Source: Burkholderiales bacterium
Lineage (GTDB): Bacteria; Pseudomonadota; Gammaproteobacteria; Burkholderiales; SG8-41
NCBI GenBank assembly: GCA_030683105.1
Contig: JAUXMZ010000047.1
Location: 1-64,000, forward strand
Reading direction: 5' to 3'
Length of the DNA stretch: 64,000 nt
Shown piece after piece: positions 1 through 64,000 of the stretch (position 1 is the stretch's first letter; the number at the start of each line of letters is the position of its first letter). The position numbers were made by a program, and so were the translations under genes. Under the pieces are notes generated by a model. That model did no database searches, was not told the origin of the DNA, and saw nothing but the letters and a program-made list of their open reading frames with translations.

Positions 1-30
1 CGTACCCGTCAAGCGGGTATAAAAAAGAAT

Positions 31-999
<969 letters not shown>

Positions 1000-1088
1000 G
1001 CCGCAGGTTCTTGCTTAAAAGCTTGAATTATAGGTGTTTTACTGCGGGCGGTCTAGGCGCGCGCAGTCAGCGACTAGGCATTTTTAAC

Positions 1089-1895
1089 TCAGGATACCGC
1101 AGCCGTCTCCGGCAACGCGTCCGCGAAGCCAGCCGTTTGCTGTACCGCGGCAAAGACTTCGCCGAGCATGATCAAAGCCGGTCCTTTGATTCCCAACCCG
1201 GCAACGTGCGGCAAATCGGACAGCGAGAGCGCAAACCGGCGCTCCCCGGGCAAGGAGGCGTTCTCCACGACCACCACCGGCGTGGCGGGCGAGCGGCCGC
1301 GCGCCATCAGCGTGTCTGCAATCAACCGCGCCTGCCCCACGCCCATGTAGATCAGCGCGGTGTCGGCGGCGACCGCACTCGCCGCCCAGTCATGGTCCGT
1401 CTGGCCCTCGCCGACACGCGCGGTGACGAAAGCGACATTGCGGCTCACGCCGCGCTGCGTCAGCGAAATGCCGAGCCCGGCACTCGCGGCCAGCGCCGCG
1501 GTCACGCCCGGCACCACTTCGAAATTTATCCCCGCCGCCTGCAGCGCCTCTATTTCTTCCTGCGCCCGGCCAAACAGCATGGGGTCGCCGCCTTTAAGCC
1601 GCACGACGACTGCGTGCTTGCGCGCGGCGTCCACCAGGCGCTTGTTGATGAACCGTTGTGCTGTCGAAAGTTTGCCGCAGCGCTTGCCGACCGCGATTTT
1701 TTCCGCATTCTGTGCGAGCAGCAGGGTCTCCTGATGCACCAAGGCATCGTGAAACACGATATCAGCGCGGCGCAGTATGGCCGCGGCGCGCAGCGTCAAC
1801 AGGTCCGGGGCGCCGGGACCCGCGCCCACCAGATAAACCTTGCCGCGCACTGGATTCGTTGTCCTGGAAGCAATCATCGATTTCATGCAGTCCAT
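1089..1895 (-). CDS. cobA: Uroporphyrinogen-III C-methyltransferase (SUMT, siroheme branch)
   Basis: The enzyme transfers two methyl groups from S-adenosylmethionine to uroporphyrinogen III to make precorrin-2, the precursor of siroheme and cobalamin. The family signature VYLVGAGPG lies near the N-terminus and VVRLKGGDPMLFGR in the middle. Total length of about 268 residues fits single-domain SUMT without the CysG dehydrogenase/ferrochelatase part. It follows cysI and the DUF934 gene on the same strand, so it probably supplies siroheme for the sulfite reductase. The start is not certain: ATG codons at 1895 and 1886 and a TTG at 1901 are all in frame and none has a strong Shine-Dalgarno sequence, because the region just upstream is a palindromic repeat. 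Confidence 0.93.
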   Translation of the reverse strand: MDCMKSMIASRTTNPVRGKVYLVGAGPGAPDLLTLRAAAILRRADIVFHDALVHQETLLLAQNAEKIAVGKRCGKLSTAQRFINKRLVDAARKHAVVVRLKGGDPMLFGRAQEEIEALQAAGINFEVVPGVTAALAASAGLGISLTQRGVSRNVAFVTARVGEGQTDHDWAASAVAADTALIYMGVGQARLIADTLMARGRSPATPVVVVENASLPGERRFALSLSDLPHVAGLGIKGPALIMLGEVFAAVQQTAGFADALPETAAVS

Positions 1896-1906
1896 CAGCA
1901 ATTTTG

Positions 1907-1940
1907 CTTAAGGAATTCGTCAGCCAGACGAATTCCTAAG
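1907..1940. repeat. REP-like palindrome, copy 1
   Basis: The sequence reads CTTAAGGAATTCGTC, then a short loop, then GACGAATTCCTAAG, an almost perfect hairpin. It matches the pattern TAGGA-R-TT-Y-GTC shared with the palindromes at 17551-17586 and 21220-21253. It overlaps the stop codon of the DUF934 gene and ends just before the start of the SUMT gene. Confidence 0.65.
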
Positions 1941-2469
1941 ACCATTCCATGCCGTCGGGAGAATTCAGGTGACGGCGCCTGAACAAGGGCAGCGGGCGCG
2001 CGGCCGACGCCTGGTAGGCCTCGCTGAAATCGCCAAAAGCGGAAAGCGCCGCTTGAAGATCCTGATCGTCACGCAGGGCGAACGCATCAAAGCCGCAGCC
2101 CGCCAGGTAGAACAACTGGTCGCGCAGCACATCGCCGACGGCGCGCAATTCGCCGCGCCAGCCGTAGCGTACGCGCAGCAGGCGCCCAAGCGAATAACCG
2201 CGGCCGTCGCTGAACTGGGTGAAATAGACCGCCACCACCCCCAGGTTTTTGAGATCTTCCGCGATCAGCGCCGGTTCGTCGCCGCCGGCCAGCCACACGC
2301 CAAGCCGTCCGGGACGCTGCAACAGCCTGTCGCGCTGCGCCAGCCACGCCGCAAGCGGCACGATGATGTCGCCGGACTCGGGTAGCGGCGGCGCACTGCC
2401 GTCGTCTGCAGGCTTAAGCAACTGCCAATTGTCGCTGACTATTTTTCTGTGCCTGATGAGGGTTGCCAT
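1936..2469 (-). CDS. DUF934 family protein, sulfite-reductase partner
   Basis: A 177-residue protein recognisable as the DUF934 family, which is regularly encoded directly downstream of betaproteobacterial and pseudomonad cysI genes. It is thought to act in sulfite reduction, although its biochemical role is not established. The central part contains the family-typical LGVVAVYFTQFSDGRGYSLG segment followed by an arginine-rich stretch. The ATG at 2469 has a good ribosome binding site (AAGGAG) on the minus strand. The gene overlaps the 3' end of cysI by 56 bases, which implies translational coupling and co-expression. It has no signal peptide or membrane segment. Assignment to the family is firm; the function is inferred only from context. 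Confidence 0.88.
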   Translation of the reverse strand: MATLIRHRKIVSDNWQLLKPADDGSAPPLPESGDIIVPLAAWLAQRDRLLQRPGRLGVWLAGGDEPALIAEDLKNLGVVAVYFTQFSDGRGYSLGRLLRVRYGWRGELRAVGDVLRDQLFYLAGCGFDAFALRDDQDLQAALSAFGDFSEAYQASAARPLPLFRRRHLNSPDGMEWS

Positions 2470-4114
2470 ATACGTGCTCCTTGAAAGGTTCGATGCCGAT
2501 ACGCCGCACCACGTCGATGAAACGCTCTTCCTCGCTATCGCGGCACTCCAGATAAATTTCGATCAGTTTTTCTATCACGTCCGGCACCTGAGCCTGCGAA
2601 ACGGAGGGGCCGATCACCCTGCCCAGCGATGCTTCGTTGCCCTGCGCGCCGCCGATGGAGATTTGGTAGAACTCCGCGCCCTGCTTGTCCACGCCGAGTA
2701 TGCCGATATGCCCGATGTGGTGATGGCCGCAGGAATTCATGCAGCCCGAGATATTGAGATCGAGTTCGCCGATGTCATGCTGGTAATCGAGGTCATCGAA
2801 GCGGCGCTGGATTGCTTCGGCCACCGGGATGGACTTCGCGTTGGCCAGCGCGCAGAAATCCCCGCCCGGGCAGGCGATGATGTTGGTGATCAACCCGATA
2901 TTCGGTGTGGCCAGACCCAACGCCTTCGCTTCCTGCCACAACGCGTGCAAATCGCCCAGGCGCACATCAGCGAGAATGAGGTTCTGCTCGTGGGACACCC
3001 GCAACTCGCCAAAGCTGTAACGATCGGCAAGGCTGGCCACCGCATCCATCTGTTCCGCAGTGGCGTCGCCCGGCGGCACGCCGGTTTTCTTGAGCGACAG
3101 CGTAACGGCCGCGTAGCCGGTTAACTTGTGGGCATGCACGTTGCGGCGTACCCAGTTGGCAAACGCCTTGTCGCGCGCCAGCTCCAGGGCGTAACCCGGC
3201 GCAAGCGCATCGAGCTTCAGGTAATTCGGGCGGGTAAAGCGGCGCTCGATGCGCCGAATTTCCTCCGTGAACAGCGTGGCCGGACCGTCCTTGAGGTGAG
3301 CCCACTCCTCCTCCACTTGCCGGCGGAACGCTTCGGGAGTGAGTTCCTTCACCAGGATCTTGATGCGCGCCTTGTACTTGTTGTCGCGGCGGCCATGGCA
3401 GTTGTAGACGCGCAGTATGGCGTCGAGGTAGGTCAGCAGATGCTGCCAGGGCAGGAATTCCCGGACCGCGGCGCCGATGATGGGCGTGCGCCCGAGACCG
3501 CCGCCGGCCAGCACGCGAAACCCCACATCACCGGCCGCGTTCTGCCGCGCCTGCAGGCCGATGTCATGCACCTGCACGGCGGCGCGATCCCGCTCGCTGC
3601 CGGAGACGGCAATCTTGAACTTGCGCGGCAAATAGGCGAATTCGGGGTGGAAGGCCGACCACTGGCGGATGATCTCGCACCACACCAGTGGATCGACGAT
3701 CTCGTCGGGCGCGATGCCGGCGAAATGATCGGTGGTCGTATTGCGTATGCAGTTGCCGCTGGTCTGGATCGCGTGCATCTGCACCGTTGCCAGCCTGGCC
3801 AGAATCTCGGGCACGTCTTCCAGCTTCGGCCAGTTGAACTGAATGTTCTGGCGGGTGCTGAAGTGGCCATAGCCGCGGTCCCAGGTGCGCGCGATGTCAG
3901 CAAGTGCTCGCAACTGGCGCGACGACAACAGGCCGTAGGGGATCGACACCCGCAGCATAGGCGCATGTCTTTGTATATAAAGGCCATTTTGCAACCGAAG
4001 TGGACGAAAGTCGTCCTCGGTTAACGCCCCTGCCAGATAACGACGGGTCTGGTCCCGGTACTGGGCCACCCGCTCGTCCACCAGCCGCTGGTCGATTTCG
4101 TCGTAGAGGTACAC
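2414..4114 (-). CDS. cysI: Sulfite reductase hemoprotein (assimilatory nitrite/sulfite reductase family)
   Basis: This siroheme/4Fe-4S enzyme carries out six-electron reduction of sulfite to sulfide for cysteine synthesis. The cluster ligands are visible as CPGGDFC (about residues 413-419) and CMNSC (about 456-460), the C-x5-C and C-x3-C pattern of the family. The segment SGNCIRNTTTDHFAG is also typical. The open frame extends upstream to a TTG at 4174, but family members normally begin at the VYLYDEIDQRLVDERV segment. I therefore place the start at the GTG at 4114, which is preceded by a GGAG. The gene leads an operon with DUF934 and SUMT and is divergent from cysB, which probably activates it. 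No flavoprotein CysJ is present nearby, so the electron donor is unknown. Confidence 0.93.
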   Translation of the reverse strand: MYLYDEIDQRLVDERVAQYRDQTRRYLAGALTEDDFRPLRLQNGLYIQRHAPMLRVSIPYGLLSSRQLRALADIARTWDRGYGHFSTRQNIQFNWPKLEDVPEILARLATVQMHAIQTSGNCIRNTTTDHFAGIAPDEIVDPLVWCEIIRQWSAFHPEFAYLPRKFKIAVSGSERDRAAVQVHDIGLQARQNAAGDVGFRVLAGGGLGRTPIIGAAVREFLPWQHLLTYLDAILRVYNCHGRRDNKYKARIKILVKELTPEAFRRQVEEEWAHLKDGPATLFTEEIRRIERRFTRPNYLKLDALAPGYALELARDKAFANWVRRNVHAHKLTGYAAVTLSLKKTGVPPGDATAEQMDAVASLADRYSFGELRVSHEQNLILADVRLGDLHALWQEAKALGLATPNIGLITNIIACPGGDFCALANAKSIPVAEAIQRRFDDLDYQHDIGELDLNISGCMNSCGHHHIGHIGILGVDKQGAEFYQISIGGAQGNEASLGRVIGPSVSQAQVPDVIEKLIEIYLECRDSEEERFIDVVRRIGIEPFKEHVYGNPHQAQKNSQRQLAVA

Positions 4115-4225
4115 CTTGCCTGCTCCGGGAATAACGTTGGAATGGCATCGTAGCAACGCCTCTTTATATTTCAAACGAATATTATGATAGACTTTAATAA
4201 CTTATTATTATTAGTATGTAAACCT

Positions 4226-5167
4226 ATGAAATTACAGCAATTACGCTATTTGTGCGAAGTAGTACGGCGGGAATTGAACATGTCCACCGCAGCCGAGGCG
4301 TTACACACCTCGCAGCCGGGCGTGAGCAAGCAAATCGGCCTGCTGGAAGACGAACTGGGTGTAAAAATCCTGGTGCGCCATGGCAAGCGCGTAGTCGGCA
4401 TCACCGAACCCGGTCACATCATAATCGGCATCGCCGAACGGATTTTGCGCGATACCGACAATTTAGCGAAAGTTGGCGCTGATTTCAGCAAAGATGGCGG
4501 GGGGTCACTGACGATAGCAACCACTCACACCCAGGCGCGTTATGCACTGCCGCCAGTAATCAGCCGCTTTATCCAGCGTTACCCCAAGGTGCGGCTCTCC
4601 CTTCGCGAGAGCAGCCTGCAGCAGATTCTGGAGCTGATGAATACAGGGGCCGCCGACATCGCGATCACCACTGAAGCCGAGGAACTGTATCAGGACCTCA
4701 TCACGCTGCCCTGCTACCAATGGAACCGCTGCGTGATCACGCCGCTCAATCACCCGCTGCTCAAGCAGCAAAAGCTGACCATAGAAAACATCGCCCGCTA
4801 TCCGCTCATTACTTACGACTTTGCTTTTGACGCCGGCTCGCCGATCAGGCGCGCATTCGACGCTCGTGGCATCCAGCCCAACGTACTGCTGACCGCGATC
4901 GATGCCGACGTGATCAAGGCTTACGTCGAAATGGGACTGGGCATAGGGATACTCGCCAAGATGGCGTTCGACCCGGCGCGCGACCACGGGCTGCGGCTGA
5001 TCGATGCGAGCCATCTGTTCGAGCCCAGCACCACCCGCATCGGCATCCGGCGCAACGCTTATCTTCGAGGATATGTCTTTGATTTTATTGGTATGTTTTC
5101 ACCCCGCCTGACGCGGGACGTGGTCGAGAAAACCATGCGCGGAGGCGGCGCCGACTACGAGCTCTAG
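4226..5167 (+). CDS. cysB: LysR-type transcriptional regulator CysB
   Basis: CysB-type regulators activate sulfate-assimilation genes in response to O- or N-acetylserine. The first 60 residues form a winged helix-turn-helix (MKLQQLRYLCEVVRR, then HTSQPGVSKQIGLLEDELG). The remainder is a periplasmic-binding-like effector domain. The ATG at 4226 gives the canonical CysB N-terminus; an in-frame upstream ATG at 4184 would add 14 atypical residues. Length is 313 residues, as expected. The divergent arrangement with cysI across an AT-rich 111-bp gap supports direct control of that operon. The gap has AT-rich runs suitable for CysB binding, but no clear-cut box was identified. Confidence 0.93.
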   Translation: MKLQQLRYLCEVVRRELNMSTAAEALHTSQPGVSKQIGLLEDELGVKILVRHGKRVVGITEPGHIIIGIAERILRDTDNLAKVGADFSKDGGGSLTIATTHTQARYALPPVISRFIQRYPKVRLSLRESSLQQILELMNTGAADIAITTEAEELYQDLITLPCYQWNRCVITPLNHPLLKQQKLTIENIARYPLITYDFAFDAGSPIRRAFDARGIQPNVLLTAIDADVIKAYVEMGLGIGILAKMAFDPARDHGLRLIDASHLFEPSTTRIGIRRNAYLRGYVFDFIGMFSPRLTRDVVEKTMRGGGADYEL

Positions 5168-5398
5168 GCATCAGCGCCCGGGAGCGCAGTCACAGGCGAA
5201 AGACTGCCGCTATCCCGCAACAAACGCCCATCCGATACCCGGCGAAGGATTGACGTGCGTCAAAGAGATCGCACCATGTCGTCCTATCATGGTGTTGAAT
5301 TAACGAAGTCATCAAAGAAAATTTCCTGCCGCACTCTATCGAGTATCTGATTCTGAAAAACTGAATTATCTGGACCAGCGCCCTTTTAGTGCTGTCAC

Positions 5399-5734
5399 AT
5401 GCGTCCAATATTCGATTTTCTACGCAAGCCCTTCGCCATCTTCTGCCTGGTGCTCACGGCATGCGCCACGGAGCCGGTCGGTCGCAAGGATCTGCTGACT
5501 TTTCTGAACGACGGCGTCTCGCGGCGCGAGGAAGTGTTTCTCAAGCTCGGCGAGCCGAGCGCCCAGTACGAAGGATCGAGGATTCTCGCCTACCGGCTTC
5601 GCAAGGACGCCGGCGGCCACATCCTCGTCGGGCGACGCGACAACTGGGCAGGCGTTCATTACAACCTGATGCTCGTTTTCGACGCGGACGGCGTTCTGAT
5701 ACGGCATTCGGTCGTAGAGGTCCGATCGCCATGA
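5399..5734 (+). CDS. Small outer-membrane-type lipoprotein, BamE/SmpA-like
   Basis: A 111-residue protein with a lipoprotein signal peptide ending in the lipobox LTAC (cysteine near residue 22). The mature part has the pattern RREEVFLKLGEPS followed by a beta-rich tail ending in LVFDADGVL. That is reminiscent of the SmpA/OmlA/BamE-like fold in which a LGxP segment precedes a YxY strand. It overlaps the next gene by four bases (ATGA), so the two are translationally coupled. The neighbour shows the same internal pattern, so the pair look like tandem paralogues. The precise role is unknown; a structural envelope function is an inference from fold resemblance only. Confidence 0.75.
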   Translation: MRPIFDFLRKPFAIFCLVLTACATEPVGRKDLLTFLNDGVSRREEVFLKLGEPSAQYEGSRILAYRLRKDAGGHILVGRRDNWAGVHYNLMLVFDADGVLIRHSVVEVRSP

Positions 5735-6177
5735 CGGTGCAGTTCGCTGCGCGTCTAATCATCTTCGCATCGATCCTGACGACGCTGGCAGCGTGTCCCG
5801 TACCGCTTCCCCGCGGAGATACGTGGGAATCCCGGCAGAACATTGGCGACAAGGTCCCTGACTTCATTGTCCCTGGAAAAACCGCCCGCACCGATGTCCT
5901 GCTCGCACTCGGCGAGCCGGATGTCACTTCCGAAAACGGTATGCAGTTTACTTATACGCGCATCACCAGCGAGGGCGGGGTCCTTTTCGTAATGGCGGCA
6001 GGCGGGGGGGCGGCGGGAGCAGGGTCCGAAACGATGACGTATCGCCACCTGGTCATCCTGTTTGACGAGGCAGGCGTTGTGACAAGCGCACGGAACGAAC
6101 GCGTCTCGTGCTCTGAAACCCTTTTTGGCGCGGGCAACAGCAGCTACCGATCCCCGCCTTGCTCAAAACCGCCGTAA
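5731..6177 (+). CDS. Small lipoprotein, paralogue of the preceding gene
   Basis: A 148-residue protein starting at the ATG that overlaps the upstream stop codon. It has a signal peptide with lipobox LAAC (cysteine near residue 18). The mature domain repeats the pattern of its neighbour: ARTDVLLALGEPD, then a tyrosine-containing strand, then HLVILFDEAGVV. An alanine/glycine-rich loop (about residues 90-104) separates the strands, and two cysteines near the C-terminus could form a disulfide. The BamE/SmpA-like resemblance is moderate. I see no clue to function beyond an envelope location and co-expression with the first lipoprotein. Confidence 0.72.
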   Translation: MTVQFAARLIIFASILTTLAACPVPLPRGDTWESRQNIGDKVPDFIVPGKTARTDVLLALGEPDVTSENGMQFTYTRITSEGGVLFVMAAGGGAAGAGSETMTYRHLVILFDEAGVVTSARNERVSCSETLFGAGNSSYRSPPCSKPP

Positions 6178-6226
6178 ACTAATTTGGGACTGGTTGCGCC
6201 CAACATCGAGTAATTTAAGCGCCCGC

Positions 6227-6832
6227 GTGAACCCTGAACGCCCGAACCGGACTAATGGCTTTCGCTTGCAGTTGTCGCTGCTCATTGCCGCGCTTGGTCC
6301 CGCCTGTGCCAACTTTGTCGCCTATCCCGGTGCGCCTTTGCCAGACGCGCAGGTAGCCACCGTCAATTGCTACTCGCGCAACTATTTGGTTTTCAGCGCC
6401 TCGTGCCACGTTACTGCTGTGGATGGCGTCAGACCCGTGCTGTCCCAAATAATGAACACGACATCCAAGCTATTGCCAGGACATCATTGGGTCGAGTTTG
6501 AGGCCGCGCAGTATTTTGGCGGCAGCGGCGGAGTCACAGACGTTTGTGCGTTTGACTTTGATTTCGAGGCCGATCACCAATACCAGATCAAGGCCCATAG
6601 CCTGGAATTTGACGTTGGGTGGATGCAGAAGCACAGCCCTGCGCTTTATACGGGGTCGTTCATCATCGAAATAACACGTTCTGCCGGGGAGCTTCAGACT
6701 CAGCGCGTCAGGACAACCTGCAGCTTTGGAGGTGGGTCCCTGTGCCGTAAAACCTCCGACTGCGTACCCCACCCTGACATTATTTGCTTACCTCAGGAAG
6801 GCCATGCGTTTGGTAAATGCGGTTTCAAATGA
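6227..6832 (+). CDS. Secreted hypothetical protein, cysteine-containing
   Basis: I do not recognise this protein. The open frame begins at 6125, inside the preceding lipoprotein gene. A GTG at 6227 gives a more plausible start, with a basic N-terminus followed by a hydrophobic stretch (LQLSLLIAALGPACANF) that looks like a signal peptide, possibly a poor lipobox. The mature part of about 175 residues is beta-rich, has several cysteines, and includes the segment LLPGHHWVEFEAAQYFGG, followed by a C-terminal cluster of cysteines (CSFGGGSLCRKTSDC and later). Its position after two lipoproteins suggests an envelope or secreted product. The start codon is uncertain. Confidence 0.5.
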   Translation: MNPERPNRTNGFRLQLSLLIAALGPACANFVAYPGAPLPDAQVATVNCYSRNYLVFSASCHVTAVDGVRPVLSQIMNTTSKLLPGHHWVEFEAAQYFGGSGGVTDVCAFDFDFEADHQYQIKAHSLEFDVGWMQKHSPALYTGSFIIEITRSAGELQTQRVRTTCSFGGGSLCRKTSDCVPHPDIICLPQEGHAFGKCGFK

Positions 6833-6883
6833 ACGACAGCGCGATAACACACCCTCCGCAATCGACGCGATTCGCCTAACTCT

Positions 6884-7012
6884 CTATTCCAACTGACCGA
6901 AGGCACAAACGCTGGATGCAAAGGCTATGCACTGCCCGCTCCTCCAGCGCTCCCAGAGCTCGATCCTCTGCTTCGGTGTGAACCTCGTCCGTGCGATTCC
7001 CTCCATACGCAT
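6884..7012 (-). pseudogene. Remnant of an IS30-family transposase N-terminus
   Basis: Read on the minus strand, this short frame begins MRMEGIARTRFTPKQRIELW and continues ERWRSGQCIA before losing the family sequence and stopping. This is the characteristic helix-turn-helix start of IS30-family transposases (TRFTPxQRxELWERW). It has a strong Shine-Dalgarno sequence, AAGGAGG, seven bases before the second ATG (7006). Only about 30 residues match, out of a usual length of 300 or more, and no inverted-repeat ends were identified. The insertion sequence is therefore a decayed fragment. Confidence 0.7.
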
Positions 7013-7115
7013 ACCTCCTTAGCTGCAAAGATTAGAAGATGTTGCGTCGATCGGTTGAATCCACAACCCAATACGGATGCTCAACGCACCCCAACAATGG
7101 CCGTTCTACCGGTCA

Positions 7116-7739
7116 TCATGTCGAGATGACTGGCAGAGCCCGGCCGGAATAAACGTAACTCATGGGGCGCGGTCCTTTTGTATATTCCGTTTCGAGTTCC
7201 GCGATACGGAACCCTGCAGCATGAATCAGGTCATCCATTTTCCGGTTGAGGTTACATCCCCCGGTGACCCTGCTCCACAGGGGATTGAGCCATTGCTGCC
7301 AGATCTGCACTTTGGCCTCGGGGGCAAGGCCATGCTCGGCAAATAACAGCATTCCGCCAGGCTTGAGCACCCGCCTCATTTCTTTCAAGGCCTTTGCCGG
7401 ATCGGGGATGGAACACAGGGTCCAGGTCGTTACAACGGTATCGATGCAGCCATCGTCCAACGGAATCTCTTCGCCTGAATGCGCAAGGAAATCGATGGGG
7501 AAAGCGATGGCGCGGGCCTTTTTTCTGGCCATTACCAACAGTTCCTCCGAAGGATCGAGGCCGTAAAGCTGTTCAACGCTGGTTCCATAAAAAGGCAGGT
7601 TAAGCCCCGAGCCGACGCCAATTTCAAGAACCATGCCGCGCGCCTGCGGCACGATCTGCGAACGGAAACGCGTCGCTTCCTTGTTCCGCATCGTGAAGTC
7701 TACCAATCGCGGCAATATCCATTTTTGGTAGATGCTCAT
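7116..7739 (-). CDS. Class I SAM-dependent methyltransferase (UbiE/phospholipid-type)
   Basis: A 207-residue methyltransferase with motif I VLEIGVGSGLNLPFY (about 36-50), an acidic residue at the end of strand 2 (LYGLDPSEE) and the post-motif segment LKEMRRVLKPGGMLLFAEHG. The overall look is that of small membrane-associated methyltransferases acting on quinones or phospholipids. It is the last gene of a five-gene minus-strand operon, starting only five bases after the stop of the SQR-like gene. The substrate cannot be told from sequence. The operon context of sulfide and rhodanese proteins leaves open a role in thiol methylation. It lacks the conserved cysteines expected of an arsenite methyltransferase. 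Confidence 0.85.
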   Translation of the reverse strand: MSIYQKWILPRLVDFTMRNKEATRFRSQIVPQARGMVLEIGVGSGLNLPFYGTSVEQLYGLDPSEELLVMARKKARAIAFPIDFLAHSGEEIPLDDGCIDTVVTTWTLCSIPDPAKALKEMRRVLKPGGMLLFAEHGLAPEAKVQIWQQWLNPLWSRVTGGCNLNRKMDDLIHAAGFRIAELETEYTKGPRPMSYVYSGRALPVIST

Positions 7740-7744
7740 AGGTT

Positions 7745-8905
7745 TCAGAACCGGCTCCAGAGCCAGTATTTCTCGTAAGCTATCTTGCCCCAGTGCCTGA
7801 GTATGCTCGGCGGCTTCAGATCGATTTGCGGCGCCGGATCAGCGTAGAAATTGCCGCTTCCAAACCCGGCCCTGCCGTCGCCGGTTTCGACGAAACACTC
7901 CCCCTCGCCCGAGAACCGCCGCTGCTCTCCCTTGCCCGAAATGGCCCGTACAATGTTGTGCGCGACCACCTGCGCTTCGTTATGTGCCAGCACGCCGGCC
8001 TTGGGCAGTGGTTTGCCGATAGACGTAAGCATGATTCCCGTCACATCGCCGATCGCGTAAACGCCCGGGAATTTGGTCTCGAGCGTGCCGCGGTCGACAG
8101 GAATCCAGCCGCTTTCGCCGCACAGACCCGAGTCCCGCACAACTTCTGGCGCGCGATGCGGGGGAACATACGCGAGCAAATCGAATTGGACTATAGCCTC
8201 GTTCGCGAAAGTAAGGCGACGGCCGGCCCGGTCAACGCTCGTCACGTTGTGGCTGGGGTAATAGCCTATGCCTTTCGCTTCGACCATCTGCCGCAACGCC
8301 GCGGATATCGCGGGCCCGGCGACGGGCATCGGCCCGGGTTCGGCTGTGTACAGGTCGACCTGGACCTGTTGCCGGATCCCGCTTCTGCGGCACGCATACT
8401 CGATGAGCATCGCGGCCTCGTTGGGAGCAGCCGGACACTTGAACGGCATAGCCGCGACCAGGACAACGATGCGGCCTTGCTTCAGCCTGGCCAGCGCCGC
8501 GCACAATGACTCGGCGCCGGCAAGCGAGTAGAAATTGTGTCCACCCTCTGCAAGTCCCGGAACCAGTTCCGGCGCGAGGTCCGCGCCAAGCGCGATAATC
8601 AAATGGTCGCCCGTGATGTCCGTGCCGTTTACACGTATCGTTCGCATCGCCGGATCGATACGCTCGATGCGGCCCCGTATCAGTTCGATCCCGCGCCTGG
8701 CGAGCGCTGCCAGCGGCCGGGAGATCTGAGCGGCATTGCGTTCCCCTATCATCAGCCAGAGAAACGAGGGCGCAAAGACGTGATCGGCCTCCTTCTCCAC
8801 CAGCACCACCCGGTGCTCGGGCGCAAGCAAACGCCGCAACCGCGTCGCGGCAACGACTCCGCCCACGCCGCCACCCAGAATCAGAACGGTTTTGCCGGAT
8901 GCCAT
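7745..8905 (-). CDS. FAD/NAD(P)-binding oxidoreductase, sulfide:quinone oxidoreductase-like
   Basis: A 386-residue flavoprotein with an N-terminal dinucleotide fold (VLILGGGVGGVVAA, residues 7-20) and a second FAD contact at VYAIGDVTG near residue 290. It has a conserved cysteine in MPFKCPAAPNE (Cys157), a position shared with sulfide:quinone oxidoreductases and flavocytochrome c. The C-terminal amphipathic end (HWGKIAYEKYWLW) resembles the membrane-docking region of SQR. In that family electrons from sulfide go to quinone and polysulfide or persulfide forms on the cysteines. I see only one of the classical redox cysteines clearly, so persulfide formation is inferred. Neighbours are DsrE, rhodanese-VTT and a methyltransferase. 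Confidence 0.85.
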   Translation of the reverse strand: MASGKTVLILGGGVGGVVAATRLRRLLAPEHRVVLVEKEADHVFAPSFLWLMIGERNAAQISRPLAALARRGIELIRGRIERIDPAMRTIRVNGTDITGDHLIIALGADLAPELVPGLAEGGHNFYSLAGAESLCAALARLKQGRIVVLVAAMPFKCPAAPNEAAMLIEYACRRSGIRQQVQVDLYTAEPGPMPVAGPAISAALRQMVEAKGIGYYPSHNVTSVDRAGRRLTFANEAIVQFDLLAYVPPHRAPEVVRDSGLCGESGWIPVDRGTLETKFPGVYAIGDVTGIMLTSIGKPLPKAGVLAHNEAQVVAHNIVRAISGKGEQRRFSGEGECFVETGDGRAGFGSGNFYADPAPQIDLKPPSILRHWGKIAYEKYWLWSRF

Positions 8906-8912
8906 GAGAATC

Positions 8913-9266
8913 TCAGAACACCAGCACTTTGTCGGCCCACTGCGTCCAGGAGGTCAGCTCCGCGAGCGTGCTTTTCTGCGTGCCCTCGGCCAACTCTGTC
9001 TCGGAGATTCCGCGCGCATCCATGCAGGTTCCGCACACGCCCACCCTGCCGTTGCTACGCGTCACGCGATTGAGCATCAACTGAATATTGTAGAAGCCCT
9101 CCGGCACCTTCTGCCCCGACTTTGCGCACGATGCCGCGTCGCCGAGCAGGAACATCCGCACCTCTTCGCCTTCGGCTTTGGCCAGCGAGCCAGCGAGCCG
9201 CAGCGCGTTGTAACTGCGCTCGGTGCCGTAGGGCGCGTCATTGAGGACAAACAGGGTTTTGCTCAT
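8913..9266 (-). CDS. DsrE/DsrF-like sulfur relay protein
   Basis: A 117-residue cytoplasmic protein of the DsrE/DsrF/TusD-like superfamily, which carries persulfide sulfur between enzymes. The C-x2-C motif VCGTCMDARG (Cys78, Cys81) is in the usual active loop, and a third cysteine (Cys47) lies in GDAASCAKSG. The protein is full length for the family. It is the middle gene of the sulfur operon, seven bases upstream of the SQR-like gene, which suggests it accepts sulfane sulfur made by the flavoprotein or delivers it to the rhodanese domain next door. Confidence 0.9.
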   Translation of the reverse strand: MSKTLFVLNDAPYGTERSYNALRLAGSLAKAEGEEVRMFLLGDAASCAKSGQKVPEGFYNIQLMLNRVTRSNGRVGVCGTCMDARGISETELAEGTQKSTLAELTSWTQWADKVLVF

Positions 9267-9309
9267 GCTAATCTCCTTTTGTTCATCGGGAAGAAGGGTT
9301 GTCGGTTTT

Positions 9310-10284
9310 CTATCGGTTCACAGAGAGGCGCAGCCGGTTCCACTGTTCCATGCCGCCTTCGAGCACCTCTATTCCACGAAAGCCCGCCCTGGCCAGCAGT
9401 TCGGCCGCTTGGGCCGAACGCTTGTCGGTCCGGCAGACGAGGACTATGCCTTGGTCCCGGTACGGTTCCAGCCGGGGCAAGGCTGCGGCAAGCTCGGCCA
9501 GCGGAATATTCAGCGAGCCGGGAATATGCCCGAGTTCGCCGCGATACTCGTCCACACCGCGCACGTCCACGATCACCGGGATTTCATTCTGGCCTACCCG
9601 CTGACTTACCGAAGCCGCGTCGGTCCTGCCTGCCGGCGGGCGACGCAGCCGCATCACGAGCTGGGGCAGGAAAGCGGCCGTAGCGAGCAATGCAAGTGCA
9701 ATCAAGCCCTTTTGCAGCAGCCCCTCTCCGCCGGTCGCAGCCTCTCGCCCCGCGAAACCGAGATAAGCATACGCAAGCGCCCCGGGCAGCATGCAAAGGT
9801 ACGAAGCGACCACGTATTGAACAAGCGATATACGGGTGAGCCCGAGCGCGTAGTTGACGAGATTGAATGGAAACAGCGGCACCAGACGCACGAATGCGAC
9901 AAACCGCCAGCCCTCGGCTTCGACGCCCTGCACGAAATCCCGCAGCCTCCCGCCGGCCTTGCGCACCACCCATGCTCCCGCAAGGAAGCGCGCGACTAGA
10001 AAGGCAAGCGTGGCCCCGAGCGTTGCGCCGGTCAGGCTGTAGAACGCGCCCGCAACCGGCCCGAACAAAGCCCCTGCGGCAAGCGTCAGCACGGAACCCG
10101 GAATGAAAAAAACCGTGGCGATGGCATAGCCGAGGACGAAGAGAAGCGGCGCGGTGGCGCCTGCCGAGGCGACCAGGCGCTCGACCGCGGCGGCATTGAG
10201 CGCGCCACCGCGGCTGGCGGCCACCGCAACCCCTGCGAGGATGGCAACGAGCAGGAGCCCCCGCAGCAGCTTAGCGGTTTTCAT
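9310..10284 (-). CDS. VTT-domain membrane protein fused to a rhodanese domain
   Basis: The 324-residue protein has an N-terminal VTT/SNARE-associated (TVP38/TMEM64, DedA-like) membrane domain with about six hydrophobic segments and the family motif FFIPGSVLTLAAGALFGP (about 60-78). A single rhodanese domain follows (about 230-320: PVIVDVRGVDEY, then the active-site loop VCRTDKRS with the catalytic cysteine near residue 285). The rhodanese would sit at the inner face of the membrane. The gene overlaps the upstream hydroxylase gene by 14 bases. The combination suggests membrane-associated handling of sulfane sulfur, but the transported or bound substrate of VTT proteins of this type is not known. 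Confidence 0.9.
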   Translation of the reverse strand: MKTAKLLRGLLLVAILAGVAVAASRGGALNAAAVERLVASAGATAPLLFVLGYAIATVFFIPGSVLTLAAGALFGPVAGAFYSLTGATLGATLAFLVARFLAGAWVVRKAGGRLRDFVQGVEAEGWRFVAFVRLVPLFPFNLVNYALGLTRISLVQYVVASYLCMLPGALAYAYLGFAGREAATGGEGLLQKGLIALALLATAAFLPQLVMRLRRPPAGRTDAASVSQRVGQNEIPVIVDVRGVDEYRGELGHIPGSLNIPLAELAAALPRLEPYRDQGIVLVCRTDKRSAQAAELLARAGFRGIEVLEGGMEQWNRLRLSVNR

Positions 10285-11128
10285 GGCGCGGGTTCAGGTC
10301 GACCGGGATATTGCCTGCCTCGCTCCGGAAAGGAAGCGCCAGCATTCCAGTGAGCGTGGCGCACTGCGCGGGATCGCGAAACTCGGGTATGCCGATGACC
10401 ATCGCCTCCTGCCCGGCGATTGGATCGGGACGGTAGGTGCCGAGGAGCCGGTCCCACAAAGTCAGGTTAAAGCCGAAATTGCTGTCGGTTTCGCGACGCA
10501 CGACCGAGTGGTGTATCCGGTGCATGTCGGGCGTGACGATGAGCCATCGCAGCGCGCGGTCTACGGATAACGGAATGCGGACATTGCTGTGATTGAACAT
10601 GGCCGCCGCATTCAGAAACACTTCGAACAGCAGCACAGCCACCGCCGGCGCGCCCAGCAGGACGATCGCCGCGAACTTGATGAGCATGGAAAGCGCGATT
10701 TCGACCGGATGAAAGCGCGCACCGGTCGTCACATCGAAATCCAGATCCGCGTGATGCACACGGTGCAGTCGCCATAGTGCCGGCACTGCGTGGAACATGA
10801 CATGCTGGAGATAAATGACGAGGTCCAGTGCCAGGATGGACAATAAAAATGTGAGCCAGAAAGGGAGCCCGAATGAATTGAAGATGCCCCAGCCGCGCGC
10901 GGCAGCCAAAGCGGCAAAACCGACGGCGGCCAGCGGAAAAAGCAGCCGCACCACGATGCTGTTCAGAACCACCAGCGCCAGGTTATGCGGCCAGCGCACC
11001 CATCGCCTCAACGAACGCACCCGGCGCGGGGCCACGGCCTCCCACGCTGCCATCAAGGCGAAGACGCCGATAAAGGCGGCGAGTCTGATGGCAGGTTCAT
11101 TTGCCAGAGCAAATTCATTGAATGTCAC
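10271..11128 (-). CDS. Sterol desaturase / fatty acid hydroxylase family membrane di-iron enzyme
   Basis: The enzyme family uses a di-iron centre held by eight or more histidines to hydroxylate or desaturate lipids. Three histidine boxes are visible: HVMFH, HRVHH and HRIHH, embedded between hydrophobic segments. The open frame extends to a TTG at 11185, which would overlap the regulatory palindrome. I prefer the GTG at 11128, which is preceded by GGA and gives a 285-residue protein of normal length. It is the first gene of the operon regulated from 11187-11208. Similar hydroxylases are found beside sulfide-responsive ArsR regulators, but the substrate is unknown. Confidence 0.87.
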   Translation of the reverse strand: MTFNEFALANEPAIRLAAFIGVFALMAAWEAVAPRRVRSLRRWVRWPHNLALVVLNSIVVRLLFPLAAVGFAALAAARGWGIFNSFGLPFWLTFLLSILALDLVIYLQHVMFHAVPALWRLHRVHHADLDFDVTTGARFHPVEIALSMLIKFAAIVLLGAPAVAVLLFEVFLNAAAMFNHSNVRIPLSVDRALRWLIVTPDMHRIHHSVVRRETDSNFGFNLTLWDRLLGTYRPDPIAGQEAMVIGIPEFRDPAQCATLTGMLALPFRSEAGNIPVDLNPRHENR

Positions 11129-11186
11129 GGCGCCGTTCCTTACACTGCGGTCTTGGCTTCGGCCAAGACACCAGGTTATAATCAAC

Positions 11187-11208
11187 TATTCAACTTATTA
11201 GTTGAATA
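11187..11208. promoter_or_regulatory. Palindromic operator between the sulfur operon and its ArsR-type regulator
   Basis: A perfect inverted repeat TATTCAACT-TATT-AGTTGAATA lies in the divergent intergenic region, 19 bases upstream of the regulator's ATG. A partial direct copy (ATCAACT) precedes it. Size and symmetry fit an ArsR-family dimer site, and its position would allow control of both directions. Binding itself is inferred. Confidence 0.75.
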
Positions 11209-11227
11209 CTAGGAGCCTTGATCGACA

Positions 11228-11887
11228 ATGTCAACCGCCAACTTCAAACAGGATGTCTATGCGCAACTCGCGCGCGTGGGCAAAGCGCTGTCCAGCGGCA
11301 ACCGGCTGGAACTGCTGGAATTCGTGGCCCAGGGACCGCGTAGTGTTGAGGAATTAGCGACCATGACGCGCCTGTCGGTTGCGAACGCGTCCAAACACCT
11401 GCAGGAATTACGCCGCTCGGGCCTGGTACAGGCCCGAAAAGAGGGTCTACGTGTCTACTACGAGGTAGCCGGCGCCGACGTAGTTACTCTTATTGCGGCT
11501 TTGGGGCGCGTGGCCGAAACGCGACTTGCCGAACTGGAACAGATCTTGCGCACTTACATTGTCGCTCGCGACGATCTCGAGCCCGTTCCCGCAGCCGAAT
11601 TAATGGAGCGGGTAAGACTCGGATTAGTGACCGTCCTCGACGTGCGACCGCCCGAAGAGTTTGCCGCCGGCCATTTACCGGGCGCGGTGAATGTCCCGGT
11701 AGACGGTCTGGCCCGCCGCCTGAAGAAACTGCCTAAAACACGTGAAGTCATCGCCTATTGTCGCGGCCCCTACTGCCTGCTCTCGGTGGATGCGGTGGCG
11801 CTGCTTCGCACGAAAGGCTACAAAGCACGGAGATTGGAAGACGGATTTCCAGAGTGGAAAGCATCCGGGCTTCCTGTGGAAACCTGA
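11228..11887 (+). CDS. ArsR-family regulator fused to a rhodanese domain
   Basis: A 219-residue protein. Residues 10-110 form an ArsR-type winged helix (RSVEELATMTRLSVANASKH as recognition region). Residues 125-215 form a rhodanese domain (VLDVRPPEEFAAGHLPGAVN, then the loop YCRGPYC). The only two cysteines in the protein are Cys178 and Cys183, both in the rhodanese loop. Unlike BigR/SqrR-type persulfide sensors, there is thus no sensing cysteine pair in the DNA-binding half, and sulfur sensing, if it occurs, would have to start in the rhodanese domain. It is divergent from the SQR-like/DsrE/rhodanese operon and faces a palindromic operator. Confidence 0.92.
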   Translation: MSTANFKQDVYAQLARVGKALSSGNRLELLEFVAQGPRSVEELATMTRLSVANASKHLQELRRSGLVQARKEGLRVYYEVAGADVVTLIAALGRVAETRLAELEQILRTYIVARDDLEPVPAAELMERVRLGLVTVLDVRPPEEFAAGHLPGAVNVPVDGLARRLKKLPKTREVIAYCRGPYCLLSVDAVALLRTKGYKARRLEDGFPEWKASGLPVET

Positions 11888-11981
11888 AATTAGCGTAGCG
11901 TTACCGTGACAAACGCGGTGACGGCCTGCGAAAGATATCATGTAATATCCATAAAAAACATATGCTTATGTCGGAATCTCG

Positions 11982-12743
11982 TCAGTCGACAAGCCGCTGG
12001 CGCAACCAGGCGCTGGCGCCATCGACGATCACCACCAGCAGCAGCATCGCGATAATCACCGTCAGCGCCTGTTGCTGCTGGAACAGGCTCAGCGAAAAAT
12101 ACAGCATCTGCCCGAGCCCGCCGGCGCCGACCACGCCGAGTATGGCCGCCATACGGATATTGATCTCCCAGCGATACAGCGAATAGGCAACGAGTTGCGG
12201 CACGACGTTGGGCATGGTGCCGTAAAGGAAGGCCAGCGCCGGGCGGCAGCCGGACAGCCGCAAGGCCTGCGCCGGCTCGGTCGGGGCGTTCTCCAGCGTT
12301 TCGGCAAACAGGCGTCCGATCACGCCTGCGGTGTGCAAAGCCAGGGCCAGCGTGCCGGCGAACGGTCCCAGCCCGGCTGCCATGACCATCAGCGCCGCCC
12401 ATACCAATTCGGGAATCGAGCGCAGAAAATTGAGCACGAGGCGCGTGACAGCGCGTGGCGCTGCGCCGAACCGCCCCGATGCCGGAAGCGCCAACACGAG
12501 CCCCAACACCGCCGCCAATGCGGTGCCGATCGCCGAGATCGCGATGGTCTCGAGCGTGCCGTGGCCGATGCGCACCAGATATTCGCCGGACACATCGGGC
12601 GGAAAAAACGACACGATGTATCGCCCCATCTGCGAGCGCGATTCCGCGGTCCATAGTAAAGCAAGATCGAGCGACAAATACGCAAAGCTTGCCCAGATTG
12701 CGGCCACCAGGGCAGCCAATATGAACCAGTGGATACGCCTCAT
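11982..12743 (-). CDS. phnE: Phosphonate/phosphite-type ABC transporter permease (second PhnE)
   Basis: A 253-residue inner-membrane permease with five to six hydrophobic segments and the permease EAA-type loop (EPAQALRLSGCRPALAFLYG). The ATG at 12743 overlaps the stop of the upstream permease (ATGA); longer upstream extensions would run through that gene and are rejected. It would form a heterodimer with the neighbouring PhnE. It is the last gene of the phnDCEE-like operon. The true substrate (phosphonate, phosphite or another oxyanion) cannot be decided from the permeases. Confidence 0.9.
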   Translation of the reverse strand: MRRIHWFILAALVAAIWASFAYLSLDLALLWTAESRSQMGRYIVSFFPPDVSGEYLVRIGHGTLETIAISAIGTALAAVLGLVLALPASGRFGAAPRAVTRLVLNFLRSIPELVWAALMVMAAGLGPFAGTLALALHTAGVIGRLFAETLENAPTEPAQALRLSGCRPALAFLYGTMPNVVPQLVAYSLYRWEINIRMAAILGVVGAGGLGQMLYFSLSLFQQQQALTVIIAMLLLVVIVDGASAWLRQRLVD

Positions 12744-13576
12744 GCCGTCGCCTTCCTCAGCATGGCGCTGATGGCGTCGGCCAGCATGACGAGCAAAAAG
12801 AAAGTCAGCAGGATGGCGCTGACCTCGCCGCCGTTCAACATGCGCATCGACAATTCCATCAACTGTCCCAGCCCGCCGGCGCCGACGAAGCCCATGATGA
12901 CCGAAGCGCGCACCGCACACTCCCAGCGGTAAACCGTGTACGAGACCAGTTCCGGCAAGGCAACCGGCCACATGCCGTAGCAAAAAGCAGCAAGCCGGCC
13001 GCTGCCCGCTTCCAGCAGCGCCAAGGTCGGCCGGGTGTCCCCCGATTCCAGAATTTCAGAATAGACTTTGCCCAGCATGCCGCCATAGGTCACGGCTATC
13101 GCAAGCACGCCGGCTGCCGGGCCCAGGCCCACCGCACGCACGAACAGCAACGCCCAGACAATTTCCGGGATGCTGCGGAAAAACATCAGGATAAAACGCG
13201 CCGGCAGCCTCAGGAAACGCCCCGCCGCGAAACCACGTGCCGGGCCGATACGGGAAATCGACAGGCTGCGTGTGACAACCAGCGCCAGCGGGAAAGCAAT
13301 CAGCAGCGCCAGCGTCATGCCCGCGGTAGCGATCGCCAGCGTCTCCAGCGTGGCCTTCAGGATCAAACGCAAAAAATCGGCGGAAGCTTCAGGCGGAAAG
13401 AAGGTGGCTATGAACTTGCCCATGATCTCGCGGTTGCGCGGATCGAACAGCACGCCAAGGTCGAATTCGGTGAGCCTGAACCCCGGCCATAGCAGGATGA
13501 TGATGGCTATGCTCAGCATCAGCCGCGGCACGGCGGCGGGATCGCGTACCTGGACTGCGGCCTCCTCACTCCTCAC
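12740..13576 (-). CDS. phnE: Phosphonate/phosphite-type ABC transporter permease (first PhnE)
   Basis: A permease of up to 278 residues with multiple membrane segments and a conserved cytoplasmic loop (TRPTLALLEAGSGRLAAFCY). The most upstream start is a GTG at 13576 lying inside an array of 7-nt repeats that fills the gap after phnC. The true start might be a little downstream, since the first 10-15 residues are encoded by or adjacent to that repeat and are not conserved-looking. Paired with the second permease through a four-base overlap. Confidence 0.88.
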   Translation of the reverse strand: MRSEEAAVQVRDPAAVPRLMLSIAIIILLWPGFRLTEFDLGVLFDPRNREIMGKFIATFFPPEASADFLRLILKATLETLAIATAGMTLALLIAFPLALVVTRSLSISRIGPARGFAAGRFLRLPARFILMFFRSIPEIVWALLFVRAVGLGPAAGVLAIAVTYGGMLGKVYSEILESGDTRPTLALLEAGSGRLAAFCYGMWPVALPELVSYTVYRWECAVRASVIMGFVGAGGLGQLMELSMRMLNGGEVSAILLTFFLLVMLADAISAMLRKATA

Positions 13577-13590
13577 GCTTTACACCTCAC
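13563..13590. repeat. Heptad repeat array, single arm (locus D)
   Basis: On the plus strand, four consecutive 7-nt units read TCCTCAC, TCCTCAC, GCTTTAC, ACCTCAC, equivalent to GTGAGGA/GTAAAGC/GTGAGGT on the minus strand. This matches the style of the paired heptad hairpins at 22926, 29153 and 43104. No second arm was seen here. The array includes the assigned GTG start of the first phnE. Confidence 0.55.
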
Positions 13591-13594
13591 AGCT

Positions 13595-14419
13595 TCACGA
13601 ACACAGCGGCTTGCGCCGTACGCCCGCCGGTTGCATGGCCAGCGGTTCATTGCCCTGGGTCGGTACGGTTGACTCCGAGGCATAGAGGTCCTTGAGCATG
13701 GCATCGGTCACGCGCACCGGCGGCAAGTCGAAAGCGATCTCGCCATTGCGGATGCCGATGATGCGCGGGAACCAGTGCAGCGCCAGATCAACCGCATGCA
13801 GGCTGGCCACCAGCGTCACGCCGCGCTCACTCGCTTCGCGGTTGAGTTCGCCGATGACGCGATCGGACAGCGCGGGATCGACCGCCGATACCGGCTCGTC
13901 GGTCAGCAGCAAATCCGGCTGCTGATACAGGATGCGCGCCACGCCCACGCGCTGCATCTGGCCGCCCGACAGGCGATCGCAGCGCTCGAACAGCTTGTCG
14001 GCGATTTCCATGCGCGCCAGCATCCGGCGCGCGCCCGCGATGTCCACCGGATAAGCCAATGATGCCAAACCTTTCCATAGCGGCCAGTGGCCGAGGCGGC
14101 CGGCCAGCACCGCGGTCACCACGCGCTGGCGCGGCGGAATCGGCGGCGCCTGGTGCACCATGCCGATACGGCACCGGAGTTCGCGCAATGCGGTGCGACT
14201 GACACGCCACGGATCTTTGCCCAGTATGCGGATTTCACCCGAAGACGGCCGCAATGCCGTTGCCAGCACGCGCAACAACGTGGTCTTGCCCGCGCCCGAG
14301 GGCCCGATGATCGCGACGCGCTCGCCGCTGCCGATTTCACAGCTGATATTATTAACGGCGCGTTGACCGTTGGCATGCACCAGGCTGACCTGGTCGAGTT
14401 TGATGCTCACTGGCTTCAT
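13595..14419 (-). CDS. phnC: Phosphonate-type ABC transporter ATP-binding protein
   Basis: The 274-residue ATPase subunit has Walker [13 protein letters not shown] (about 39-50), the ABC signature [13 protein letters not shown] (about 150) and Walker [13 protein letters not shown]. It energises uptake through the two PhnE permeases. It lies between phnD and phnE on the minus strand with short gaps, so the four genes are an operon. Length and motifs are normal. The C-terminal 20 residues are atypical but harmless in appearance. Confidence 0.93.
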
Positions 14420-14443
14420 TGCCGGGGGGCCGCCTGCTCCGGT

Positions 14444-15289
14444 CTACTTGATCAGACCGGCCGAGCGTGCCGCCGCCTCTATACCCTTGTAATTATCCGC
14501 CTTGGTGGCGATGAATTGCGAGGCGCGCTGCAAATCGAGTATGGCCTTTTGTTCGGGCACAGCCGGATCGAGCTTGAGGAAAGCGTCGGTAAGTTTCTTG
14601 ACCAGGGCCGGATCGAGGTTGCCGCGCACCGTCCAGTTGTAATCGTAGTACGGCGGCGTGGTCCAGATCACCCTGACCTTGCTGGTATCAACTTTCTTCT
14701 CGTTAACGAGCTTGTCCCATACCGAGGCATTGAGCACCCCGGCGTCGACTTTACCCGACTCGACCTGAAGCGCAGTGGCATCATGCGCGCCGGAAAACGC
14801 CACGCGCTTGAAATCCTTGTCGGGATTGATCTTGTTTTCGAGCAGGTAAAAGCGCGGCATCAGATGACCGGATGTCGAGGACACCGAGCCGAATGTGAAA
14901 TTTTTGCCCTTGAGGTCGGCCAGGTCCTTGATACCGCTCGCGGCGTTGGCGATGAATTTGCTCGTGAATTTCTCGTCTTCGACGCGTTGCGCAATGGGAA
15001 TCGCATTGCCGGTGCGCAGCCGCGCCTGAACAAAGGTGAAGCCACCAAGCCAGGCGAGATCGAGCTTGTTCGAGGCCAGGCCTTCGACTACAGCGGCATA
15101 GTCGGTGACGGGAATGAATTCGATCTTCATGCCGGTTGCTTTTTCAAGATAGCGGCCGAGCGGCGCGAACTTGCGCTGCAGTTCGGTGGGCGCCTCGTCG
15201 GGAATCGCGGACACTTTGAGCACGGTCTGGGCCATCGCGCTGGCGCCTATGAACACACCGCACAACAACATGAGAAAACGTTTGAACAT
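14444..15289 (-). CDS. phnD: Phosphonate/phosphite/phosphate-binding periplasmic protein
   Basis: A 281-residue solute-binding protein with a clear signal peptide (MFKRFLMLLCGVFIGASAMA) and the PhnD-like domain (LAWLGGFTFVQAR and FTFGSVSSTSGHL being typical segments around the ligand pocket). It has an excellent ribosome binding site (AGGAGG). It is the first gene of the importer operon. No C-P lyase, phosphite dehydrogenase or phosphonatase is present in the window, so the ligand is open; related binding proteins also handle phosphite and other small oxyanions. Confidence 0.92.
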   Translation of the reverse strand: MFKRFLMLLCGVFIGASAMAQTVLKVSAIPDEAPTELQRKFAPLGRYLEKATGMKIEFIPVTDYAAVVEGLASNKLDLAWLGGFTFVQARLRTGNAIPIAQRVEDEKFTSKFIANAASGIKDLADLKGKNFTFGSVSSTSGHLMPRFYLLENKINPDKDFKRVAFSGAHDATALQVESGKVDAGVLNASVWDKLVNEKKVDTSKVRVIWTTPPYYDYNWTVRGNLDPALVKKLTDAFLKLDPAVPEQKAILDLQRASQFIATKADNYKGIEAAARSAGLIK

Positions 15290-15422
15290 GATCCCCTCCT
15301 GTCGAGATTAAATGCGTACTTTGCTAGCGCAACAGCAATGCCCCATGCCTTCGAGGCCATCGGAAAAACCATGCCAGGCGCATGGTTGGATAATGCGTTG
15401 GCGGTCGGAAAAACTTTACCAC

Positions 15423-16955
15423 CTAAACGCGTTTGATGAAATCGCGCAGCCTGAACCCGAGCAGCCACAGCGTGGCAAAGTAGGTCGCCGCGCCGAGCGT
15501 GATGACCCAGGCCAGATGCATGACGCGCGCTGATGCGCCGGCGGCGAGCCAGACTGTCCCGGCATCGGCCGCGATCCACAACACCGCCGCCATCGCATAA
15601 ACCGCGAGCAAGAGCTTGAACAGAAAAACCGCCCATCCGGGCTGCGGCGTGTAGATGGCATGCCGGCGCAGTTGATAATAAAGCAGCCCGGCATTGAGAC
15701 AGGCGCCCAGCCCTATGGCAAGCGCAAGGCCAGCGTGCGCGAGCGGCCAGATGAAAATGAAGTTCATCACCTGGGTGGCGAGCAACGTAATAATAGCGAT
15801 CCTCACCGGCGTCCTGATGTTCTGCCGCGCGTAAAATCCCGGCGCCAGCACTTTCACCAGAATCAGCCCGACCAGGCCGACGCTGTACGCGATCACCGCA
15901 TTACGGGTATTGAACACGTCGGTCGCGGTAAACGCGCCGTAATGGAACAACGTCGTGATCAGCGGCACCGCCAGCAGCGCCAGCGCCACCGCCGCGGGCA
16001 CCGCCAGCACCAGCGTCAGGCGCAAACCCCAGTCGAGCAATTTCGAATAGTCATCCGTCGATTGACTCGCATGATATCTGGCCAGACTGGGCAGCAGGAT
16101 AGTACCCAGTGCCGCGCCCAGCATGCCGGCCGGAAATTCCATCAGGCGGTCGGCATAGTAGAGCCAGGACACGCTGCCCGTGACCAGAAACGACGCGAAT
16201 ATGACATTGATCAGCAGGCTCACCTGCGCGACCGACACCCCGAACACCGCCGGCCCCATCAGGCGCATGACGCGCCACACGCCCTCGTCCTTGAAATCGA
16301 GTTTGAAGCGCGGCAGCAGCTTGATCCGCAACAGAAACGGCACCTGAAACAGCAGTTGCAGCACGCCGCCAAAAAATACCGCCCACGCCAGCGCCATTAT
16401 CGGGGGATCGAAATAAGGCACCGCCCACAGCGCAAACGCGATGAACGACAGGTTGAGCAGCACCGGCGTGAACGCCGGCACCGAAAACCGGCTGTAGGTG
16501 TTGAGTATGCCGCCCGCAAGCGAAGTCAGCGAAATGAACAGGATGTAGGGAAAGGTCACGCGCAACAGGGCGATCGTGAGATCGAATTTCTCGGGCGTCG
16601 CGGCGAAACCGGGCGCGCTGACATAGATAATCAGGGGCGCGGCGATGATGCCCAGCAACGTGACGACGAACAGCGCCAACGCGAGCAGCCCGGCGACATG
16701 GTCGACCAGCAGGCGCGTCTGCTCTCCGCCGCGCTGGTGCTTATACTCGGCCAGTATCGGCACGAAGGCCTGCGAGAACGCGCCCTCGGCAAACAGGCGC
16801 CGCAGCAGATTGGGGATCTTGAATGCCACGAAGAAAGCGTCAGTCGCCAGCCCCGCGCCGAACACACGCGCGATCACGGCATCGCGTATAAACCCCAGGA
16901 TGCGCGACAGCAGCGTCATGCTGCTTACTGTCGCCAAGGTCTTGAGTAAATTCAT
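15423..16955 (-). CDS. murJ: Lipid II flippase MurJ
   Basis: MurJ flips lipid-linked peptidoglycan precursors across the inner membrane. The 510-residue protein starts [20 protein letters not shown] and contains the family segment [15 protein letters not shown], then [27 protein letters not shown]. Some 14 hydrophobic segments follow, ending near RDFIKRV. It lies divergent from rpsT, a common arrangement in betaproteobacteria. Nothing unusual is seen. Confidence 0.96.
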
Positions 16956-17106
16956 ATTATTGTGTAACCCTCGCCTGGCGGCCGCGCCCAGGCCTGGTCA
17001 TGGGGCGGGATCTTCGTGGCAAACACCGGCTGACTGCGCACCTTGCCTGGCGGCCGGGGAACGGTTATCATACGGCCCTTTTTCCGATTCAAAATCCGGA
17101 GTTTAC

Positions 17107-17370
17107 ATGGCCAACATCGCATCAGCCAGAAAACGCGCGCGTCAGAGCGAAAAGCAGCGGCAGCACAACGCCAGCCTGCGGTCCGAACTGCGCAGCGCGG
17201 TTAAAAGCGTAAGAAAAGGGATAGCAGCCGGCGACAAGGTTGCGGCCAAGGCCGTCTATCAGCGCGCCGTCAGCACCATAGACATCATCGCCGACAAGAA
17301 AATCATCCACAAAAACCAGGCCGCGCGCCACAAGAGCCGCCTGTCTGCCGCAGTCAAAGCAATGGCCTGA
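17107..17370 (+). CDS. rpsT: 30S ribosomal protein S20
   Basis: The 87-residue basic protein begins [20 protein letters not shown] and ends in [11 protein letters not shown], the typical S20 pattern, binding the 5' domain and helix 44 of 16S rRNA. The ATG at 17107 is preceded by CCGGAG. An earlier in-frame ATG would add an atypical extension and is rejected. It is divergent from murJ. Confidence 0.97.
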
Positions 17371-17509
17371 TACAGGCTGCACGGGGCGGATCTTGATCCG
17401 CTGCCGGGTTGTCCTGCGCTGCCGCATCAGCCGCAGCTCAATGTTCAGGTCATATATCGTCTCGGTACTCCTGGTTCCCGGCAACCCGTAGCGGCGCGCC
17501 ACGCGCCCA

Positions 17510-17586
17510 CTGGTTGCGTTTTTTCGCCTCGTTCTTAAGTTTTTTCATTTTAGGAGTTTGTCGGGGCTAAGTCCGACAAACTCCTA
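17510..17586 (-). repeat. REP-like palindrome with conserved tail, copy 2
   Basis: The core 17551-17586 reads TAGGAGTTTGTCGG-loop-CCGACAAACTCCTA, a 14-bp perfect hairpin. On the minus strand it is followed by AAAATGAAAAAACTTAAGAA and CGAGGCGAAAAAA. The same core plus tail occurs on the plus strand at 21220-21290. The similarity therefore extends over about 70 bases and is not a chance terminator. Confidence 0.75.
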
Positions 17587-17720
17587 GGCCGGCAGCAACG
17601 CGAGACTGGCGTTTAACTTCTGCAGCAATAAAATACCCCTGGTTCGCACTGCCGGAGCCAGGAATATTTCTCTTGCAAAGCGGGCACTTATAAGCCGAAA
17701 ATAGTGTCTGAGTTCGATCA

Positions 17721-17749
17721 ACGGCGGCGCAGGCCGCCGTATTCGTTTT
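17721..17749 (+). terminator. Hairpin in the argD leader, possible terminator
   Basis: ACGGCGGC-GCAG-GCCGCCGT is a perfect eight-bp stem followed by ATTCGTTTTAG, 15 bases before the argD start. The T-run is weak. It could terminate upstream readthrough or simply structure the argD leader. Confidence 0.35.
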
Positions 17750-17764
17750 AGGGTTGCACACACC

Positions 17765-18970
17765 ATGTCGCATGTAATGAATACCTATAAGCGCCTCCCC
17801 GTGACTTTCGAGCGCGGGGAAGGCTCATGGCTATGGGATACGCAAGGCAAGCGCTACCTCGATGCGCTCGCCGGTATTGCCGTATGCGGTGTCGGCCACA
17901 GCCATCCGAAGCTGACGGAGGTGATGCGCGACCAGGTGGGCCGGCTCGTCCATACCTCCAATCTCTACGGCATCGCCCTGCAGGAACGTCTTGCCGACCG
18001 CATGGCCGGGATTTCGGGCATGGACAATATCTTTTTCTGCAATTCGGGCTGCGAGGCGAACGAGGCCGCGATCAAGCTTGCCCGCTATTACGGGCACCAG
18101 AAACAAATCGAATCGCCGGCCATTATCGTACTGGAAAAAGCCTTCCATGGCCGCACCATAGCAACACTGTCCGCCACCGGCAGCCGCAAGGTGCAGGCCG
18201 GCTTCGAGCCGCTGGTCGCCGGTTTCGTGCGCGTGCCGTTCGACGATCTTGAGGCGGTCAGGCGTGTTGCCGAAAACAACCGCAGCGTGGTCGCCGTGCT
18301 GGTCGAACTGATCCAGGGCGAAGGCGGCATCAATGTCTGCGACCCCGGTTATCTTAAAGGCCTGCGCGAAATCTGCGATGCCCATCAATGGCTGCTGATG
18401 CTCGACGAAGTGCAAAGCGGCACCGGCCGCACCGGAAAATGGTTCGCTTACCAGCACTCCGGCGTCAGGCCCGATGTGGTCACGCTGGCCAAGGGGCTGG
18501 GCAACGGCTTGCCTATCGGGGCCTGCCTGGCTGCCGGCGCAGCCGCGGATCTTTTCAAACCCGGCAGTCACGGTTCGACGTTTGGCGGCAATCCGCTGGT
18601 ATGCGCCGCGGCACTGGCCACGCTCGACATCATCGAGCAGGAAGGCCTGATGAACAATGCGGTTGAAATCGGGAACTTCATCCGCGCCGGGTTCGCCGAG
18701 CGGTTTGCCGGCAACTCCGGCGTAAAAGACATACGCGGCGTGGGCCTGCTGGTCGGCATCGAGCTTGCGCATCCGTGCGGCGAACTGGTGCAACTGGCGC
18801 TCGATGCGGGACTGCTGATCAATGTCACCGCCGACAACGTGGTGCGGCTGCTGCCGCCGCTTAATTTCACCCGCGAACAGGCCGGCATGGTCTTCGATAT
18901 CCTGACACCGCTGATACTCGACTTCCTGTCCCGGCAACCCGCGCCGCAGCCCGCCGCTCAGCCGGCTTAA
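17765..18970 (+). CDS. argD: Acetylornithine aminotransferase
   Basis: A class III PLP-dependent aminotransferase of 401 residues that converts N-acetylglutamate semialdehyde to N-acetylornithine (and often serves as succinyldiaminopimelate aminotransferase). Typical segments are DTQGKRYLDALAGIAVCGVG, FCNSGCEANEAAIKLAR (PLP phosphate contact), LMLDEVQSGTGRTG and the lysine-bearing TLAKGLGNGLPIGA (Lys near 243). It starts the argD-argF-argG series, all on the plus strand with short gaps, so these steps of arginine synthesis are probably co-regulated. Confidence 0.96.
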   Translation: MSHVMNTYKRLPVTFERGEGSWLWDTQGKRYLDALAGIAVCGVGHSHPKLTEVMRDQVGRLVHTSNLYGIALQERLADRMAGISGMDNIFFCNSGCEANEAAIKLARYYGHQKQIESPAIIVLEKAFHGRTIATLSATGSRKVQAGFEPLVAGFVRVPFDDLEAVRRVAENNRSVVAVLVELIQGEGGINVCDPGYLKGLREICDAHQWLLMLDEVQSGTGRTGKWFAYQHSGVRPDVVTLAKGLGNGLPIGACLAAGAAADLFKPGSHGSTFGGNPLVCAAALATLDIIEQEGLMNNAVEIGNFIRAGFAERFAGNSGVKDIRGVGLLVGIELAHPCGELVQLALDAGLLINVTADNVVRLLPPLNFTREQAGMVFDILTPLILDFLSRQPAPQPAAQPA

Positions 18971-19001
18971 GCTGTGCCGTTCCACCACTAGGCCGTAATT
19001 C

Positions 19002-19922
<921 letters not shown>

Positions 19923-19925
<3 letters not shown>

Positions 19926-19974
19926 CCGCCAAGGCTTCTTTTAAATACCCGCTTGACGGCTTTGGCGGCTAATA
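19923..19974. repeat. CCGCCAAG-type intergenic repeat hairpin
   Basis: TTAGCCGCCAAG at the left and CTTTGGCGGCTAA at the right form an imperfect inverted repeat. The loop contains AATACCCGCTTGACGG, also present at 1-20 and 21651-21666. It touches the argF stop codon. Confidence 0.7.
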
Positions 19975-19996
19975 AGCTTTTAATCAGTGAGAAAAT

Positions 19997-21217
19997 ATGA
20001 GTAAAATCAACAAAGTAGTGCTCGCCTACTCGGGCGGGCTGGATACGTCGGTGATCCTGAAATGGCTGCAGGACGTCTACGACTGCGAAGTCATCACGTT
20101 CACCGCCGACATCGGCCAGGGCGAAGAACTCGCGCCGGCGCGCAAGAAAGCGCAGATGTTCGGCGTGAAGCAGATTTTCATCGAGGATCTGCGCGACGAG
20201 TTTGTGCGCGATTTTGTTTTTCCGATGTTCCGCGCCAACGCTGTCTATGAGGGCGAATACCTGCTCGGCACCTCGATCGCGCGGCCGCTGATCGCCAAGC
20301 GCATGGTGGAGATCGCGCGCAAGTGCGGCGCAGATGCGATTTCTCACGGCGCTACCGGAAAGGGCAACGATCAGGTGCGCTTCGAACTCGGCGCCTATGC
20401 GCTGATGCCCAACGTCAAAATCATCGCGCCATGGCGCGAATGGGATCTGCTGTCCCGGGAGAAACTGCTCAAGTACGCGGACCAGCACGGCATCCCTGTC
20501 GATTACAAGAAGAAAAAAGGCGGCGGCGCGCCCTACTCGATGGACGCCAACCTGCTGCATATCTCCTACGAGGGCGGCATTCTCGAGGATCCGGACTTCG
20601 AACCCGAGGAGTCAATGTGGCGCATCACGATGTCACCCGAGAAAGCGCCCAACCGCCCTGAATATGTCGAGCTCGAATACCGCCGCGGCGATATCGTCGC
20701 GATCAACGGCAAGAAAATGATGCCGGAGCAGGTGCTGACCAAACTCAACCAGCTCGGCGGCAGGCACGGCATCGGACGGCTCGACCTGGTCGAAAACCGA
20801 TATGTCGGCATGAAATCACGGGGCTGTTATGAAACGCCGGGCGGCACCATCATGCTCAAAGCACATCGGGCGATGGAATCGATCACGCTCGACCGCGAGG
20901 TGCTGGCGCTGAAGGACGACCTGATGCCGCGCTATGCGCGCATGATTTACAACGGCTACTGGTTCAGTCCCGAGCGCAAACTCCTGCAGTCCCTGATCGA
21001 CGAGTCGCAGCGGCCGGTCAACGGCAAGGTGCGCCTCAAGCTTTACAAGGGAACGGCGCTGGTCGCCGGCCGCTCGTCGAAAACCGACTCGCTGTTTGAC
21101 GAGACCATCGCCACCTTCGAAGATGACAAAGGCGCCTACGACCAGGCCGACGCCACGGGCTTTATCCGCCTAAATGCGCTCAGAATGCGCATTGCCGCCA
21201 ACCGCCGCCGCAAGTAA
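19997..21217 (+). CDS. argG: Argininosuccinate synthase
   Basis: The 406-residue enzyme ligates citrulline and aspartate with ATP. The N-terminal PP-loop [16 protein letters not shown] (about 9-24) binds ATP. Other conserved segments are [21 protein letters not shown] and [16 protein letters not shown]. Length and motifs are those of the betaproteobacterial type. It completes the argD-argF-argG group. A REP-like palindrome begins three bases after the stop. Confidence 0.97.
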
Positions 21218-21219
21218 CC

Positions 21220-21290
21220 AGGAGTTTGTCGGACCAAGCCCCGGCAAACTCCTAAAATGAAAAGCACTAAAGAACGAGGCAAAAATAACA
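21220..21290 (+). repeat. REP-like palindrome with conserved tail, copy 3
   Basis: AGGAGTTTGTCGG and CCGGCAAACTCCT (21220-21232 and 21241-21253) form a hairpin with a single mismatch. The tail AAAATGAAAAGCACTAAAGA, then ACGAGGCAAAAA, matches the inverted copy at 17510-17550. It could also serve as the argG transcription end, but lacks a T-run. Confidence 0.75.
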
Positions 21291-21292
21291 CC

Positions 21293-21604
21293 ATGTCCAA
21301 GTTCGACAATGTTTCGGTCGTCACAAAAGCCAATGTCTACTTCGACGGCAAGTGCGTGAGCCACACGGTCCACTTCCCCGATGGCAGCCGCAAGTCCATC
21401 GGCGTCATTTTTCCGAGCACGCTAACGTTCAAAACCGCCGAACCCGAACTGATGGAAATCACGGCAGGCAGCTGCCGAGTGCGGCTGCCCGGAGACAAGG
21501 ACTGGCGCATTTGCCGCGCCGGCGATAGCTTCAGCGTGCCCGCCAATTCGAGCTTCGACATCGAACCGCTTGAAACGCTCGATTACGTGTGCCACTTTGG
21601 TTAA
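21293..21604 (+). CDS. ppnP: Pyrimidine/purine nucleoside phosphorylase (DUF1255 cupin)
   Basis: A 103-residue single-domain cupin of the PpnP (YaiE) family, which phosphorolyses several nucleosides to base plus ribose 1-phosphate. The family pattern is visible: a [15 protein letters not shown] start, then [11 protein letters not shown] and a terminal DYVCHF. The frame opens at 21257, but the first 12 residues are encoded by the repeat tail. The ATG at 21293 gives the standard [10 protein letters not shown]-terminus. Confidence 0.92.
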
Positions 21605-21629
21605 GTTTTCTTGGTTTTTAGAACAAAGA

Positions 21630-21825
21630 TGAACCGCCAAGATTCTTTTTAATACCCGCTTGACGGGTACGCCATGGCCGCCAAGAAAAGCAAACCAATT
21701 TTTTAATCAATCATACGCACCCAGCCTCGCCTCTTTCCGATCTTTGGTAACATTAAATGTCATGTAAGTCCCCGTATCTGCTTTTTGTCTTTCTTGGCGT
21801 CTTGGCGCCTTGGCGGTTAAATTGA
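21630..21825. repeat. Cluster of CCGCCAAG / CTTGGCGN repeats
   Basis: Between ppnP and the proteasome-homologue gene lie AACCGCCAAGATTC, then TTCTTTTTAATACCCGCTTG and ACGGGTACG (near-identical to the first 30 bases of the window), then GCCGCCAAGAAAAG. At 21793-21816 there are three 8-nt units CTTGGCGT, CTTGGCGC, CTTGGCGG. The block resembles repeats at 1-85, 19923-19974 and 31143-31262. No gene was seen in this stretch. Confidence 0.7.
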
Positions 21826-21835
21826 TTTTTCCAGC

Positions 21836-22414
21836 ATGACCACCATCGCCGTCGTCAAAAAAAACGGTTACGCCGCGATTGCCGCCGACACCCTGACCAA
21901 GTGGGGTTCGGGCAAGGAAACCGCCGAGTACGTGCTGAACCACTCCAAGATACTGAAGGTCGGCGACAGCTACCTGGGCGTGACGGGTGACGCGACCTTC
22001 AAGACCATCCTGCGCGACTATTTCTCCCGGCCCAAGGTCTATGCGCATTTCGCCACTCCTCTTGAAATATTCAAAACCTGGCAAAAATTGCACGCGGCGC
22101 TCAAGCACGACTATTATCTGCACACCGGCGGCGGGGAAGACGAAGCCCTGGAATCGACGCGCATCGATGTTCTCATTGCCAACCCTCACGGGATTTTCGG
22201 TGTCGCCGCACACCGCACGGTGCAGGAGTTCTCGAAGTTCTACGCTTTCGGCAGCGGCAGCGACTATGCGCTGGGAGCGCTGTATACAAGCTACACTCAG
22301 TCGCGCAAATCCGCCGAGGATATTGCGCAGCTTGCGATCAAGACCGCCGCCGAGTTTGACGACGGTACCGGGCTGCCCGTTACGTCGTTTGCAGTAAAAT
22401 TACGCCACAAGTAA
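21836..22414 (+). CDS. Proteasome-like Ntn-hydrolase, betaproteobacterial proteasome homologue (BPH) type
   Basis: A 192-residue protein with the proteasome/HslV beta-subunit fold. The N-terminus is [19 protein letters not shown]. After removal of Met this leaves Thr as N-terminal nucleophile, with the family acidic residue in AADT and the basic residue near HSKILKV. The later segment [13 protein letters not shown] matches the (A/G)xGSGxxYAxxA strand-helix of HslV and 20S subunits. HslV proper is accompanied by hslU and has TTIVSVRR at the start. Here no hslU is present, and length and sequence suit the BPH family described from Thiobacillus and related genera as a double-ring complex. Its partner ATPase and substrates are unknown. 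It precedes yajQ. Confidence 0.8.
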
Positions 22415-22430
22415 ACCCAGGGAGCCGCTC

Positions 22431-22922
22431 ATGCCATCATTTGATATCGTTTCCGAGGTTAACCAGGTCGAAGTGAATAACGCGGTGGATCAAAGCAACA
22501 AAGAGATCACCAACCGCTTCGACTTCAAGGGCTCGGATGCCCGGGTAGAGTACAACGAAAAAGAAAAGATTCTGGCCGCCTATGCCGATGACGATTTCAA
22601 GCTCGACCAACTGCGCGACGTGCTGACCGGCAAACTCGCCAAGCGCGGCCTCGACGTGCGCTGCCTGGAACCGGGCACCGTCGAAAAAATCTCCGGCAAC
22701 AAGGTCAAGCAGAACATCACCACCCGCGTCGGCGTCGAGCAGGAACTCGCCAAGAAAATCGTCAAACTCGTCAAAGACAGCAAGCTCAAGGCCCAGGCCA
22801 GCATTCAGGGTGACACCGTGCGCATCACCAGCGCGAAGAAAGACACGCTGCAAGAGGTCATCGCCCTGGTGCGCAAATCGATCACGGATTTTCCGCTGCA
22901 GTTCAAGAATTTCAGGGATTAA
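22431..22922 (+). CDS. yajQ: YajQ family nucleotide-binding protein (DUF520)
   Basis: A 163-residue protein starting [20 protein letters not shown] with the conserved [19 protein letters not shown] segment. It has two ferredoxin-like halves that bind nucleotides; some members bind cyclic di-GMP and act on LysR regulators. It has a good ribosome binding site (AGGGAG) and lies 16 bases after the proteasome-homologue gene. The stop is followed at once by a heptad-repeat hairpin. Confidence 0.95.
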
Positions 22923-22925
22923 TAC

Positions 22926-23029
22926 GGTGATTGGTGATTGGTGATTGGTGACTAGTGAATGGGAAAACCGAACCAGCTAAAACGCTTGTTTACGCTTCAC
23001 CAATCACTAGTCACCAATCACTAATCGCC
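22926..23029. repeat. Heptad-repeat hairpin, locus A (GTGATTG units)
   Basis: Left arm 22927-22961 is five 7-nt units: GTGATTG three times, GTGACTA, GTGAATG. Right arm 22996-23028 is the inverted counterpart, with units CAATCAC and TAGTCAC. An 18-bp stretch (GTGATTGGTGACTAGTGA) pairs perfectly. The loop is about 34 bases. It lies between convergent genes, and the right arm covers the last codons and stop of the amidotransferase gene. Confidence 0.85.
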
Positions 23030-23740
23030 GCTTCTGAGGCCCTTCACCCACTGGTCATAAATGCGGTCGGCGACGGCATTGAGCGCACCGACTTTCCGGT
23101 CAATACCGTCCATCATCTCTTCCGGCGTCTGCACCGAGGCTAGCTTCGCCGCCAGGGGCGCGACTTCCTTCCCCCAGTCCTGGCACCACCTGCTTATCAG
23201 ATCCCTGGTCATCTCGACGTGGCACTGCATTGCGAGATGATGCCCCAGTACGAACGCCTGATTCTCGCAATAAGGGCTGGAAAGCAGCCGTACCGCGCCC
23301 GGGGGAATATTGAATGTCTCGCCATGCCAGTGAAAGGCATCGAACGAAACCGGCAGACCGCCAAACCATGAACCGGCCAGCGGATTGCCGACAACATCGA
23401 CCCGCCCCCAGCCGATCTCCTTGACCGCGTTGCGCGTGACCGTGCCGCCCAGCGCTTTGGCCATCAGTTGCCCGCCGAGACAGTGGCCGATCACGGGCAC
23501 GCCGGCATCCGCTGCGGCGGCGATCAGGCCCAAGGACAGAGGGATCCACGGCAAATCATCGTTGACGCTCATCGGCCCGCCCATGAACGCCATGCCGCTG
23601 AATTCACTCGGATTTTTGGGCACCATTGCGCCCTCGTCAATTTTGATCACCTGCCACGGGATGTCGTGGACCGAAAGATATGTGGCAAAATAACCCGGCC
23701 CCTCGGTTGCTGCGTGTCTAAAGATGGCAACCGGTTTCAT
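23021..23740 (-). CDS. Type 1 glutamine amidotransferase (GMP synthase glutaminase-like)
   Basis: A 239-residue protein with the class I glutamine amidotransferase domain: nucleophile Cys87 in VIGHCLGGQL and the histidine region FHWHGETF. There is no ATP pyrophosphatase domain, so this is a stand-alone member of the kind annotated as GMP synthase-like or gamma-glutamyl-type hydrolases. Its amide acceptor is unknown. The ATG at 23740 has an AAGGAG ribosome binding site and overlaps the stop of a 28-codon upstream frame that shares its first residues. The final codons are encoded within a heptad-repeat arm. Confidence 0.88.
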   Translation of the reverse strand: MKPVAIFRHAATEGPGYFATYLSVHDIPWQVIKIDEGAMVPKNPSEFSGMAFMGGPMSVNDDLPWIPLSLGLIAAAADAGVPVIGHCLGGQLMAKALGGTVTRNAVKEIGWGRVDVVGNPLAGSWFGGLPVSFDAFHWHGETFNIPPGAVRLLSSPYCENQAFVLGHHLAMQCHVEMTRDLISRWCQDWGKEVAPLAAKLASVQTPEEMMDGIDRKVGALNAVADRIYDQWVKGLRSGD

Positions 23741-23823
23741 CGTGGCTCCTTGCCATCTTCAGTGCAGGCTAATGTCAGTCCGGCTGACGTTATGCCGGAG
23801 CTAAAGATGGCGACTGGTTTCAT
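23737..23823 (-). other. 28-codon upstream reading frame copying the amidotransferase start
   Basis: On the minus strand, ATGAAACCAGTCGCCATCTT starts a frame reading MKPVAIFSSGITSAGL and ending with TGA at 23737-23739, which overlaps the ATG of the amidotransferase gene. The first seven residues equal those of the main gene (MKPVAIF), and 21 of 23 bases match. It looks like a partial duplication of the gene start. It might act as a coupled leader peptide, but it has no visible strong Shine-Dalgarno sequence. Confidence 0.5.
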
Positions 23824-23845
23824 GGCTGCGGACATAAGGTCACAT

Positions 23846-24493
23846 ATGAAGCATGGTAGTGCACTCGCTGCGATTTTCCTACTGATGCCGCTTGCCGCGC
23901 CTGCCGCAGACGTCAACGTCATCGGTCTTTTCAACGGCAAGGCGGTACTGGTGATCGGCGGCGGCAAACCCCGCACGATGGCGGCGGGCGAGACCTCGCC
24001 CGAAGGTATCAGGCTCGTCAGCGCCACCAGCGAGTCCGCCGTGGTGGAGATCGGCGGACGGCGCCAGACGCTGACTCCGGGCCACAATGCCTATACCACC
24101 GCGGCGCCTGCGGACACGGGCGTTGCCAGCGTCATCCTGAATGCCGATGCGCGCGGCCATTTCGTCACTACCGGAACCATCAACGGCGCCACCATACAGT
24201 TCCTGGTGGATACCGGCGCGACCGCCATCACACTCTCCAGCAGCGATGCCAGGCGCCTGGGCATCAACTACCTTGCCGGCTCCCGCGCCCAGACGCAGAC
24301 AGCCAACGGCGTCGTGCCGGTCTACAAGATCAAACTGGATACCGTCCGTGTCGGTGGCGTCACGGCCAACAACGTCGATGCGGTCATCATCGAAAGCAAT
24401 GCGCTGCCGATTGCGCTGCTGGGCATGAGTTTTCTCAATCGCATGGAGATGAAGCGCGACGGCCTGACGATGACACTGACCAAACGCTACTGA
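23846..24493 (+). CDS. Retropepsin-like aspartic protease, secreted (TIGR02281 type)
   Basis: A 215-residue protein with a signal peptide (ALAAIFLLMPLAAPA) and a clan AA aspartic protease domain. The catalytic motif VDTGATAITLS lies near residue 123, followed by a hydrophobic-hydrophobic-glycine segment (ALLGMSFL). A single motif implies a homodimer, as in retropepsins. The open frame extends far upstream but overlaps the divergent amidotransferase; the ATG at 23846 gives a proper signal peptide. Such proteins occur widely in proteobacteria. Their substrates are not known. Confidence 0.87.
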   Translation: MKHGSALAAIFLLMPLAAPAADVNVIGLFNGKAVLVIGGGKPRTMAAGETSPEGIRLVSATSESAVVEIGGRRQTLTPGHNAYTTAAPADTGVASVILNADARGHFVTTGTINGATIQFLVDTGATAITLSSSDARRLGINYLAGSRAQTQTANGVVPVYKIKLDTVRVGGVTANNVDAVIIESNALPIALLGMSFLNRMEMKRDGLTMTLTKRY

Positions 24494-24495
24494 CG

Positions 24496-25113
24496 TTACC
24501 GTGGTCCTGCGGCCCTCGCCGGCGCGCGCTTCTCCCAGCGATAGAGCCGCACCGGTGGAATGTTGAAGAGTTCGACTTCTATCTGCGCCGAGCCCAGCAG
24601 CGGGCTGGTCAGCGCATTGACCTGATCGCTTACCTGGTACGCCACGAATCGCCCCCCGGGAGCGAGCATGGCCGAGATGGTATCCAGAATCTGCAAACCC
24701 GTTACGCGATTAATCGTGGAAAATGGTATTCCCGAAACCACCGCGTCGGGGGCGGCAAGCCCGTATGAGGCCAGAACGCTCTCGAGTTCATGGGCGCAGC
24801 CGCAGTGCACGATGAGACGGGCATCCGTAATGCGGCCCACCAGTTCGCATAGCTGCGGATTGATTTCGATGACCAGGAGTTTCGCGTCCGGCGCCATCGC
24901 GCCGAGGATCGCCCGTGTCGTGCCGCCGGTGCCGGCCCCGAGTTCGACCACGGTGCGAGCCGACCGGATTTCCGCCATTTCCACGATTCGCCGCTCGAGA
25001 AAGCGCGAACTGGGAACGATGGACGCCACCTGGCGCGGACGCTTCAAAAATTCCTGAAGGAACACGACTCGATCGAGTATTCCCATGCGCAGTTGCTGAG
25101 CTATTTGTTTCAA
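24496..25113 (-). CDS. Phospholipid N-methyltransferase-like SAM methyltransferase
   Basis: A 205-residue class I methyltransferase with motif I VVELGAGTGGTTRAI (about 55-69), an acidic VIEINPQL strand-2 end and a VSGIPF motif resembling that of PmtA-type phosphatidylethanolamine N-methyltransferases. The early segment ASIVPSSRFLERR also fits this group. A TTG at 25113 is preceded by GGGAG at the right distance and is preferred; an in-frame ATG lies at 25086. It ends two bases from the convergent protease gene. The likely role is phosphatidylcholine or methylated PE formation, not proven. Confidence 0.82.
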   Translation of the reverse strand: MKQIAQQLRMGILDRVVFLQEFLKRPRQVASIVPSSRFLERRIVEMAEIRSARTVVELGAGTGGTTRAILGAMAPDAKLLVIEINPQLCELVGRITDARLIVHCGCAHELESVLASYGLAAPDAVVSGIPFSTINRVTGLQILDTISAMLAPGGRFVAYQVSDQVNALTSPLLGSAQIEVELFNIPPVRLYRWEKRAPARAAGPR

Positions 25114-25226
25114 TTGCTACTCCCTGGAATGATCATATCTGCCGCTAATGTCGACATTTCCCTGCCCGTCCTGACCGCCGTCGGATGCACGTTCCGTTTT
25201 CATGCCGCGTAATCCGGCGCACGGCG

Positions 25227-26417
25227 CTATTTCCGGAGTCCGGAGAATTTCTTGTACAGTTCCGGCGCCAGCGCAAAAAACGCTTCATTGGCCCGCTTGT
25301 TGGAAATATTGGTCACGACGACCATGGCAAAATCGCGGCCGGGCTCGATCCAGATATGCGCCAGGTTTTTCCCGTTGGAGCCGCCGTGATACAGCAGCGG
25401 CACCGGGGCCCACTCCACGTCGAGTTGTCCCCAGCCGAGCCCGTATTTGCCGTGCGACGGCGTGCCGGGAGCCGCGTCTTTTATCGTCGGCATCCCGACC
25501 ACCGGCGTGTGCAGCTTTCTCATCGTTTCCGGACTGACGAGCCGGGGTCCGCGCCTGCCTTCGCCGGCGTTCCATCCGGCCCAGCGCGCGAAATCGAGCA
25601 CCGACATGTGCGCGATGCCGGCAGGACCGATGACCGGCGGCCCGTCCGCATCCGGTCCGCCAAGGAACGCTTTGATTTTGCCGTTCAGTATCTCATGGCT
25701 GAGCGGCGCATCGATCTTACCCATGCTCATCTGTTGGCCCAGCCCTGCCGTTTTGAGGTCCAGCGGAATGAAAATGCGCTCCGTCATCAGCTCGTCCCAG
25801 GTCCTGCCGGTAGCGCGCTCGATCATGGCGCCGGCGGTGAGATAGCCCATGTTCGCGTAAGCGAAGCGGCTACCCGATGCCGACTCGAGAGGCTGCTTGC
25901 TCCTGCCCCACTCCTTCATCACCCAGTAGCGCTGCTCGTCCAGATTCCCATCCTCGAATACAGACTTGGCCCACAAGTCGAAAATGGCCTGATTGTCGGA
26001 AGGGATGCCGCTGGTATGCGACAGCAATTGCTCCAGCGTCACGCGCAGGAAATCTGCATCCGCCATTTCCCTGAGTTCCGGAAAAACCTCGGCAACGGTT
26101 GAGTCCCAGCGCAGCTTGCCCTGCTCCACCAACATGGCTGCCAGCAGCGCCGTCATCGCCTTGGTATCGGAGCCAAGATGGAAGCGGTCGTTAAGCGTCA
26201 CCAGAATTTTTGTGCCGGCCCGGCGCGTGCCGACCGCTCCGGCGGCGATGATCTTGCCGTCCCTGACCACCGCTGCTGCGAGCGCCGGCAGTTCGTACCT
26301 GGCGAGATAGGGCGTGAGTTCTGAGTTAAGCGATGATTGTGCCTGGGCAGCGCCGGCAACACAGGAAAATGCCAGAACCATCAGTGTGTTGCGAAGAAGC
26401 AAGCAATCACGAAGCAT
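25227..26417 (-). CDS. Serine hydrolase of the beta-lactamase / class C PBP family
   Basis: A 396-residue exported protein with a signal peptide ending near AGAAQAQS. Catalytic motifs are Ser83-x-x-Lys86 in GSDTKAMTA, YANMGY (Y-x-N) near residue 180 and HGGSNGKN (H-x-G in place of K-T-G) near residue 360. These are the marks of class C-like esterases and D-aminopeptidases rather than clinically relevant beta-lactamases. It follows a HAD hydrolase gene on the same strand. The substrate is unknown. Confidence 0.9.
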   Translation of the reverse strand: MLRDCLLLRNTLMVLAFSCVAGAAQAQSSLNSELTPYLARYELPALAAAVVRDGKIIAAGAVGTRRAGTKILVTLNDRFHLGSDTKAMTALLAAMLVEQGKLRWDSTVAEVFPELREMADADFLRVTLEQLLSHTSGIPSDNQAIFDLWAKSVFEDGNLDEQRYWVMKEWGRSKQPLESASGSRFAYANMGYLTAGAMIERATGRTWDELMTERIFIPLDLKTAGLGQQMSMGKIDAPLSHEILNGKIKAFLGGPDADGPPVIGPAGIAHMSVLDFARWAGWNAGEGRRGPRLVSPETMRKLHTPVVGMPTIKDAAPGTPSHGKYGLGWGQLDVEWAPVPLLYHGGSNGKNLAHIWIEPGRDFAMVVVTNISNKRANEAFFALAPELYKKFSGLRK

Positions 26418-26477
26418 GGCGAGTTTCCTTTTTTTGCTGGCTGCACTACTACACGGACGATTCCAACCGCGGGAACA

Positions 26478-27119
26478 TCATTTTCCGGACCACGCCTGGG
26501 TCAGCGCCTTTTCGATATCGGCAAACGATTTTACATGAACCGCCTGCATGCCGACTTTCCTCGCCGCTTCCACATTATCCTTGAAGTCATCGAAAAAAAG
26601 TATTCCCGGCAGCGGCGTCCCCATCGCCTGGGCGACGGCCGAGTATGCCTGGGGCTCGGGTTTGCGCCGGCCCAGATCGGAGGACACAAACACCTTGCGG
26701 AACATGCTCAGTGTGGAGGCATATTCCCGCGCCCAGTAGTCATGGTGGGCGGCGTTCGAGTTGCTGAAGACATATAGCGGAAAACGCGACTGCACGCCGC
26801 GCAGCAAGCGCGCGATGCCGGGAACTTCCCTGACAAAAACCGCGTTCCAGCCGCGTTCGAACTGCTTATCAGTCAGCCTGATGCCAAGAGATGACCGCAG
26901 AGACTCGAAGTAATCTGCCACCGGGATCTCGCCACGCTCGTGGCGTTCATAATAGACGTCCATCGAAAACCGCGACTCGAGGGTTGCTGCCGGCACGCCG
27001 GAGTCGGCACTCCACGCTTCGAATACGCGCCGAAAATCAATATCGACTATCACGCCGCCCAGATCGAACAGCAGCGCGTCCACGGAAGGTTTTTTTGCTG
27101 AGGCCAAGATAGATATCAA
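26478..27119 (-). CDS. HAD-IA family phosphatase, YihX-like
   Basis: A 213-residue haloacid-dehalogenase superfamily protein. It starts with LLFDLGGVIVDIDF, has VFSNSNAAHHDYW as motif II, a lysine in GRRKPEP (motif III) and FFDDFKDNVEAA (motif IV). This closely follows E. coli YihX (alpha-D-glucose-1-phosphate phosphatase), including the glycine replacing the second aspartate of the usual DxD. Substrate assignment is therefore tentative. The frame begins with TTG at 27119 without a strong ribosome binding site, and a GTG about 12 codons downstream is an alternative. Confidence 0.85.
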   Translation of the reverse strand: MISILASAKKPSVDALLFDLGGVIVDIDFRRVFEAWSADSGVPAATLESRFSMDVYYERHERGEIPVADYFESLRSSLGIRLTDKQFERGWNAVFVREVPGIARLLRGVQSRFPLYVFSNSNAAHHDYWAREYASTLSMFRKVFVSSDLGRRKPEPQAYSAVAQAMGTPLPGILFFDDFKDNVEAARKVGMQAVHVKSFADIEKALTQAWSGK

Positions 27120-27244
27120 CGTGCACTAGCCGCCTGCTGGCAGGCGTATAATAATCACATATAATCAACTAGTTATAGTGTTACGCTGCGCCCTCTGCCG
27201 CAACGGCACGGGTTGCAGATCACACCCGGCGCCGCGCAGCAGCG

Positions 27245-28492
27245 CTACTCGTGCTTCTCGCCCTGCCCCACCATCGACAGCAGGTGGCCGAACTTGGTGC
27301 GTTTGGTTTTGAGATATTCCCGGTTGGCCGGACGCGGCGCCACTTCAACCGGCACGCGCTCGGCGATACTGAGGCCGTACTCCTCGAGCGCGGCCACTTT
27401 GTCGGGATTGTTCGTCATCAGGCGCACTTTGCGCACGCCGAGGTCAAACAAAATGTGCGCGCCGGCCTTGTAGTCGCGCATATCGGCGGCAAATCCCAGT
27501 TCGTGGTTGGCTTCAACCGTGTCGTGGCCCTGATCCTGGAGCGCGTAGGCGCGAATCTTGTTAAGCAAGCCGATGCCGCGGCCTTCGTCGAACATGTAGA
27601 CCAGCACGCCGTTGCCTGCCTGCTCGATCAATTCCATGGCGGCGTCGAGCTGCTCGCCGCAGTCGCAGCGCTCGCTGCCGAAGACATCGCCGGTCAGGCA
27701 CTGCGAGTGCAGCCGCACCAGCGTCGGCTGCCCGGGATCGATCTCGCCTTTCACCAGCGCGGCATAGACTGTGGTTTCAAGGCTGTCGCTGTAGATCATG
27801 AGTTGGAAGTTGCCGGCCTTGCGCGTCGGCAACAGGGTGGTGGCACGGCGGCTCACTTGGCGTTCGTTCTCGCGATAGGCGACGAGATCGGAAATTTCCA
27901 GAATCCTGATGCTGTGCTTCGCGGCGAAGCGCTCCAGTTCGGGCCGGTGCGCCATGGTGCCGTCGTCGTTCATGATTTCGCAGATTACGCCCGCCGGTTT
28001 GAGCCCCGCCATGCGCGCGAGATCGACCGCCGCCTCGGTATGACCGCGGCGCGCCAGCACGCCGCCGTCCAGCGCGCGCAGCGTCTGCAGCCGCCCGGGA
28101 CGAATCAGGTCCGCCGGCCCCGTGCCGTCGGCTATCGCCACCGCGATGGTGCGGGCGCGATCGTGCGCCGACATGCCTGAGCCCACGCCTTCGCGCGCAT
28201 CGATCGGCGTGGCAAATGCGGTGCCGAATTTGGTCTGGTTGCCGGTGTCGTCGGTGATCAACGCCAGCCCGAGTTCGCGCATTCGTGCCTCGGTCAGCGC
28301 CAGCGATATCAGACCGCGGCCATGCCTCGCCATGAAATTGATGGCCTCGGGCGTGGCCTTTTCGGCCGCGACATACAGGTCGCCTTCGTTCTCGCGCTCC
28401 TCGCTGTCGACCAGGATCACCATGCGCCCCTTGCGCAGGTCCGGCAGGATGTGCTCGACGATGAATTCGCTGGTTTTCCGGGTCGTGGTCAT
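27245..28492 (-). CDS. ribBA: Bifunctional 3,4-dihydroxy-2-butanone-4-phosphate synthase / GTP cyclohydrolase II
   Basis: A 415-residue riboflavin enzyme. The N-terminal RibB domain (about 1-205) has VDSEERENEGDLYVAAE and the histidine in RRGHTEAAVDLAR. The C-terminal RibA domain (about 206-400) has the zinc-binding SERCDCGEQL and the GTP site DEGRGIGLLNK. Both active sites look complete. It lies 19 bases after folE in a minus-strand run with dxs, ispA and xseB, so two GTP-consuming cyclohydrolases are adjacent. No FMN riboswitch was seen upstream, consistent with an internal operon position. Confidence 0.96.
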   Translation of the reverse strand: MTTTRKTSEFIVEHILPDLRKGRMVILVDSEERENEGDLYVAAEKATPEAINFMARHGRGLISLALTEARMRELGLALITDDTGNQTKFGTAFATPIDAREGVGSGMSAHDRARTIAVAIADGTGPADLIRPGRLQTLRALDGGVLARRGHTEAAVDLARMAGLKPAGVICEIMNDDGTMAHRPELERFAAKHSIRILEISDLVAYRENERQVSRRATTLLPTRKAGNFQLMIYSDSLETTVYAALVKGEIDPGQPTLVRLHSQCLTGDVFGSERCDCGEQLDAAMELIEQAGNGVLVYMFDEGRGIGLLNKIRAYALQDQGHDTVEANHELGFAADMRDYKAGAHILFDLGVRKVRLMTNNPDKVAALEEYGLSIAERVPVEVAPRPANREYLKTKRTKFGHLLSMVGQGEKHE

Positions 28493-28511
28493 GGCTGATG
28501 CCGGTTATGCA

Positions 28512-29141
28512 TCACGCGCGGGTCACCAGCCGCATGAACTCGGCTCGCGTTTTGTCGGCATTGAACGCGCCGGTAAAGGCAGAGGTCGTTGCAATCGAAT
28601 GCTGCTTCTGGATGCCGCGCATGATCATGCACATGTGCTGGGCTTCGATCACCACCGCCACACCCTGCGGTTTCAGGGTTTCCTCGATGCAATTGCGGAT
28701 TTCAACCGTGAGCCGCTCCTGCACCTGCAACCGGCGTGCAAACGCATCGACCACGCGCGGTATTTTCGACAGGCCCACGATGTGACCGTTGGGAATGTAG
28801 GCAACGTGCGCCTTGCCGAAAAACGGCAGCATGTGATGCTCGCACATCGAATACAGCTCGATGTCCTTGACGATCACCATCTGCTGGTATTCCTCCTTGA
28901 ACATCGCCGAGCGCAGGATTTCAGCAGGATCGAGATCGTAGCCGTGGGTCAGGAACTGCAGCGCCTTTGCGGCACGCTCGGGGGTTTTCGCGAGGCCCTC
29001 GCGACCGGGATCCTCGCCTACATGCTCGAGAATCGCGCGATAGTTCTCGGCAATGCGCCGGATCGCGACCGGATTGTACTGGTCGATCTTGGCATAGCCG
29101 TCCATTTCGTTTTCTTCGACCATCTTTTTGTTAAGCGTCAT
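28512..29141 (-). CDS. folE: GTP cyclohydrolase I
   Basis: The enzyme makes dihydroneopterin triphosphate from GTP for folate synthesis. The 209-residue protein carries the zinc/active-site segment [20 protein letters not shown] and the C-terminal cysteine in QHMCMIMRG. The frame is open to 29204, but the first 21 residues are encoded by heptad-repeat DNA; the ATG at 29141 or the one ten codons later gives a normal N-terminus. It sits between dxs and ribBA on the minus strand. Confidence 0.95.
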
Positions 29142-29152
29142 GACTGTAGTCC

Positions 29153-29254
29153 GGTGAGAGGTAAGCGGTGAGCAGTGAGCGGGAAACCCTAAAAGGCCAG
29201 GCACCCTTGGCCCCTACAGCTTACCGCTTACTGCTTACTGCTTACTGTTCTCTG
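29153..29254. repeat. Heptad-repeat hairpin, locus B (GTAAGCN units)
   Basis: Left arm 29154-29181: GTGAGAG, GTAAGCG, GTGAGCA, GTGAGCG. Right arm 29217-29254 reads, in reverse complement, GTAAGCA, GTAAGCA, GTAAGCG, GTAAGCT. The loop of about 35 bases contains its own small hairpin GGCCA/TGGCC. It lies in the dxs-folE gap immediately upstream of folE. Confidence 0.8.
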
Positions 29255-29265
29255 AATCAATCATT

Positions 29266-31116
29266 CTACTCCGCAAGCCGCGCGCGGACTGCCTTGAGGA
29301 TGCCTTCCGGGGTCAGCCCTGCATCGGCAAGCTGCATTCCCGGGTCCCCCTGCTCGATAAACCGGTCGGGCAGCCCGATCTGCAGCACCGGAACGCGGCT
29401 ACCCTGCTTTTGCAGCGCTTCCAGCACGGCGCTGCCGGCGCCGCCCATGACCACGTTTTCCTCGACCGTCACCAGCAGGTCGTGGCCGGCGGCAAGTTCC
29501 GCAATCAGATCCTCATCGAGCGGTTTGACGAAACGCATGTTGGCGACCGTGGCATCGAATTCCACGGCGGCTTCCAGACAGGGCTTCACCATGCTGCCGA
29601 AAGCAAGGAACGCGATTTTCTTAGATAGCAAAGCAATCTTCTTGCCCGAGCGCACGATTTTTCCCTTGCCGATGGGCAGCGCCTGCATGTCCTTCATGAT
29701 TTCAACGCCCGGCCCGGAGCCGCGCGGATAGCGCACCACCACCGGCGTATTCATCTGGAACGCGGTGTAGAACATCTGCCGGCATTCATTCTCGTCGGCC
29801 GGCGTCATCACCGTCATGTTGGGCAGGCAGCGCAGGTAGGAAAGATCGAAACTGCCGTTGTGCGTGGCGCCATCGGCACCCACGAGTCCGGCGCGGTCTA
29901 TGGCAAATACGATGGGCAGGTTCTGGATCTGGACGTCGTGGATCAACTGGTCATACCCGCGCTGCAGAAAAGTCGAATAGATCGCCACCACCGGCTTTGC
30001 TCCCTCGCATGCCAGTCCCGCGGCGAAAGTGAGCGCATGCTGCTCGGCGATGCCGACATCGAAATAACGATCAGGATACTGTTCGGAGAAGTTCACCATC
30101 CCCGAGCCTTCACGCATCGCCGGGGTAATGGCCACCAGCCGCTGATCGAGCGCGGCCATGTCGCACAGCCAGTCGCCGAAGATTTGAGTGTAGGTCTGCT
30201 TGCCGCCGGATTTGCCGCCGACGATGCCATTGGCGGCATCAAACTTGGAGACCCCGTGATAGAGCACCGGATCGACCTCGGCAAGCTTGTAGCCCTGCCC
30301 CTTGCGGGTCACGACATGCAGGAACTGCGGGCCCTTCAGCTGCCTGATGTTGTGCAGCGTCGGCAGCAGTGCATCAAGATCGTGGCCGTCGATGGGGCCG
30401 ATGTAGTTGAAACCGAATTCCTCGAACATGGTGCCCGGCGTCACCATGCCTTTCACGTGCTCTTCCGCGCGCCGCGCAAGGTCGCCCAGCACTTTCTCGC
30501 CCAGGCCCTTGGCTGCGGTGTAGAAGCGTCCCGACATGAGCTTGGCCAGATACTTGTTCAGCGCGCCCACCGGCCGCGAGATCGACATGTCATTGTCGTT
30601 GAGAATCACCAGCAGATTGGCGTCGCTGTCGCCGGCGTTGTTGAGCGCCTCGAACGCCATGCCCGCGGTCATGGCGCCATCACCGATGATGGCGACACAG
30701 TGGCGGTCCTCGCCCTTAAGCCTGGATGCCACAGCCATGCCCAGTGCGGCGCTGATCGAAGTGCTCGAATGCGCCGTGCCGAAGGTGTCGTATTCGCTTT
30801 CTTCGCGCCGCGGGAAGCCGGAAATACCACCCCACATGCGCAGATTTTTCATGCGCTCGCGGCGGCCGGTGAGGATCTTATGGCCGTAGGTCTGGTGCCC
30901 CACGTCCCACACCAGGCGGTCGTGAGGCGTATCGAACACGTAATGCAGCGCTATGGTGAGTTCCACCGTGCCCAGATTGGACGACAAGTGCCCCCCGGTC
31001 TGGCTCACCGATTCGACCAGGAACTGGCGCAACTCGTCAGCGAGCCGCGGCAGCTGGCTCTTTTCGAGTAGCCGCAGTTCGTGGGGATAGTTGATCGTAT
31101 TCAGCAATTCATACAT
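29266..31116 (-). CDS. dxs: 1-deoxy-D-xylulose-5-phosphate synthase
   Basis: This thiamine-diphosphate enzyme condenses pyruvate and glyceraldehyde 3-phosphate, the first step of the MEP isoprenoid pathway. The 616-residue protein has the ThDP motif [18 protein letters not shown] (about 150-167), [17 protein letters not shown] (about 363) and the C-terminal transketolase-like domain. Its neighbours ispA and xseB on the same strand form the common xseB-ispA-dxs group. A decad-repeat block separates it from ispA. Confidence 0.97.
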
Positions 31117-31142
31117 GAGAGGCCAATACCTTAATACATTGA

Positions 31143-31262
31143 AACCGCAGATGAACGCCGATAAACGCAGATGCGCAAACTTCTTGACCTGAAATATCGG
31201 CGTTCATCGGCGTTCATCGGCGGTTGCTTTTTTGTTTTTGACATCATCGGAATCTTGGCGGC
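31143..31262. repeat. Decad-repeat hairpin and CTTGGCGG unit between ispA and dxs
   Basis: CCGCAGATGAACGCCGATAA (31145-31164) and its continuation face an inverted block at 31195-31226 made of 10-nt units (GTTCATCGGC repeated). This is the same design as the heptad hairpins but with a 10-nt period. A CTTGGCGGCTGATGGGTATT segment follows at 31255, related to the repeat at 19923. Confidence 0.75.
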
Positions 31263-31272
31263 TGATGGGTAT

Positions 31273-32172
31273 TTAAAATTTCCGCAGCACGATGAAATCC
31301 GCAAGCTGCCGCAACCGCAATGCACGCTCGCCCAACCCGTCGAGTGCTTTGAGCGCATCGTTGCGCAATTCTGCAGCGAACGCTTTGGACTGCGCCACAC
31401 CCAGCGCGCTTACGTAAGTGGGCTTGCCCTGCCGGGCGTCCTTGCCGGCGGTCTTGCCGAGTGTCGCCGTCGGCGCTTCGGCATCAAGCACGTCATCGAC
31501 CACCTGGAACGCCAGCCCTATGCATTTGGCGAAGTGATCGACCTGGGCGAGCGCCTTGTCATCGAGACCGTTGCCGCAACGCGCGCCAAGCAGCGCAGCG
31601 GCACGAATGAGCGCACCGGTCTTGTGGATATGCATGAACTCAAGCTCCGGCACCGAGAGCGTCTTGCCCACGGCGTCAAGATCGATCGCCTGTCCTCCCG
31701 CCATTCCGCGCGAGCCCGACGCCACCGCCAGCAGCTTGACCATCTCGAGCTGGGTCGAAGCGTCGGCGGCGAGGCGGTACTCGCTGACCAACTGAAACGC
31801 CAGGCTTTGCAGCGCATCGCCCACCAGCAGTGCAGTCGCCTCGTCATATTCGACATGACAGGTCGGCCTGCCCCGGCGCAGCACATCGTCGTCCATGCAT
31901 GGCAGATCATCGTGCACCAGGGAATAGGCATGAATCAGTTCGACCGCCGCACCCGCTATGGCCGCGCGCTCAGGATCCGCCTGGGCAAGCTCCCCCGCCG
32001 CGAACGCCAGCAACGGCCGCACGCGTTTGCCTGCGCCGAGCACCGCGTAGCGCATCGCCTGATGCAGACGCTGCGGCGCGATCTCCGGGGCCGGCAACAA
32101 AGTTTGCAGCAGGGTTTCAATGCGCTCCTGCCGGGCGTGCGCCCAGCCCTGGAAGTCGGTGGCGGAATTCAC
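31273..32172 (-). CDS. ispA: Farnesyl diphosphate synthase (short-chain polyprenyl synthase)
   Basis: The 299-residue trans-prenyltransferase has the first aspartate-rich motif in VHDDLPCMDDD (about 85-95) and the second in FQVVDDVLDAEA (about 225), as expected for geranyl/farnesyl diphosphate synthase. The start is a GTG at 32172. It lies only three bases from the edge of the MITE-like element, whose terminal repeat supplies an AGGGG Shine-Dalgarno-like sequence six bases upstream. In the ancestral arrangement ispA would have started almost at the xseB stop. Confidence 0.95.
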   Translation of the reverse strand: MNSATDFQGWAHARQERIETLLQTLLPAPEIAPQRLHQAMRYAVLGAGKRVRPLLAFAAGELAQADPERAAIAGAAVELIHAYSLVHDDLPCMDDDVLRRGRPTCHVEYDEATALLVGDALQSLAFQLVSEYRLAADASTQLEMVKLLAVASGSRGMAGGQAIDLDAVGKTLSVPELEFMHIHKTGALIRAAALLGARCGNGLDDKALAQVDHFAKCIGLAFQVVDDVLDAEAPTATLGKTAGKDARQGKPTYVSALGVAQSKAFAAELRNDALKALDGLGERALRLRQLADFIVLRKF

Positions 32173-32174
32173 AT

Positions 32175-32568
32175 AGAGCCCCTAACATCATGAAACGCGC
32201 GATGCGCTGTCACGATTTTGGCTCAGGGCGCGAAGCTTCCCGCAGGCCATATCGCGAATATGGGCAATGGGAGCGACAAGGGGGCGCCGTGACTCGTTTG
32301 CCGCAGGCCCGTTTGCGGGAACGGTGCCCGAGCCCCCGGTTACAAAAGTTGCGGCACCCCCCGGCCCCCGTCTCCGCCCCAAAGCTGCGCTCGCCGAGAG
32401 CCGGGGGCAACAGGCCAAAATTCGTGCCAGCCCGAAGGGTTGCGATCAAAATCGGCGCTGACTTTGTCGGCCGGCTTGACCATATTCGCGATATGCTCAG
32501 CGCCGTCCTTCGCGTCAGCACCAATTTTGACTCGCAACGCACACGTGTTTCATGATGTTAGGGGCTCT
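32175..32568. mobile_element. MITE-like element inserted between xseB and ispA
   Basis: Perfect 22-bp terminal inverted repeats (AGAGCCCCTAACATCATGAA then AC at 32175-32196; its reverse complement at 32547-32568) bound a 394-bp segment without a credible gene. Similarity between the ends continues imperfectly for another 30-40 bases. Sub-terminal palindromes CATATCGCGAATATG (left) and CATATTCGCGATATG (right) face each other, so the whole element can fold on itself. Target duplication is unclear; a 2-bp TA is possible. It overlaps the TAA stop codon region of xseB and abuts the ispA start. Confidence 0.85.
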
Positions 32569-32801
32569 TATTCGGCGGCGCCGAAGTTTTTCAGGACGTC
32601 GCCCTCGAGGATCTTGACCTGTTGCTGCGCATCCTGCAGCGCGGCCTGGCAGAACTTGAGCAACTCGGCACCCCGTTTGTAGGCAGCGAGCGACTGCTCG
32701 AGCGGCATCTGCCCGGCTTCCATGCCGGCGACAATAGTCTCCAGCTCGGCCAGCGCCGTCTCAAAGGTGGGGTTGTTCTGGGTTTTTGCAGGCTTGGACA
32801 T
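32568..32801 (-). CDS. xseB: Exodeoxyribonuclease VII small subunit
   Basis: A 77-residue protein with the family pattern FETALAELETIVAGMEAGQM, then LEQSLAAYKRGAELLKFCQ, forming the coiled small subunit that binds XseA. The ATG at 32801 gives MSKPAKTQ; an upstream in-frame ATG would add an unusual extension. It normally overlaps or abuts ispA, but here the two are separated by a 394-bp MITE-like element that overlaps its stop codon. Confidence 0.94.
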   Translation of the reverse strand: MSKPAKTQNNPTFETALAELETIVAGMEAGQMPLEQSLAAYKRGAELLKFCQAALQDAQQQVKILEGDVLKNFGAAE

Positions 32802-33215
32802 GGGTCGCCAATGGCCTTCGTGGGCGAAACCGAAAGAGTAACGCAATCAGTAGGTTGCGGTCAACGCGCACAGCAAGATATTTGCCCTGCGCGCCGCCTG
32901 TCAGGTCTGTTCCAGCCGAGGGAAGAAATTTCACTCCACATGCGTTTCAAACCATATAGATGCATTAATTCAAGCACCCATATGCTACTACTGCTTTGCA
33001 TTCGGTGATGGCGTACAGAAACTTTTTAAAAAGACCGGTGCCTCGCCGCATTTTTTTCATCGGGAAACCAATCGCCCGGGGCGGATTCCGGCTGCCGCAA
33101 TGTGCCCTGCTACAATCTTCAGAAATACATGCAGTCTGCCTGCCGGTCCTGTTTGGTGCGGCAGCGTGACAGGAGGGGAAATGCGGTTAGTGTCAAAATA
33201 TGGTGACGGAAGCCT
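32802..33215. other. Divergent intergenic region, no gene seen
   Basis: This stretch between xseB (minus) and a VTT-protein gene (plus) shows no reading frame with gene-like character. It has moderately AT-rich parts around 32950-33050, where promoters for either side could lie. No repeat or RNA gene was recognised. Confidence 0.5.
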
Positions 33216-33896
33216 GTGACCCGGCCGACGCGATTCAAACTGCTTGCCGTCGTTGCGGTGCTGGTGCTGATTGCAGCGACATACTGGCTGCTGCACGAAA
33301 CCGGCGCGCTCAAAACTATCCTTGATGGAACTGCGCTGCACGATCGCATCACGCAGCTGGGGGCATGGGGCCCGCTGATGGTGATCGGGCTCATGGTGCT
33401 GGCCATTATGGTAAGCCCCATCCCCAGCGCGCCTATCGCCATGGCTGCCGGCGCCGCTTATGGCCACACTTGGGGCACGCTTTATGTGCTTCTGGGCGCC
33501 GAGATCGGCGCTATTGCCGCTTTCGGTGTGGCTCGCTGGTTGGGTGGGGAAACGCTGCAGCGCTGGTTTGGTGACCGCTTGTCAGTAGGATTGCTGGGTT
33601 CCCAGAACGCGCTGACGGGCATCGTGCTGGTCAGCCGCCTGCTGCCTTTTGTTTCGTTCGACATCATCAGCTATGCCGCGGGGCTGACGATACTTTCGTT
33701 CTGGCGTTTCGCCATCGCGACACTGATCGGTATTGTGCCCGCCAGCTTTCTGCTGGCTCATTTCGGGGGCGAGATGGCCACTGGCGAAACCAGCCGCATC
33801 ATGGGTTCGGTTCTGGTGCTGGGCGCCATTACCTTGATCCCTGTCGCGGTTAAAATCATTCGGGACCGCATGCGAAGACCGCCGACATCACACTGA
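33216..33896 (+). CDS. VTT-domain (TVP38/TMEM64, DedA-like) membrane protein
   Basis: A 226-residue integral membrane protein with about six hydrophobic segments. The family motif region reads PIPSAPIAMAAGAAYGHTWG (about 68-87), and a later segment SRLLPFVSFDIISYAAGLT is typical of the VTT domain. It starts with GTG at 33216. It stands alone just upstream of the ArsS-type cluster, which itself contains a VTT fusion; a third VTT protein lies at 9310. Function is unknown; relatives are linked to membrane lipid scrambling or ion homeostasis. Confidence 0.87.
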   Translation: MTRPTRFKLLAVVAVLVLIAATYWLLHETGALKTILDGTALHDRITQLGAWGPLMVIGLMVLAIMVSPIPSAPIAMAAGAAYGHTWGTLYVLLGAEIGAIAAFGVARWLGGETLQRWFGDRLSVGLLGSQNALTGIVLVSRLLPFVSFDIISYAAGLTILSFWRFAIATLIGIVPASFLLAHFGGEMATGETSRIMGSVLVLGAITLIPVAVKIIRDRMRRPPTSH

Positions 33897-34051
33897 CGGC
33901 GTCCCGGTCATGAGTCGTGGGTGTAATGCCGGAATGCCACGTTGTAAGGTTTTAACGGGAGGGCACGACGAATTCAAAAGGCACGAGCGAGGCAATCCAT
34001 ATTTTAGTTTAACTATTTGATAATACTAATATTTATCTGGAGGCTCTTGAA

Positions 34052-35017
34052 ATGCATGCCACCCTGCCCCTGATGGAAATCACCGATTTTCCGGCGATAC
34101 GCCGCAGGCAACTGGACACCCTGCAGGTCAATCTCGGTTACAAATGCAACCAGAGTTGTCTGCATTGCCACGTCAACGCCGGGCCCAACCGCACCGAGAT
34201 GATGAGCCGCGAAACGGTGTTCGAGGTCGTCGCATTTCTCAAGGCGGCTCACATCACGATGCTCGATCTCACCGGAGGCGCACCCGAACTGAATCCCCAT
34301 TTCCGCTTGCTGGTCACCGCCGCGCGCGAACTCGGCGTCAAGGTGATGGACCGCTGCAACCTGACGATACTCGAGCAGCCGGGACAGGAGGATCTTGCGC
34401 AGTTTCTTGCAGATCATAAAGTTGAAGTCGTCGCCTCGCTGCCTTGCTATCTGGAAGAAAACGTCGATCGCCAGCGCGGCAAGGGCGTGTTCGATACCAG
34501 CATCCGTTGCCTGCAGAAACTGAACGCGCTGGGGTACGGCCGACCCGGCTCCGGCCTCGTGTTGAACCTCGTCTACAACCCGCAGGGTGCAGTGCTGCCG
34601 CCGGCGCAGGACAGGCTGGAGCAGGATTATCAACGCCAGCTCGGCGAGCGCTTCGGCATCACCTTCAACCATCTTTACGTGCTGACCAACATGCCGATCC
34701 AGCGTTTCGGCAGCATGCTGATCTCGAAAGGACAGTTCGAGCATTACATGGATGTGCTCAAGAATGCGTATCAACCCGGGAATCTTGACACCCTGATGTG
34801 CCGCACCATGATCAGCGCCGACTGGCGCGGTTACGTCTATGACTGCGACTTCAACCAGATGCTGGACCTGCCGCTCGCCTGGCGCGGCAAGCCGCGCGCG
34901 CATTTGCGCGAACTGATCGGCGCCGAACTGGACGGCAACGCCATCGTCGTCAAGGACCATTGCTACGGCTGCACTGCCGGACAGGGTTCGAGTTGCGGCG
35001 GCGCTCTCGCAAGCTGA
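34052..35017 (+). CDS. arsS: Radical SAM/Cys-rich protein, ArsS type (arsenosugar biosynthesis)
   Basis: A 321-residue radical SAM enzyme with the 4Fe-4S motif Cys32-x3-Cys36-x2-Cys39 in YKCNQSCLHCH, followed by LDLTGGAPELNPHF. The C-terminal Cys-rich domain contains CRTMISADW and ends DHCYGCTAGQGSSCGG. This is the signature of the ArsS/TIGR04167 family, in which one C-terminal cysteine is selenocysteine in some species; here it is cysteine. ArsS is proposed to attach an adenosyl-derived sugar to dimethylated arsenic. A CTGGAGG ribosome binding site precedes the ATG. It heads a seven-gene plus-strand cluster. No ArsM gene is nearby. Confidence 0.9.
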   Translation: MHATLPLMEITDFPAIRRRQLDTLQVNLGYKCNQSCLHCHVNAGPNRTEMMSRETVFEVVAFLKAAHITMLDLTGGAPELNPHFRLLVTAARELGVKVMDRCNLTILEQPGQEDLAQFLADHKVEVVASLPCYLEENVDRQRGKGVFDTSIRCLQKLNALGYGRPGSGLVLNLVYNPQGAVLPPAQDRLEQDYQRQLGERFGITFNHLYVLTNMPIQRFGSMLISKGQFEHYMDVLKNAYQPGNLDTLMCRTMISADWRGYVYDCDFNQMLDLPLAWRGKPRAHLRELIGAELDGNAIVVKDHCYGCTAGQGSSCGGALAS

Positions 35018-35045
35018 TCTACCATGGCACGAGCGTCGCAATAAA

Positions 35046-36434
35046 ATGATCGAACCTGCGTTTGCCGCCTACTTCTGGGGCTTTCTGCTGCTCTATGGCA
35101 CGGTGATGTATGCGATGTCGCCGCATGCGCGCACCGCCAGCAGTTTTTTCCGCGGCACCGACGAGGCCGGCCGCCAGACTTCCGGATGGGCGCTGACCTG
35201 CAGCATATTCATCAGCTGGATTTTCGCCAAATCGGTCACCAATGCCGCCAACCTAGGCGCCGCTTACGGCATCGTCGGCGGTCTCGCCTATGCCACCTAC
35301 TGGCTGTCGATACCGTTCGCGGGGCTGGTGATTTACCGGCTGCGCACCCGCCACGGCGCCACCGGCCTGGTGCCGTTCCTGATCGCGAGATACGGGCGGC
35401 TGGCTGCGCTGTCGTTCACCCTCGCCATCCTGATTCGCCTGTATAACGAAGTGTGGAGCAACACCGCGGTGGTCGGCGCCTATTACGGCAAGCCGGGAGA
35501 ATTTACGTTCATCGGTGCGGCACTGCTTTTCACCGCGGCCACGCTGTTCTACAGCCTCAAAGGGGGGCTGCGCAGCTCCATCATCACCGACGTAATCCAG
35601 TCGGTGCTGTTTGTAGCGGTTCTTGGCGCCGTATTGTTTCTGGTGCTGCCACAGCACGGGACAACCCAACTGCTGTCGGTCGGTGAATTCAGACTCAGCG
35701 CCGGCGTCGACCTGCTGCTGGTCGCGCTGCTGCAGGTGCTGTCCTACCCATTCCACGATCCGGTGCTGACCGACCGCGGCTTCATCACTGAAGAAAAAAC
35801 CATGCTGCGCGCGATGATCGTTGCCGGCGTGCTCGGCTTCATTTGCATCTTCGCCTTCAGCCTGGTCGGCGTTCACGCCAGGCTCGAAGGGCTGCCCGCG
35901 GGCGACAACATGCCGGGCGCGGTCGCCTATGCCTTCGGTATCCTGCCGTACCTGATGATGACCGGGATCATGGTCATCGCCGCGGGGTCGACGCTCGACT
36001 CCACTTTCGCGTCGATCTCCAAATCCATAGGCCAGGAAGTGCCGCTGCTGGCGGGGCGCGAACCGGGCGCTAACGCCATACGGGTCGGGGTGTGGACCAT
36101 GATCGCGTTTGCCGTCCTCGGCAACATCCCGATGATCGCCGGCACCGACATCCTCAAGGCCACTACTGTCAGCGGCACCATGGTCATGGGCCTGGCGCCG
36201 ATATTCCTGCTGGCGCCACTCGTGAAACACTCGCCCTTAAGTTTCCATCTTGCGTTCTGGCCCGGCATCGCGCTTGGCGTCATGCTTGCCGGCGGCGGCA
36301 TCCCGCCGTCGTGGGCGATCGGCAGCGGAAAATATGCGCTGTTGCTGGGCGTGAACCTGTACGGACTTGTGATCTGTTTCGCCGGCTTCCTGCTGCCGGT
36401 GCTGTGGCAACGTTTCAGCAACCCCCGGGAATGA
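35046..36434 (+). CDS. Sodium:solute symporter family transporter
   Basis: The 462-residue protein has about 13 hydrophobic segments and SSS-family features: WALTCSIFISWIFAKSVTNA near residue 48, and FYSLKGGLRSSIITDVIQS near residue 168. It starts 28 bases after the ArsS-type gene and ends three bases before the next, so it belongs to the cluster. It could import a sugar or nucleoside precursor or move the final product. The substrate is unknown. Confidence 0.88.
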   Translation: MIEPAFAAYFWGFLLLYGTVMYAMSPHARTASSFFRGTDEAGRQTSGWALTCSIFISWIFAKSVTNAANLGAAYGIVGGLAYATYWLSIPFAGLVIYRLRTRHGATGLVPFLIARYGRLAALSFTLAILIRLYNEVWSNTAVVGAYYGKPGEFTFIGAALLFTAATLFYSLKGGLRSSIITDVIQSVLFVAVLGAVLFLVLPQHGTTQLLSVGEFRLSAGVDLLLVALLQVLSYPFHDPVLTDRGFITEEKTMLRAMIVAGVLGFICIFAFSLVGVHARLEGLPAGDNMPGAVAYAFGILPYLMMTGIMVIAAGSTLDSTFASISKSIGQEVPLLAGREPGANAIRVGVWTMIAFAVLGNIPMIAGTDILKATTVSGTMVMGLAPIFLLAPLVKHSPLSFHLAFWPGIALGVMLAGGGIPPSWAIGSGKYALLLGVNLYGLVICFAGFLLPVLWQRFSNPRE

Positions 36435-36437
36435 CCG

Positions 36438-37391
36438 GTGACGCCCGGCCGCAGCTGCCCGCTGCATTACCGCTACCAGCCGTCCGATCTCTCACGCGCG
36501 CCCGATCTCACCGCCGATACGCTTTATGTCGTCGGCGGTCTCTACGGCAATCTTCCGGCGCTGGAGGCGGTACTCGAGATGATCGCCAGAGAGGCCGGCC
36601 CGGTCACGCTGGTTTTCAACGGCGACTTCAACTGGTTTAACGTCGACGCCGCAGGTTTCAAAGCTGTCAATCGCGAAGTGCTCAACCATGTCGCGTTGCG
36701 CGGCAACGTCGAGACCGAAATCGCCGGCGATGATGCCGCGGCAGGCTGCGGTTGCGCTTACCCCGAATGGGTGGGCGATGCCGAGGTCGAGCGCTCGAAC
36801 CGCATCATCGAACGCCTGCGCGGGGCGGCGCTGCAGCAACCGGATATCCGCGGGCAGCTGGCCGCGCTGCCCATGCACCTCGTGGCAGAAGTGGGCGGCG
36901 TGCGCATTGCCATTGTCCACGGTGACGGTGAATCGCTCGCTGGCTGGAATTTTTCCCAGGAGGCGCTCGCCGACATTGCACACCGCAGAAAAATAGCCCG
37001 GCAATTTGAAATAATGCGGGCGCGTATCATTGCCAGCAGTCACACCTGTCTGCCGGTGGCGCTCGATTTCGACACCGCACAAGGCCGTTGCGCGCTCATC
37101 AACAACGGCGCCGCCGGCATGCCGAATTTTATATCGACACACTACGGCGTGATCACGCGCATCGCGACGCGACGGGCAAATCACGTGGTGCCGCTCTACG
37201 GCACGCGCCTCGACGCAGTCCGCATCGAGGCGCTGCCAGTGCGCTATGATCAGGCACGCTGGCAGCGCGAATTCCTGGCCAACTGGCCGCAAGGGTCTGC
37301 GGCCCATGCTTCTTATTACCAGCGCATCGCGACGGGGCCCGCCTACGACATGGCGCAAGCCGCGCGGCTGAGTGTAAGTTTGGCGGCATGA
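36438..37391 (+). CDS. Metallophosphoesterase-like protein with altered metal ligands
   Basis: A 317-residue protein starting with GTG. The order of segments follows calcineurin-like phosphoesterases: VVGGLYGNLPALEAVL (normally D-x-H-G-N), VFNGDFNWFN (normally G-D-x-x-D), LRGNVE (normally G-N-H/C-D), IVHGDGES and ASSHTCLP (normally G-H-T-H). Several of the usual metal-binding Asp and His residues are replaced, including both of the first motif. It is either a specialised or an inactive member. Its position between the symporter and the VTT-flavoprotein suggests a function within the ArsS-type pathway. Confidence 0.8.
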   Translation: MTPGRSCPLHYRYQPSDLSRAPDLTADTLYVVGGLYGNLPALEAVLEMIAREAGPVTLVFNGDFNWFNVDAAGFKAVNREVLNHVALRGNVETEIAGDDAAAGCGCAYPEWVGDAEVERSNRIIERLRGAALQQPDIRGQLAALPMHLVAEVGGVRIAIVHGDGESLAGWNFSQEALADIAHRRKIARQFEIMRARIIASSHTCLPVALDFDTAQGRCALINNGAAGMPNFISTHYGVITRIATRRANHVVPLYGTRLDAVRIEALPVRYDQARWQREFLANWPQGSAAHASYYQRIATGPAYDMAQAARLSVSLAA

Positions 37392-37431
37392 CGGCGACCA
37401 ATCATAAAGTCGCCTCTACGGGAAAACAGGA

Positions 37432-39579
37432 ATGAAAAAAAACAGATTGTTGTTGTTGATCATCATAGCGGCGTTGATCGCGGCGTTTTTCGCTTTTGGT
37501 CTCAACCGCTATTTCACGCTCGATTTTTTCAAGTCGCAGCAGGCGGCGATCGACTCGTACGTGCAAGCGAGCCCGCTGCAGGCCGGGATGGTATTTTTTC
37601 TGATTTACGTCGGCGTGACCGGATTATCCCTGCCGGGCGCCGCGCTCATGACGCTCGCGGCAGGCGCAATATTCGGGCTGCTGTGGGGCACCTTGATCGT
37701 GTCCTTTGCGTCCTCGCTGGGCGCAACCCTGGCTTTTCTCGCTTCGCGCTTCCTGTTCCGAGATGCGATCCAGAGCAGATTCAGCGGCAATCTGAAAGCG
37801 ATCAACTCGGGCGTGGAAAAAGACGGCCCGTTTTATCTGTTCACACTGCGCCTGGTGCCGGCGTTCCCGTTTTTCGTCATCAACCTGGCGATGGGACTGA
37901 CGCCGCTCAAGACCTGGACCTTCTACTGGGTCAGCCAGATCGGCATGCTCGCAGGCACCCTGGTCTACGTCAACGCCGGCACCGAGATCGCAAAAGTAGA
38001 ATCGCTGCGCGGCATCCTGTCGCCCGGTCTGATCATTTCGTTCACGCTGCTCGGCCTCTTCCCGTTGATTGCAAAATGGATAGTCAGCGCCATCAGGGCG
38101 CGCAAGGTGTTCGCCAAGTGGCCAAAACCGGCATCCTTCGATCGCAACCTGGTGGTGATCGGCGGCGGGTCCGCGGGACTGGTCTCAGCCTATATTGCCG
38201 CGGCGGTGAAGGCCAAGGTCACGCTCATCGAAAAGCACAAGATGGGCGGCGACTGCCTCAATACCGGTTGCGTACCGTCCAAGGCGCTGATCAAATCGGC
38301 GAAACTGCTGGCCACCATGAAGCGTGCGAAGGCGCTGGGACTTAAGTCGGCGACTGCGGAGTTCGATTTCGCCGACATCATGGAACGCGTCCAGCGCGTG
38401 GTGAAAACCGTGGAACCGCATGACTCGGTCGAGCGCTACACCCTGCTCGGCGTCGAGTGCCTCACGGGCGAGGCGAAAATCACCTCGCCCTGGACGGTCG
38501 AAGTCAAAACCGCCGGGGGCACGCGCACGCTGACCACGCGGGCGATCGTGATTGCCGCGGGCGCGCGGCCCTTCGTCCCCGCCATTCCCGGCATCGAGGA
38601 GATCGGATGCCTGACTTCTGATACGGTTTGGGATCTGCGCGAACTGCCGAAACGACTTGTGGTATTGGGCGGCGGGCCGATCGGTTGCGAACTCACGCAG
38701 TGCTTTGCGCGCCTGGGCAGTCAGGTCACGCAGGTCGAAATGCTGCCGCGCATCATGATCCGCGAGGACCCGGAAATCTCCGACATGGTGCTCAACCAGT
38801 TTCAAAAAGAAGGCGTCAATGTCCTGGTCAATCACAAAGCCAAACAGTTCCTGAGCGAGAACGGCGGGAAGGTCCTGGTCTGCGAGCACGACGGCCGAGA
38901 AGTGCGCGTGCCTTTCGACGCCCTGCTGTGCGCAGTAGGCCGCATTGCCAACACATCGGGCTATGGCCTGGAGGAACTCGGCATCCCGGTCACCAAATCG
39001 CGCACCGTGGAAGTCAACGAGTTCATGCAAACGCTTTATCCCAACATCTACGCCTGCGGCGACGTCGCCGGACCGTACCAGTTCACCCATACCGCCGCGC
39101 ACACCGCATGGTACTCGGCAGTCAACGCGTTATTCGGCAGCTTCAGGAAATTCCGCGCCGATTTCTCGGTAATCCCATGGGCGACGTTCACCGACCCAGA
39201 AGTCGCGCGCGTCGGGCTCAACGAAACCGAAGCGAAGGAAAAGAATATCCCTTACGAAGTCACGACCTACGGCATCGACGATCTCGACCGCGCGATCGCG
39301 GACGAGGACGCGCACGGCGTGGTGAAAGTGCTGACGGTGCCAGGCAAGGACAAGATACTCGGCGCCACCATCGCCGGCGAGCACGCCGGGGATCTCATCA
39401 TTGAGTTCATCCTCGCCATGCGCCACGGACTCGGGCTCAACAAAATCCTCGGCACCATTCATATTTATCCCACACTCGCCGAGGCCAACAAGTACGTGGC
39501 CGGCAACTGGAAACGCGCGCATGCGCCACAGAAATTGCTGGGTTGGGTAGAGAAATATCATGCCTGGATGCGAGGATGA
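37432..39579 (+). CDS. Fusion of a VTT membrane domain with a mercuric-reductase-like flavoprotein
   Basis: A 715-residue two-part protein. Residues 1-225 are a VTT (TVP38/TMEM64) membrane domain (GLSLPGAALMTLAAGAIFGL). From about 238 onward it is a class I pyridine nucleotide-disulfide oxidoreductase: FAD fold VVIGGGSAGLVSA, redox pair Cys275-x4-Cys280 in GGDCLNTGCVPSK, NAD(P) fold VVLGGGPIGCELTQ, and a dimerisation domain with HIYPTLAEA near the end. There is no MerA C-terminal cysteine pair, so mercury reduction is unlikely. The membrane tether and cluster context suggest electron transfer to a membrane-associated or arsenical/disulfide substrate. Confidence 0.92.
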   Translation: MKKNRLLLLIIIAALIAAFFAFGLNRYFTLDFFKSQQAAIDSYVQASPLQAGMVFFLIYVGVTGLSLPGAALMTLAAGAIFGLLWGTLIVSFASSLGATLAFLASRFLFRDAIQSRFSGNLKAINSGVEKDGPFYLFTLRLVPAFPFFVINLAMGLTPLKTWTFYWVSQIGMLAGTLVYVNAGTEIAKVESLRGILSPGLIISFTLLGLFPLIAKWIVSAIRARKVFAKWPKPASFDRNLVVIGGGSAGLVSAYIAAAVKAKVTLIEKHKMGGDCLNTGCVPSKALIKSAKLLATMKRAKALGLKSATAEFDFADIMERVQRVVKTVEPHDSVERYTLLGVECLTGEAKITSPWTVEVKTAGGTRTLTTRAIVIAAGARPFVPAIPGIEEIGCLTSDTVWDLRELPKRLVVLGGGPIGCELTQCFARLGSQVTQVEMLPRIMIREDPEISDMVLNQFQKEGVNVLVNHKAKQFLSENGGKVLVCEHDGREVRVPFDALLCAVGRIANTSGYGLEELGIPVTKSRTVEVNEFMQTLYPNIYACGDVAGPYQFTHTAAHTAWYSAVNALFGSFRKFRADFSVIPWATFTDPEVARVGLNETEAKEKNIPYEVTTYGIDDLDRAIADEDAHGVVKVLTVPGKDKILGATIAGEHAGDLIIEFILAMRHGLGLNKILGTIHIYPTLAEANKYVAGNWKRAHAPQKLLGWVEKYHAWMRG

Positions 39580-39631
39580 CCGGAGGGATGAGGGCCCTAA
39601 AGGATACGTTTCACTTAATGAGGGCGGCAGG

Positions 39632-40459
39632 ATGAGGCGTTTTCTATTGTTAATCGCGCTGCTTGCGCAATGTGTATCGGGCGGCGCGATTGCGCAGACC
39701 CCTTTTGACCATCAGCATGAAACCTGGGGCGCACTGTTGAAAAAGCACGTCGTGCTGATCGACGGCGGCAAGGCCTCACAACTGCGCTATGCCGGCATGC
39801 AGCAGGACCGCGCCCAACTCAACGCGTATCTAGGTTCACTGTCGAGAGTCAGCGAACAGGAATTCAAAGGCTGGAGCAAACCCCGGCAACTTGCATTCCT
39901 GATCAACGCCTACAACGCATTCATGATCGAGAAAGTGCTCACCCGCTATCCCGACATCAAATCAGTGTGGGATTTCGGAAAAATCTTCGGTAACCCGTTC
40001 AAGGACAGGTTTTTCACCTTGTTCGGCCGCGAGTTCTCACTCGACATGATCGAACATGACACGATACGCGCCAAAGGCGTGCACGACGATCCGCGCATCC
40101 ATTTCGCGGTGAATTGCGCCTCGGTCAGCTGCCCCATGCTGCGCGAGGAGCCCTATGTCGCAACGCGCATCGACGCCCAGCTCGAGCAGCAAACGCAGCG
40201 ATTTCTCTCGGACCGCACTCGCAACCGCTATAATCCGCAGACGCGCGCCCTCGAAGTATCGAAAATTTTCGATACCTACCCCTGGTACAGCGTCGACTTC
40301 ACCAGCGGATTGAGAGGCGTCCAGTCGCGCGAGCAGTTTTTCGCCGGATATGCAGATCTGCTTGCCGACGACCCCGGGCACCGGAAAATCATCCGCGAAC
40401 ATAAAGCGGACATCCGCCATCTCGATTACGACTGGAACCTGAACGACGCGAAAAAGTGA
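39632..40459 (+). CDS. DUF547 domain-containing secreted protein
   Basis: A 275-residue protein with a signal peptide (MRRFLLLIALLAQCVSGGAIA) and a DUF547 domain, seen in LAFLINAYNAFMIEKVL (about 90), DMIEHDTIRAKG and FAVNCASVSCPML. DUF547 proteins often accompany radical SAM/selenodomain clusters; their catalytic role is unknown, though the conserved Cys and His residues suggest an enzyme. The ATG at 39632 is chosen for the signal peptide; an upstream ATG at 39560 overlaps the preceding gene. Confidence 0.88.
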   Translation: MRRFLLLIALLAQCVSGGAIAQTPFDHQHETWGALLKKHVVLIDGGKASQLRYAGMQQDRAQLNAYLGSLSRVSEQEFKGWSKPRQLAFLINAYNAFMIEKVLTRYPDIKSVWDFGKIFGNPFKDRFFTLFGREFSLDMIEHDTIRAKGVHDDPRIHFAVNCASVSCPMLREEPYVATRIDAQLEQQTQRFLSDRTRNRYNPQTRALEVSKIFDTYPWYSVDFTSGLRGVQSREQFFAGYADLLADDPGHRKIIREHKADIRHLDYDWNLNDAKK

Positions 40460-40463
40460 ACCG

Positions 40464-41153
40464 GTGTCCTCGATCTCTATCATCATTCCCTGTCTCAATG
40501 AATCCGGCAGTATCGTCGGCACGCTGCAGGCGCTGAGGCCGCTGCGCAATCGCGGCGTGGAAATCATCGTGGTCGATGGCGGCAGCAGCGATGACACCAT
40601 CGCACGTGCTCAACCCTGGGCCGACCGGATTCTGAGCTCACCGCAGGGGCGCGCCGCACAGATGAACGCCGGCGCAGCCGAGGCTGCCGGCACCATTCTG
40701 CTTTTTCTGCACGCCGACTGCATCCTGCCCGGAGAAGCCGACGGACTGCTGATCAACGGCCTGATGCAGTCACGCAAGAACTGGGGACGGTTCGATGTGC
40801 GGATCACTGGCAGGCACCCCTTGTTGCGGGTGATCGAAGCCCTGATGAACCTGCGTTCACGGCTGACCGGGATTGCCACCGGGGACCAGGGGGTGTTCGT
40901 TACCCGTTCCCTGTTTGAAGCCGCGGGCCGCTTCCCTGAAATCGCGCTGATGGAAGACATTGCCTTGTCCAGGCGCCTGAAACGGTTCGGCGCGCCGCTG
41001 AATCTGCCGCACCGGATCACGGTTTCCGGGCGGCGTTGGGAAAAACACGGTGTACTGCGCACTGTCCTGCTGATGTGGCGGCTGCGCCTCGCATACTGGC
41101 TGGGCGCCGACCCCGACGAGCTTGCGCTGCGCTATGCCGATCACAAGCAGTGA
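40464..41153 (+). CDS. GT2 glycosyltransferase, rSAM/selenodomain-associated transferase 2 (TIGR04283)
   Basis: A 229-residue GT-A fold glycosyltransferase: SIIIPCLNESGSI at the N-terminus, VVDGGSSDDT (about 33-42), LLFLHADCILP with the metal-binding acidic residue, and GDQGVFVTRSLFEAAG. This is the TIGR04283 family, regularly next to ArsS-type radical SAM genes and assigned to arsenosugar biosynthesis by association. It starts with GTG four bases after the DUF547 gene and overlaps the next gene. Confidence 0.9.
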   Translation: MSSISIIIPCLNESGSIVGTLQALRPLRNRGVEIIVVDGGSSDDTIARAQPWADRILSSPQGRAAQMNAGAAEAAGTILLFLHADCILPGEADGLLINGLMQSRKNWGRFDVRITGRHPLLRVIEALMNLRSRLTGIATGDQGVFVTRSLFEAAGRFPEIALMEDIALSRRLKRFGAPLNLPHRITVSGRRWEKHGVLRTVLLMWRLRLAYWLGADPDELALRYADHKQ

Positions 41154-41787
41154 AACCGGCGTTGTTGTTTTCGCCAAGGCGCCCCTCCCCGGCGCCGTCA
41201 AAACCCGGCTTGCTCCCCTGCTCGGCGCCGAAGCGGCGGCAGCACTTCATGCGCGGCTAGTCGAACACACGCTGGCCACCGCCTGCACCTCCGGCATTGG
41301 CCCGGTGGAACTGTGCTGTGCGCCGCACACCGATGACCCGTTCTTCAACCATTGCAGCAGCCGTTACCCCATTTCCCTTGCTTGCCAGGCCGAGGGCGAT
41401 CTTGGCGCGCGCATGCAGTCTGCCTTCACGCGCACGCTGCCCCATGCCGGCAGCGTCATTCTGATCGGCAGCGATTGTCCGGCACTGACCGTGTCACATC
41501 TGCAACAGGCGGCTCAGGCACTGGCCGGCGGCAATGATGCGGTTCTAGTCCCCGCCGAAGACGGCGGTTACGCGCTGATCGGCCTTACTCGCTGCGATGA
41601 CCTGTTGTTTCATGACATCGAATGGGGTGGCGCGGCAGTCTTGAGTTCAACCCGGGAACGTCTGCAGCGCCTGCGCTGGCGCTGGATAGAGCTTGAAACA
41701 CTGTGGGACATTGATCGTCCCGAAGATTACCAGCGCCTGCTGAATGCCGGACTGCTGGATCTGGGCTCTTGCGTAAATACCGGCTGA
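41134..41787 (+). CDS. DUF2064 nucleotidyl/glycosyl transferase, rSAM/selenodomain-associated transferase 1 (TIGR04282)
   Basis: A 217-residue CofC-like nucleotidyltransferase-fold protein. Visible motifs are VVVFAKAPLPGAVKTRLAP (NTP-binding loop with basic residues, about 9-27), LIGSDCPAL with the metal-binding Asp, and VPAEDGGYALIGL. The start at 41134 overlaps the preceding glycosyltransferase by 20 bases; an earlier in-frame ATG at 41122 is also possible. It is the last gene of the ArsS-type cluster. Probably it activates or transfers a sugar. Confidence 0.88.
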   Translation: MPITSSETGVVVFAKAPLPGAVKTRLAPLLGAEAAAALHARLVEHTLATACTSGIGPVELCCAPHTDDPFFNHCSSRYPISLACQAEGDLGARMQSAFTRTLPHAGSVILIGSDCPALTVSHLQQAAQALAGGNDAVLVPAEDGGYALIGLTRCDDLLFHDIEWGGAAVLSSTRERLQRLRWRWIELETLWDIDRPEDYQRLLNAGLLDLGSCVNTG

Positions 41788-42000
41788 GTGCGAAGTATGG
41801 CGACATTTCCCTGCGTAAACCGGCGTTTAGCCTGACGGCGCCTGCGCCGTCCGCACACCGAAGAGAAAATAACCTTGCATTTTCAAGACCTTTGGGAAAG
41901 AATAGCGCCTCTTTCAGCGGGCTCGGCAGGTCCGAAAAATCATGGCCCCCCTGAACACCGCCAGAGATCGAATTAACTTTTTGCCTGAAGAACATACTGC

Positions 42001-43104
42001 ATGTCGGATCTCTCAAGCGTCGCCTCGGTCAGCAAGACCTCGCCGCAACTTCCCATCAGCTGGTATTTCGATGCCGGCATCTTTGAGCTGGAAAAGCGCC
42101 TGCTGTTCGACCAGGGCCCGGGCTATGTCGGCCACGAGTTGATGGTGCAGAACACCGGCGATTACCATACGCTGGAATGGCTGGGCCATGCCAAAGCGCT
42201 GGTGCGCAACGCCAATGGCATCGAACTGCTGTCAAATGTCTGCCGTCACCGCCAGGCCGTCATGCTCAAGGGGCGCGGCACGACCAAAAGCATAGTCTGC
42301 CCGCTGCACCGCTGGACCTACGGGCTCGACGGCAAGCTGCTCGGCGCGCCGCACTTCCCGGGGAACCCCTGCCTTGATCTCGCGCCATCACCGCTCGTCA
42401 ACTGGAATGGCCTGCTGTTCAACGGCAAGCGCGACGTCATGCGCGATCTTGCACAGATCGGCGTGGCCCGGGACCTCGACTTCTCGGACTACATGCTCGA
42501 CCGCGTCGAGATTGATGAGTACGCGTGCAACTGGAAGACCTTCATCGAGGTCTACCTCGAGGACTACCACGTCGAGCCGTTCCACCCCGGGCTGGGCAAT
42601 TTCGTCAATGTCTCCGACCTGCAGTGGCAATTCGGGGAGCGGTACAGCGTGCAGACCTGCGGCATTAACAAGGGGCTCTCCAAGGCCGGTTCGCCCGTCT
42701 ATGCGAAATGGCACGAGGCGCTGTTGCGCTACAACGAGGGCAGGCAGCCGCCTCATGGCGCAATCTGGCTCACCTACTATCCGAACATCATGGTCGAGTG
42801 GTATCCGCATGTGCTGGTGATCAGCACCATAGTACCGCGCGGGCCCGAAGCCTGCACCAATGTGATTGAATTCTATTACCCGGAAGACATCGCGCTGTTT
42901 GAGCGTGAATTCGTCGAGGCTGAACAGGCCGCATACCGGGAAACTGCTATCGAGGATGACGAGATCTGCCTGCGCATGACCGAAGGCAGGCGTGCCCTGC
43001 ATCTGCAGTGCCTCAACGAGACCGGTCCCTACCAGTCGCCCATGGAAGACGGCATGCTGCATTTCCACGAATTTCTGCGGGGACAACTCGAGCCGCATCT
43101 TTAG
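42001..43104 (+). CDS. Rieske 2Fe-2S oxygenase alpha subunit
   Basis: A 367-residue aromatic-ring-hydroxylating-type oxygenase. The Rieske cluster ligands are CRHRQ (about 81-85) and CPLHRW (about 100), the C-x-H and C-x2-H pairs. The catalytic domain has the mononuclear-iron facial triad region EDYHVEPFHPGLG. Its order and length resemble stand-alone Rieske monooxygenases acting on quaternary amines or aromatics. No reductase or beta subunit is adjacent. It lies about 210 bases after the ArsS-type cluster across a hairpin (41834-41851), so it may or may not belong to it. Confidence 0.88.
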   Translation: MSDLSSVASVSKTSPQLPISWYFDAGIFELEKRLLFDQGPGYVGHELMVQNTGDYHTLEWLGHAKALVRNANGIELLSNVCRHRQAVMLKGRGTTKSIVCPLHRWTYGLDGKLLGAPHFPGNPCLDLAPSPLVNWNGLLFNGKRDVMRDLAQIGVARDLDFSDYMLDRVEIDEYACNWKTFIEVYLEDYHVEPFHPGLGNFVNVSDLQWQFGERYSVQTCGINKGLSKAGSPVYAKWHEALLRYNEGRQPPHGAIWLTYYPNIMVEWYPHVLVISTIVPRGPEACTNVIEFYYPEDIALFEREFVEAEQAAYRETAIEDDEICLRMTEGRRALHLQCLNETGPYQSPMEDGMLHFHEFLRGQLEPHL

Positions 43105-43192
43105 TGCAGTGTTTAGTGTTGAGTGTTGAGTGAGAACCACGCTCTGGTAACAGCCAACTCAGCACTAAACACTCAAAACTCAACACTTCACC
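43104..43192. repeat. Heptad-repeat hairpin, locus C (GTGTTGA units)
   Basis: Left arm 43104-43131: GTGCAGT, GTTTAGT, GTTGAGT, GTTGAGT. Right arm 43154-43192 reads, in reverse complement, GTGTTGA, GTTTTGA, GTGTTTA, GTGCTGA. The loop is about 22 bases. The left arm begins at the stop codon of the Rieske gene, and the right arm ends 25 bases before the sulfurtransferase start. Confidence 0.8.
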
Positions 43193-43217
43193 CTGTTCGG
43201 GTCACAGCAAGCATACG

Positions 43218-44060
43218 ATGCATAACACAACTTTAGTTTCCGTCACCGACCTCGCGTTGCATTTAAACGACCCGAACTGGGTGGTCTGCGACTGCCGGCA
43301 CGACCTCGTCGACACCGAATCCGGACGCCGTGCTTACGCGCGGTCTCACATCCCCGGGGCGCGCTTCGTGCATCTGGACCAGATGCTGTCGGGACCGACT
43401 ACCGGGAAAAACGGCCGCCATCCGCTGCCCGATCCCGAAGTGTTCAGCCGGCGCCTGGGCACGCTAGGCATCGGCAACGGCACGCAGGTCGTCGCGTATG
43501 ACGCGAGCGGCGGATATTATGCGGCGCGCCTGTGGTGGATGCTGCGCTGGGTCGGCCATACGCGCGTGGCCGTGCTCGATGGCGGCTGGGAAGCATGGAT
43601 CGAGGCCGGCTACCCGGTCACTGCCGCCCAACCTGATATCTCACCTGCATCATTTGCCGCGCGCCCGGAGCCCCGGCTTGCCGTGGACGCCGCTTATGTC
43701 GCGGCCCATTTGGACGACGCGTCAACCTGCGTGCTCGATGCGCGCGGCGCCGAGCGCTTTCGCGGCATAAATGAAACCCTGGATCCGGTCGGCGGCCACA
43801 TCCCGGGCGCGCTCAACCGCTTTTACAAATACAACCTCGACACCGACGGCTGCTTCAAGTCTGCCGCCGAGCTGCGCGAGGAATTCACCGACCTCATCGG
43901 TGAACAAGCGCTGCACAACGTGCTGCATCAGTGCGGCTCGGGCGTCACCGCCTGCCACAACCTGCTGGCGATGGAAATCGCCGGACTCCCCGGATCGCGC
44001 CTCTACCCCGGTTCTTGGAGCGAGTGGTGCGCCGACCCGGGGCGCCCGGTAGAGCGCTAG
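43218..44060 (+). CDS. sseA: Tandem-rhodanese sulfurtransferase
   Basis: A 280-residue two-domain rhodanese. The N-terminal domain (about 10-135) is non-catalytic (YDASGGYYAAR in place of the Cys loop). The C-terminal domain (about 155-275) has the active-site loop Cys239-GSGVTA. This type transfers sulfane sulfur from thiosulfate or 3-mercaptopyruvate to thiols or cyanide; the CGSGVTA loop favours 3-mercaptopyruvate sulfurtransferase. The C-terminal 86 residues are repeated with 75 identities in a pseudogene at 49839-50111. Confidence 0.93.
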   Translation: MHNTTLVSVTDLALHLNDPNWVVCDCRHDLVDTESGRRAYARSHIPGARFVHLDQMLSGPTTGKNGRHPLPDPEVFSRRLGTLGIGNGTQVVAYDASGGYYAARLWWMLRWVGHTRVAVLDGGWEAWIEAGYPVTAAQPDISPASFAARPEPRLAVDAAYVAAHLDDASTCVLDARGAERFRGINETLDPVGGHIPGALNRFYKYNLDTDGCFKSAAELREEFTDLIGEQALHNVLHQCGSGVTACHNLLAMEIAGLPGSRLYPGSWSEWCADPGRPVER

Positions 44061-44338
44061 GGCCGGCGCACCAGCGTCGTCGCCTCTTCGGGGAATCGGG
44101 ACTCCGCAGCGGTTGCATGCTCTGGCCGTCGTTCTTGATTCGTCGGCAATGCAACATCGGGATTGCCCGTCGCCCGAGTTGCCGCCGGCACGACAGCCTG
44201 CGCTTCCTGCGCCCGGGCGCGGGCCTCGTCACAGTACCGGAAGAATGTGTCCCCGAACTCTGCCGTTCCAGGCTCGCATGCCAACGCCGCTCCCTGCACT
44301 ACCAGAGTCACGATCGCAAACGCCATTTGCTTTTTCAT
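44057..44338 (-). CDS. Small secreted hypothetical protein
   Basis: A 93-residue protein with a signal peptide (MKKQMAFAIVTLVVQGAALA) and a short acidic/arginine-rich mature part beginning CEPGTAEFGDTFFRYC. Two cysteines close to the mature N-terminus may form a disulfide. It has a strong AGGAG ribosome binding site. Its stop overlaps that of the sulfurtransferase (convergent). Degenerate traces of the same gene occur at 50122-50245. Function unknown. Confidence 0.7.
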   Translation of the reverse strand: MKKQMAFAIVTLVVQGAALACEPGTAEFGDTFFRYCDEARARAQEAQAVVPAATRATGNPDVALPTNQERRPEHATAAESRFPEEATTLVRRP

Positions 44339-44446
44339 TCTGATCTCCTGTTCATGTTGAAATCCTGCTCTTGAAATGAGCGCGCGGCGGTCGATATTCG
44401 AGCCTGTTTCGACTCCCACCATGGCGTGCACTTTCCCCACGGGTCC

Positions 44447-44809
44447 TCAATCGCTGCCGTGCCGAAGCAACACAACATCTTTGATATCCGGTTCCGGCGC
44501 AGCCGCCCTCGCCACTCCGAGCGAAAGTGCTTCCGCACCCATCTCACGGAGCTCGCTCTGCGCCACCTCGAAGCGCGCGCGGCGCTCAGCTAGAATCTCC
44601 CGCGCATCCACGATTGACGCGCGCTCCTCATGCGGCGCCAGCCTCTGCGCTGCATCACCCCACCGATCCGGATCAGTACCGACCCCAATAGCCACGATGC
44701 CCGCGATGATCAGCAGGCAGGCGACCCCCTTGAGCGCAAGCGCGGCCATAAAGTACGGTTCATTCTCGTAGACCTCCATCACCCTGTGTTTTTCATATGA
44801 ACTCAACAT
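44447..44809 (-). CDS. Small membrane-anchored hypothetical protein
   Basis: A 120-residue protein with one membrane segment (FMAALALKGVACLLIIAGIVAIG, about 20-42). A charged, helical, probably coiled-coil region follows (RASIVDAREILAERRARFE), then a C-terminal tail. It has a strong ribosome binding site (AAGGAG). Remnants of its 3' part are found at about 50263-50380. Not recognised. Its gene is flanked by two other small envelope-protein genes on the same strand. Confidence 0.7.
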   Translation of the reverse strand: MLSSYEKHRVMEVYENEPYFMAALALKGVACLLIIAGIVAIGVGTDPDRWGDAAQRLAPHEERASIVDAREILAERRARFEVAQSELREMGAEALSLGVARAAAPEPDIKDVVLLRHGSD

Positions 44810-44866
44810 GATTGACTCCTTGATTAAAGATAGGATCAGGTAGCGCCGATACAGCGGCGCAAAGCA

Positions 44867-45139
44867 TCAGAACGCCTGGATGTGTTCCGGAATTTCAGTG
44901 GCCTGATTCCGGTACTGGGCGGGGAAATATTCGGTGCTCGATGAAGCGTCGTATCCCCAGAGCGGCGACTGTGCCGCGCTGACCACTTTCATATCGGCCT
45001 TGGGCAGCATCCAGATGGCTGCGCCCAGTATCAGCGCGATAAAGATCGCATCGGCCACGACTACCCTGAACAGGTAGGAATACGTCAGTTTCTTCTTGTT
45101 GCCGCCGACAGTGTCAAAATGAGTCACATGAGTATTCAT
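44867..45139 (-). CDS. Small membrane hypothetical protein
   Basis: A 90-residue protein with a single central hydrophobic segment (VVVADAIFIALILGAAIWML) and a hydrophilic C-terminus ending EIPEHIQAF. It has a very strong ribosome binding site (AAGGAGG). It is the first of three small genes on the minus strand (44057-45139) and is divergent from the response regulator across an AT-rich promoter region. Not recognised. Confidence 0.7.
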   Translation of the reverse strand: MNTHVTHFDTVGGNKKKLTYSYLFRVVVADAIFIALILGAAIWMLPKADMKVVSAAQSPLWGYDASSSTEYFPAQYRNQATEIPEHIQAF

Positions 45140-45376
45140 GATTGCCTCCTTCTCTATGCGCCGGATCTGCCGCCCCGACGCCAGGCGGAAGAAGTTAGCT
45201 TCAACTTCATGGCAGAAATTATGGACAGTCTCGGATCGCGCTTGTATCGGGCAGAAGCACTATGACCAAGGCCCTGCCCATGCCACGGAAATACCGCTTA
45301 TTAATTAATATTATCAATAACTTATGATAAATACCGTGGTGGCTTGTTTTGTAATACACTACGATACGAATTAAGT

Positions 45377-45395
45377 TCTATGACTTGGTCATAGA
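45377..45395. promoter_or_regulatory. Inverted repeat upstream of the response regulator gene
   Basis: TCTATGAC-TTG-GTCATAGA is a perfect 8-3-8 palindrome 31 bases before the regulator's start. The half-site GTCATAG also appears before the B12-radical SAM gene (AAAGTCATAGG, about 46126) and before the truncated regulator (GGGTCATAGG, about 50474). An autoregulatory binding site is a reasonable inference. Confidence 0.55.
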
Positions 45396-45426
45396 CAAAA
45401 AAACCAGTCAATGGGGGCCGGGGAAC

Positions 45427-46104
45427 TTGAAAATCCTCGTCGTCGACGATCACCCTCTGATCCGCGAAGCCTTGCGCCAGGTGCTCAAGGCGCTCGACCA
45501 GAATATCGAACTGCTCGAAGCAGCAAACGCCAAGGAAGCGTTTGAGCACGCCGGCGCCTGCCCCGATATTCAATTGATTCTTCTTGATCTCACGCTGCCC
45601 GGCAGCGATGGTTTTACTGCGCTGCGCGAACTACGTGAGCAACACCCCTCGGTCCCCGTCGTGGTGTTGTCAGGATCAGATCAGCCGGATACGGTAATAC
45701 GCGCCCTCGACGAGGGCGCGATGGGCTTTATTCCCAAGACGTCGAACAGCGACGTGCTGGTAGGGGCGTTGCGTCTGGTGCTTTCGGGCGGAGTCTACCT
45801 CCCGCCCGCTCTGCTGCGTCAGACGACTGCCACTACGCCCAGTCGTGATAAAGCCGTCCGCCCGACCCACTACCGCGACATCGGACTCACCGGGCGTCAG
45901 GCCCAGGTGCTTGCACTGTTGGTGCAGGGCAAGCCCAACAAACTGATCTGTCGCGATCTGAATCTGGCTGAAGGCACTGTAAAAATCCATGTCACCGCGA
46001 TTCTCAAGGCACTGGGGGTGGCTAATCGTACGCAAGCAGTGATCGAGGTCGGCCGGCTCGGGTTAAAGCTCGACGGCATGGCCACCGGCCTCTCCCGGCA
46101 ATGA
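45427..46104 (+). CDS. NarL/LuxR-family response regulator
   Basis: A 225-residue regulator with a receiver domain (MKILVVDDHPLIREAL; phosphoacceptor Asp54 in LILLDLTLPG; Lys near 104 in FIPKTS) and a C-terminal LuxR helix-turn-helix (about 150-215, LTGRQAQVLALLVQGKPNK). A TTG start at 45427 is chosen because it exactly matches the GTG start of the truncated paralogue at 50511 and follows a G-rich stretch. It is probably paired with the hybrid kinase at 47848. Confidence 0.9.
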   Translation: MKILVVDDHPLIREALRQVLKALDQNIELLEAANAKEAFEHAGACPDIQLILLDLTLPGSDGFTALRELREQHPSVPVVVLSGSDQPDTVIRALDEGAMGFIPKTSNSDVLVGALRLVLSGGVYLPPALLRQTTATTPSRDKAVRPTHYRDIGLTGRQAQVLALLVQGKPNKLICRDLNLAEGTVKIHVTAILKALGVANRTQAVIEVGRLGLKLDGMATGLSRQ

Positions 46105-46242
46105 CGGCGCCTGGGCGCTAGTCCGAAAGTCATAGGCCAAACGTCCTAGAGCTGTAAGAGCGGCGCGGCGTTTAACATGCCGTCAGACCTCAGAAGTACA
46201 GCAAGGTTTTTGCCGTGCGCGCAATACTAGAGGGGAGCTTGC

Positions 46243-47817
46243 ATGCGTGTCGGAATTATCTTCGTTTACGTCGATTACCACCGCCGCGGGCGCCGGAACC
46301 GGATATCCATGCAGCCTCAAATCGGCCCGCTGATCGCCGGCCTGCTGCCGCAGGACATCGAAATCGAGATCGTCAACGAAACCTGCGAAGAGCCGGACTG
46401 GGCCCGGCACTACGATCTTCTGTTCATCTCCGGCATGCACTCCGACTTCGACCGGGCGCGGCAGATATCCCATTACTGGCGCTCCCGGGGCGCCAAGACA
46501 GTCTATGGGGGCGGGTTTGCCTCCAGCTATCCGCAACTCTGCCAGCCGTACTTCGACGCCGTGATAGTCGGGGATCCGGAGTTGACCGTGCCCGCGGTTT
46601 ACCAGGATTTCTGCCGCAGCGAGCTCAAGCCCAGATATCGCAGCGACGCCTACGATCCTTCGCTCGTCGCGACACCCCGCTTCGATCTGCTCGCCGGAAA
46701 AGCCGTCCACTCGTTCGGGCTCGAAGCCACGCGCGGCTGCCCGTTCACCTGCGAATTCTGTGTGCTCACCGGCCTCGGAACGCGGCATCACACGCGCCCG
46801 GCAGATGGAGTGATCCGGGACATCAAGGCCGGGCAGCGCATGCTGGAGCGTCTCGTGCCGCGATTCAAGACCCGGATCCTCGGCTTTTGCGATAACAACA
46901 TCGGCGGCAATCTCGGCTATCTGCGCGAACTCTGCGCAAAGCTGAAACCTCTGCATATCCAATGGTATGCCGCAGCCACGTTCAACGTGATCTGCCAGCC
47001 GGAACTCGTTCGCCTGATGGCAGACGCGGGGTGCCGGATCCTCTTCGTCGGCATCGAAAGCTTCAACACGGCAGCACTGGCGGCCATGGGCAAGCACCAG
47101 AATGCCGTTCACAAGACCCGCTCTGCCATCGACTCCTGCCGCGATCATGGCATCCTGGTGGTATCCGGCATGCTGGCAAGCCCCTTGAACGACGATGCGG
47201 CATATCTGCGGCGGCTGCCGGAATATCTGACTGAATGCGGTCTGCACGTACCGACGTTTCTGAGCTTCGAGACACCGATACCCGGTACACCCTACTTCCG
47301 CAGGCTGGCGCAGGAATCCGAGCCGGCCTTTCTGCCCGGCGCGCTTCTGCGTGATTTTGCCTGCTATACCCTCACCGTGCGTCCCCGCAAGGCATCCGTC
47401 GACGAGTTCATTTCAGCCTATCGCGGAGCGCTCGGCGAGGTATTCTCGACGCGGCAGCGCTTTGCGAAGCTCGCTGACGACCTGCCTCGGCTGTTGCAAC
47501 GCGGCCACTGGTTCCCCGCCGCCGCCGATGCAGTCGACATGCTCACGCTGCAGTCGGCCACGCCGGCCCCCGGCCGGACGTTCATCGCGGGCACGGACAC
47601 ACCGCCGCCGGAACGCGTCCCCTTGAGCGACGATGACTTCTCGTCGGAAGCACAGCGCGATGCCATCATGGAACCGTGGCAGGTCACGGGCGGCGACGGC
47701 CGGGTATTGCCGCACTGGCTCGGCAGCGACGTCATCTTTGCGCCCCGGCGGCGGCGCGCCGCGTACGAGGCACCGGCTGCCGATCCGGGCATCGAACCCG
47801 CCGCTGCGTTGAGCTGA
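46243..47817 (+). CDS. B12-binding-domain radical SAM protein
   Basis: A 524-residue protein. The N-terminal region (about 1-130) resembles a cobalamin-binding domain (LFISGMHSDFDRARQI, VYGGGFASSYP, AVIVGDPE). The radical SAM core carries Cys166-x3-Cys170-x2-Cys173 in ATRGCPFTCEFCVL. The C-terminal 130 residues are not recognised. Relatives methylate unactivated carbons, for example of lipids or antibiotics. It lies between a response regulator and a hybrid kinase, all on the plus strand, with a good ribosome binding site. The product is unknown. Confidence 0.88.
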   Translation: MRVGIIFVYVDYHRRGRRNRISMQPQIGPLIAGLLPQDIEIEIVNETCEEPDWARHYDLLFISGMHSDFDRARQISHYWRSRGAKTVYGGGFASSYPQLCQPYFDAVIVGDPELTVPAVYQDFCRSELKPRYRSDAYDPSLVATPRFDLLAGKAVHSFGLEATRGCPFTCEFCVLTGLGTRHHTRPADGVIRDIKAGQRMLERLVPRFKTRILGFCDNNIGGNLGYLRELCAKLKPLHIQWYAAATFNVICQPELVRLMADAGCRILFVGIESFNTAALAAMGKHQNAVHKTRSAIDSCRDHGILVVSGMLASPLNDDAAYLRRLPEYLTECGLHVPTFLSFETPIPGTPYFRRLAQESEPAFLPGALLRDFACYTLTVRPRKASVDEFISAYRGALGEVFSTRQRFAKLADDLPRLLQRGHWFPAAADAVDMLTLQSATPAPGRTFIAGTDTPPPERVPLSDDDFSSEAQRDAIMEPWQVTGGDGRVLPHWLGSDVIFAPRRRRAAYEAPAADPGIEPAAALS

Positions 47818-47847
47818 CGCTATCCCGTGATGACCCCAGGAAACTAT

Positions 47848-49653
47848 ATGGCCAATGCCGAGCTCACTTCCCACGCTATCAGCCGCCGACGTCACGCGCG
47901 CGACATACGCGCCGAACAAGTCCGTTCAGTCTACCTGCACTCGCCGACGACCACTATCGCTTCGCTGGTGGCGGGCGGGGCCCTGGTTGCCGTCATGTGG
48001 CAACAGGTGTCGAACGTTGCGCTCGTTGGCTGGATGTTCATGTTGTGCGCTCATCAGGCCCTGCGCGTTTATCATTACCGCAGCTATATGAAGGCAGCGC
48101 CCTCCGAACAGAAACATCGACGTTGGGGCGCCCGTTTCATCATGGCAACGGCAACAGCCGGCCTAATCTGGGGAAGTTCCGGTTTATTGATGTACGTGCC
48201 GGACTCACTGGGTCACCAGGCAATGCTCACACTGGTTCTTTTCGGCATAGCAACGGTATCGATGACTTCTCTGTCGGCTTTCGCCGCGGCCTTCTATACG
48301 TTGATACCGCTGCTGCTGCTGCCGATCATCGTGCGCATGCTGCTGGATCCCGGTCCAGCGCAGATTTATCTTGCGATTCCCGGCATCATCGTGCTCATCG
48401 TAGTGCTGTCGTTCGGCCGCACCGTGAACCGCATCATCGCAGAGTCGCTGCACAAGCGCTTCGAGAATCTCGACCTCATCGAGGAACTGCGCGCACAGAA
48501 GGTAATCGCCGAGCGGTCGCAGCAGGGAGCGGAAACCGCCAACCGTTCGAAAACCCAGTTTTTCGCCGCCGCGAGCCACGACCTGCGACAGCCCCTGCAT
48601 GCGATCGGACTGTTTGCCTCCGCGCTGGCTGAAAAGGCCGCCGAGCCCGAGGTCAAGCAACTCGTGACGAGCGTCAATCAATCGGTCCAGGCGCTGGAAT
48701 CGCTGTTCAACGAGCTCCTCGACATTTCCAAGATCGATTCGGGCATCATCAAGCCCGAGGCCCGTGACTTCGCGACACGCGATATCCTCGAGCGGCTGCG
48801 CGGCGAGTTCGCGGCAGAGGCCGCGGCAAAGGGGCTCTCATTCAATATTGCCGCGCCGGAAGCAGTGGTCCACAGCGATCCGGTGCTGCTCGAACGTATT
48901 CTGCGCAACCTCATCGCGAACGCGCTACGTTACACCGAGGCAGGTGAAGTCACGCTCAGCGCCGAGCGGCTCACTTCGACCCTGCGCCTGGCCGTGCGCG
49001 ACACCGGAGTGGGCATTCCGGACGCGGATCAGCAGAGGATCTTCGATGAATTCACCCAGTTGCAGAACCCCGGTCGCACCAGCAAAAAGGGGTTGGGTCT
49101 TGGGCTCTCGATCGTGAAGCGGCTGTGCCACCTGATGGATTACCGGATCACCGTGAACTCACGGCCCGGACAGGGTTCTGTTTTCAGTTTTGAAATCCAG
49201 TTGGGCACCGAAGACCCGCGGCCCGCTGCAAGCATGCCCCCGCCGGCCGCACCCCGCTCCGACCTCTCGGGCCGCCTCATCGTCGTGGTCGACGATGAGG
49301 AAGCCATCGTCGCGGGAATGGAGGCCTTGTTGTCCAGCTGGGGGGGCGAAGCGATCGTGTCGACCACCGGTGACGACGTTATCACCCGTGTGCACGAGGC
49401 CGGCCGTCTGCCTGATTTGCTCATCGTCGACTATCGCCTCGGCAACGGGGACACCGGCATCGACGTAGCGCAGCGCCTGCGGCAGGAACTCGACCCCGAG
49501 ATACCGGCAGTGCTTGTCACCGGGAGCATCACGCCCGATCTCGAGGAAAAAGCGCGTGCCGCAGGCCTCGGTTTTCTGCTCAAACCGGTTGATCCCGCAA
49601 GGTTGCGCCAGCTGATCGATGCCACGCTCAGTCCCGCGACCAAGGGCAAGTGA
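47848..49653 (+). CDS. Hybrid sensor histidine kinase with C-terminal receiver
   Basis: A 601-residue protein. Residues 35-190 contain about six hydrophobic segments, followed by a short coiled linker. The HisKA domain has the phosphorylated His244 in FFAAASHDLRQPLHAIGLF. The HATPase domain has RNLIANALRYTEAG (N box) and KKGLGLGLSIVKRL (G2). The C-terminal receiver (about 478-597) has VVDDEEAIVAG and the phosphoacceptor in LLIVDYRLGNGDTG. The ATG at 47848 follows CAGGAAA; an ATG seven codons earlier is also in frame. It starts 30 bases after the radical SAM gene. Confidence 0.93.
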   Translation: MANAELTSHAISRRRHARDIRAEQVRSVYLHSPTTTIASLVAGGALVAVMWQQVSNVALVGWMFMLCAHQALRVYHYRSYMKAAPSEQKHRRWGARFIMATATAGLIWGSSGLLMYVPDSLGHQAMLTLVLFGIATVSMTSLSAFAAAFYTLIPLLLLPIIVRMLLDPGPAQIYLAIPGIIVLIVVLSFGRTVNRIIAESLHKRFENLDLIEELRAQKVIAERSQQGAETANRSKTQFFAAASHDLRQPLHAIGLFASALAEKAAEPEVKQLVTSVNQSVQALESLFNELLDISKIDSGIIKPEARDFATRDILERLRGEFAAEAAAKGLSFNIAAPEAVVHSDPVLLERILRNLIANALRYTEAGEVTLSAERLTSTLRLAVRDTGVGIPDADQQRIFDEFTQLQNPGRTSKKGLGLGLSIVKRLCHLMDYRITVNSRPGQGSVFSFEIQLGTEDPRPAASMPPPAAPRSDLSGRLIVVVDDEEAIVAGMEALLSSWGGEAIVSTTGDDVITRVHEAGRLPDLLIVDYRLGNGDTGIDVAQRLRQELDPEIPAVLVTGSITPDLEEKARAAGLGFLLKPVDPARLRQLIDATLSPATKGK

Positions 49654-49778
49654 CTCGGCTTAGGCCGGAAACTGGCCATGTCACCCAGCTCGCGATCGAC
49701 ACCAGCAACATCTCGTGTTCCCCGGTTTTCCAGCACAATTTATGCGGTTCGGCTGGCCTGCAACTAGCACTGAAGACC

Positions 49779-50111
49779 ATGAGCCAGCTATTAGCTGATT
49801 TGATCCCGCTCGTTCACTTCGCGTTCGTGTTGTTCATCGTCGGCGGCCAGATACCGGGAACGCTCAACCGCTTCTACAAATGCAACCTCGACACCAACGG
49901 CTGTTTCAAATCCGCCGCCGAACTGCGCGAGGAATTCTCAGACCTCATCGGCGCACATGCGGCGCAGAACATCCTGCATCAATGCGGCTCGGGCGTCACC
50001 GCCTGCCACAACCTGCTGGCAATGGAAATTGCCGGACTCCCCGGCTCGCGTCTTTATCCCGGCTCGTGGAGCGAGTGGGTAACGGACCCCGGGCGCCCGG
50101 TAGAGCGCCGA
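49779..50111 (+). pseudogene. Chimeric pseudogene: DUF2784 start fused to the 3' part of sseA
   Basis: The frame opens MSQLLADLIPLVHFAFVLFI, matching the start of the DUF2784 protein at 54244. It switches after VGG to IPGTLNRFYK, which matches residues 195-280 of the sulfurtransferase at 43218 with 75 of 86 identities. The junction (49839-49850) sits on GTCGGCGGCCA, present in sseA and nearly present in the DUF2784 gene, so the join happened at microhomology. The sseA stop codon is mutated, and the frame drifts on to 50261. Confidence 0.85.
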
Positions 50112-50385
50112 TACCCTGATCAGGGAAGGCGCGCCGGCAGCAGCGACTCTTCAGGGCAACGGCCCCCAGCATCAATCACCATTCGCTCCTGCCGCGTCTC
50201 TTCATGCATCGGCGGCAATACTTCTTCAGAACTGCGCATCGCTCGCGTGCCGGAGGTATGAAACTTCAAGTGCATCCGGTTCCGGCGTTGCTGCCCTGGC
50301 AACCCCGTCCGGAAGCGATGCTGCGACCATCTCAAGACGATGGCTCTGCGCTGCCTCGAGGCGAGCGCCGCGCTCAGTAGAAGTT
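50112..50385 (-). pseudogene. Decayed copies of the two small genes at 44057-44809
   Basis: Read on the minus strand, 50263-50380 encodes in one frame GVARAATPEPD, matching GVARAAAPEPD of the 120-residue membrane protein. Then 50122-50245, in another frame, encodes CPEESLLPARLP, matching FPEEATTLVRRP at the end of the 93-residue secreted protein. The two have been fused by deletion and carry no complete frame. They keep the gene order of the intact block. Confidence 0.75.
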
Positions 50386-50510
50386 AATAAACATAATAAA
50401 TACATTGACTTGCGGTATATTTCGCTAACCGGCGATTTGTAATAGACTAGCTCACGGCCAAAGTCGTATTACTGGGTCATAGGCGCGCAAGACGCACAAA
50501 AGGAGGATAC

Positions 50511-50870
50511 GTGAAGGTCCTCGTTGTCGACGATCACCCGCTGATCCGTGAGGCTTTGCGCCTGGTGCTGTCTAGGGGCGTTTATCTGCCGCCCCAGGTA
50601 CTGCGGCAGCATGCGGCGGCGTTTGCTTCTTTGACGCCGGCCTCGCCCTCCAGCTTTCGTGACGTCGGACTCACCGAGCGTCAGGCACAGGTACTGGCGC
50701 TGCTGGTTCAGGGCAAGCCCAATAAGCTGATCTGCCGCGATCTCCATCTCGCCGAGGGCACGGTCAAGATTCACATCACCGCAATACTCAAAGCACTACA
50801 GGTCACCAACCGCACGCAGGCGGTGATCGCAGTGAGCAGGCTCGGACTCAAGTTGCCGACGATGCATTGA
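50511..50870 (+). CDS. Truncated LuxR-type response regulator paralogue
   Basis: A 119-residue protein with a strong AAGGAGG site before its GTG start. It begins MKVLVVDDHPLIREALRLVL and then jumps to the equivalent of residue 117 of the regulator at 45427. About 99 residues, including the phosphoacceptor aspartate, are missing in frame. The deletion endpoints lie on a short direct repeat (GCGTTGCGYCTGGTGCT-like). The helix-turn-helix is intact and very similar (LTERQAQVLALLVQGKPNK). It may bind the same DNA without phosphorylation control, or it may be on the way to becoming a pseudogene. Confidence 0.8.
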   Translation: MKVLVVDDHPLIREALRLVLSRGVYLPPQVLRQHAAAFASLTPASPSSFRDVGLTERQAQVLALLVQGKPNKLICRDLHLAEGTVKIHITAILKALQVTNRTQAVIAVSRLGLKLPTMH

Positions 50871-51145
50871 TTTAAGCACCTAGCTGTCCGACCTCATGAC
50901 GAGAAACCGAACAAGGTAACCTATTGTGAGAGCCGGAGCCATTGGCTGTGAATTGTTGTTGAAGCCAGTGGTAGCGGAAAAACCGCATTCTCTCATCAGC
51001 CTTAAACTGCAGCGTGGCGCAGGCGAGTCAGGATAAGGTTTGGTGGCTGCACACCTCAACTGCAGCACGCGTGAGCAATGTGCGCTAAGCGATTGATGCA
51101 CGACAATCGTTCGATGAACGCTTGCATTTCAGAAAGGAGGAACAC

Positions 51146-53221
51146 GTGGAGCCAAACAATAGCAACGCTGCATTCATGAATCCCGAGCTCGAATGTGATC
51201 TGGTGATGAAAGGCGGGGCGACAAGCGGCATGATTTACCCGCCCGCAGTGTTGCGGCTTGCGGGCAAATACAGGTTGCGCAATATAGGCGGCACATCTGC
51301 TGGCGCGGTCGCGGCCGCACTTACCGCGGCCGCTGAACTGAATCGCGATAACGGTGGTTTCGTCAGGCTCGAAACAACGGCGAAAGCCCTGCAACAACCT
51401 TCATTTCTGCGGAACCTGTTCCAGGGCAACAGGCAAACCGAGCCTCTTCTGAAGATACTCATGAAGGCTCCTGAATACGGAAGCGAGTTGGAAGACATGG
51501 CATTGAAAGTGAAAGGAAAAAGCCTCTCACGCTTGCTACTGCCCCTCGCGCGATGGCTATCCGGCATAGTTGCCGACAGCGGGATCGGCCTCCGCAAGGG
51601 CCGCTGGAGCGGCCTGTTTGCGGGCGTCGCTGCAGCGCTGATACTGAGCGCAGCGATCTGGGTCGTGGCTGCCCTGTTCGGCGTCGTCACCAATTTTCTC
51701 TTCTGGTTTCCGCTGCTGGTGCTCGGCCTGATATTCGGCGCAATCGGATTCAAACTCGGCGGGCTGCTCACCGGCATAGGGAAGCTGTATGAGACAGCGA
51801 CCAGCATAATGCCGGACAACCTGTTCGGAATTTGCAGCGGACTCAGGGACCCGAGCAATACCTACAATCAAGTGGCGGCAACGGAATGGCTTCATGATTC
51901 GATAGAAAAAATTGCCGCGAACCCAGATCGTGCGGGTTTGCTCACGTTTAATCAACTTGAAGCTAGCCACCATCCCATCAAGCTGCAGTTCGTCACGACG
52001 GACATCAGTGCGGGCCGCCCTTATGTTCTTCCATTCGACGATCTTTTTATTTTCAAAAAAGAGCACTTCGACAAGATTTTCACAGCGGATGTCGTGCGTC
52101 ACCTGGTCACCAAATCGCGCAAGGTTCCGGGAATCAGGCTGCCCGGGCACGGGGATTATTATTTTCTTCCGTGCGGCAGCGAGTGGCCGGTGGTGGTCGG
52201 GGCCCGCCTTTCGATGAGTTTTCCTTTCCTATTCAGTTCAGTGCCGCTGTTCAGGCTGCCGCAGTCCGTCCGGCAGGCTATCCGAAAAACCTCCGATGAG
52301 TGCAATGCCGGCTATGTCTTGCCAAACACGGATGTGCAAATCACTGAATTGATCAAACAGGATATCAACGCTGAACTGCAAAATGGCGAGTTGCTTCTGC
52401 AAGCCGAGCACCTCGTGCCTCACTGGTTCAGCGACGGGGGCATCGCAAGTAACTTTCCAATCCATTTCTTCGATCACTGGCTGCCCGCGCGTCCAACCTT
52501 CGGGATTACCCTGCGCTATCTGCAAGGAAAACCTCTCGAACAGGGCGCGAGCCCCCAGCAGACGGCCGCGCGACGGGCTTATATGCATTCGCTCGACCAA
52601 CCCCGGGCAGTGGCGGCTGCAGCCGGCGGCGGCGACGGTGACGTCTGGTTACCCACGGCGGAAGACAACGTGCCATCCGAGTGGCAGGCAATCCACGACC
52701 CGGTAGTCGGCATGGCTGAACCGAGTTCCGTGCTCAAGTTCGCGTTGGGCATCATTAAAACCATGCAAAATTACCGCGATAACATGCAGGCAGCGCTTGC
52801 GAGCTACCGCGAGCGTATCGTCCAGGTGCGGCTGCAACCTGGCGAAGGCGGGCTCAATCTCAATATGCCGCCAGCAAATGTTGAAAAGATAATTATGAAA
52901 GGTAACCGCGCCGGCATCCTGCTTCGCAATCATTTCGCGTTGCGACATCACCAGTGGGCTCGCCTGCGCGTGCTTGTCTCCCGTCTGGAGGAGGCATTCG
53001 GAACGATAAACACAGTGACTACCGAGAGCACTGTAGCTGATCTCATCAGAGACCAGGCCGTGCCAAAAAACGATTTCCCGTACCGCAAAGATAATCCCGA
53101 TTGGTGTGCTCTCGAGCGGGACCGCGTCCTAGCCCTGCTCAATTTAGTGAGCGGTCCTTGGAGGGATCGAGTCGATACCTTCACCAGCGCATCCACGTTA
53201 CGGGTAACGCCGGAGCCATGA
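51146..53221 (+). CDS. Patatin-like phospholipase with internal membrane hairpin
   Basis: A 691-residue protein. The start GTG at 51146 follows AAAGGAGG at ideal spacing. The oxyanion glycine loop is MKGGATSGMIYP (about 21-32), the nucleophile Ser51 lies in GGTSAG, and the catalytic Asp430 lies in SDGGIASNFP, so the Ser-Asp dyad is complete. Between them, at about 155-215, two strongly hydrophobic segments form a membrane hairpin within the domain. The C-terminal 200 residues are not recognised. This is a probable membrane-tethered lipid acyl hydrolase. Unlike type-specific effectors it has no secretion signal that I can see. Confidence 0.87.
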   Translation: MEPNNSNAAFMNPELECDLVMKGGATSGMIYPPAVLRLAGKYRLRNIGGTSAGAVAAALTAAAELNRDNGGFVRLETTAKALQQPSFLRNLFQGNRQTEPLLKILMKAPEYGSELEDMALKVKGKSLSRLLLPLARWLSGIVADSGIGLRKGRWSGLFAGVAAALILSAAIWVVAALFGVVTNFLFWFPLLVLGLIFGAIGFKLGGLLTGIGKLYETATSIMPDNLFGICSGLRDPSNTYNQVAATEWLHDSIEKIAANPDRAGLLTFNQLEASHHPIKLQFVTTDISAGRPYVLPFDDLFIFKKEHFDKIFTADVVRHLVTKSRKVPGIRLPGHGDYYFLPCGSEWPVVVGARLSMSFPFLFSSVPLFRLPQSVRQAIRKTSDECNAGYVLPNTDVQITELIKQDINAELQNGELLLQAEHLVPHWFSDGGIASNFPIHFFDHWLPARPTFGITLRYLQGKPLEQGASPQQTAARRAYMHSLDQPRAVAAAAGGGDGDVWLPTAEDNVPSEWQAIHDPVVGMAEPSSVLKFALGIIKTMQNYRDNMQAALASYRERIVQVRLQPGEGGLNLNMPPANVEKIIMKGNRAGILLRNHFALRHHQWARLRVLVSRLEEAFGTINTVTTESTVADLIRDQAVPKNDFPYRKDNPDWCALERDRVLALLNLVSGPWRDRVDTFTSASTLRVTPEP

Positions 53222-53247
53222 TGGCGAGCGCGGTCCGCGACTATGCA

Positions 53248-54042
53248 TCAGAGAGCAGCCACAAGCATCTTGCCTGCAATCGCATACATCATCAATGCAA
53301 AGACCCTTTTCAGCACCGAAACCGGCAGCTTGTGCGACAACGCCGCGCCCAGGGGAGCCGTCATCACGCTGCCCGCCGCCACCGCCGCGAGCGCCGGCAG
53401 GTGTATTAAGCCGAGGCAGAATGGCGGAAGGCCCGCCATGCCTAACCCATTGCTGACATAACCCACAGCACCGGCCAGCGCGATCGGCAAGCCAATCGCG
53501 CTGGCGGATCCGATTGCGCTGCGCAATGGCACCGAGCACCAGGTCATGAACGGAATCGACATGGATGCGCCGCCGACGCCCGCCAGGCTCGCGATACAGG
53601 ATATCGCACTGCTGACACAGAACAATGCGGCGGCACCCGGCAAAGTCCGCGTTGCTCCGGGACGGCATCCCATCAGCATCTGCGTTGCGGCGATCGCTGC
53701 AAACGCCAGGAAAAAAATCTTGAGCAGCTCCGGCGAAAATCGGGCGGATAGCGCTGCACCGAACACGGCGCCGGTTACGAGCCCGGGTATCATGCGACGC
53801 ACCAGTTGCCAGTCCACTGCACCTCGCGCATGGTGCGCACGCACGCTGGAAAGCGATGTGAATACGATGCTTGCGAGCGATGTCCCGAGCGCTAGCGGCA
53901 TCACAAGCGGTTCAGCAATCTGCTGCGCCGCGAACAACACCGTGAGCACCGGCACCAGAATGAGTCCGCCGCCGATACCCAGCAGCCCGCCGAAAAAACC
54001 GGCAGCGCAACCTGCCAGTAAAAACAATATCAGAATGCTCAT
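53248..54042 (-). CDS. TauE/SafE family sulfite/sulfonate exporter-like permease
   Basis: A 264-residue membrane protein with about eight hydrophobic segments. The family's glycine-rich repeat appears at the start of each half (GFFGGLLGIGGGLILVPVL near 15-33, and GVGGASMSIPFM near 155). TauE/SafE proteins export sulfite, sulfonates or sulfoacetate, or take up small anions. In a genome with sulfide oxidation genes, sulfite export is a natural guess. It is convergent with the patatin gene. Confidence 0.9.
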   Translation of the reverse strand: MSILILFLLAGCAAGFFGGLLGIGGGLILVPVLTVLFAAQQIAEPLVMPLALGTSLASIVFTSLSSVRAHHARGAVDWQLVRRMIPGLVTGAVFGAALSARFSPELLKIFFLAFAAIAATQMLMGCRPGATRTLPGAAALFCVSSAISCIASLAGVGGASMSIPFMTWCSVPLRSAIGSASAIGLPIALAGAVGYVSNGLGMAGLPPFCLGLIHLPALAAVAAGSVMTAPLGAALSHKLPVSVLKRVFALMMYAIAGKMLVAAL

Positions 54043-54243
54043 ATGTCCTCCGCGCCTCGTTGATCGTCATTCGCGGCGCCACTTGCGGTGCCGCGCGCTG
54101 ATCACATAGTGCGACGAAGGACACGCGGGAGAAATTCGACCAACGGCTTAGGACCGAAGCGCCAGAGAAGCAGGAATCTCTCGCAATCCATTGTTTTTTG
54201 TCATGTATTATATACATCCTGACGTCACATACGCCTAGGACCG

Positions 54244-54627
54244 ATGGCCATGCGCGCCCTGCTTGCCGACATCATCCTGCTCGTTCACTTCGCTTTCGTG
54301 TTGTTTATCGTTGGCGGTCTCCCGCTGATCTGGGCCGGCGCTGCACTGGGTTGGCGCTGGGTGCGCAACTTCTGGTTCCGCATCGCGCATCTGGCGGCGA
54401 TCGTATTTGTCGCCGGCGAAGCGCTCGCCGGCGTGTGGTGCCCGCTGACGGTGTGGGAGGACATGTTGCGGGGCGGCGAGCGCGGCGAGATGAGCTTCAT
54501 CGCGCGCTGGGTCCATCGCATTCTGTTCTACAGCTTTCCGGATTGGGTGTTCACCTTTACCTATCTGGTATTTGCCCTGGTCGTGGCGGCGACGTGGTGG
54601 CTGGTGCGACCGGGCAAATACAAATAA
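54244..54627 (+). CDS. DUF2784 membrane protein
   Basis: A 127-residue protein with three or four hydrophobic segments, starting MAMRALLADIILLVHFAFVL, and with the family segments NFWFRIAHLAAI and CPLTVWED. DUF2784 proteins are small inner-membrane proteins of unknown function. The first 23 codons were copied into the chimeric pseudogene at 49779. Transcription from here converges with fccB onto a shared palindromic terminator. Confidence 0.88.
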   Translation: MAMRALLADIILLVHFAFVLFIVGGLPLIWAGAALGWRWVRNFWFRIAHLAAIVFVAGEALAGVWCPLTVWEDMLRGGERGEMSFIARWVHRILFYSFPDWVFTFTYLVFALVVAATWWLVRPGKYK

Positions 54628-54630
54628 AAA

Positions 54631-54650
54631 AGGGGCGCAATTGCGCCCCT
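54631..54650 (-). terminator. Rho-independent terminator between convergent genes
   Basis: AGGGGCGCAATTGCGCCCCT is a perfect palindrome. On the minus strand it is followed by TTTTTTATTTG, giving a good terminator for the flavocytochrome gene. On the plus strand the run after it is not T-rich. Confidence 0.8.
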
Positions 54651-54669
54651 TGAATGAATGACAGGTGGT

Positions 54670-55968
54670 TCAGACCAGGCTGTCCGCCCAGATGTTCTTG
54701 GCCCAGCCCCAGGCGAAGGTTGCTTCCGCTTCGCTCGCCTGCGCAGACAGGCCGCCTGCCCCTTTCACCGGCACAAAAGTCTTCTGTCCTGCATCGAAGT
54801 GATGCAGCGACGTGACGTGCATCGCGCTGTTGCCGCTGACAAAACTGTAACAGGAGTTCATCAGCATCGGCTGGGGATTGACCGGCTGGCCCTTGATCAG
54901 CGCGATTACTGCGGAGGCGCAGACCTTGGCCTGCTGGTTCGCCATGCTGGCGGATTTCGGCATGCCCGGCGCCGACAGCGTGGCATCGCCGATCACGTGC
55001 ACACCCTTGACGGCGACGGACTCGCAGCTCAGCCAGTCGACGCCGCACCAGCGGTTGTTGGCGGTGATCAGGCCGCTTTTCTCAGCGATCGTGCCCGCTT
55101 TCTGCTGCGGCACGACGTTAAGCACATCGCCCTTGACGTTGTCGAACTGCAGCTTGATGGTCATGCCCTTGACGTCGACATCGGCCAGTTCGCTGTTGGG
55201 ACGGTAGTCGATCATGCCTTTATACATGCTGTTCCATGCCGCGAGGAACAACCCTTTCTTGGACACGATATCCGGATTGGCATCGAGCACGAGGATCTTG
55301 GATTTGGGTTTGGCCTTCTTGAAATAGTCCGCGACCTGGCACACGCGTTCATACGGTCCGGGCGGGCAGCGATACGGTGACAGCGGCACGTGCAGCACAT
55401 AGACGCCACCATCGCGCATGGCCTCGAGTTGTTTCCTGAGCACAGCGGTCTGCGGGCCAGCTTTCCAGGCGTGTGGAATGCGGTCTTGCGCCTCGGCGCT
55501 TTTGAGTCCCGGAATCAGGTCATACATGAAATCGATGCCGGGCGAGACGATCACCCGGTCAAAGCCCAGGGCCGAGCCGTCGGCAAGCCGCACTACGCGT
55601 TTGGCCGCATCGATCGCCACCACCTCGCCTTTAACCATGCGCACGCCGCGATTGCGCAGCCCACCATAACCCATGGTGATGTCCTGCATCGAGGCGTGGC
55701 CGCCCAGCACCAGGTTGCTCATCGGGCAGGATACGAATTCGGTGTCCCGGTCCACCACCGTGACATCGATATCGGGCGCCCACATCTTGATGTACTTGGC
55801 GGCGGTGGCTCCACCGTAACCGGCGCCGATCACCACCACCCGCCCTGCAGTGCCCCCGGGCATTACCCCCCCTGCTCCACCCTCAGGACCGGTCGCGCAT
55901 CCCGCGACCGCGGTTGCGCCGGCGGTGGCTGAAACCCATTTTATGAATTCACGTCTGGTAATCGCCAT
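54670..55968 (-). CDS. fccB: Flavocytochrome c sulfide dehydrogenase, flavoprotein subunit
   Basis: A 432-residue exported flavoprotein. The N-terminus carries a twin-arginine signal (TRREFIKWVS, then a hydrophobic stretch and AGCATG), so it is exported folded with FAD. The FAD fold is VVVIGAGYGGATAAKYIK (about 44-61). Redox cysteines are in FVSCPMSN, in YRCPPGPYERVCQ and in RWCGVDWLSCES, and the C-terminal region is FCSD-flavin-binding type. It oxidises sulfide in the periplasm and passes electrons to a cytochrome c, here encoded ten bases upstream. Confidence 0.93.
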   Translation of the reverse strand: MAITRREFIKWVSATAGATAVAGCATGPEGGAGGVMPGGTAGRVVVIGAGYGGATAAKYIKMWAPDIDVTVVDRDTEFVSCPMSNLVLGGHASMQDITMGYGGLRNRGVRMVKGEVVAIDAAKRVVRLADGSALGFDRVIVSPGIDFMYDLIPGLKSAEAQDRIPHAWKAGPQTAVLRKQLEAMRDGGVYVLHVPLSPYRCPPGPYERVCQVADYFKKAKPKSKILVLDANPDIVSKKGLFLAAWNSMYKGMIDYRPNSELADVDVKGMTIKLQFDNVKGDVLNVVPQQKAGTIAEKSGLITANNRWCGVDWLSCESVAVKGVHVIGDATLSAPGMPKSASMANQQAKVCASAVIALIKGQPVNPQPMLMNSCYSFVSGNSAMHVTSLHHFDAGQKTFVPVKGAGGLSAQASEAEATFAWGWAKNIWADSLV

Positions 55969-55977
55969 GGTCCCCTC

Positions 55978-56328
55978 CTAGTAGCCTGCGCGCGGAGCCG
56001 GTGACGCCGGTCCGGGCTTGATGGACGCGAAATAACCGGCGATGAGATCGAGCTGCTCGTCGGTATAACCCTTGGCATTCTGATGCATGATGGTCGCCGG
56101 TCGCTTGCCGGCCTTGAAATCCTTCATCTGCTGCAACAGATAGCTTTTATTCTGGCCCGCCAGGCTGGGCGGCACGCCGCCTACGCTGTGGCCGTTAGTG
56201 CCATGACAGGTGAAACAGGTCGCTGCCAGATCACGCGCGGCAGTCGGACCAGCGGCAATTGCGGGCAATGCAATACTGCTGCCCGCGACCAACAGGGCAA
56301 GCGCGAGGCTTTTCGATGCCAGGTTCAT
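55978..56328 (-). CDS. Periplasmic c-type cytochrome (FccA-like subunit)
   Basis: A 116-residue protein with a signal peptide (LALALLVAGSSIALPAIA) and a single haem-binding CFTCHG motif (about residue 41). A distal methionine candidate lies in ATIMHQNAKGY. It is a class I monohaem cytochrome c that probably forms the electron-accepting subunit for the adjacent FccB. The ATG at 56328 is preceded by AAGGAGGAG. Diheme FccA is also known in other species; this one has one haem site only. Confidence 0.9.
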   Translation of the reverse strand: MNLASKSLALALLVAGSSIALPAIAAGPTAARDLAATCFTCHGTNGHSVGGVPPSLAGQNKSYLLQQMKDFKAGKRPATIMHQNAKGYTDEQLDLIAGYFASIKPGPASPAPRAGY

Positions 56329-56516
56329 GGACTCCTCCTTGTGTGTAAGACTTGGACAGCCAGTTTGCAATAAAACCAGACCGATGTCTTCGCGGCGGAT
56401 TTGATCCAGATCAAGCGATCAGAAAGCCGCTTTTCAGACTCTGCCTTTATTAAAATCGTGTTGGACTTGCTTGAGACCCTGCGCCCGCCTAGACACTGCC
56501 GGAAAAACCCCGCCGC

Positions 56517-58772
<2,256 letters not shown>

Positions 58773-58773
58773 C

Positions 58774-59082
58774 TCAATTCTCTTCCATCACGCACTGTAA
58801 CGGATGTTGGTGCTGCTTGGCATACAATTTTACCTGTTCAACCTTGGTTGAAGCGACATCCCTGGGAAACACCCCGCACACCCCCACGCCGTCACGATGC
58901 ACCTTGAGCATGACCTGGGTGGCTTTTTCCCGGCTCAAGGAGAAAAATTTCTGCAGCACAGCAATGACGAAATCCATGGGCGTGTAATCATCGTTCAACA
59001 GCAGCACCTTGAACATCGGCGGCGGCTTTACCCTGCTCTTCTTCGCCTCAAGAACCGTGTCTTCACGCTGCCTTGTCGCCAT
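58774..59082 (-). CDS. clpS: ClpS, adaptor for ClpA and N-end rule substrates
   Basis: A 102-residue protein with the core [20 protein letters not shown] (N-end residue pocket), [11 protein letters not shown] and a terminal [11 protein letters not shown] at 59082 gives MATRQRED; an earlier ATG at 59112 adds ten residues. It is immediately upstream of clpA, the usual order. It is divergent from the cold-shock gene. Confidence 0.96.
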
Positions 59083-59321
59083 ACCGCCAACCGATTTAAT
59101 CCCGCGGGCCAATTGCTATTTTCACCGTAATCCTGAAATTTTCAAGTGGAAAATTCCACCCTTTGCAGCAGTATACTTGACTTCCCCATCCAAATAGCCT
59201 AGAAAGCAATCGGGTGTTTGGCTTCAAGCTTTTTCGCAGCACCGGTCTGCCCGTATGCGAGCCTTGAATCTCAAACAGTTTGCGGGGATTACCGACCGCT
59301 TTTTCGACGAAGGCAGGAAAT

Positions 59322-59528
59322 ATGGCAACAGGCACTGTGAAATGGTTCAACGACGCGAAGGGTTACGGATTCATTACGCCCGATGACGGCAGTGAGGATT
59401 TGTTCGCGCATTTTTCGGCGATTCAGATGGGCGGATTCAAAACGCTCAAGGAAGGCCAGAAAGTGTCGTTCGAAATCACCCAGGGTCCCAAAGGCAAGCA
59501 GGCGTCAAACATCCAAGCCGCAGCCTGA
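59322..59528 (+). CDS. Cold-shock domain protein (CspA family)
   Basis: A 68-residue nucleic-acid-binding protein: [20 protein letters not shown] with RNP1 KGYGFI and RNP2 DLFAHF. The ATG at 59322 is the normal start; the frame is open further up to 59280. A long untranslated leader, of order 100 bases or more after clpS, is typical of cspA-like mRNA and may contribute to temperature control. A strong terminator follows. Confidence 0.96.
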
Positions 59529-59572
59529 GCGCTTTGCCGGCTTAGACCGGTGAGCGTGTAATACCGAATTAC

Positions 59573-59612
59573 AAAGCCCACACGACCGCTCCGGTCGGGT
59601 GGGCTTTTTTTC
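59573..59612 (+). terminator. Rho-independent terminator after the cold-shock gene
   Basis: AAAGCCCAC and GTGGGCTTT with inner GACC/GGTC form a stem with loop GCTCC, followed by TTTTTTTC. Clear intrinsic terminator. Confidence 0.9.
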
Positions 59613-60019
59613 TTTCGATTTCGTGCCCACGAGGGCGGAAAAGGCCGGGTTGCCCGGAGGTTGCGGGTGTGTTGCGCCCACCCGCATCCTGTTGAATCAT
59701 CACCGGAACGCAAAATTGCATGGCCGCGCAAATGCCTGACCCGCAGACCGCTTGCTGTCTAATGCGTTGGAGCAGGTGTGGGCAAAGTTTGCGCTAACGC
59801 AAATTCCGCGTGACACCCTGCGCACTATAATCACCGGTGGCGTTGATAGCCATTTATGCAGAACTCAATAAATGAGATAATAATGGGCTGGCCAACGCCG
59901 GAAGGAGTGGCAAATGCTCTAACCGGGTCCTGCCCGCATATCCCTTCCAAACGCCCCGACAGACCGCCTACACACGACTACAACATTACCAACTACGAAT
60001 TGAACGGAGACTACGCACC
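59613..60019 (+). promoter_or_regulatory. Upstream region of the 458-residue gene with palindrome and -10 element
   Basis: No gene was seen. TTTGCG-CTAA-CGCAAA (59788-59803) is a perfect palindrome, and TATAAT lies at 59826-59831, so the palindrome covers the -35 area of a likely promoter. The site looks like an operator. A GGAG-type ribosome binding site precedes the ATG at 60020. The rest of the leader, nearly 190 bases, shows no obvious riboswitch. Confidence 0.5.
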
Positions 60020-61396
60020 ATGACTGAACGACTCGACTTGCTGAAGGTTGCACAAGAAGAACAGAACGGCGATCTGTTCAAGCTGCTGGACAGCATCTAC
60101 AAGCGCTCCAAGATCCAGCCGCGCGGCATTTCTGATGCAATCATCTGGGAAGGCGGCAACCCTCATGGCGGCGTAAAGCCGGTCGCGCACGCGTTCACCG
60201 ACATGTTCGCGCTGAACGGCACGATCATGGCGCTTGATGTCCTCGGCCTGCCGTTCCTGGGCGTACCCATGATGGCGCAGTTCCGCCACGACACCAAACT
60301 CGCATCGCTCGAATGGTTCGGCAAGCTCGATTACACCGCGCTCAAGTGGTCCACTGCCGGCGATTTCATGGTCAACGAGAACGGCAAGAAGGTCGTGGTG
60401 GCCGGCAAGTCCGCCAATGCGCCGCTGCGCACCGCGGCCGGGGTCTTCTGCAATGTCCGGCCCTACGGCACGATTACCAGTGTGCGGTTCATGCCCGGAC
60501 TGCCGTACTCGCAGGACAAGAAAAAATTCAGCGTGGACCGCAGCACCGGCAATGTCCATTCCGAAATGAACACCCCCGGTGTCCGCATGGCCTACGCGGC
60601 CCGGCTGTTTCTGAAAATGGTGCACGAGACCGGCCAGATTGGTCGCGTTGCCACCAAGCCGACACAGGCCCAGGAAGATGCGATCAACGCCGGGATTGTG
60701 CGCTGGCTGATGCAGGACACGAAGTTCCAACTCAAACGTCAGTACACCGTCGACGCCTACCAGGAACAAAAAGCCAACATCGATGCGATCGTCGCCTTGC
60801 TGCCCAAGGATTTCAAGGCCGGCATGGAAAACTGGGGTGGCGAGATCAATGAGCACATCTCCGACACCAACTTCGGCCTGCTGCTGCACGACATGATCAA
60901 TCAGCGTAATTGCATCGTTTATGCAACGGACCTTGACGGTGACCGCCTGACCGACCTCATGGCGGATGCGCCCGATTTGCTGCGCGCCTGGGGGCAGATG
61001 GTGCTCGACCACGCCAAGACCGGCAGGAAAATGCAGGATGTCTGGAAGGAAATGGGCTTCACCATGACCAACGGCAAGGACATGACGAGCGTCATGTACC
61101 GCATGGAAGGCGCGCCGATTTTCGAGCAGACGCTGGGTTCCGCAGATGCGATGCTGCTGCGCCTGCTGGACGGCGATGAAACCGTCGGCGGCGAGAAGCA
61201 GCCTTATGACCCACGCATCCACTTCGTTTTGATCAACGAAGCCTACAAGGCCGCGAATCCGGGCAATGCCGAACTCGCCAAGTGGATGGACGCGCAACTC
61301 GCAACCTTCGACAAAATCTATGGTGGCAAGCGGCCCCGCTACCTTGATGGGTATCTCAAGCTCAAGGAAGCCATCAAACCCTGGGGCAGCAAGTAG
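60020..61396 (+). CDS. Unrecognised conserved-looking 458-residue protein
   Basis: I do not recognise this protein. It is soluble-looking, has no signal peptide or membrane segment, and has codon use like its neighbours. Notable segments are ISDAIIWEGGNPHGGVKPV (about 38-56), RTAAGVFCNVRPYG, MNTPGVRMAYAARLFLKMV and ATDLDGDRLTDLM. Glycine/histidine/aspartate-rich turns suggest an enzyme. It has its own promoter-like region with a palindrome and its own terminator, so it forms a single-gene unit. It is followed by malate synthase. A role in carbon metabolism would be a guess from position only. Confidence 0.8.
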   Translation: MTERLDLLKVAQEEQNGDLFKLLDSIYKRSKIQPRGISDAIIWEGGNPHGGVKPVAHAFTDMFALNGTIMALDVLGLPFLGVPMMAQFRHDTKLASLEWFGKLDYTALKWSTAGDFMVNENGKKVVVAGKSANAPLRTAAGVFCNVRPYGTITSVRFMPGLPYSQDKKKFSVDRSTGNVHSEMNTPGVRMAYAARLFLKMVHETGQIGRVATKPTQAQEDAINAGIVRWLMQDTKFQLKRQYTVDAYQEQKANIDAIVALLPKDFKAGMENWGGEINEHISDTNFGLLLHDMINQRNCIVYATDLDGDRLTDLMADAPDLLRAWGQMVLDHAKTGRKMQDVWKEMGFTMTNGKDMTSVMYRMEGAPIFEQTLGSADAMLLRLLDGDETVGGEKQPYDPRIHFVLINEAYKAANPGNAELAKWMDAQLATFDKIYGGKRPRYLDGYLKLKEAIKPWGSK

Positions 61397-61441
61397 GCGT
61401 CATTCCTGCCAGCAATCCGATCAGCACATAGTTATGCAACT

Positions 61442-61470
61442 ACGCCCGCAGCAGCGGGCGTTGTCGTTTT
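61442..61470 (+). terminator. Hairpin terminator after the 458-residue gene
   Basis: ACGCCCGC-AGCA-GCGGGCGT is a perfect eight-bp stem followed by TGTCGTTTTAG. A moderately convincing intrinsic terminator 46 bases after the stop. Confidence 0.6.
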
Positions 61471-61674
61471 AGCGTAAGCCCGCAGCGTGCCCAGCCCCGG
61501 GAATGCCGATAAACCTCGCTGTTGTCGCCATACAAAAAAAAGATTACCCAAACACACCAATCATGGTATTTTTGTTTTAGTGCGCCGCAACATTAGTCGC
61601 AATATTAGATTTCACTACATGAAATTATATTGGATTGCTGGTCGAACTGAATCGACCATGAGGAATATTACCAT

Positions 61675-63303
61675 ATGATTCAATCACATATGCCGAATGG
61701 CGTCGAAATATTAGGCGCAGTGACGCCCGCTTTTTCCGAGATCCTGACGCCGCAGGCGCTGGCGTTTATTGCCAAGCTTGCTCGCAAATTCGAATCCCGC
61801 CGCCGCGAGTTAATGGCGCTGCGCGCCCGACGCCAGGACGAATTCGACGCAGGCAAACTGCCCGGCTTCCTGCCCCACACCGGAAACATACGTGAAGGCG
61901 TGTGGACAGTCGCACCAGTGCCGCATGATCTGCAGGACCGCCGCGTCGAAATCACCGGGCCGACCGACCGCAAAATGGTGATCAACGCCCTGAACTGCGG
62001 CGCCAGCGTGTTCATGGCCGACTTCGAGGACTCGAACACGCCCAACTGGATAAACATGGTCGATGGCCAGATCAATCTGCGTGACGCGTGTAACCGCAGC
62101 ATTACGTTTGCCAGTCCCGAGGGCAAGCGTTATGCGCTCAACGACAAGGTCGCCACCCTGCTGGTTCGCCCCCGCGGCTGGCACCTGGTGGAAAAGCATG
62201 TGCTGATAGACGGTGAGCCCCTGTCGGGCTCGATTTTCGACTTTGGACTTTATTTCTTTCATAACGCCAAGACGCTGCTCGCAAAGAACAGCGGCCCGTA
62301 CTTCTACCTGCCGAAGCTGGAAAGCCATCTTGAGGCACGTCTTTGGAACGATATTTTTGTCGCGTCGCAACGCGAACTGGGCGTGCCACAGGGCACGATC
62401 AAGGCCACGGTGCTGATCGAAACCGTGCTCGCGGCGTTTGAAATGGATGAAATCCTTTATGAGCTGCGTGCGCATTCCTCGGGGCTGAACATCGGGCGCT
62501 GGGATTACATTTTCAGCTGCATCAAGAAGTTCCGCTCGAACAAGGATTTCTGCCTCGCCGACCGCGCCCAAGTGACGATGACCGCGCCTTTCATGCGCGC
62601 ATATGCGCTGCTGCTGATCAAGACCTGCCACAACCGCAACACCTTTGCCATGGGCGGCATGGCGGCCCAGATCCCGATCAAGAATGACGCTGCTGCCAAC
62701 GCCGCGGCGCTTGAGAAGGTGCGCACCGACAAGTTGCGCGAAGCCACCGACGGCTGCGACGGCACCTGGGTCGCTCACCCGGGGCTGGTGGAGATCGCAA
62801 GGGCGCTTTTCGACCAACACATGCCGACCCCCAATCAAATCCACAAGAAGCGTAACGATATCAACGTTACGGCAAAAGACCTGCTCAATTTCCAGCCCGA
62901 GAAGCCGATCACCGAAGACGGGCTCAGGAACAACATCAGCGTCGGCATCCAGTACATCGGTTCCTGGCTTGCCGGCAACGGCTGTGTTCCGGTCTACAAC
63001 CTGATGGAAGACGCGGCGACCGCGGAAATCTCGCGTTCGCAAATCTGGCAATGGATCAGAAGCCCCAAGGGCGTGCTGGAAGACGGCCGCAAGGTTACCA
63101 TCGAACTCATCCGCAAGCTGCTGCCGGAAGAACTTGCCAAGGTCAGAACCCTGCTGGGGGAAGAGGCCTGGAAAGCCGGCCGCTATGAAGATGCGGCGAA
63201 GCTGTTCGACCAAATCACCACCAGCGACGATTATGTCGAGTTCCTCACGCTCCCCGGCTATGAATTGCTGACGCGCGACCTGAACATGGCGGTCGCGGCA
63301 TAA
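61675..63303 (+). CDS. aceB: Malate synthase A
   Basis: The 542-residue enzyme condenses glyoxylate with acetyl-CoA to malate. Recognisable are [20 protein letters not shown] (substrate binding, about 95-114), [29 protein letters not shown] with a catalytic-site glutamate, and [10 protein letters not shown]. Length matches the shorter A isoform (about 530-540). No isocitrate lyase gene is in the window. It is preceded by a 200-base AT-rich leader and followed by a strong terminator. Confidence 0.96.
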
Positions 63304-63328
63304 CCGGATTTCACTGTCTCATTTCCAG

Positions 63329-63357
63329 CGCCCCTGCTTTAGGGGGCGTTTTTTTCG
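63329..63357 (+). terminator. Rho-independent terminator after aceB
   Basis: CGCCCC-loop-GGGGCG followed by TTTTTTT, ending 17 bases before the next start codon. Confidence 0.9.
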
Positions 63358-63373
63358 TACAATGGCGCCAACC

Positions 63374-64000
63374 ATGGCAACCGTGATCCTGTTCAACAAA
63401 CCGTACGGCGTGATCTGCCAGTTCAGCGGCCAGAGTGCCCCCGGCGCAAAAACCACGGCGCCGGCACGTCCCACGCTCAAAGACTACCTGCCCCAGCGCG
63501 ATGTCTATCCGGCCGGCCGACTCGATACCGACAGTGAAGGCCTGGTTGTGCTCACTGCCGACGGCGGTCTTCAGCATCGCATTACTGATCCGCGCCACAA
63601 ACAGCAGAAAACCTATTTTGCCGAAGTCGAAGGCGTACCTTCGGCGACCGCGCTGCATCAACTGCGCTCAGGCATCCATGTGGGAGAATTCAGGGCGCTG
63701 CCGGCCCAGGCCCGATGGGTGGAACCGCCGGATTGGCTGTGGCCTCGCGTGCCGCCCGTGCGCTTTCGCAAACACATACCCACATCCTGGCTTGAAATTA
63801 CGCTCAAAGAAGGCAAGAACCGCCAGGTGAGGCACATGACCGCGGCAGCCGGTTGCCCGACGTTGCGCCTGATCCGCTACCGGATCGGAGAGTGGACGCT
63901 GGACGGCCTCAAGCCGGGCGATTGGCGTGAACAGGTGCTGGAATCGCCGGCCTCGACACCTGCCAAGGCACGGGAAATCCGGGGCAGGAGGCCGCCGAAA
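63374..64000 (+). CDS. 23S rRNA pseudouridine synthase, RluE-like (runs off the window)
   Basis: The reading frame is open from the ATG at 63374 to the last base (209 codons, no stop). It has the RsuA/RluB/E/F-type features: LFNKPYGVICQF at the N-terminus, the catalytic aspartate in GRLDTDSEGLVVLTADGG, and EGKNRQVRHMTAAAGCPTLRL. The absence of an S4 domain and the short N-terminus point to the RluE group, which modifies helix 89 of 23S rRNA. An in-frame ATG four codons upstream (63362) is also possible. The basic tail (REIRGRRPPK) continues beyond the window. Confidence 0.9.
   Translation, partial: MATVILFNKPYGVICQFSGQSAPGAKTTAPARPTLKDYLPQRDVYPAGRLDTDSEGLVVLTADGGLQHRITDPRHKQQKTYFAEVEGVPSATALHQLRSGIHVGEFRALPAQARWVEPPDWLWPRVPPVRFRKHIPTSWLEITLKEGKNRQVRHMTAAAGCPTLRLIRYRIGEWTLDGLKPGDWREQVLESPASTPAKAREIRGRRPPK

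Follow-up and report, generated by a model that had tools for sequence, protein, structure and literature searches.

The window, by which we mean the whole 64,000-nucleotide stretch of DNA analysed, carries on its minus strand xseB (32568–32846), encoding the small subunit of exodeoxyribonuclease VII, and ispA (31273–32172), encoding farnesyl diphosphate synthase with a GTG start placed by comparison of the junction in relatives, followed downstream by dxs, all three supported by NCBIfam/Pfam matches. Between xseB and the essential gene ispA lies a palindromic, non-coding MITE of 392 bp (32176–32567). The initial annotation described an element of 394 bp with perfect 22-bp terminal repeats, and these arms were recovered by the inverted-repeat search (32175–32196 and 32547–32568; 96% identity when extended to 25 bp), with no chance matches of this kind in 100 shuffles of the window. 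The extent is slightly reduced, because the TWA target duplications and the alignment of the family copies delimit the element proper as GAG...CTC. With these boundaries, the terminal inverted repeat on the ispA side (GAGCCCCTAACATCATGAAAC) spans 32176–32196 on the plus strand and the identical arm on the xseB side spans 32547–32567 on the minus strand, in agreement with the comparison of arms across the family. An inner inverted pair of 51 nt (73% identity) is present within the element. No ORF of the element has a Pfam match, consistent with its earlier description as non-coding, and the Rfam search gave nothing beyond a chance match (MIR4374, 17.5 bits; threshold 105). The long RNA hairpin that had been predicted is also borne out, the minus-strand RNA folding with −214.9 kcal/mol (z = −8.2 relative to shuffles). 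The interior additionally contains a GC-rich insert of ~130 bp (32280–32412) that is missing from the copies of 265–266 bp. The insert is similarly nested in another copy of the same genome (G000:C38:44259-44382), fragments of it occur at C76:67608 and C29:4471, and it possibly represents another repeat family.

The element is bordered by an imperfect duplication of its target, which reads ATA on the plus strand (TAT on the minus strand) on the ispA side (32173–32175) and TTA on the plus strand on the xseB side (32568–32570), one mismatch separating the two. The xseB-side copy is at the same time the TAA stop codon of xseB. Among the 44 distinct paired copies of the family, 23 have identical 3-bp flanks, which are TTA/TTA or TAA/TAA in 21 cases, and the consensus duplication of the family is a 3-bp TWA.

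For most relatives the xseB–ispA spacing is −17 to +4 nt, from an overlap to a gap of 0–4 nt, while spacers of 13–54 nt are found in some genera; the view that the pair is normally coupled and is split here is thus upheld. Joining the flanks outside 32175–32568 indeed yields TAA-T-GTG, as proposed, and when one 3-bp target duplication is removed as well the GTG directly follows the TAA. The orthologous site is empty in the closest relative, where the junction reads TAA-GCT-GTG, and it is mostly empty in the other relatives compared. The ispA GTG is conserved at the equivalent codon in relatives and, in the window, is preceded by an in-frame TAG 12–15 nt upstream, which by sequence comparison identifies it as the ancestral start, rather than a codon elsewhere, and indicates that the insertion left it unchanged. 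Relatives of the same genus and family start ispA without the element, mostly with weak SDs, such that the ancestral mode of initiation was probably coupling to xseB. Long xseB–ispA spacers are present in two further genomes (G004 and G029) that belong to one genus, different from that of the source. The spacer of G004 (L062) forms a foldback of 265 nt (−142.8 kcal/mol). The ispA GTG falls within its right end, and parts of it resemble the interior of the MITE family (77% over 94 nt), but its outer ends differ. The spacer of G029 (L074) retains the right end of the G004 type and carries in addition a short TGCCGTTCCAAC inverted repeat flanked by CTAG. The xseB–ispA junction has therefore received foldback elements more than once.

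The 22-bp repeat is multicopy and occurs throughout the genome, rather than at this junction alone. In the draft assembly of the source (4.12 Mb, 78 contigs), 24 matches to the terminal inverted repeat were found, compared with none for the reversed control, and MITE ends were detected in 40 of the 100 relatives searched, one of them from another family, again with none for the reversed pattern. Further copies in the source genome comprise five full-size elements of 265–266 bp and one of 538 bp, as well as mini-hairpins of 46–50 bp that consist of hardly more than the two arms. The 46-bp mini-hairpins (G000:C50:63786, C11:103422 and C68:22582) look like REP palindromes, but bear MITE ends, and two of the three are flanked by TTA duplications.

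A search for IS5-type transposases identified a 902-bp IS in two related genomes (G012 and G071), the ends of which read GAGCGCC- or GAGCCCC-TAACAAAATGA and are identical to the common MITE ends at 17 of 18 positions. The IS generates the same target duplication, with clean TAA or TTA flanks in G071 and TAA/TTA at the G012 copy. It encodes two overlapping transposase ORFs with PF13340 and PF01609, the second ORF scoring above the cut-off for NCBIfam NF033580 (IS5 family, IS5_3). TWA duplications likewise flank IS relatives whose ends differ slightly (GAGCGCATTTCAAAATGA). These IS5-family elements of the IS5_3 group (L236, L237, L250) match the MITE in their GAGCSCCTAACAAAATGA ends and TWA duplications, but differ from it in their length of 902 bp and their two transposase ORFs, the sequence in common being the terminal ~18 bp only. 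The argument for parentage is consequently drawn from the ends and the target site, and it is from these ends, all that IS and MITE have in common, that we infer cross-mobilisation. The idea that the MITE arose from the 902-bp IS by internal deletion was rejected, since by eye the two share their ends alone. No IS5_3-group transposase was detected in the draft source genome with PF13586, PF13340 or the IS ORFB as query, and matching ends are absent from around its single PF01609 protein (L260). A candidate for the parent transposase that the initial annotation proposed to look for is carried in related genomes by an IS with near-identical ends, but none was detected in the source genome itself. 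On the basis of its non-coding sequence, multiple copies, terminal inverted repeats, target duplications, empty sites and an IS with matching ends, the element is a mobile element of the MITE type.

A hand count placed 15 of the 44 copies at −12 to +5 nt from a stop codon. Among the non-disrupting TWA sites of the window the corresponding figure is 37 of 227, in a comparison that uses rough gene calls and a baseline from this one window. The modest excess is consistent with a TAA-type target and the loss of insertions that break genes. Tight gene junctions are occupied elsewhere as well. In a genome of another family (G095), MITE copies are located at trpF|trpB and surE|pcm (L165, L220), with the stop codon of the upstream gene inside the terminal inverted repeat and the downstream ATG following the element at a distance of 3 or 6 nt. 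In the source genome, a copy on contig C50 stops 3 nt short of the ATG of a gene whose product, judged by eye from the sequence, is AsmA-like; this gene has the same AGGGGCTCTAT-start layout as ispA.

The two arms of a copy tend to match each other. The same four-letter end class is found on both arms in 36 of the 44 copies, with seven different classes represented, and the within-copy arm mismatches total 47, compared with at least 97 in 20,000 re-pairings, a permutation that is not a strict test because the copies are related. Repeated matched changes of this kind suggest either that one arm of the palindrome is corrected against the other or that matched ends are selected for. In the full-length IS copies of G071 the two ends differ (GAGCGCC versus GAGCCCC), such that matching may characterise the foldback form, and palindrome-mediated correction of the arms is possible.

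The AGGGG that the initial annotation traced to the terminal repeat is indeed situated 6 nt before the ispA GTG (32179–32183, minus strand), where it lies inside the terminal stem. Its calculated anti-SD energy is −5.6 kcal/mol. The modelled empty site gives −1.7 kcal/mol, and ten relatives span −5.6 to +0.1 kcal/mol (−5.6 at L081, −5.0 at L073). The common GGCGCTC and GGCACTC subfamily ends reach about −2.4 kcal/mol and contain no comparable SD, which indicates that the SD is not a feature of the MITE family. In the modelled read-through mRNA, AGGGG is enclosed within the 22-bp stem with an unpaired probability of at most 0.001. If 10–18 nt of the 5′ arm are made unavailable for pairing in the model, the A and the first two Gs become unpaired with a probability of 0.62–0.99, the last two Gs still pair locally, and the GTG itself is more paired locally (about 0.1). 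Only models that block or omit the 5′ arm leave the SD accessible, and the folding models take no account of cotranscriptional folding or helicases. Thus, the SD is real in the sequence, but conditional. We note that an ATG-TGA start-stop (ATGTGA; 32169–32174, minus strand), 4 nt after AGGGG, overlaps the ispA GTG and could affect initiation at ispA. On the ispA strand of the element, a simple scan detected nothing resembling a sigma-70 promoter, the sole match pointing away from ispA on the opposite strand, so that the promoter that had been suggested for ispA is not substantiated. Likewise, no terminator-like site was found on the ispA strand inside the element.

We consider it highly probable that a non-autonomous IS5-type MITE was inserted in a TWA site at the stop codon of xseB and has been tolerated there, with passive effects. 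The mobility signature, the family, the candidate mobiliser and the empty sites are established at the level of sequence. The MITE would have transposed into the TWA target located at the xseB stop, an IS5_3-group transposase probably acting on it in trans. It may have survived because the TAA target regenerated the stop codon of xseB, the start of ispA remained intact and no terminator is recognisable within the element, on which account the operon is presumably still read through. Translation of ispA would initiate at the old GTG, with AGGGG probably usable only while something holds the 5′ arm unpaired, such as a ribosome that terminates at the xseB stop, directly on the base of the stem; alternatively, AGGGG could be released when RNase III cuts the long hairpin. 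Read-through, the conditional SD, and coupling or RNase III processing are steps that we infer. Given that AGGGG is only conditionally usable, the effect on ispA would be passive and could amount to lower or more coupled expression, not to a gain.

Other readings assign the hairpin a more active role. Cleavage at the hairpin by RNase III, or the hairpin itself, might split the operon and uncouple xseB from ispA–dxs, which would then depend on a promoter that was not recognised here. The RNA hairpin is very stable and RNase III has been reported to cleave a Correia element within an operon mRNA (PMC10969869), but neither a terminator nor a promoter match is present on the ispA strand of the element, and we regard such a split as unlikely. 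We would also call it improbable that the hairpin bridges the gap, with the paired arms juxtaposing the xseB stop and the ispA start and a terminating ribosome melting the 5′ arm to free the start, although coupling would in this manner survive the 392-nt insertion. The xseB TAA abutting the base of the stem, the partial release of AGGGG when the arm is blocked, the similar geometry at trpF|trpB and surE|pcm, and the different hairpin at xseB|ispA in G004 would all accord with bridging; however, it is purely a model, in which the GTG becomes more paired, and the geometry is equally expected from insertion at a tight junction. In general form, foldbacks in tight junctions would preserve coupling, with stop and start held adjacent and the ribosome unmasking the start, and arm matching would in part be selected thereby, a proposition that we find quite doubtful.

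The initial annotation favoured retention of the element as a translation-initiation, and perhaps promoter, module for ispA. AGGGG is ideally spaced, its anti-SD energy surpasses that of the empty-site model and of most relatives sampled, and the layout recurs at the AsmA-like gene on contig C50. Against this, AGGGG is buried in the stem, the ispA strand offers no promoter match, the starts next to ends of other subfamilies (trpB and a gpm-like gene) lack an SD (−2.4 kcal/mol), and relatives manage without the element, using the equivalent codon. Retention as such a module is accordingly very unlikely in our judgement, a regulatory role for ispA is unproven, and a tolerated insertion is more likely than a designed ribosome-binding switch. 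The possibility of an attC-like integron recombination site was rejected as negligible, since the GCCTAAC/GTTAGGC-type motifs at the ends of some subfamilies, which we take to resemble attC, provide a likeness of motif only, whereas the TWA duplications lie outside the palindrome, the repeat extends perfectly outwards, the copies are scattered and single, and an IS5-type element shares the ends.

The tolerated insertion thus documents an IS5-linked MITE family across a family of the order Burkholderiales, copies of which recur where essential or housekeeping genes closely adjoin (xseB|ispA, trpF|trpB and surE|pcm), and offers a naturally occurring case in which to examine how operons cope with long foldback insertions. 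The kind of element is already known, while no description of this particular family was found in the literature searched. The Correia elements (NEMIS) of Neisseria have ends unrelated to those of the present MITE and use a TA target. Like the present element, they are palindromic MITEs that reside within transcripts (PMC10969869). The QMITE elements of Coxiella similarly form multi-copy families with size variants (PMC5896051), but the target duplications of QMITE2 are 7–9 bp (PMC10969869), in contrast to the 3-bp TWA observed here. The closest report concerns the Chunjie MITE, from a different organism, Geobacter uraniireducens (Chen et al. 2008, cited in the review PMC10969869), which, going by the title of the report, was inserted in an operon without disturbing it.
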